In this document: piece by piece, positions 1 through 22,429 of the stretch
How positions within the stretch are numbered: position 1 is the stretch's first letter
Layout of the letters: every line of letters starts with the position of its first letter
IMG/VR virus record: IMGVR_UViG_3300023278_000911
Coordinates: 1 to 22,429 of that record
DNA from: a virus
Strand: one strand, 5' to 3'
DNA length: 22,429 nt
The notes under the pieces: model-generated
The model's database searches: none
Told to the model about the DNA's origin: nothing
Seen by the model: the letters and a program-made list of their open reading frames with translations, nothing else
Made by a program: the position numbers and the translations under genes

Positions 1-1520
1 ACACTACTGCTGCTACTAGTTATTCTTTTGCAGGTGGTTTAAATTCTACCGCTAACCCATCATTGAATGGAACTACGGCTTTTGCTTATGGAAATACTTT
101 AAATGTTACAGGTGAGGATGCAGCTGGATTTGGTAAATCAAACACAGTATCAGGTAAGCATGCTTTTAGCGCTGGTGTAAATAATCAAGTGGGTGGAACC
201 AATTCCTTTTCATTAGGGTCAAATAACATTGTTAATGCAGGTGCCGGGATGGCTCTTGGATCTGGCAATACTGTTTCAACCTTTGGTAGTATTGCAATTG
301 GACAAGACAATACACTGTTTGGCGCCCTTCAAACCATGGCTCTTGGATATAACTTGACACCAGGTAGTAAGCAGCGCCAAGTGGTTGTGGGTGCATTTAA
401 CTCTGTAAACAATGATGCTAATTTTGTTGTAGGAGCTGGGGTGCAGTCTAGTCAATCTAAAAATGGACTTGAAGTATATAATGATAAAGTAGTAATGCCA
501 GAATACGGAAGTGGTACTGTAACTGGAACTGCGGCTTATAATCTATCTGTTGACGCAACGGGTAAAATAATTGAAACAGCAAACTCCGGTAGCAGTGGAA
601 TTGGCGGTGGCGGAACATTAAACGCCATACCAATGTTTACGCCAGACGGCAATACCATTGGCGATAGCCCGATTACAAAGACTGCTTCGGGTAATATAAA
701 AATAGGTAGTGGCGTTATTTTACCACAATATAGTTATTTATATTTTGGTGAAGATACTAATAATCAACTTTCGTTATTTAATAGTTTATCAGGTGCAACA
801 TTAAAACAAAATGGAACTGGAGCATTAGAAATAAGTTGTGAAACCGATGTACTAATAAGAAGTAATGCTGGTGGTTTTGGTGGTGAAGCTTTGGCTAAAT
901 TTACTAAAGATGGATCCATTGAACTTTATTATGATAACGTTAAAACTTTTGAAACTACCTCAACAGGTGTAGCAGTAACAGGCACTCAGTCTTCTTTTAG
1001 CGGGCAAGTAACAGTACCAGCAACTCCATCAGTAGCGACTGATGCGGCTTCTAAAGCTTATGTAGATGCTAGTTCTGGTGGAGGCGGTGCAGGAGCTTAT
1101 ACAACAATAACAAGAACGTTTAGCGGTAACGAATTGGTAAACGCTTTTAATGGAACAGTTGGAGATGAAATAGTATTAGTAACAGTACCTGCTGGATACC
1201 AGGCTGTGCTTGAGGGCGATGCGGTATTTTACCAAGATAGTAGCAGTGGTACAACTGATTATGCTGGATCAAGTTTAACTTTAAGAATAACTACATTAGT
1301 ATCATCCATAACATTATCTTCTACTACACTTACAAACCCTAGTTTTCCTTTTTACATTACAGCCGGGCAGACAGATACGAACAATAGTCTAGGCACTACT
1401 AATTTAGGAAAAAATATAACACTTGCAAGCAACAGTACTTCGCAAAGAGCAAATTTTACCGCAGGCGATAGAGACGTTACACTATCATTTACTTATAGAT
1501 TAATAAATCTTAACTTATAA
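1..1520 (+). CDS. Tail fibre/adhesin with YadA-like repeats (5' truncated)
   Basis: The reading frame is already open at the left edge (first full codon at base 3), so the N-terminus is missing; the Met-like codon at 63 is an internal TTG, not a start. About 505 residues are visible. The first ~110 contain a ~14-residue periodic pattern rich in Gly, Asn, Ser and Ala (for example AFSAGVNNQV, SFSLGSNNIV, IAIGQDNTL), the signature of the left-handed beta-roll seen in YadA-type trimeric adhesin heads. The middle has typical phage-fibre text, including ATDAASKAYVDA near bases 1037-1070. A GGGGAG hinge follows, then a beta-rich C-terminal domain of ~145 residues with no visible S74-type intramolecular chaperone. 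It probably forms a trimeric fibre binding the host surface. Fibre identity is fairly sure from composition and repeats; receptor and tip function are unknown. Confidence 0.8.
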   Translation, partial: TTAATSYSFAGGLNSTANPSLNGTTAFAYGNTLNVTGEDAAGFGKSNTVSGKHAFSAGVNNQVGGTNSFSLGSNNIVNAGAGMALGSGNTVSTFGSIAIGQDNTLFGALQTMALGYNLTPGSKQRQVVVGAFNSVNNDANFVVGAGVQSSQSKNGLEVYNDKVVMPEYGSGTVTGTAAYNLSVDATGKIIETANSGSSGIGGGGTLNAIPMFTPDGNTIGDSPITKTASGNIKIGSGVILPQYSYLYFGEDTNNQLSLFNSLSGATLKQNGTGALEISCETDVLIRSNAGGFGGEALAKFTKDGSIELYYDNVKTFETTSTGVAVTGTQSSFSGQVTVPATPSVATDAASKAYVDASSGGGGAGAYTTITRTFSGNELVNAFNGTVGDEIVLVTVPAGYQAVLEGDAVFYQDSSSGTTDYAGSSLTLRITTLVSSITLSSTTLTNPSFPFYITAGQTDTNNSLGTTNLGKNITLASNSTSQRANFTAGDRDVTLSFTYRLINLNL

Positions 1521-1557
1521 TCTATAGAATTACAAATTAATAATAAAATTAAAAAGC

Positions 1558-1869
1558 ATGTCCTGGAAAATATTAAACATGGAACACAAAACCTCCGATG
1601 GTTTTGTAATTGAAGTAACTTCTGCTTATGAAAAGCAAGATGGACCTGGGTATGCCAGTCTTTTATTCGTCAATGAGTTCGAAGAAACAGCTGGCCCTGA
1701 ATTTATACCATACAAAGATCTGACAGAAGTAGCGGTCATAGGCTGGGTTAAAGATGCGCTTGGCGCAGTGGAAGTGAATAAAACAGAGGCAAGTGTTGAC
1801 GCGTTAGCTGCCTCAAAAAAGCAAGAAATTGAAAACCCTGCGGTAGAGCCTGGGTTGCCTTGGGTGTAA
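1558..1869 (+). CDS. Small conserved marine-phage protein (DUF7936-like)
   Basis: A 103-aa protein starting MSWKILNMEHK, with a conserved-looking core LTEVAVIGWVKDALG and a C-terminus ending in GLPWV. This layout matches, from memory, a small family found near structural genes of marine phages that I know as DUF7936; I could not verify the assignment. The core can be read as a compact beta domain followed by one helix. No signal peptide or membrane segment is present. The start is set by the ATG after an AT-rich leader (AATAAAATTAAAAAGC) without Shine-Dalgarno. It lies 37 nt after the fibre gene and may be a fibre-associated or virion protein, which is inference from position only. Confidence 0.6.
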   Translation: MSWKILNMEHKTSDGFVIEVTSAYEKQDGPGYASLLFVNEFEETAGPEFIPYKDLTEVAVIGWVKDALGAVEVNKTEASVDALAASKKQEIENPAVEPGLPWV

Positions 1870-1950
1870 AAACCGATAAAACCAAGTAATATATAAAGTA
1901 TAACCGGCACGGGATAGTGCAAACCAATTAATAACATAAAACCAAAACCA

Positions 1951-2235
1951 ATGACAATTTATTATCAAACCAGCTCGTGGGCTGGTCAACCAGAAGTAAC
2001 CGACAAAGAAATTAAAGCATGGGAGCACGCTTCAACCAAATCAAATTGGCGTATTGTGCAATTGCCAAACGGATTCTATCAAACAGAAATTAAATCTGAA
2101 GCCGGCGATTGGAAGGATATAACCCGGCGCGAAACAATAGAAGGTGCAGAGCAAGCAATTGATGCCTCTATAGAACATTACAACAAAAAGCTAGAGTTCT
2201 CAAAAGGACCTAGGGTAGTAAAGACTTTTGAATAA
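1951..2235 (+). CDS. Conserved hypothetical small phage protein
   Basis: A 94-aa soluble protein. The segment WRIVQLPNGFYQTE followed by WKDITRRETIEGAEQAIDAS reads as a beta-hairpin plus one amphipathic helix. I have seen this pattern in small proteins of marine phages but know no function for it. There is no signal peptide, membrane helix or recognisable catalytic motif. It follows the previous gene by 81 nt, the largest gap in this part of the window, and precedes the chaperonin genes by 30 nt, so it is probably co-transcribed with both. The start is the ATG after an A-rich stretch (AAACCAAAACCA). The coding call is secure from frame, composition and spacing; the function is unknown. Confidence 0.6.
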   Translation: MTIYYQTSSWAGQPEVTDKEIKAWEHASTKSNWRIVQLPNGFYQTEIKSEAGDWKDITRRETIEGAEQAIDASIEHYNKKLEFSKGPRVVKTFE

Positions 2236-2265
2236 GTAATAAATCTAATTTAATTAAATCGAATA
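2236..2265 (+). promoter_or_regulatory. AT-rich translation leader of phage groEL
   Basis: The 30 nt before the groEL-like start hold no Shine-Dalgarno sequence. They include a perfect 12-bp palindrome, ATTTAATTAAAT at 2248-2259, six nt before the ATG at 2266. Similar AT-rich text precedes several other genes here (9019-9032, 10700-10719, 16615-16647). This fits Bacteroidota translation starts, which favour A/T-rich leaders over SD pairing. Whether the palindrome binds a protein is unknown. Confidence 0.35.
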
Positions 2266-3822
2266 ATGACTGACAAAATAGTTAAGAATTTAAACTTTGG
2301 TAATGAAGCCAAAGATAAAGTCTTTGCAGGAATTGAAAAACTCACAAAAGCTGTCAGCTCTACTTTAGGGGCTAGCGGCAAATGCGTGATACTTGAAGAC
2401 AATACAGGAAGACCCGTCATAACAAAAGATGGGGTAACTGTGGCAAATACAATAACACTGTTAGACCCGGTTGAAAATATAGGTGCTACACTTATAAAGC
2501 AAGCGGCTCAAAGAACGGTTAGCGAGGCAGGCGACGGAACCACCACAGCAACGGTGTTGGCGCATGCAATTTTAAAAGAGGCATACGAAGCGCTAAAGTC
2601 GCATGGAACTCGTGAAATTAAAGAAGGTATAACCCTAGCGGTTGAAAAGGTATGCGCGGCATTAGAAAAAACAGCCATACCTGTAACCGGCGAAATGTTA
2701 AACCAAGTTGCAACAATCTCAGCAAACAACGATGCTGAGCTAGGTAATTTAATTGCCGATGCGTTTAAGGCTGTTGATAGAACAGGTGTTGTTATAATGG
2801 AAACTTCAAATGAAACCACAACGATTACGGAAGTAGTTGATGGGGTTCAATACGAAAAAGGATTAAAGAATTTTCATTTTGTAACAAATAAAGAAACTGG
2901 TATTTCTGAGTTAGATAATCCTTTAGTTTTAATAGTCGAATCAGAAGTTCCTAATATAAGAAAAATACAAAGCGTATTAGAATACGTTATTAAAAATAAA
3001 AGAAGTCTTCTAATAATTGCAGATGTTGGGCTAGAGGTGTTAAACGCTTTAGCTATGAATCACGTGAAGGGCAATATAAAAGTAAATGTTATCGATGCTC
3101 CTACTTATGGAGTAACCAAAAAAGAAGTTATGCAGGATTTAGCACTGTTAACAGGCGCTACTGTAATAAACGAAAACTTAGGGGATGACATGGATTTAAT
3201 ACAACCCGAATATTTAGGGGAATGCTTAAAATCCGTAACAAACAATGAAGAAACGATTTTGCAAATTAGTGAACCCAGTGAGGAAGTTGAAAAGCTGGTG
3301 GACCAGGTTAAAAAACAACTTAGTGAAGCTACACTTGCGGGTTACAAAATTCGATTTGAAAAAAGACTTGCTCGTCTCTCCGCTAAAGTGGCTATTGTCA
3401 AAGTTGGAGCAAACTCAGAAGTAGAGTTAAAAGAAAAAACAGATAGAGTAGAAGATGCTATTTGTGCTACAAAAGCCGCAATAAAAGAAGGCATAGTTTC
3501 AGGTGGAGGTATAGCCTTGCTGAATGCGTCTGTTCTTACAAAAGCTAAAAGCGAAGGTGAAAAGGTATTGTTAAAGGCGATTAAAGCGCCCTACGAAACG
3601 ATCCTTACAAACGCAGGTCTTGAAATAGTTTACCCCCAAACAAAGAACAAAGGGTTAGACGTGGTTACAGGAAAAGAAGTAAATATGGTACGAGCAGGGA
3701 TTATAGATCCGCTACTAGTAACTAAAAGCGCTCTTAAAAATGCGGCTTCAGTAGCTACAACAATAATTTCAACCGATTGTGTAATCAATAACTTAAGAGT
3801 AGGAGATGAAAGCAATAGGTAG
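2266..3822 (+). CDS. groEL: Phage GroEL-type chaperonin (Hsp60)
   Basis: A 518-aa group I chaperonin expected to fold client proteins in an ATP-driven ring with its co-chaperonin. ATP-site motifs are intact: ITKDGV (D55, E. coli D52), DGTTTAT (D90, E. coli D87), VEDA (D397, E. coli D398) and VSGGG at 411-415. Departures from E. coli GroEL, by hand alignment: TLGPKG is TLGASG (33-38); the adenine-pocket NAA (479-481) is DVV; apical-groove Y199, Y203, L234, V263 and V264 read L, H, Q, A and M; inter-ring R452 is E444, with S463 and V464 as V and Y; the GGM tail is absent. The R452E change is one of the four in the engineered single-ring mutant SR1. It is shorter than the usual ~545 aa. groES follows in a 17-nt overlap, the reverse of the bacterial order. 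Chaperonin identity is certain; single-ring assembly is inference. Confidence 0.96.
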   Translation: MTDKIVKNLNFGNEAKDKVFAGIEKLTKAVSSTLGASGKCVILEDNTGRPVITKDGVTVANTITLLDPVENIGATLIKQAAQRTVSEAGDGTTTATVLAHAILKEAYEALKSHGTREIKEGITLAVEKVCAALEKTAIPVTGEMLNQVATISANNDAELGNLIADAFKAVDRTGVVIMETSNETTTITEVVDGVQYEKGLKNFHFVTNKETGISELDNPLVLIVESEVPNIRKIQSVLEYVIKNKRSLLIIADVGLEVLNALAMNHVKGNIKVNVIDAPTYGVTKKEVMQDLALLTGATVINENLGDDMDLIQPEYLGECLKSVTNNEETILQISEPSEEVEKLVDQVKKQLSEATLAGYKIRFEKRLARLSAKVAIVKVGANSEVELKEKTDRVEDAICATKAAIKEGIVSGGGIALLNASVLTKAKSEGEKVLLKAIKAPYETILTNAGLEIVYPQTKNKGLDVVTGKEVNMVRAGIIDPLLVTKSALKNAASVATTIISTDCVINNLRVGDESNR

Positions 3823-4066
3823 AAACTTAATAGTATTAAAAGAAAAGCAAGGCGCGAAAGAAACAAAGGGCGGCTTACTTTTAGCAGAAAAGCAAAGGGA
3901 AGATATTAGATATGCAAAAGCAAAAGTAATATCAGCTGGCGAAGACGTGCAGGCTATAAAGAATAATGATGTTATATATTACGACCGCCACGCGGGCCAC
4001 AAAATAGAATTTGAAGGCAATATGTATAATGTCATAAAAGCGCAAGATGTAGTAATAGTTGTATGA
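3806..4066 (+). CDS. groES: Phage GroES-type co-chaperonin
   Basis: An 86-aa single-barrel co-chaperonin, about ten residues shorter than E. coli GroES. It starts MKAIGRNLIVLKEK (first barrel strand) and has a mobile-loop equivalent ETKGGLLLAEK, in which GG (22-23) and the hydrophobic tripeptide LLL (24-26) replace the bacterial GGIVL that docks on the GroEL apical domain. It ends MYNVIKAQDVVIVV, matching the GroES C-terminal strand pattern VLIMSESDILAIV. The roof-loop region appears shortened. The start lies inside the end of the groEL-like gene (17-nt overlap) with AGGAG directly abutting the ATG, so translation is probably coupled. It presumably caps the upstream chaperonin; the matching changes in loop and groove suggest a dedicated pair. 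Confidence 0.9.
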   Translation: MKAIGRNLIVLKEKQGAKETKGGLLLAEKQREDIRYAKAKVISAGEDVQAIKNNDVIYYDRHAGHKIEFEGNMYNVIKAQDVVIVV

Positions 4067-4488
4067 GGCATTTAGAGGCATCTGATTTACGTTCTTTAAA
4101 TATTCTAAAGCATTACCGCGTAATTAGAAAATGGACCGCTAAAACACACGGTTTACAAGAAGCAGACTTAGAACTTTTAATATACTTCGACTGCTTGGAT
4201 CATTTTACTAAAAACGATTATAAGTCCGGAGTGCTTGCATACAGTTGGGATAATAAAAGATGGAATAGACTTTTAAAAGAAGACTGGGTGAGCGTGTGGC
4301 GCAAAAGAAATCATACAACACAAAAGTATCACATATATAAAACTTCATTCAGATGTAGGCAAATGATTACACGTATGTATAAAATGCTTTTGGATGAAGA
4401 AGAAATACCATTAATAAAAAATCCTAAAACGTATTCAGATCGTGCATTAGGATTAGCTATAAAAAAAATAAACTATGGCAACACTTAA
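4063..4488 (+). CDS. Winged-helix (MarR-like) phage protein
   Basis: A 141-aa basic protein whose ATG overlaps the groES stop (ATGA). Predicted layout: helix 11-28 (SLNILKHYRVIRKW), helix 33-46 with LELLIYFDCLDHF, a turn, a putative recognition helix around 62-76 (WDNKRWNRLLKEDW), a hairpin-like basic stretch 80-93 that could be the wing, then a long helix from 94. This order resembles MarR-type winged-helix DNA-binding proteins, and similar proteins occur beside structural genes of marine Bacteroidota phages. It could regulate late transcription or bind DNA during packaging; the sequence does not decide. The assignment rests on pattern reading only. Confidence 0.5.
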   Translation: MRHLEASDLRSLNILKHYRVIRKWTAKTHGLQEADLELLIYFDCLDHFTKNDYKSGVLAYSWDNKRWNRLLKEDWVSVWRKRNHTTQKYHIYKTSFRCRQMITRMYKMLLDEEEIPLIKNPKTYSDRALGLAIKKINYGNT

Positions 4489-5032
4489 TTTTAACCTTCC
4501 TAGCATTAAATCTAAGGCTATAAAAGGGCCGCCCGTAGATGTTTCGAGGATTGGACAGACTGGCGATTGGGCAAATACAAGCCAAAGAATAGACCTAGGA
4601 CTTACAAGCCTGAAAACAACTCAAGATCAAATAGCGGTAAAAGCAGGGAAAGACGATACTAATCTTCAGAGACGTATTGAAAAAGCTGAAAGGCAAGGTA
4701 AGGAAGACAAGGTTGCTAGGCTACAGGGTAGGCAAGCTCGTCAAGATGTTCGACAAAAAGCAAGAAAAGGGCGTATTGAGCAGCGCAATGAAGAGCGATT
4801 AGCGCAAACTACAAAAAGGCAAGAAGAAAAAACCAAGAAGTTTGAAGCTAGAAGAGCAGGCGCGGATAACAAATACGGAACCGATGACGACACCGTGCCG
4901 GTTAGTAGCTTTGGACAATTAATTCAACGAGGGGTTGATTTATTTAAAAAAGACGCGCCAACCACAATGAAGATGTCTGCCAAGCAATATAAAGACGAAC
5001 AAAAATTTTCTAAAATAGCAAAAGATATATAA
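4475..5032 (+). CDS. Basic coiled-coil protein, unknown function
   Basis: A 185-aa protein overlapping the previous gene by 14 nt. Residues ~60-128 are almost entirely charged and helical (ERQGKEDKVARLQGRQARQ, then KARKGRIEQRNEERLAQTTK), giving a long basic coiled coil. The ends are less charged and may be globular, with FGQLIQRGVDLFKKD at 146-160. No enzyme motif, signal peptide or membrane segment is visible. In this position, next to a glycine-rich partner, it might be an internal virion or ejection protein, or a nucleic-acid-binding virion component. That is inference from composition and neighbours. Confidence 0.5.
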   Translation: MATLNFNLPSIKSKAIKGPPVDVSRIGQTGDWANTSQRIDLGLTSLKTTQDQIAVKAGKDDTNLQRRIEKAERQGKEDKVARLQGRQARQDVRQKARKGRIEQRNEERLAQTTKRQEEKTKKFEARRAGADNKYGTDDDTVPVSSFGQLIQRGVDLFKKDAPTTMKMSAKQYKDEQKFSKIAKDI

Positions 5033-5033
5033 T

Positions 5034-5498
5034 ATGGCATCAGGAATAGCAAGAGCGGCAGGGCTTGGCATTGGCAAATCCACAGCATCAGGCGCTGGGG
5101 CTTTTGGAACGCTTATGGGTGGAGGAAGAAAAAGAGGCCGAATAAGAGATTTAGAATCAAGAGTGGAAGCTCTAGAAGGTTCTAACTCTGAGATGGAAGC
5201 AGAAGCCCCGGTAGCGGGAGCAGCAGCACCTTCGACTCAAGCACAGGAAGCGGCCGCGACAGCCCAAGCAATGGGTGGAGCCGCAGCAGGCAGTATAGGG
5301 GGCGCAATAGCGGGCGCTAATGAAAGCGCGTTAATACCTACCGGTAGATTTTCTGAGCAAGCCCAAAATACAGCAAATTCTGTTTTTGGAACAGAAGAAG
5401 CAAGAAAGGCTAGCCTTAGCCAAATACCAGCAGGCATCGCTTCTGGCAATCAAGAAACAATTGGGGCTATAGCGGATTTAATGAATGAAAACGTATAA
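5034..5498 (+). CDS. Ala/Gly-rich protein with glycine zipper, candidate ejection protein
   Basis: A 154-aa protein, notably Ala- and Gly-rich, starting one base after the previous stop. A short coiled coil lies at 36-57 (RIRDLESRVEALEG). Residues 81-94 (GGAAAGSIGGAIAG) form a glycine-zipper-like stretch able to pack in a membrane or helical bundle. There is no N-terminal signal. Small Ala/Gly-rich zipper proteins are common among podovirus internal or ejected proteins, which makes that role plausible, but no homology was recognised. The local sequence is more GC-rich than its neighbours (GAAGCGGCCGCGACAGCC near 5248), caused by the Ala/Gly codons. Confidence 0.5.
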   Translation: MASGIARAAGLGIGKSTASGAGAFGTLMGGGRKRGRIRDLESRVEALEGSNSEMEAEAPVAGAAAPSTQAQEAAATAQAMGGAAAGSIGGAIAGANESALIPTGRFSEQAQNTANSVFGTEEARKASLSQIPAGIASGNQETIGAIADLMNENV

Positions 5499-5508
5499 AT
5501 AAATAATC

Positions 5509-5718
5509 ATGGACGATAAAACTAAATCAATAATAAAGCCATCTTTAGAAGGCACAGTGGGTGAGTCTCATATTTGGGATGGGCCATTAGACACTAGCGA
5601 TTTTCCAATGGGAAAGGGAAGCAGCTCAGGAAAAGCAGGAATGCAAGTAAAAAAATACCCTTGCAAGTCGTATGAATTACAGGGCCCTATTACTCAGCGA
5701 GCTAAAGGCACAATGTAA
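5509..5718 (+). CDS. Small hypothetical phage protein
   Basis: A 69-aa protein with low predicted structure, many Gly/Ser/Lys residues (MGKGSSSGKAGMQVKKYPCK) and no membrane segment or motif I recognise. It starts ten nt after the previous stop and ends in a TAATG overlap with the next gene, so it belongs to the same translation-coupled run. The coding call rests on tight packing on both sides and continuation of the frame. The function is unknown. Confidence 0.5.
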   Translation: MDDKTKSIIKPSLEGTVGESHIWDGPLDTSDFPMGKGSSSGKAGMQVKKYPCKSYELQGPITQRAKGTM

Positions 5719-5873
5719 TGAGCCCTCAGGATATTAAACTTTACGCTATAAACTCCTTAACATTAGGTGTAACTACATTTACTAAAATAGAAATGGGTTT
5801 AAAACTTTTATTATTGGTGGTAACAATCGGATACACCATTCATAAATGGATGGAACTTAAAAAGAAAAAATAA
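5718..5873 (+). CDS. 51-aa single-span membrane protein, holin candidate
   Basis: A short gene joined to both neighbours by TAATG overlaps: its ATG shares the A of the previous TAA, and its own TAA does the same with the next ATG. The product starts MSPQDIKLYAINSLTLGV, has one hydrophobic segment at ~26-41 (MGLKLLLLVVTIGYTI) and ends in a Lys-rich tail (ELKKKKK-like). Small single-span proteins of this shape, often starting with xPQDIKLYAIN, recur in marine phage genomes, and I read it as a small holin or holin-like lysis protein that permeabilises the inner membrane. A structural membrane-interacting peptide remains possible. Confidence 0.6.
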   Translation: MSPQDIKLYAINSLTLGVTTFTKIEMGLKLLLLVVTIGYTIHKWMELKKKK

Positions 5874-6193
5874 TGCCCTACGAACAATCTACTTCTCCTT
5901 TTTTAAAAAAGAAAAAACCACCGGCTCCTTCTAAAAAGAAGTCAAAGGGTTATTATAATAAAGCCAACAAAACCGGCACAGGTGCGGCGGCAGGAGGCGG
6001 TATGTCTGAAAAAGGTGTAAAAAAATACAAAAGAGACAACCCGGGAAGTAAGTTGCAGACAGCTGTAACGAAAGATCCTAAGAAATTAAAAAAAGGTAGT
6101 AAAGCTTGGAAGCGAAGAAAATCTTTTTGCGCAAGATCAAAAGGTTGGAAATCCGAAAGAGGTAGAGCGGCAAGAAGAAGATGGAATTGCTAA
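5873..6193 (+). CDS. Basic conserved phage protein (DUF6321-like)
   Basis: A 106-aa, very basic protein. After a Lys/Pro-rich start (SPFLKKKKPPAPSKKKSK) comes the conserved text GGMSEKGVKKYKRDNPGSKL followed by QTAVT, then RRKSFCARSKGW and a C-terminus RRRWNC. This Cys/Trp/Arg pattern recurs in many marine phages, and I know it as DUF6321, recalled and not checked. The two conserved Cys (in SFCAR and the final residue) with surrounding basic residues could bind a metal or nucleic acid. It sits between two tiny genes in a run of TAATG overlaps, so expression is coupled. No function is established. Confidence 0.65.
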   Translation: MPYEQSTSPFLKKKKPPAPSKKKSKGYYNKANKTGTGAAAGGGMSEKGVKKYKRDNPGSKLQTAVTKDPKKLKKGSKAWKRRKSFCARSKGWKSERGRAARRRWNC

Positions 6194-6339
6194 TGAAAGA
6201 TAGAGGCGTAGGAGATACTATAGCTAGGTTTACAAAGGCTACAGGTATAAAGAAACTAGCGGAAAAAATTCCAGGAGGATGTGGATGCGAAGCAAGGCAA
6301 TCTGCTTTAAATAAAATGTTACCATATAAAAATAAGTAA
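6193..6339 (+). CDS. 48-aa conserved Cys-motif phage microprotein
   Basis: A short gene whose ATG shares the A of the preceding TAA; its stop abuts the next ATG. The product begins MKDRGVGDTIARFTKATGIK, then has IPGGCGCEARQSALNKMLPY. The combination GDTI..TKATGI..CGCE..R...LN..LPY recurs in tiny proteins of many unrelated phages, which supports it as a real gene despite its size. The paired Cys in GCGCE could bind a metal or an iron-sulfur centre, or form a disulfide; nothing in the sequence decides this. There is no membrane segment. Its role is unknown. Confidence 0.65.
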   Translation: MKDRGVGDTIARFTKATGIKKLAEKIPGGCGCEARQSALNKMLPYKNK

Positions 6340-6648
6340 ATGGCTTTTAAAATGAACAGCACGCCTTACAAGGTGGACAATACTCCCATATACAATGTAA
6401 GTATGGAGGATGGGGTTCTTGGAAAAGCAAACAATAATGGTACAATAATAATTGATGAAAACTTAAGCGCTGCACAAATGCAGGGTGTTATTGATCATGA
6501 GAAAATTCACATTGATCAAATGAAACGCGGCGACCTTGATTATGACGATAAATATGTTTACTGGAAAGGTAAAAAATATTTAAGATCAGAAATGCAGGAA
6601 GGAAATAAAAAATTGCCCTGGGAGGCAGAGGCATATAGAAACGCATAA
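6340..6648 (+). CDS. Mini-zincin metallopeptidase-like protein (HEKIH)
   Basis: A 102-aa protein. Residues 53-57 are HEKIH, an exact HExxH zinc-binding and catalytic signature, within VIDHEKIHIDQMKRGDLDYD. A Glu in LPWEAEAY (E96 or E98) is well placed as a third zinc ligand, as in gluzincin-like folds. The N-terminal half (GVLGKANNNGTIIIDENL) reads as a beta-hairpin leading to the active-site helix. I recall this architecture from small proteins in marine Bacteroidota phages. There is no signal peptide, so it would act in the cytoplasm or inside the virion, for instance in head maturation. Whether it is an active protease is not known; it shares the MAFK start with other proteins of this block. 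Confidence 0.65.
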   Translation: MAFKMNSTPYKVDNTPIYNVSMEDGVLGKANNNGTIIIDENLSAAQMQGVIDHEKIHIDQMKRGDLDYDDKYVYWKGKKYLRSEMQEGNKKLPWEAEAYRNA

Positions 6649-6657
6649 AATAAAAAA

Positions 6658-7719
6658 ATGGCATATACACAAGAAGAAGGGCGTGGTAATGGAAATCCTA
6701 TTATGAAGCTGTCCGACAAATTAAAAGAAGGAAGTGGATTAAAATTACTAGGAGACTTAGACAAAGACGGAACGCTGAATGCGTACGAGAAAAAACGTCA
6801 AGCCGCTATTGAAAGCAATAGCCCTGCAACAATGTACGGTGCTCCTATAGAAATGAAGGCAAACAATGGCTCAATGCCTCAATCTGGTTTAAACTATGGT
6901 GCACCAATAAAAAATGTAGGAGATCTTAATAAAACAATATACGAAGCTAAAAAAACTGTAGAAAGCATTAAAGCTGATCCACTTGGTAAAAACCAGTCAA
7001 GCTCAACAAACCTACCTACGTTTAGGTATAGAGGAAAAGATGCTTTTGCTCAATCACTAAAAGACGATAGTGTTATACAGCCTTCTTTTACTGACCAAGG
7101 TGACAACTCTAGCTATAAATACTTGAGCTCACGGTTTGATATAAATCCAACAATCAACGATCCAATGCAAAGAAACGATTTGAGGAATCGCGGGTCTTCT
7201 ATGGGTTCTAATATAAGCCAAAACACCGTGGCTCAAGATTTAAAAAATAAGCAGGACAATGACGCTAGGTTTGGATACACTGGTGTTAGACAAACATTAA
7301 AAGAGGCTAATCAAGGGGCTAAGGTTTCTGCGAATATATCAGAAAATTTACAATCTGCAAAGGCTACTGGAAGTGAAACTAATTTAAAATCGGCAATTGA
7401 AACAGCTAGAACGGATATGCGTAATGATAAATTCCTAAGATCCACGCGTCCTGTTATACAACACCCTAAAACTGGTAAAACAGTAATAAGTGATCAAGCC
7501 GCGTTTGCTAATGCGCGTATGGTTCAAGATTATATTGATCAAAGCCAGAGTGCAACTAAAAGACAAAATACGGCAGATAACTTAAGGTTTATGAAAGATG
7601 ATTTTAATAGAGATGTTAAAAGTGGTAAATATAATTTAAATACAAATACAAATTTAAACAGCACTATTAAAAATCTAATGTCAACGCCTAAAAAGAAAGA
7701 CGAAAGATCTGGTAATTAA
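6658..7719 (+). CDS. EF-hand-bearing, low-complexity virion-type protein
   Basis: A 353-aa protein with few hydrophobic stretches, rich in Asn, Ser, Lys and Gln. Residues 33-44 (DLDKDGTLNAYE) are a canonical 12-residue EF-hand calcium loop, with D at 1, 3 and 5, G at 6 and E at 12. A short repeat occurs as ATMYGAPIEMK and GLNYGAPIKN (57-85). The remainder looks helical and disordered, with no enzyme motif. The start ATG follows AAAATAAAAAA. The protein may be an internal or minor virion component; calcium binding by the loop is a prediction, and a single unpaired EF-hand (as in dockerin or excalibur-like proteins) is possible. Confidence 0.55.
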   Translation: MAYTQEEGRGNGNPIMKLSDKLKEGSGLKLLGDLDKDGTLNAYEKKRQAAIESNSPATMYGAPIEMKANNGSMPQSGLNYGAPIKNVGDLNKTIYEAKKTVESIKADPLGKNQSSSTNLPTFRYRGKDAFAQSLKDDSVIQPSFTDQGDNSSYKYLSSRFDINPTINDPMQRNDLRNRGSSMGSNISQNTVAQDLKNKQDNDARFGYTGVRQTLKEANQGAKVSANISENLQSAKATGSETNLKSAIETARTDMRNDKFLRSTRPVIQHPKTGKTVISDQAAFANARMVQDYIDQSQSATKRQNTADNLRFMKDDFNRDVKSGKYNLNTNTNLNSTIKNLMSTPKKKDERSGN

Positions 7720-7768
7720 AAAGTTAATAATTTGTGTAATAATATAGATATAAATTAAATCTAATATT

Positions 7769-8107
7769 ATGAAAAAATTATTAATTACATTATTGTTTAT
7801 TTTTGCTTTAACCACATCGAATGCTCAACAGCAATTTGAAGGCGAATGGAAAAGCGAAACTTCTTCTTTTACAACAACTATAATTGCAAGTGAATATGCA
7901 GTTTTAAAAGTATTTAACTTTAGTTTTAAAGAAGATCTATATATAGAAGAAACTATATTAAAACAAACAGATCATGAATTTACAACTCGACTATATAATT
8001 ATAGAAATGGATACGACGTTGTGATAAAATATAAATTAATTGCTGGTAATTTAATATGCGAATTTAGCGGCGATTTACACACGGTAATCAAACTTACTAA
8101 AAAATAA
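7769..8107 (+). CDS. Small secreted beta-rich protein (signal peptide)
   Basis: A 112-aa protein with a clear Sec signal peptide: MKK, a hydrophobic core LLITLLFIFAL, then TTSNA with predicted cleavage after A19 before QQQ, the typical Bacteroidota form. The mature ~93 residues alternate hydrophobic and polar positions (FEGEWKSETSSFTTTIIA, LICEFSGDLHTVIKLTKK), suggesting a small beta-barrel or lipocalin-like fold of unknown function. No lipobox is seen. A 49-nt AT-rich gap precedes it. A host-like exported protein in a late phage operon may act on the periplasm or envelope during lysis, or modify the cell surface; that is inference. Confidence 0.6.
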   Translation: MKKLLITLLFIFALTTSNAQQQFEGEWKSETSSFTTTIIASEYAVLKVFNFSFKEDLYIEETILKQTDHEFTTRLYNYRNGYDVVIKYKLIAGNLICEFSGDLHTVIKLTKK

Positions 8108-8109
8108 AT

Positions 8110-9018
8110 ATGGCCTTTAAACTTGGTGATCCAACAGATCCGCCCTCTGGCAGCGGCAATGCTACTGCTGAGGAGTTACGTCAAAAACGTATAGACGCAA
8201 GTAAAGCATTAGAAGCTGAAAGGAAAAGAGTTACTGATATCCGATCTAGAATAGATGAAGTAGCAGAAAGTGCGGCCAGTGGAAGCTATACTGTGGACTA
8301 TGGTATGAATGACGGAAGAGCCGGAGTAAAAGGAGCCGGGGTTGTTCCGCAAAAAACATTTGAGTGGTTGCAAGGTATGGGTGGAGCGGGTTGCTCAACT
8401 TACGCTTGCGGCATAATGCGAGAAGCAGGTGTTACAGTGCCCAATTCAGTTGGAGAAGAAGGGGTTACTATAAATAATGTTACATATAAGCCCGGTGATA
8501 AAATGCCAATTATACCAGGAAATGAGCAATTTGATGCGGTAGCAGGTCAGCTTGGCTTTGAACTAAGGGCCCCTGGTAGTTCACCTGAAGAGGGTGATGT
8601 TACTAGGGTTGGCTACGGATATGGAGCAACAACTCACTCTACAATTCAAACAGGGGATGGTTTAAGTGTTTATAACCCAGGGACACCATCAGAGGGACTG
8701 AAGAAGACCACCTATTACTCAGATGCAAAGAATTTTGAGGGTATGAACGAGCAAGCAACAGATCGATTTGTAAGGGAAAGTGAAGGATACGAAGGATTCT
8801 ATGGCGCGCCAAGAGTTAGCGAAGATAAAAGATTATACGCCGATAGATTAATGCAATATGTAGGGGATTTACCAGCATTGCAAAAACAATATAGAGAGGC
8901 AGCGAAAGCGGCAGGCCCCGAAAAAGCTATAGAGTTAAAGCCGGCGGGTATTCAATCGCAACCACCAACAGCGCAGTTACCAACTAATATGTTAAAGTTT
9001 TTTAATAGAAACAAATAA
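8110..9018 (+). CDS. NlpC/P60- or CHAP-like cysteine peptidase, candidate endolysin or virion hydrolase
   Basis: A 302-aa protein. An N-terminal charged helix (21-55, ELRQKRIDASKALEAERKR) is followed by a papain-like core: C95 at the start of a helix in GCSTYACGIMREAG, matching the NlpC/P60 pattern C-S-G-F-V, then GDVTRV (162-167) and H176 in ATTHSTIQTGDG on a following strand. Cys-helix then His-strand is the NlpC/P60-CHAP order, implying cleavage of peptidoglycan stem peptides or cross-bridges. There is no signal peptide, so it would need a holin or virion delivery to reach the wall. The C-terminal ~90 residues are helical and unrecognised. It begins MAFK like its block neighbours. Whether it is the endolysin or a virion-borne enzyme is open. 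Confidence 0.6.
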   Translation: MAFKLGDPTDPPSGSGNATAEELRQKRIDASKALEAERKRVTDIRSRIDEVAESAASGSYTVDYGMNDGRAGVKGAGVVPQKTFEWLQGMGGAGCSTYACGIMREAGVTVPNSVGEEGVTINNVTYKPGDKMPIIPGNEQFDAVAGQLGFELRAPGSSPEEGDVTRVGYGYGATTHSTIQTGDGLSVYNPGTPSEGLKKTTYYSDAKNFEGMNEQATDRFVRESEGYEGFYGAPRVSEDKRLYADRLMQYVGDLPALQKQYREAAKAAGPEKAIELKPAGIQSQPPTAQLPTNMLKFFNRNK

Positions 9019-9032
9019 TTTAATTTAATAAA

Positions 9033-9767
9033 ATGAAAAAGCTAATTTTTATTTTAGCTTTTCTTTGTTTGGGCATTACTAATGCTCAAAATAAACTTTC
9101 TATATCTAATTATTTTAAAATACCGGAAAGTTACAAAAGAATAGCTAAAACCGATTACCATAAATGGTTAATTAATAAAGAAATAAAAGTAGAAGAAGTA
9201 AAAACCTATGACGGATATACTATATACGGACTAGGAAATCATTATGCCGCGAAGTTTGATTACAATATTGGCAAAAGAGATTTACATCAATGCGCCGATG
9301 CCGCTATGTATTTTAGAGCCTGGTATCATTTCAACGAAGGCAACACAAATAAAATAGTATTTACATTTACAGACGGCACAGAGTATAGCTACAGTGAGTT
9401 TTTAAAACAAAAAAACATTAGCAATACGTTTAAAAGCTTTAATAAGTACATGGTCATCATCTGGTCTTACGCTGGAACTTGGTCAATAAATAAGTACGAT
9501 ACAATACCTGTTAGCATAAATAATATATCTGCTGGCGATATATTTGTCATAGGAGGGTTTCCAGGTCACGCAGTGACTGTTGTAGATATAATAGAAAACG
9601 AATGTGGAAATAAGAAAATAATGCTATCACAAAGTTTTATGCCAGCACAAGACCATCATATATTGTTAAACCCAAAAAGTAATACTGTTTGGTTTGATAT
9701 AAACGAGGTGCACAATACGGGATTTGGCTTCACAGAAGACAATTTAAAAAGATTTAAAACAAAATAA
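9033..9767 (+). CDS. Exported DUF4846-like protein
   Basis: A 244-aa protein with signal peptide MKKLIFILAFLCLGITNA, cleaved before Q19. The mature region carries features I associate with DUF4846: QCADAAMYFRAWYHF (86-100), GGFPGHAVTVVDI (174-186) and LSQSFMPAQDHHIL (199-211). C87 at the start of a helix and H179 on a later strand look like the Cys/His pair of a papain-like (NlpC-like) fold; catalysis is inferred, not shown. The family is found in exported proteins of Bacteroidota, so transfer from a host is plausible. It sits beside the cysteine-peptidase-like gene and ~530 nt before a holin candidate, suggesting a role at the periplasm or envelope, possibly a secreted lysin. Confidence 0.7.
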   Translation: MKKLIFILAFLCLGITNAQNKLSISNYFKIPESYKRIAKTDYHKWLINKEIKVEEVKTYDGYTIYGLGNHYAAKFDYNIGKRDLHQCADAAMYFRAWYHFNEGNTNKIVFTFTDGTEYSYSEFLKQKNISNTFKSFNKYMVIIWSYAGTWSINKYDTIPVSINNISAGDIFVIGGFPGHAVTVVDIIENECGNKKIMLSQSFMPAQDHHILLNPKSNTVWFDINEVHNTGFGFTEDNLKRFKTK

Positions 9768-9777
9768 AAAAAATAAA

Positions 9778-10284
9778 ATGGCATATAAAAAAAGCCCCGC
9801 TTCTTTCGTGAAGCATAAAAGTAACGCTGTAGGATATATGGCTGAAGGTTCAGCAGCTCACATGCATGGAGATCCAGACACGCCACACGCGGTGTCAGCT
9901 TTAGAAACAGCTAGATCTAGAGCGACTAACTTACGTAATCAAAAAACATCCGATAGTCTTAGCTACGCTAAAGAGTTAGAAAAACAATTTAGAGACGAAA
10001 GAGGGCAATTAAACGCCGCTGGCAATAGGCAATTAATGAAAGATGTTAAAAAACGAGCAACTGAAGTTTTTAATTTTGATGTAATAGAACCTACTGAAAA
10101 CTTTCCAACGACGGGTGTAACCGTACAAGAAGGAACATATTTAGGCCCAGGGTATATTACAGATGGTCAAGAACTAGGATTTGGAAGTGGTATGACTGTT
10201 ACTCAATTAGCTAAAGATAAGCCACGTTCTGGTTATGAGCAAACAAAAGCAAGAAAGATTTCTAAATTATTAGGCTTAAATTAA
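9778..10284 (+). CDS. Hypothetical phage protein with MAYK start
   Basis: A 168-aa protein of no family I recognise. The N-terminus (MAYKKSPASFVKHKS) is short and basic, followed by GYMAEGSAAHMHGDPD. Residues ~40-95 are a charged helix (RSRATNLRNQKTSDSLSYAK, KELEKQFRDERGQ). The C-terminal half has Gly-rich turns (GTYLGPGYITDGQELGFGSG). There is no membrane segment or enzymatic motif. It starts ten nt after the exported gene and ends ten nt before a holin-like gene. The similar N-terminus in neighbouring proteins may indicate co-packaging in the virion. Confidence 0.5.
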   Translation: MAYKKSPASFVKHKSNAVGYMAEGSAAHMHGDPDTPHAVSALETARSRATNLRNQKTSDSLSYAKELEKQFRDERGQLNAAGNRQLMKDVKKRATEVFNFDVIEPTENFPTTGVTVQEGTYLGPGYITDGQELGFGSGMTVTQLAKDKPRSGYEQTKARKISKLLGLN

Positions 10285-10294
10285 TGCTAATATA

Positions 10295-10699
10295 ATGAAA
10301 AAAATTTGGGAGTGGCTAACTGGTAACGTAATAAAAGAAGTTGGCCAAGTTTTAGACAACCTGACAACTACCAAGGAAGAAAAGCTAGAAGCTCAGCGAT
10401 TAATAACTGAGATACTAGAAAAAGCCGATAAAGAAGCTCAAGAGCAGGTAACAGCAAGGTGGGAGTCAGATATGAAGTCTGATTCGTTTTTATCAAAAAA
10501 CATTCGGCCTATGGTGTTAATATACCTAACAGTTATATTTACTGTTTGCGCTTTCTTTGATGGCAACATAGGGCAGTTTAAAATAGCTGAAGAATACATA
10601 CCAATATTCCAAACATTACTAGTAACCGTATATGGCGCTTACTTTGTAGGAAGATCTTGGGAAAAAGCTAAAAGTATGAGTAATAATAAAGATCAATAA
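10295..10699 (+). CDS. Holin-like membrane protein (GTA_holin_3TM type)
   Basis: A 134-aa protein starting MKKIWEWLTGNVIKEVGQVL, then a charged helix (28-62) with EKLEAQRLITEILEKADKEA and ARWESDMKSDSFLSKNIRP, followed by two hydrophobic segments at ~72-88 (PMVLIYLTVIFTVCAFF) and ~103-119 (PIFQTLLVTVYGAYFVG). This layout, including SKNIRP before the first span and YFVGRS after the second, matches the 3TM holin family of phages and gene-transfer agents. It should form inner-membrane lesions at the end of infection, letting a muralytic enzyme out. Only two clear spans are visible; the hydrophobic N-terminal helix might count as the third. It is the second holin candidate in the window. Confidence 0.75.
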   Translation: MKKIWEWLTGNVIKEVGQVLDNLTTTKEEKLEAQRLITEILEKADKEAQEQVTARWESDMKSDSFLSKNIRPMVLIYLTVIFTVCAFFDGNIGQFKIAEEYIPIFQTLLVTVYGAYFVGRSWEKAKSMSNNKDQ

Positions 10700-10719
10700 A
10701 TTAACTTAAATTAAATAAA

Positions 10720-10953
10720 ATGGCAAAGATTACAGAAGAGCAATTAAAAACAATACGTGAATCGCAAACTAAACTTACTGATTTACTTAACAAAGTAGGT
10801 TATGCGGAAGCAACAAAACACGGGCTGCTTCATGAATTCGCAAAAGTAAACAAAGAAGTTGAAGACTTTAAGGCAGAATTAGAGGAGCAATACGGTCCAA
10901 TAAATATTGATGTTGAAACCGGAGAATACACAGAGCTAAAAGAAAATGAATAA
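10720..10953 (+). CDS. Small coiled-coil phage protein
   Basis: A 77-aa acidic protein, largely helical: KITEEQLKTIRESQTKLTDL, then KHGLLHEFAKVNKEVEDFKA with LEEQYG, followed by a short beta segment INIDVETGEYTEL. Proteins of this pattern are common just upstream of packaging genes in marine phages, without known function. A helical hairpin that oligomerises is likely. The ATG follows the AT-rich leader TTAACTTAAATTAAATAAA, and the 3' end overlaps the next gene by 8 nt, indicating coupled translation. Confidence 0.6.
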   Translation: MAKITEEQLKTIRESQTKLTDLLNKVGYAEATKHGLLHEFAKVNKEVEDFKAELEEQYGPINIDVETGEYTELKENE

Positions 10954-11173
10954 TAACGTAAGAAAAATCAGCATAGGCTCTGATTATAAAAACGATGCAA
11001 TGCACTACTCAGTAGGGCAACAGGTTTACGGAGGCCACGAAATATCAAATATATTATTTGAAGAAGCTGATCATTCTTACAATATTTTCATTAAAAAAAA
11101 TAACGAGGTGTTGCCATGGAAAAAGTTTAATAAAAACATGGCAATATCCGTTGAGTATGACTTAGAGTATTAA
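10946..11173 (+). CDS. Small conserved phage protein, unknown function
   Basis: A 75-aa protein beginning MNNNVRKISIGSDYKNDAMH then YSVGQQVYGGHEIS. The sequence reads as a beta-rich fold with conserved-looking text (RKISIG.DYK..AMHY.VGQ, WK.FN.NM.IS.EY) that I recall from many marine Bacteroidota phages beside the preceding coiled-coil gene. It overlaps that gene by 8 nt and shares its stop with the next start through TAATG. No catalytic or membrane features are seen. The constant pairing with its neighbours suggests a head-assembly or packaging-related role, which is inference. Confidence 0.6.
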   Translation: MNNNVRKISIGSDYKNDAMHYSVGQQVYGGHEISNILFEEADHSYNIFIKKNNEVLPWKKFNKNMAISVEYDLEY

Positions 11174-11778
11174 TGAGAAGTCTTTATCAGTTCATTGTTA
11201 AACCTGCTAATAAGCGTTATAATAATGAAAAGAAAATAGGCGACAGTAGCCTCTTACTAAATAATAATATAGAAAGCTTTCGTCACGTTAGCAAAGAAGC
11301 AATTGTAGTTGAAATACCAAAAGCTTTTAAAACAAATATAAAACCTGGTGATAAAGTTATAATTCATCATAACATATTTAGAAGGTTTTATGATATAAGA
11401 GGGAAAGAAAAAAATAGCGGCACTTACTTTAAAGATGATTTATATTTTGTTAATATAGATCAAGTTTATATGTATAATCAAAATAATAAATGGATACCTC
11501 ATTTAGATTATTGTTTTGTTAACCCTATTAAAGAAGACGCTATGTTTTCAATTAATTTTGAGAAGCCCCTAGTTGGTATATTAAAATATGGAAACAATGC
11601 GTTAGAAGCGCTTAAAATAAGCCCAGGAGACTTAGTTGGCTTTACGCCTTACAGTGAGTTTGAGTTTATAATAGATAATAAGCGTTTATATTGTATGAAA
11701 TCAAATGATATTGTAATTAAGTATGAGTGTAAAGGAAACGAAAAAGAATATAATCCAAGCTGGGCGCAGAGCGGTTGA
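11173..11778 (+). CDS. Tandem GroES-like (double co-chaperonin) protein
   Basis: A 201-aa protein whose two halves each follow the GroES layout. First half: a strand LYQFIVKPANKR, a loop with hydrophobic tripeptide LLL (27-29) as in GroES mobile loops, EAIVVEIP (42-49), KPGDKVIIHH (57-66) like the GroES KVGDIVIF, and a closing strand DDLYFVNIDQVYMY (88-101), matching VLIMSESDILAIV. Second half: GILKYGN (135-141) like GEVLAVGN, ISPGDLVGF (149-157) and KRLYCMKSNDIVIKY (170-184), again the closing strand. I recall related proteins beside terminase genes of marine Bacteroidota phages. It may act as a second co-chaperonin or be a virion protein using the barrel fold. The fold is inferred by eye; the second half lacks an obvious mobile loop. 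Confidence 0.6.
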   Translation: MRSLYQFIVKPANKRYNNEKKIGDSSLLLNNNIESFRHVSKEAIVVEIPKAFKTNIKPGDKVIIHHNIFRRFYDIRGKEKNSGTYFKDDLYFVNIDQVYMYNQNNKWIPHLDYCFVNPIKEDAMFSINFEKPLVGILKYGNNALEALKISPGDLVGFTPYSEFEFIIDNKRLYCMKSNDIVIKYECKGNEKEYNPSWAQSG

Positions 11779-11995
11779 GGAGTTGATTAAGGTAGCTAAA
11801 GAAGCTATTGTTGATTCAGATGATGATATATCAGCTGATAGATTAAAGAACGCTGCCGCTACTAAAAAGCTAGCTATATTTGATGCGTTTGAAATACTCA
11901 ATAGAATCGAAGAGGAGCAAGCATTACTTGATGGTGCTAATAAAGAAACGCGAGCAAAGTCTTTCAAAGGTTTTGCAGAAGGGAGGTCTAAATAA
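11723..11995 (+). CDS. Small terminase subunit candidate
   Basis: A 90-aa helical protein starting MSVKETKKNIIQAGRRAVEE, with LKNAAATKKLAIFDAFEILN and RIEEEQALLDG. It lies directly before the large terminase and shares its stop with that start (TAATG at 11993-11997). This position and an all-helical composition fit a small terminase, which recognises packaging DNA and regulates the ATPase. A classical helix-turn-helix is not obvious, and 90 aa is short for the family. The start lies 56 nt inside the preceding gene in another frame, an unusually long overlap; no later ATG would keep the full N-terminus. Confidence 0.55.
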   Translation: MSVKETKKNIIQAGRRAVEELIKVAKEAIVDSDDDISADRLKNAAATKKLAIFDAFEILNRIEEEQALLDGANKETRAKSFKGFAEGRSK

Positions 11996-14205
11996 TGTAC
12001 GAGCAAAGTTTATATAAAATTTTACCGGACTATATTAAGCCCAGCGTAATTAAGAAAAATAACCGTTATAAAAAATGGAAGTACGGCTATAGCAAGGAGT
12101 ATGATGTTGTAGTTATAAGCAAGACGGGGCAGATAGGTGAAATATACGAAATACAAAATTTAAAAATCGCGCTGCCAAAAGAAGATAGCGTTTACGCTTC
12201 TAAAAAAGATAAATGGGAGAAGCTTGAGTACCCTAAAGAGCTCAGCAAAATAAAAAGTGTATTCGAGTGGAACACAAAGCCCGAGTATTTTAAAGATAAA
12301 TACTATGATTACATTGATCAAGAATTTAATCGCAGATCGCAGGGGTTTTGGTTCTATAATAAGGGTTTGGCTACTTACATCACTGGTACTCACTATATGT
12401 ACTTGCAGCACTCCAAGATTGATGTTGGGGCAGCAGAGTTTAGGGAGTCAAACAGATTATTCTTTATATTCTGGGAAGCTTGCAAGGCCGACCCACGATC
12501 TTACGGAATGTGCTACCTTAAAAACCGTCGTTCCGGATTTTCTTTTATGTCTTCAGCAGAAACCGTTAATTTGGCGACAATTACGTCAGATGCACGGTAC
12601 GGTATTTTGTCTAAGTCTGGAGCCGATGCTAAGAAAATGTTCACAGATAAGGTTGTACCAATATCGGTCCACTACCCGTTCTTTTTCAAACCGATCCAAG
12701 ACGGTATGGACAGGCCAAAAACCGAGCTCGCCTACAGGATCCCAGCGTCCAAGCTCACCAGGAGGAAACTTGACAGTGGGGAAAACCCAGAAGAGCTTGA
12801 AGGATTAGATACAACTATCGACTGGAAAAACACGGGGGATAATAGCTATGACGGTGAAAAGCTAAAACTTTTAGTGCACGATGAATCCGGCAAGTGGGAA
12901 AGACCAGATAATATATTAAATAATTGGAGGGTTACTAAAACTTGTTTAAGGTTAGGAGCTAGAATTGTAGGTAAGTGTATGATGGGTTCCACAAGCAACT
13001 CACTAGATAAAGGTGGCGCTAATTTTAAAAAATTATACAATGCCTCAGACGTTACAAAAAGAAACCGAAACGGACAGACTAGTTCGGGATTATATAGTCT
13101 GTTCATACCTATGGAATGGAACTACGAAGGATTCATTGATTCTTATGGCTTACCTGTATTCGACACACCCAATGAAGAAATTAAAGGACCTCACAATGAT
13201 ATAATAGATCAAGGGGTAATACAGCATTGGCAGAATGAAGTTGATGGGTTAAAAGATGACCAGGACGGTTTAAACGAATACTATCGCCAATTTCCGAGAA
13301 CGGAGCAGCATGCTTTTAGAGACGAAGCTAAGGAGTCTTTGTTTAATTTAACTAAGATATATCAACAAGTTGATTACAATGAAGATTTAAGAAATACAAG
13401 CATAGTAACACAAGGAAGCTTTTATTGGGAAAACGGAATTAAAGATACAAAAGTAATGTTTGCGCCAAATAAAGACGGTAGGTTTTTGATATCTTGGATA
13501 CCAAATAAAAACCAACAAAACCGTGTAATATTAAAGAATGGCATTAAATACCCAGGTAATGAACACATGGGTGCATTTGGTTGTGATAGCTATGACATAT
13601 CAGGAACAACCGACGGCAAAGGGTCTAAGGGTGCTCTTCACGGTTTAACAAAGTTTAGTATGGAAGATGCTCCAGCTAATTCTTTTTTCTTAGAATATAT
13701 ATCAAGGCCACAAACGGCTGATATATTTTTTGAGGACGTATTGATGGCTTGCATATTTTACGGCATGCCCATACTGGCGGAAAACAATAAACCAAGATTG
13801 CTTTACTACTTTAAAAGAAGAGGCTATAGAGGGTTTTCAATGAATCGCCCGGATAAGCTTTTAAATAAGCTTTCAATTACAGAAAGAGAAATAGGCGGAA
13901 TGCCTAACTCCAGTGAAGACATTAAACAAGCGCACGCGGCTGCTATTGAATCCTACATAGAAGACCATGTTGGTTTAATGAAAGATGGATCTTATGGCAC
14001 AATGTATTTTCAAAAAACCCTAGAAGATTGGGGTAAATTTAATATAAATAATAGAACTAAGTTTGATGCTTCTATTAGCTCAGGCTTAGCTATAATGGCT
14101 TGCAATAAAAACAAATATAGCCCTAGGGCTGAAAGAACATTAACATCACATACTTTAAGTTTTAAAAAGTACAATAACAAAGGACATAGTTCAAAAATAA
14201 TATAA
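11995..14205 (+). CDS. terL: Terminase large subunit (packaging ATPase-nuclease)
   Basis: A 736-aa protein that pumps DNA into the prohead and cuts the concatemer. N-terminal ATPase: a divergent Walker A KNRRSGFS at 176-183 (the usual GK[ST] is replaced), Walker B LLVHDE (292-297) with catalytic Glu, and motif III GSTSN (331-335). C-terminal RNase H-like nuclease: first acidic cluster FGCDSYD (528-534), EYISRPQTADIF (567-578) and a final Asp in RTKFDASISSGLAIM (D691), where these nucleases carry their last metal ligand. An N-terminal extension of ~150 aa precedes the ATPase core, as in crAss-like and related large terminases. It shares its start with the previous stop, and the portal begins directly after its own stop. 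Confidence 0.9.
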   Translation: MYEQSLYKILPDYIKPSVIKKNNRYKKWKYGYSKEYDVVVISKTGQIGEIYEIQNLKIALPKEDSVYASKKDKWEKLEYPKELSKIKSVFEWNTKPEYFKDKYYDYIDQEFNRRSQGFWFYNKGLATYITGTHYMYLQHSKIDVGAAEFRESNRLFFIFWEACKADPRSYGMCYLKNRRSGFSFMSSAETVNLATITSDARYGILSKSGADAKKMFTDKVVPISVHYPFFFKPIQDGMDRPKTELAYRIPASKLTRRKLDSGENPEELEGLDTTIDWKNTGDNSYDGEKLKLLVHDESGKWERPDNILNNWRVTKTCLRLGARIVGKCMMGSTSNSLDKGGANFKKLYNASDVTKRNRNGQTSSGLYSLFIPMEWNYEGFIDSYGLPVFDTPNEEIKGPHNDIIDQGVIQHWQNEVDGLKDDQDGLNEYYRQFPRTEQHAFRDEAKESLFNLTKIYQQVDYNEDLRNTSIVTQGSFYWENGIKDTKVMFAPNKDGRFLISWIPNKNQQNRVILKNGIKYPGNEHMGAFGCDSYDISGTTDGKGSKGALHGLTKFSMEDAPANSFFLEYISRPQTADIFFEDVLMACIFYGMPILAENNKPRLLYYFKRRGYRGFSMNRPDKLLNKLSITEREIGGMPNSSEDIKQAHAAAIESYIEDHVGLMKDGSYGTMYFQKTLEDWGKFNINNRTKFDASISSGLAIMACNKNKYSPRAERTLTSHTLSFKKYNNKGHSSKII

Positions 14206-16614
14206 ATGGTATATACTAACTACAATAGTTCATTTCCTGACCAGGTGGTACCTGCTGCAGAAAAGCTAAGCTTAGAGTATGGAGAAGCCGTAGGTAGAGC
14301 TATCGAAAACGAATGGTTTAGAAATACACGGTCGGGAGGAGATAGATTTATGGCTAACTACCAAAATTTTCATAGGTTAAAGCTTTACGCTAGAGGTGAA
14401 CAGTCTATACAAAAGTACAAAGATGAGCTAGCGATCAATGGAGACTTATCTTACTTAAACTTAGATTGGAAACCAATTCCTGTAATATCTAAATTTGTAG
14501 ATATTGTTGTTAATGGAATGTCCCAAAGATCTTACGAGATAAAAGCATTTGCGCAAGACCCTGAGTCATTAAAGAAAAGAACAAATTACGCTGAAAGAAT
14601 AATGCGTGATATGATGGCTAAGGACTTTTTAGACAACGTACAAAACACGTTAGGTGTTAATATGTATTCTACCGACCCTGAATCTTTACCTAATGATGTT
14701 AAAGAGCTAGGCCTTAAAATGCAGCTAGAATTTAAAGAGTCTGTTGAGATAGCTGAAGAGCAGGCAATAGATACTATATTAGATAAAAATAAATACGACC
14801 AATCCAGAAAAAGAGTTTTATATGACCTGGTTGTATTAGGAATCGGCGCAACAAAAACAAATTTTAATCCAACAGAAGGTATTACAATTGATTATGTTGA
14901 TCCCGCTAGTTTGGTATATTCTTATACTGAGGATCCAAATTTTGAAGATTTATATTATGTTGGCGAAGTTAAAACTTTGTCATTGTCAGAAGTTAAAAAG
15001 CAATTCCCTTATTTAAGTGATCAAGACTTACAAGAAATACAAAAGTTTGGTAATTCGCCTGGTAACTATTTAAGAAATTACGCAGGAGATAACACGGATG
15101 ATCAAGTTAATGTGTTATATTTTGAATACAAAACTTATAACGATCAGGTTTTTAAGATAAAAAGAACTGATACAGGATTAGAAAAAGCTTTAGAAAAACC
15201 AGATACTTTTGCTCCACCGCCGAACGATAATTTTGAAAGAGTAGGTAGAACTATAGAGGTTTTATTTAGTGGTGCTAAAATTCTTGGTCAAAACAAGATG
15301 CTAAAATGGGAGTTAGCAGAAAATATGACTAGACCATTTGCGGATACTACTAAAGTCAAAATGAATTATTCTATTTGTGCACCTAGAATGTACAAGGGGC
15401 GAATAGATTCTTTAGTTAGCAGAGTAACTGGCTTTGCTGATATGATACAGCTAACGCATTTAAAGATGCAACAAGTAATGTCCCGTATGGTTCCCGATGG
15501 AGTTTATGTGGATGTTGATGGTTTAGCTGAAGTAGATCTTGGCAATGGCACAAACTATAACCCAGCGGAAGCATTGAATATGTATTTCCAAACAGGTAGT
15601 ATTGTAGGTAGATCTTTAACGCAAGACGGAGATATTAACAGGGGTAAGGTGCCTATACAAGAGTTGCAGTCTTCTAATGGAATGGCTAAATTGTCAGCAT
15701 TGATACAAACATATCAGTATTATTTGCAAATGATTAGAGACGTGACCGGTCTTAACGAGGCTAGAGATGGCGCAATGCCCGATAAAAACGCTTTGGTTGG
15801 TTTACAAAAAATAGCAGCTGCAAATTCTAATACAGCTACAAGACACATACTACAGGCTCAGTTATATATTACGCTATCTACTTGTGAAAACATTGCTTTA
15901 AGGTTAGCAGACGCACTAGCATATCCGTTAACAGCTCAATCGCTAAAGCAGTCAATTAGCACTTATAATGTGGGCACTTTAGAAGAATTAGCCACGTTAC
16001 AAATACATGACTTCGGTATATTTTTAGACTTAATGCCGGACGAAGAAGAAAGAGCAAAGTTAGAAAACAATATACAGACCGCCCTATCTGCAGGTTTAAT
16101 TGGCTTGGACGATGCTATTGATATTAGGAATATATCAAACATTAAAACAGCTAATGAATTTTTAAAGGTTAGGCAAGCTGAAAAAGCAAAGCGTGATCAA
16201 CAAGCACAGCAAGCTAATATTGCGGCTCAGGCTCAAGCTAATTCGCAATTAGCACAGCAAACAGCATTAGCAGAAACACAAAAACAACAAGTTCTTACAG
16301 AACAAAAAATACAGTTAGAACAAGCTAAAATGCAATTTGGTATACAGCAACTACAGCAAGAAGCTAATATTAAAAAGCAATTAATGGGAGAAGAGTTCAA
16401 TTACAATATGCAATTAGCAGAAATGAACACAAGATCCCAAATGGGTAAAGAAAATAATAAAGAAGATCGTAAAGACGATAGAGCTAAGTTGGTCGCCACG
16501 CAACAAAGCGAATTGATCAATCAGCGTCAAAATAACGCACCGCCTAAAAACTTTGAATCATCTGGAATGGATGTTCTTGGCGGGTTTGGTTTAGAACAAT
16601 TTGAACCAAAGTAA
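14206..16614 (+). CDS. Portal protein
   Basis: An 802-aa protein forming the dodecameric vertex through which DNA is packaged and ejected. Portal-type text near the N-terminus includes FHRLKLYARGEQSIQKYKDE and WKPIPVISKFVDIVVNGM, marking the clip/wing region, and its place between large terminase and scaffold/capsid genes is the standard one. The C-terminal ~140 residues, from about 660, are a Gln/Ala-rich coiled coil (KRDQQAQQANIAAQAQANSQ, EQKIQLEQAKMQFGIQQ) followed by a charged tail, resembling the barrel extension of large podovirus portals. The length fits crAss-like and marine Bacteroidota podovirus portals of ~800 aa. The ATG follows the terminase stop with no gap. Confidence 0.85.
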   Translation: MVYTNYNSSFPDQVVPAAEKLSLEYGEAVGRAIENEWFRNTRSGGDRFMANYQNFHRLKLYARGEQSIQKYKDELAINGDLSYLNLDWKPIPVISKFVDIVVNGMSQRSYEIKAFAQDPESLKKRTNYAERIMRDMMAKDFLDNVQNTLGVNMYSTDPESLPNDVKELGLKMQLEFKESVEIAEEQAIDTILDKNKYDQSRKRVLYDLVVLGIGATKTNFNPTEGITIDYVDPASLVYSYTEDPNFEDLYYVGEVKTLSLSEVKKQFPYLSDQDLQEIQKFGNSPGNYLRNYAGDNTDDQVNVLYFEYKTYNDQVFKIKRTDTGLEKALEKPDTFAPPPNDNFERVGRTIEVLFSGAKILGQNKMLKWELAENMTRPFADTTKVKMNYSICAPRMYKGRIDSLVSRVTGFADMIQLTHLKMQQVMSRMVPDGVYVDVDGLAEVDLGNGTNYNPAEALNMYFQTGSIVGRSLTQDGDINRGKVPIQELQSSNGMAKLSALIQTYQYYLQMIRDVTGLNEARDGAMPDKNALVGLQKIAAANSNTATRHILQAQLYITLSTCENIALRLADALAYPLTAQSLKQSISTYNVGTLEELATLQIHDFGIFLDLMPDEEERAKLENNIQTALSAGLIGLDDAIDIRNISNIKTANEFLKVRQAEKAKRDQQAQQANIAAQAQANSQLAQQTALAETQKQQVLTEQKIQLEQAKMQFGIQQLQQEANIKKQLMGEEFNYNMQLAEMNTRSQMGKENNKEDRKDDRAKLVATQQSELINQRQNNAPPKNFESSGMDVLGGFGLEQFEPK

Positions 16615-16647
16615 AGTAAATTTTTAATTATTTAATTATATTATATT
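16615..16647 (+). promoter_or_regulatory. AT-rich leader before scaffold gene
   Basis: The 33-nt gap is nearly pure A/T and ends TTATATTATATTATG. The same ending (TTTTATTATATTATG) precedes the gene at 19385, and shorter forms precede the capsid gene at 17862 (CATTTTATTATG) and the gene at 7769 (CTAATATTATG). No Shine-Dalgarno is present. It is most likely a strong Bacteroidota-type translation-initiation leader used for abundant virion proteins; a promoter in the same stretch cannot be excluded. Confidence 0.4.
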
Positions 16648-17844
16648 ATGTCAGAAGTAAAACAAGAAGGGGAATTTAAAATTAAAAAAAGAAAAACCCC
16701 TAAAAAATTGGTTAAAAAAGACGAAGTAGTTAAAGTCGATTTATCCAAACCAAAAGAAGAGGAAGTTACTAAAGTAGTAATTGACGAACAACCAAAAGAA
16801 GAAAAAGATGCCGTTCAAGAGCAAAGCACAGATGCAAGCAATGATACTGTCGAACAATCCGAAAACAGTAGCAACAGCGAAGAAGTGGTTGAAGAAGTAC
16901 AAGACGCCACTACAGAAGCGAATGAAGGGGTACTGCAAGAAATAACAGACGAAGAGGTAAAAGAAGAGGTTGCAAATCCGCAAGAGCTAGTTGAAGAAAC
17001 TATAGCGGAAATCAAGCAAGAACATAGCTTACCTGAAAACATTCAAAAGGTTGTAGAATTTATGAATGAAACAGGCGGAACATTGCAAGATTATGTACGT
17101 CTAAACGCTGATTACTCTAATGTAGATAACGTTACATTATTAAGAGAGTATTATAGAAAAACAAAGCCTTATTTAGAAGGCGAAGATATTAACCTTTTAC
17201 TTGAAGACTTTTCATATGATGAAGAGCTTGATGAGGAAAGGGATGTGCGCAAAAAGAAAATTGCGTACAAGGAAGAAATTGCAAAAGCCAAAAACTATTT
17301 GGAAAGTTTAAAGGGTAAATATTACGAGGAAATCAAGTTGAGGCCCGGCGTAACCCAAGACCAACAAAAAGCTACGGATTTTTTCAATAGATACAACGAA
17401 GAGCAACAAGCAAATAAGCAAGTACGCGATGCGTTTTTAAAAAGTACCGAAAATTACTTTAACAATGATTTCAAAGGTTTTGATTTTAGTGTAGGTGAAA
17501 AAAAATACAGGTACTCAGTAAAAGACACTAGCTCAGTTATGAATGAACAAAGTGATTTAACAGGTGTTGTCGGAAAGTTTCTAGACAAAAACGGCCAAGT
17601 TAAAAATTACTCTCAATATCATAAAGCTATATTTGCAGCCAGAAATGCCGACACGATTGCCCAGCATTTTTATGAACAAGGCAAAGCCGACGCAGTGCGT
17701 GATATAACAGCTAAATCTAACAATGTTTCGGCTGATGTAAGACAATCTGTTCCAGGTAATGTTTTTGTTAATGGGATAAAAGTTAAGGCTGTTAACGGTG
17801 TTGATTCTTCAAGATTAAAAATTAAAACACGAACTAAAAACTAA
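16648..17844 (+). CDS. Scaffolding-like acidic protein
   Basis: A 398-aa protein between portal and capsid genes, where scaffolds or prohead proteins usually lie. The first ~30 residues are very basic (FKIKKRKTPKKLVKKDE), residues ~31-125 are strongly acidic and disordered (EEVVEEVQD, DEEVKEEVANPQELVEE), ~126-225 are helical and charged (PENIQKVVEFMNETGGTLQD, ERDVRKKKIAYKEEIAKAK), and the C-terminus is mixed, ending in the basic KIKTRTKN. Helical charged proteins with a basic end that docks on capsid are the rule for scaffolds. No protease motif is visible in it. The assignment comes from composition and order; a head-decoration or assembly-chaperone role is the alternative. Confidence 0.65.
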   Translation: MSEVKQEGEFKIKKRKTPKKLVKKDEVVKVDLSKPKEEEVTKVVIDEQPKEEKDAVQEQSTDASNDTVEQSENSSNSEEVVEEVQDATTEANEGVLQEITDEEVKEEVANPQELVEETIAEIKQEHSLPENIQKVVEFMNETGGTLQDYVRLNADYSNVDNVTLLREYYRKTKPYLEGEDINLLLEDFSYDEELDEERDVRKKKIAYKEEIAKAKNYLESLKGKYYEEIKLRPGVTQDQQKATDFFNRYNEEQQANKQVRDAFLKSTENYFNNDFKGFDFSVGEKKYRYSVKDTSSVMNEQSDLTGVVGKFLDKNGQVKNYSQYHKAIFAARNADTIAQHFYEQGKADAVRDITAKSNNVSADVRQSVPGNVFVNGIKVKAVNGVDSSRLKIKTRTKN

Positions 17845-17861
17845 TTTTAAAACATTTTATT

Positions 17862-19307
17862 ATGGCAGGAAATTTTGTAAACGGTGGTGCTTTTCCAGCG
17901 TCCACGTTGCCTTCACAAAAGCAACAAGCGCTTAGCACTAACTATTTAAACTTTACTGACGGATCAGGGAATGATTTTGCACAGCAATATCTACCCGAAA
18001 TCTACGAAGCAGAAATAGAACGATATGGAAATCGTACTATCTCGGGCTTCTTACGAATGGTAGGAGCAGAAATGCCTCTACAATCTGACCAAGTTGTTTG
18101 GTCTGAACAAAACAGACTACACGTATCTTACCAAGATGTGGGTAGTGACCAAGCTGCTACATTAACTTTGCCAGCTGGCCACGTTATTGTACCAAACATG
18201 ACTTTGGTAGTTGGCGACAACAAAACAGTAGGTGGATCACCAAAAACTGAAAAAGTTATTGTAGGTGCTGTAACCGATACAACTGCGACTGTATATCCTT
18301 ATCAAGCTGCTGATTTGAGTGGTTTAGGAGCTGTACTTAATGTATTTGTATATGGTTCTGAATTTGCTAAAGGTACAGTAGGATCTACAGCAAATATCAC
18401 TCCATCTTTTACGCAGTTTTCTAACTCACCAATCATTATCAAAGATAAATATTCTATCTCTGGTTCTGACACGGCTCAGATTGGTTGGGTAGAAGTTGCT
18501 ACTGAAGCTGGAACTTCTGGATTTTTATGGTATTTAAAAGCTGAAGGCGAAACTCGTCTACGCTTTGAAGACTACCTAGAAATGTCTGTAGTTGAAGGTG
18601 AGCTTGCTGATGCCGCAGGTGGTTTTGCTACTAACCAAGCTTTAGTGCCTGGATTTAGCGCAACAATCAACGGTAAAGGTACTGAAGGTTTATTCGCGGC
18701 TATTGAAGATCGTGGTAACGTATATACTAATGCTGATTTCGGCGGAACTGGAGTTGGCTCTGGTATTGCAGAATTTGACGTTATTCTTAAGCAATTAGAC
18801 ACTCAGGGAGCTATTGAAGAGAACATGCTTTTCTTGGATAGAGACACGAATCTAGCTTTTGATGATATGCTAGCTAACATCTCTTCTGGAGGTCAAGGCG
18901 GTACTGCTTATGGATTATTTGAAAACTCTGAAGAAATGGCATTGAACCTAGGGTTCAGCGGTTTCCGCAGAGGTTCTTATGACTTCTATAAGACTGATTG
19001 GAAATACCTAAATGACATCTCCACTCGTGGTGGTATGGATGACATTGATGGTGTACTTATTCCAGCTGGGACTTCAACTGTATACGATCAAATCCTTGGA
19101 TCAAACATCCGTAGACCATTCTTGCATGTACGTTACCGTGCTTCGCAAGCTGATGACAGACGTATGAAATCTTGGATTACTGGTTCTGTAGGTGGAGCTG
19201 CTACATCTGATCTTGACGCTATGGAAGTACACTTCCTATCTGAAAGATGCTTATGTGTGCAAGCTGCAAATAACTTTGTGTTATTTACATCTTCTCCAGT
19301 AGTATAA
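17862..19307 (+). CDS. Major capsid protein
   Basis: A 481-aa protein expected to take the HK97 fold and build the head shell. The N-terminus (MAGNFVNGGAFPASTLPSQK) leads to DFAQQYLPEIYEAEIERYGN and RTISGFLRMVGAEMP, consistent with N-arm and spine helix. An inserted beta-domain spans roughly 85-180. It lies directly after the scaffold-like gene, before a strong terminator, and is about the size of crAss-like and marine Bacteroidota phage capsid proteins. Codon use differs from its neighbours: Arg is often CGT/CGC (CGTTACCGTGCT near 19132) instead of AGA, and GCT, GGT and TCT are frequent, as expected for a very highly expressed gene. The identity rests on position, size, composition and recalled pattern. 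Confidence 0.85.
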   Translation: MAGNFVNGGAFPASTLPSQKQQALSTNYLNFTDGSGNDFAQQYLPEIYEAEIERYGNRTISGFLRMVGAEMPLQSDQVVWSEQNRLHVSYQDVGSDQAATLTLPAGHVIVPNMTLVVGDNKTVGGSPKTEKVIVGAVTDTTATVYPYQAADLSGLGAVLNVFVYGSEFAKGTVGSTANITPSFTQFSNSPIIIKDKYSISGSDTAQIGWVEVATEAGTSGFLWYLKAEGETRLRFEDYLEMSVVEGELADAAGGFATNQALVPGFSATINGKGTEGLFAAIEDRGNVYTNADFGGTGVGSGIAEFDVILKQLDTQGAIEENMLFLDRDTNLAFDDMLANISSGGQGGTAYGLFENSEEMALNLGFSGFRRGSYDFYKTDWKYLNDISTRGGMDDIDGVLIPAGTSTVYDQILGSNIRRPFLHVRYRASQADDRRMKSWITGSVGGAATSDLDAMEVHFLSERCLCVQAANNFVLFTSSPVV

Positions 19308-19316
19308 TTATTCTGT

Positions 19317-19380
19317 AGTAATTACCCTCGTTGAACTGACGGGGGTAGTTATTACTTTTATTAACATTTTTATTTTATTA
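19317..19380 (+). terminator. Rho-independent terminator after capsid gene
   Basis: The inner stem TACCCTCGT (19323-19331) pairs with ACGGGGGTA (19339-19347) over a 7-nt loop TGAACTG, nine pairs with one G-U. An outer stem AGTAAT (19317-19322) pairs with ATTACT (19351-19356) across a 3-nt bulge. T-rich sequence follows (TTTTATTAACATTTTTATTT). It begins ten nt after the capsid stop. It may raise capsid transcript abundance by ending or stabilising that mRNA, with read-through to the tail genes. Confidence 0.75.
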
Positions 19381-19384
19381 TATT

Positions 19385-20215
19385 ATGGCTAAAGAAGCTA
19401 AAGCAGTAGAAAAAACTGAGGTTGCACCTCAACCGACTGTAGAAAAAAAACAAACAGTTAAACCAAAACAAACGGTACCAGAGTGGGAAATTAAAGATAG
19501 AACTTATTATTTAATAGGAAAACGCAACCCATTAACTCATATAATCCCGGCTAAGCATAGTAGAAGATATCCTTTATTATGGTTTGATGAAAAAGCGGGT
19601 AAGCAAAGAGAATTGCGATATGCGACTAATCAAAGCTCTCCTTTGGTAGACGAACAAAAAGGTGAATCAACAATGGCCCACATTATATTTAAAGAGGGCA
19701 CTTTGTTTGTTCCAAAACAAAAACAAAATCTTCAAAAACTCTTGTCTTTATATCATCCAATGAAGGATAAAATATACAGCGAGTTTGATAAGGTTAGCGA
19801 TGCTAAAGATGAAATTGTAGAAATTGAAATGCAAATTGAAGCATTAAACGCGGCTAGAGAAATGAATGTTGATCAAGGCGAAGCAATTTTAAGAGTAGAG
19901 CTTGGATCTAAGGTGACGGGAATGTCATCTAAAGAAATAAAAAGAGATTTATTAATATTTGCAAAAAATAATCCAAATTTGTTTATTGAACTTGCTACAG
20001 ATGAAAATGTTCAACTTAGAAACATGGCAATTGTTGCAACAGAAACAAATATAATTAAACTATCGGGTGATAATAGAACATTTACTTGGGCTTCTAATAA
20101 TAGAAAGCTTATGACAGTTCCGTTTGATGAAAACCCATACTCTGCTATGGCTGCATTCTTTAAAACCGACGAAGGTATTGAAGTTTTAAGGTCAATAGAG
20201 AAAAAGTTACAATAA
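19385..20215 (+). CDS. Conserved head/connector protein, function unknown
   Basis: A 276-aa protein downstream of the capsid gene. The N-terminal ~30 residues are Lys/Thr/Pro-rich and disordered (KKQTVKPKQTVPEWE). A beta-containing domain follows: WEIKDRTYYLIGKRNPLTH, then WFDEKAGKQRELRYATNQSS and HIIFKEGTLFVPK. The helical half contains LQKLLSLYHP, ILRVELGSKVTGMSSKEIKR and TVPFDENPYSAMAAFFKTDE with GIEVL. This whole order is familiar from uncultured marine Bacteroidota phages, always next to the capsid gene, but without known activity. I infer a head-completion or minor head protein. The gene lies between two hairpins (19317-19356 and 20232-20255), so it may be made from its own mRNA segment. 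Confidence 0.65.
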   Translation: MAKEAKAVEKTEVAPQPTVEKKQTVKPKQTVPEWEIKDRTYYLIGKRNPLTHIIPAKHSRRYPLLWFDEKAGKQRELRYATNQSSPLVDEQKGESTMAHIIFKEGTLFVPKQKQNLQKLLSLYHPMKDKIYSEFDKVSDAKDEIVEIEMQIEALNAAREMNVDQGEAILRVELGSKVTGMSSKEIKRDLLIFAKNNPNLFIELATDENVQLRNMAIVATETNIIKLSGDNRTFTWASNNRKLMTVPFDENPYSAMAAFFKTDEGIEVLRSIEKKLQ

Positions 20216-20231
20216 CGTGTAATAATAATGC

Positions 20232-20255
20232 AAGCGGTAGTTTATTCTGCCGCTT
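20232..20255 (+). terminator. Stable hairpin, possible weak terminator
   Basis: AAGCGGTAG (20232-20240) pairs with CTGCCGCTT (20247-20255) through nine pairs including one G-U, over a TTTATT loop. It sits 16 nt after the preceding stop and 22 nt before the next start. The sequence after it (AGTGTTATAATAAATAAAAC) is AT-rich without a clean T tract, so termination on the + strand may be partial. A processing site or mRNA-stabilising hairpin is an equal possibility. Confidence 0.4.
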
Positions 20256-20277
20256 AGTGTTATAATAAATAAAACAA

Positions 20278-21198
20278 ATGGCGGTAAGCGTAGATCAAGT
20301 GTATAGAACTGTTCTATTAATAATGAACAAGGAACAGCGTGGTTATTTAACACCTGATGATTTTAATAAAATAGGCACTCAGGTACAGCTTGAAATTTTC
20401 AATGAATATTTTGAGGACTTAAATCAACAGCTACGTATTCCTGAAAATGATAGCGAGTATTCTAATAGAGTAAAAAACATAGAAGAAAAGCTAGCCCCTT
20501 TTAAAACTATACCAACTTCGGTGGCCTATAATTCAAATTATTTTAATTTACCTACAACTTCTTCACTAGTAGGTCAAGAGTCGTTTACAACTGTTAGCGG
20601 TCAACAAGTATATAACTTTACGGTTTTACTAGCATCAAGCGTTATATCGGGCACTATAGAAGCTTTTTTAAATGGCGTTAAAATTATACAAAATATAGAC
20701 TATACTATATCTTCTGGTGGTGGTTTTATACAGCTTACAAATATTCCTACAAGCGGTGATGATCTTCAAGTAAATCTTTATCAAGATGATTTTTACAAAA
20801 TAGGCACAGTCATATATGACGACGAGCTTGAGGTTGAAAGAATAAACCGGAATGATTTTTTGCATGTGAATATGTCTCCTTTGACAAAACCCACGACAGA
20901 ATATCCCGTGTATATTTTTGAAGAAAATAAATTATACGTATACCCAAAAAGTATACAAAGCGATATTAAAGTTTCTTATCTAAAGAAACCAGCTAATGTT
21001 AATTGGGGGTTTACTTCCAATGGTAATGGTTATATATATGATCCGTCTACAACTGTTAATTTCTTGCTACAACCAACAGAACAAACTTCTATTATAACAA
21101 GAATACTTTTATACGCTGGTGTTGTAATAAAAAACCCACAATTAATTCAATTAGCAGCTGGGCAAATTCAATCAGAAAAAGTAAACGAAAAAAGCTAA
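20278..21198 (+). CDS. Neck/ring (head-tail connector) protein
   Basis: A 306-aa protein beginning MAVSVDQVYRTVLLIMNKEQ then RGYLTPDDFNKIGTQVQLEI. The pattern VY..VL...NK.QRGYLTP..FN....QAQL is familiar from neck proteins of marine Bacteroidota phages and from ring proteins of crAss-like phages, which I recall and did not check. A helical N-terminal ~80 residues are followed by a beta-sandwich-like middle (FTTVSGQQVYNFTVLLASSV, EAFLNGVKIIQNIDYTISSG) and a C-terminal helical part. It probably forms a ring below the portal. It is followed by a second connector-type protein after three nt, and both are likely parts of one neck assembly. Confidence 0.7.
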   Translation: MAVSVDQVYRTVLLIMNKEQRGYLTPDDFNKIGTQVQLEIFNEYFEDLNQQLRIPENDSEYSNRVKNIEEKLAPFKTIPTSVAYNSNYFNLPTTSSLVGQESFTTVSGQQVYNFTVLLASSVISGTIEAFLNGVKIIQNIDYTISSGGGFIQLTNIPTSGDDLQVNLYQDDFYKIGTVIYDDELEVERINRNDFLHVNMSPLTKPTTEYPVYIFEENKLYVYPKSIQSDIKVSYLKKPANVNWGFTSNGNGYIYDPSTTVNFLLQPTEQTSIITRILLYAGVVIKNPQLIQLAAGQIQSEKVNEKS

Positions 21199-21201
21199 TA
21201 T

Positions 21202-22371
21202 ATGGGATTAATAAACGAAACAAATCAACAATATTACGCGGCTTCGCAGGTTATACATCAAACACTGTTAGGGGTAACTTCACTGCAATATACGTTTGAC
21301 GAAAAAATAAAATTGTACGACAATGGCTCATGGAATCCTTCTGATGTAAACTACTGGAAAAATAATTTTGTATTAGAGTATAGTCAATCTGGGCTTGATC
21401 CATATATACCGGTTAGCGTTGAATACGCATTATCAAAAAACTTAATAACATTAACCACAGGCGATTTTGCTGTGGGATTTTATAGAGTTCGTTTAAAAGA
21501 AACTAATTATGGAGATTACGCGGGGGTAAGCCTTAAAGACGTTGTTAATAATTTTATTGTAGCATATGTAGGGGAGGGTAAGATTATACCAAGCGTTAAA
21601 AGAACAGAGGTAGTTTTCCACGCGAAAAGAGGTATTCAAGAATTTAGCTACGACACTTTAAAGAGTGTTAAGCAACAAGAATTAAGTATACCAAATAATC
21701 TTTCAGTTGTACTTCCACAGGATTATGTAAACTACGTTAAGCTATCATGGGTCGACAAACTGGGTGTTAAGCATGTTATATATCCAACCCGCCTTACTTC
21801 CAATCCTACTGATATGCCAATCCAGCAAGTTGATAATGGTGTACCTATACAGGATGAGTATGCTGAAAACTTGCAGGGCACGCCGATTATAGACGAAAGA
21901 TGGAGTGATGCTAATATGAATAAAATTACAGGTGCTAATGACAGTGAATTTTATAACAGTTATGACGCAGAAATAGACGCTTACACATGGAGAGGTAATA
22001 CGCTTGGTCAGCGGTACGGCTTAAACCCAGAGACCACAAATATTAATGGATTTTTTACAATAAATGAAAGAGAAGGTAAAATCTCTTTTTCAAGTAATCT
22101 TGTAGGAAAACTTATAATATTTGAGTACATATCGGATGGACTAGCATATGATAAAGACATGTACGTGCCTAAGCTGGCTGAGGAGGCTATGTATGCTCAT
22201 ATAGCGTACTCTATTTTGTCTGTACGTATGAATATGCCGGAATACCTTGTGCAAAGATTTAAACGCGATAGAAGCGCTAAATTACGTAATACAAAAATAA
22301 GACTCTCAAATCTAAAGCTAGAAGAAATTACGCAGGTATTTAGAAATAAATCTAAATGGATAAAACATTAA
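21202..22371 (+). CDS. Neck/tail structural protein
   Basis: A 389-aa protein with a mixed fold: LINETNQQYYAASQVIHQTL at the start, then FSYDTLKSVKQQELSIPNNL followed by SVVLPQDYVNYVKLSWVDKL, and NEREGKISFSSNLVGKLI with IFEYISDGLAYD near the C-terminal third. It ends in a helix-rich, basic tail (RFKRDRSAKLRNTKIRLSNL, FRNKSKWIKH). The pattern, including KSKWIKH at the very end, recurs next to the preceding gene in marine Bacteroidota phage genomes, consistent with another ring or tail-tube component. I cannot name the exact position in the tail. The gene is complete; the following gene starts five nt later. Confidence 0.7.
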   Translation: MGLINETNQQYYAASQVIHQTLLGVTSLQYTFDEKIKLYDNGSWNPSDVNYWKNNFVLEYSQSGLDPYIPVSVEYALSKNLITLTTGDFAVGFYRVRLKETNYGDYAGVSLKDVVNNFIVAYVGEGKIIPSVKRTEVVFHAKRGIQEFSYDTLKSVKQQELSIPNNLSVVLPQDYVNYVKLSWVDKLGVKHVIYPTRLTSNPTDMPIQQVDNGVPIQDEYAENLQGTPIIDERWSDANMNKITGANDSEFYNSYDAEIDAYTWRGNTLGQRYGLNPETTNINGFFTINEREGKISFSSNLVGKLIIFEYISDGLAYDKDMYVPKLAEEAMYAHIAYSILSVRMNMPEYLVQRFKRDRSAKLRNTKIRLSNLKLEEITQVFRNKSKWIKH

Positions 22372-22376
22372 ATTAA

Positions 22377-22429
22377 ATGGCTGAAGCTAAAAATAATTTT
22401 CTAAAGGCAAAAATGAATCAAGACCTGGA
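22377..22429 (+). CDS. Start of a tail/neck structural protein (3' truncated)
   Basis: Only 17 full codons are visible before the window ends: MAEAKNNFLKAKMNQDL. The ATG follows AAATTAA, five nt after the preceding stop. The start MAE.KN.F.K.KMN.DLD is one I recall from a large tail-stabilisation-type protein that follows the two connector genes in marine Bacteroidota phages, so a large tail protein probably continues to the right. The assignment depends on a very short stretch. Confidence 0.5.
   Translation, partial: MAEAKNNFLKAKMNQDL

Follow-up and report, generated by a model that had tools for sequence, protein, structure and literature searches.

A phage GroEL with its own GroES from a lineage that has probably dismantled the GroEL-type ring-ring interface

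The virus record IMGVR_UViG_3300023278_000911 (22,429 bases; hereafter the window, meaning this whole stretch of DNA) encodes a GroEL together with its own GroES. The lineage of this GroEL has probably dismantled the GroEL-type ring-ring interface, hence ring pairing is likely to be weak or absent (we put the probability of this reading at ca. 0.6). The original prediction of a possible single-ring chaperonin had started from one substitution at the inter-ring contact. Judged from the aligned proteins, loss of the classic contacts is supported more strongly than it had argued, since two ring-face segments are shortened family-wide and both salt-bridge pairs are broken in the window protein. 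The chaperonin gene and its relevant parts are as follows.

2266-3822, plus strand: GroEL-like chaperonin, 518 aa, complete (Pfam PF00118 and phrog_5725)
2587-2604, plus strand: GroEL residues 108-113, left inter-ring site (E. coli K105-M111; MAFFT)
3541-3546, plus strand: GroEL residues 426-427, junction of a seven-residue loss (E. coli 428-434; alignment)
3595-3597, plus strand: GroEL E444, at E. coli R452 (phmmer, MAFFT)
3613-3648, plus strand: GroEL residues 450-461, loop replacing helix 462-471 at the right inter-ring site and holding E453 (AF2 models, lengths)

By its sequence, the 2266-3822 ORF is a group I chaperonin. The Pfam domain Cpn60_TCP1 (PF00118) spans residues 26-508 (E 6.9e-54), the match to phrog_5725 'chaperonin groEL' has E 2.7e-129, and, among the matches listed, identity to bacterial GroELs, that of E. 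coli included, is 38-44% over most of the length. Residues D52, D87-T91, D398 and D495, which we take to be the GroEL ATP-site residues, are identical in the window GroEL, and D52, D87, D398 and D495 are kept in 13/13 family clusters (MAFFT alignment).

The family set comprised 48 GroELs, that is, 49 loci plus the window and minus L046, which breaks off after 142 residues, and L048, an edge fragment. Adding 80 loci from among the matches listed and removing L156 and L193, whose contigs are identical to those of L016 and L043, yielded 126 relatives, or 64 representatives at 85% identity. The cellular set of 80 GroELs contained the best matches to an alignment of one GroEL each from E. coli, Flavobacterium, Bacteroides and a Vibrio phage, and is therefore biased to typical GroELs. 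The MAFFT alignment of 150 GroELs included the 48 family members, the 80 cellular proteins and 22 others; 17 phage GroELs among the latter entered the length counts, and E. coli, L062 and the distant L150-L152 were left out. L062 (CAKLQH020000021) is filed as an Acinetobacter phage, and its groES-groEL pair lies amid ordinary bacterial genes and is probably chromosomal. Two Salmonella records, AFYI01000007 and AGRM01000005, were also among the matches listed in the phage collection.

The cited passages of PMC7960994 and PMC5575113 place ring-ring contacts at K105, A108, A109, G110, M111, K105-D435, R452-E461, S463, V464 and N467, and the latter names K105-D435 and R452-E461 as the inter-ring salt bridges. 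These positions fall in the stretches 97-118, 418-446 and 457-477, with 452 just outside. We counted residues between anchored positions, so that the counts are independent of gap placement. The 418-446 stretch (29 residues in E. coli) has 22 residues in 126/126 relatives among the matches listed and 27-31 in the 80 cellular GroELs. The 457-477 stretch (21 in E. coli) has 19-22 residues in the cellular proteins; among the 126 relatives listed, it has 15-16 in 115, 18 in seven and 21 in four, and so is shorter by 3-6 residues in 122/126. This bears out the earlier claim that several residues are missing between the interface and the adenine pocket. The 97-118 stretch (22 in E. coli and in 80/80 cellular GroELs) has 19-21 residues in 120 and 22 in six of the 126 among the matches listed. 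Length losses common to 122-126 of the 126 relatives listed are therefore not due to chance. In four relatives (L217, L225, L229, L231), 457-477 is as long as in E. coli and has different letters, a possible regain of a ring-face element.

In the window GroEL, the seven residues at E. coli 428-434, beside D435, are absent, and the left site has K105 replaced by E108, A108 by K111 and A109 by S112, with one residue fewer (MAFFT). Thus the contacts of the GroEL-type staggered arrangement, K105-D435 and R452-E461/S463/V464, are either changed or lie in shortened segments. Seventeen E. coli positions are missing in all 48 family members; fourteen of them are 110, 428-434 and 462-467, and the rest are 141, 252 and 327. 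We dropped an exact deletion of 462-467 in 48/48 as over-precise, as the larger alignment places letters at 462-464. In that alignment of 126 relatives from among the matches listed, the letters around 461-467 vary freely; therefore, no conserved new contact is visible there.

Predicted structures agree with the counts. The AF2 model of the window GroEL (50 sequences, mean pLDDT 86.7) has helices 414-423, 430-438 and 441-449, a loop at 450-461 (block pLDDT 86-88) and a strand at 462-464. A control model of Maribacter arenosus GroEL (L086; 38 sequences) has helices 415-428, 434-446, 449-457 and 462-471. The helix carrying S463, V464 and N467 is therefore predicted to be gone from the window protein, and its two neighbours to be shorter. 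The best VIA-align match to the window model was 8wuc, GroEL-GroES2 (Z 46.9, rmsd 2.4 over 509 residues), and the best rows were GroEL-GroES and Hsp60-Hsp10 complexes, so the model, a monomer that cannot tell a 7-mer from a 14-mer, resembles the GroES-bound shape.

The substitution from which the single-ring idea had started is real. R452 corresponds to E444 both in phmmer against PDB sequences and in the 150-GroEL MAFFT alignment, and 9mmz, titled SR1 single-ring GroEL, has E in the same column (phmmer). Both alignments likewise retain E461 as E453 (3622-3624). As had been claimed, the classic inter-ring salt bridge is lost in the window GroEL, with E444 facing E453; the second bridge is broken as well, K105 being E108 and D435 being A427 (MAFFT). 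The further assignments of S463 to V455 and V464 to Y456 follow when one counts on from the anchored N457-G459, but they depend on gaps and are not firm, because the window segment is shorter than that of E. coli: 462-467 is partly or wholly gapped in the phmmer and 150-GroEL alignments, while letters are aligned there in the 126-relative alignment.

As the basis of a single-ring case, R452E is not supported. Cellular GroELs have R (77) or K (3) at 452, and 452/461 are basic/acidic in all 80. In the family, K is the commonest residue: the 48 members have K 30, E 17 and R 1 (MAFFT), and the 126 relatives among the matches listed have K 61, E 26, N 19, Y 5, R 2 and 13 others, i.e. K or R in 63. 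A tree of the 64 representatives requires at least 26 changes of charge class at this position. Position 461 is E in 60/126 relatives, 37 of which combine it with K452; it is acidic in 21/28 relatives with D or E at 452 and in 44/63 with K or R (all among the matches listed). Basic 452 with acidic 461 gave 7.0 versus 1.8 independent pairs on the 64-representative tree (median p 0.18, not significant), and charge compensation between the two positions was set aside as a weak tendency only. Given the class changes and the weak pairing, 452 changes readily and has at most a weak remaining link to its former partner 461. We rejected R452E as the defining change, as 452 is neither conserved among relatives nor stable on the tree.

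Constraint at the contact columns is relaxed in the family. We compared column entropies between the 64 family and 55 cellular representatives, which have mean identities of 0.65 and 0.69. The family excess was 1.78 bits at 105, 2.64 at 109, 2.74 at 111, 2.60 at 452 and 2.23 at 461, values that are inflated by alignment noise beside gaps at 109-111 and 461. Column 108 had also been chosen and was gapped. The mean excess of the five columns, 2.40 bits, was reached by 0/100,000 random sets of five from 503 columns and by 0/100,000 sets within the 233 equatorial columns. When the random columns were restricted to those with about the same conservation in cells, 1, 0, 0 and 0 sets per 100,000 reached it (pools of 292, 124, 137 and 58, respectively), and the nine testable literature positions compared in this way gave 0 per 100,000. 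The columns came from the literature lists, but were picked after the residue counts of the 150-GroEL alignment had been seen; a test limited to positions 105 and 452, both outside the gapped stretches, gives a weaker result (1,466 and 2,113 per 100,000). Other strongly relaxed columns are apical, e.g. 327, 358 and 361, and therefore the ring face is not the sole changed surface.

The apical surface differs from that of cellular GroELs at positions which we take to bind client and GroES, namely Y199, Y203, L234, V263 and V264. In 13/13 family clusters, Y199 is replaced by L or I, Y203 by H and L234 by Q; in 12/13, V263 is replaced by A and V264 by M. The 80 cellular GroELs have Y at 199 and 203 (80/80 each), L at 234 (74/80), and V at 263 (80/80) and 264 (70/80). 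These changes may weaken GroES binding. The GroEL pair R197-E386 is kept in the window as K198-E385 (alignment), and the pair D83-K327 is represented by S (S86) and N. In much of the family the latter pair looks swapped, with K/R at 83 in 39/64 and D/E at 327 in 25/64 representatives; position 327 is gapped in the 150-GroEL alignment, which makes this placement unsure.

Two GroES-like proteins are encoded in the window.

3806-4066, plus strand: GroES-like co-chaperonin, 86 aa (Pfam PF00166, E 8.9e-12), overlapping the GroEL gene end by 17 nt
11173-11778, plus strand: second GroES-like protein, 201 aa (phrog_13932), just upstream of the terminase gene

The small GroES has a GG-LLL tripeptide in the place of the mobile loop. 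A GroES-like ORF adjoins GroEL in 48/48 family members with no motif required, and in 126/126 among the matches listed with the motif required. The mobile-loop place reads GG-L-x-L/I in 124/126 of those listed, the search having required such a pattern; it reads KGLLM in L190 and SGLLL in L198. The window GroES and six other family members aligned lack ca. nine residues in the region of the roof hairpin of E. coli GroES, a likeness to T4 gp31. This loss might enlarge the cage. The GroES proteins of elemo and of phage MW202828 also lack these ca. nine residues.

The 201-aa protein matches phrog_13932 'co-chaperonin GroES' over residues 1-182 (E 4.2e-24), and its Pfam Cpn10 score of 20.7 bits is just under the cut-off of 21.1. 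Its C-terminal half matches the small GroES (hhalign E 5.7e-7, probability 86). The N-terminal half aligns with GroES end-to-end and weakly (E 0.013, probability 1.5; controls E 0.85 and 0.99), and the two halves compared by hhalign showed no resemblance to each other (E 0.85, no better than control). The matches suggest a tandem GroES, the N-terminal half being a putative second GroES-like domain. This putative domain also has a mobile-loop-like segment. Against PDB sequences, the 201-aa protein gave weak matches to other proteins only (best E 0.025). It was matched in 15/15 long family contigs searched, end-to-end in 13 and partially in G010 and G015, where the match is part of an open frame of ca. 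200 aa. In 14/15 contigs there was an extra small match to the C-terminal half; in the fifteenth, G005, which holds L049, the small GroES was found by the survey of GroEL neighbours. As the GroES-like search also matches 9/14 control genomes, only the long matches speak for the 201-aa protein. Its relatives come from 77 phage records (Flavobacterium 68, Cellulophaga 7, Maribacter 1, one other), and those in elemo, Calle and Panino are annotated as Cpn10 or GroES among the matches listed. Our literature search found no report of a phage tandem or Cpn20 co-chaperonin.

We also built a tree of 52 rows with the trait columns left out. The 13 representatives of the family make up one side of a starred branch (99) in it; their neighbours are elemo, Panino and MW202828, joined by a branch that is not starred (94) and lies where long branches meet. 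Scored by a length rule on 462-470, the trait needs four changes on this tree. The 457-477 stretch is also short in phi38:1, Calle, Panino and the crAss-like phage cr108_1, and not short in elemo and immuto. In elemo, 418-446 has 22 residues and 457-477 has 21; in phi38:1 and Calle the pattern is reversed (32 and 15). The 418-446 stretch has 20 residues in L148, which is the cr108_1 GroEL, and 22 in L149. The cr108_1 protein (494 aa, 1992-3476) has 418-446 and 457-477 cut to 20 and 3 residues, and no feature annotated as GroES was found in the 5.4-kb stretch holding its gene. The flavobacterial phage GroELs, i.e. those of phi38:1/Calle, elemo, Panino and the group 2 marine genomes, come from the same phage kind and host group as the window. 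GroEL has been reported in 36 environmental genomes grouped with Cellulophaga phi38:1 (PMC5332604), and GroEL plus GroES in Maribacter phage Panino (PMC11590407); the passages of these two papers on the GroELs contain no interface analysis. We found no report on the ring state of the window lineage in the literature, with bioRxiv preprints and most subscription papers outside the search.

Among characterized chaperonins, E. coli GroEL and its mutant SR1 (R452E/E461A/S463A/V464A; excerpt of PMC12696368) share with the window protein the group I fold, the ATP-site residues and a GroES partner gene, and SR1 also has E at 452. Unlike SR1, the window GroEL is natural, ca. 40% identical, keeps E461, and has two shortened segments rather than four point changes; unlike either, it has changed apical residues and no GGM tail. 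Human mitochondrial Hsp60, which works with a small co-chaperonin, lacks both GroEL inter-ring salt bridges (PMC5575113 and PMC8292379, in part), as does the window protein (E108 at 105 and A427 at 435; E444 with E453). Its rings occur singly as well as in pairs (PMC5575113, PMC7174398). It keeps the S464/E462 right-site contact, including S464-S464 (PMC7174398), whereas the window segment GLEIVYPQTK is cut back and modelled as a loop. In the ancestral group I chaperonin ACI, a single heptameric ring, the authors link the ring state to the same sites (E460R, S463A, V464E); unlike the window protein, ACI is reconstructed, has R at the 452 place and needs ATP for rings (PMC12696368, passages on ACI).

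The original prediction had also cited single-ring phage chaperonins as a precedent. This holds for OBP gp246 and AR9 gp228, phage-encoded like the window GroEL and reported as single heptameric rings, but EL forms double rings without nucleotide, and all three reportedly function unaided by a co-chaperonin (PMC9598537 and PMC7185714, in the parts cited). OBP and AR9 are moreover phages of other hosts, and the window has an adjoining GroES and a second GroES-like protein. EL gp146 resembles the window protein in being phage-encoded, in having a loop for helix 462-471, and in not keeping the GroEL pair D83-K327; the R197-E386 pair, kept in the window, marks a contrast. The EL protein is 22% identical to GroEL and has added elements at a 1:1 interface, and the cited part of PMC7185714 reports no co-chaperonin found, whereas in the window the GroES gene overlaps that of GroEL. 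In the same source, EL rings are double without nucleotide, held by other, 1:1 contacts, and single with ATP at 100 mM KCl.

EL thus provides the main caution against weak or absent ring pairing in the window lineage: it lost the same helix yet, according to the passages cited, pairs rings without nucleotide (PMC7185714). The retention of K or R at 452 in 63/126 relatives and the E. coli-like length of 457-477 in 4/126 (among the matches listed) also count against it. The window GroEL might then form a resting double ring in which the GroEL-type contacts are replaced by different ones, EL-like 1:1 or new, and which may split on ATP. We consider this rather unlikely. Besides EL, it has a precedent in mitochondrial Hsp60, which makes footballs without the salt bridges, via S464/E462 and E105-K109 (PMC7174398, passage cited), and the window GroEL, like that protein, has E at 105. 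However, EL is described as having at its interface a lengthened helix N together with an additional short helix and a long loop, whereas in 122-126 of the 126 relatives listed the corresponding stretches are shortened, not extended.

An ordinary GroEL-like staggered double ring, with neighbouring residues compensating, seems improbable. The 38-44% identity to bacterial GroELs over most of the length would fit it, and a K-E bridge is possible in some relatives, namely the 37/126 listed with K452 and E461; but the window protein pairs E with E and lacks both helix 462-471 and the 428-434 loop, the segments that hold the contact residues or flank them. Least credible of all is that R452E in particular converts the protein to a single ring, on the model of the engineered SR1. 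E444 lies exactly in the SR1 column, but 452 varies, with at least 26 class changes, whereas nearly every relative has the shortened segments. Should pairing already have been lost in the ancestor of the lineage, E452 would be a by-product.

Weak or absent pairing through a dismantled GroEL-type interface is therefore the reading that we prefer. A trimmed ring face, a retained GroES and a changed lid-binding surface together fit a one-ring or ring-splitting cycle. In such a cycle, the working unit would be a single ring capped by GroES, like the half-footballs of mitochondrial Hsp60, with ring pairing either lost or too weak to matter; of these two, weak pairing taken by itself we consider rather unlikely. 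GroES and client would be released without a signal from the opposite ring, and release would rely on a retuned, weaker GroEL-GroES contact (Y203H, L234Q, V263A and V264M in the lineage). The clients would probably be phage structural proteins. Two observations on other chaperonins are consistent with this scheme: a single-ring GroEL traps normal GroES, and a weakened GroES contact restores its function (PMC5575113, in part); obligate single-ring variants of mitochondrial Hsp60 are active (PMC7174398, in part). Only tentatively do we suggest an obligate single-ring GroEL in a widespread marine flavobacterial phage lineage, with its own roofless GroES as the lid and the second, ca. 200-aa GroES-like protein as a possible further one. 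If so, this would be a natural one-ring cage that has abandoned opposite-ring allostery and in which lid release is timed by the retuned lid contact. The reason why two rings are needed in GroEL has long been sought, mostly with engineered single-ring mutants and mitochondrial Hsp60. The family would supply chaperonin-cochaperonin pairs, naturally single-ring or ring-splitting, that have diverged to many different degrees, with comparators among flavobacterial phages: elemo keeps one of the two segments, and immuto keeps both.

The host of the window phage is probably a member of Flavobacteriaceae, since the relatives of its terminase, found in 87 phage records, come mostly from phages of Flavobacterium (68) and Cellulophaga (15), with two from Tenacibaculum and one from Maribacter. 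The closest of these 87 is a podovirus from Manatee Spring (63%). Megablast of the whole window against phage records yielded no match. Terminase, portal protein and virion structural proteins are encoded downstream of GroEL/GroES (Pfam and PHROG profiles), and three further genes were assigned.

1558-1869, plus strand: DUF7936 protein (E 8.1e-18), phrog_7802 family, two ORFs before GroEL
9033-9767, plus strand: DUF4846 protein with a signal-like start (Pfam E 9.7e-51)
10295-10699, plus strand: holin (phrog_3427, E 1.7e-27; Pfam GTA_holin_3TM just below the cut-off)

In addition, the ORF at 7769-8107 also has a signal-like peptide at its start.
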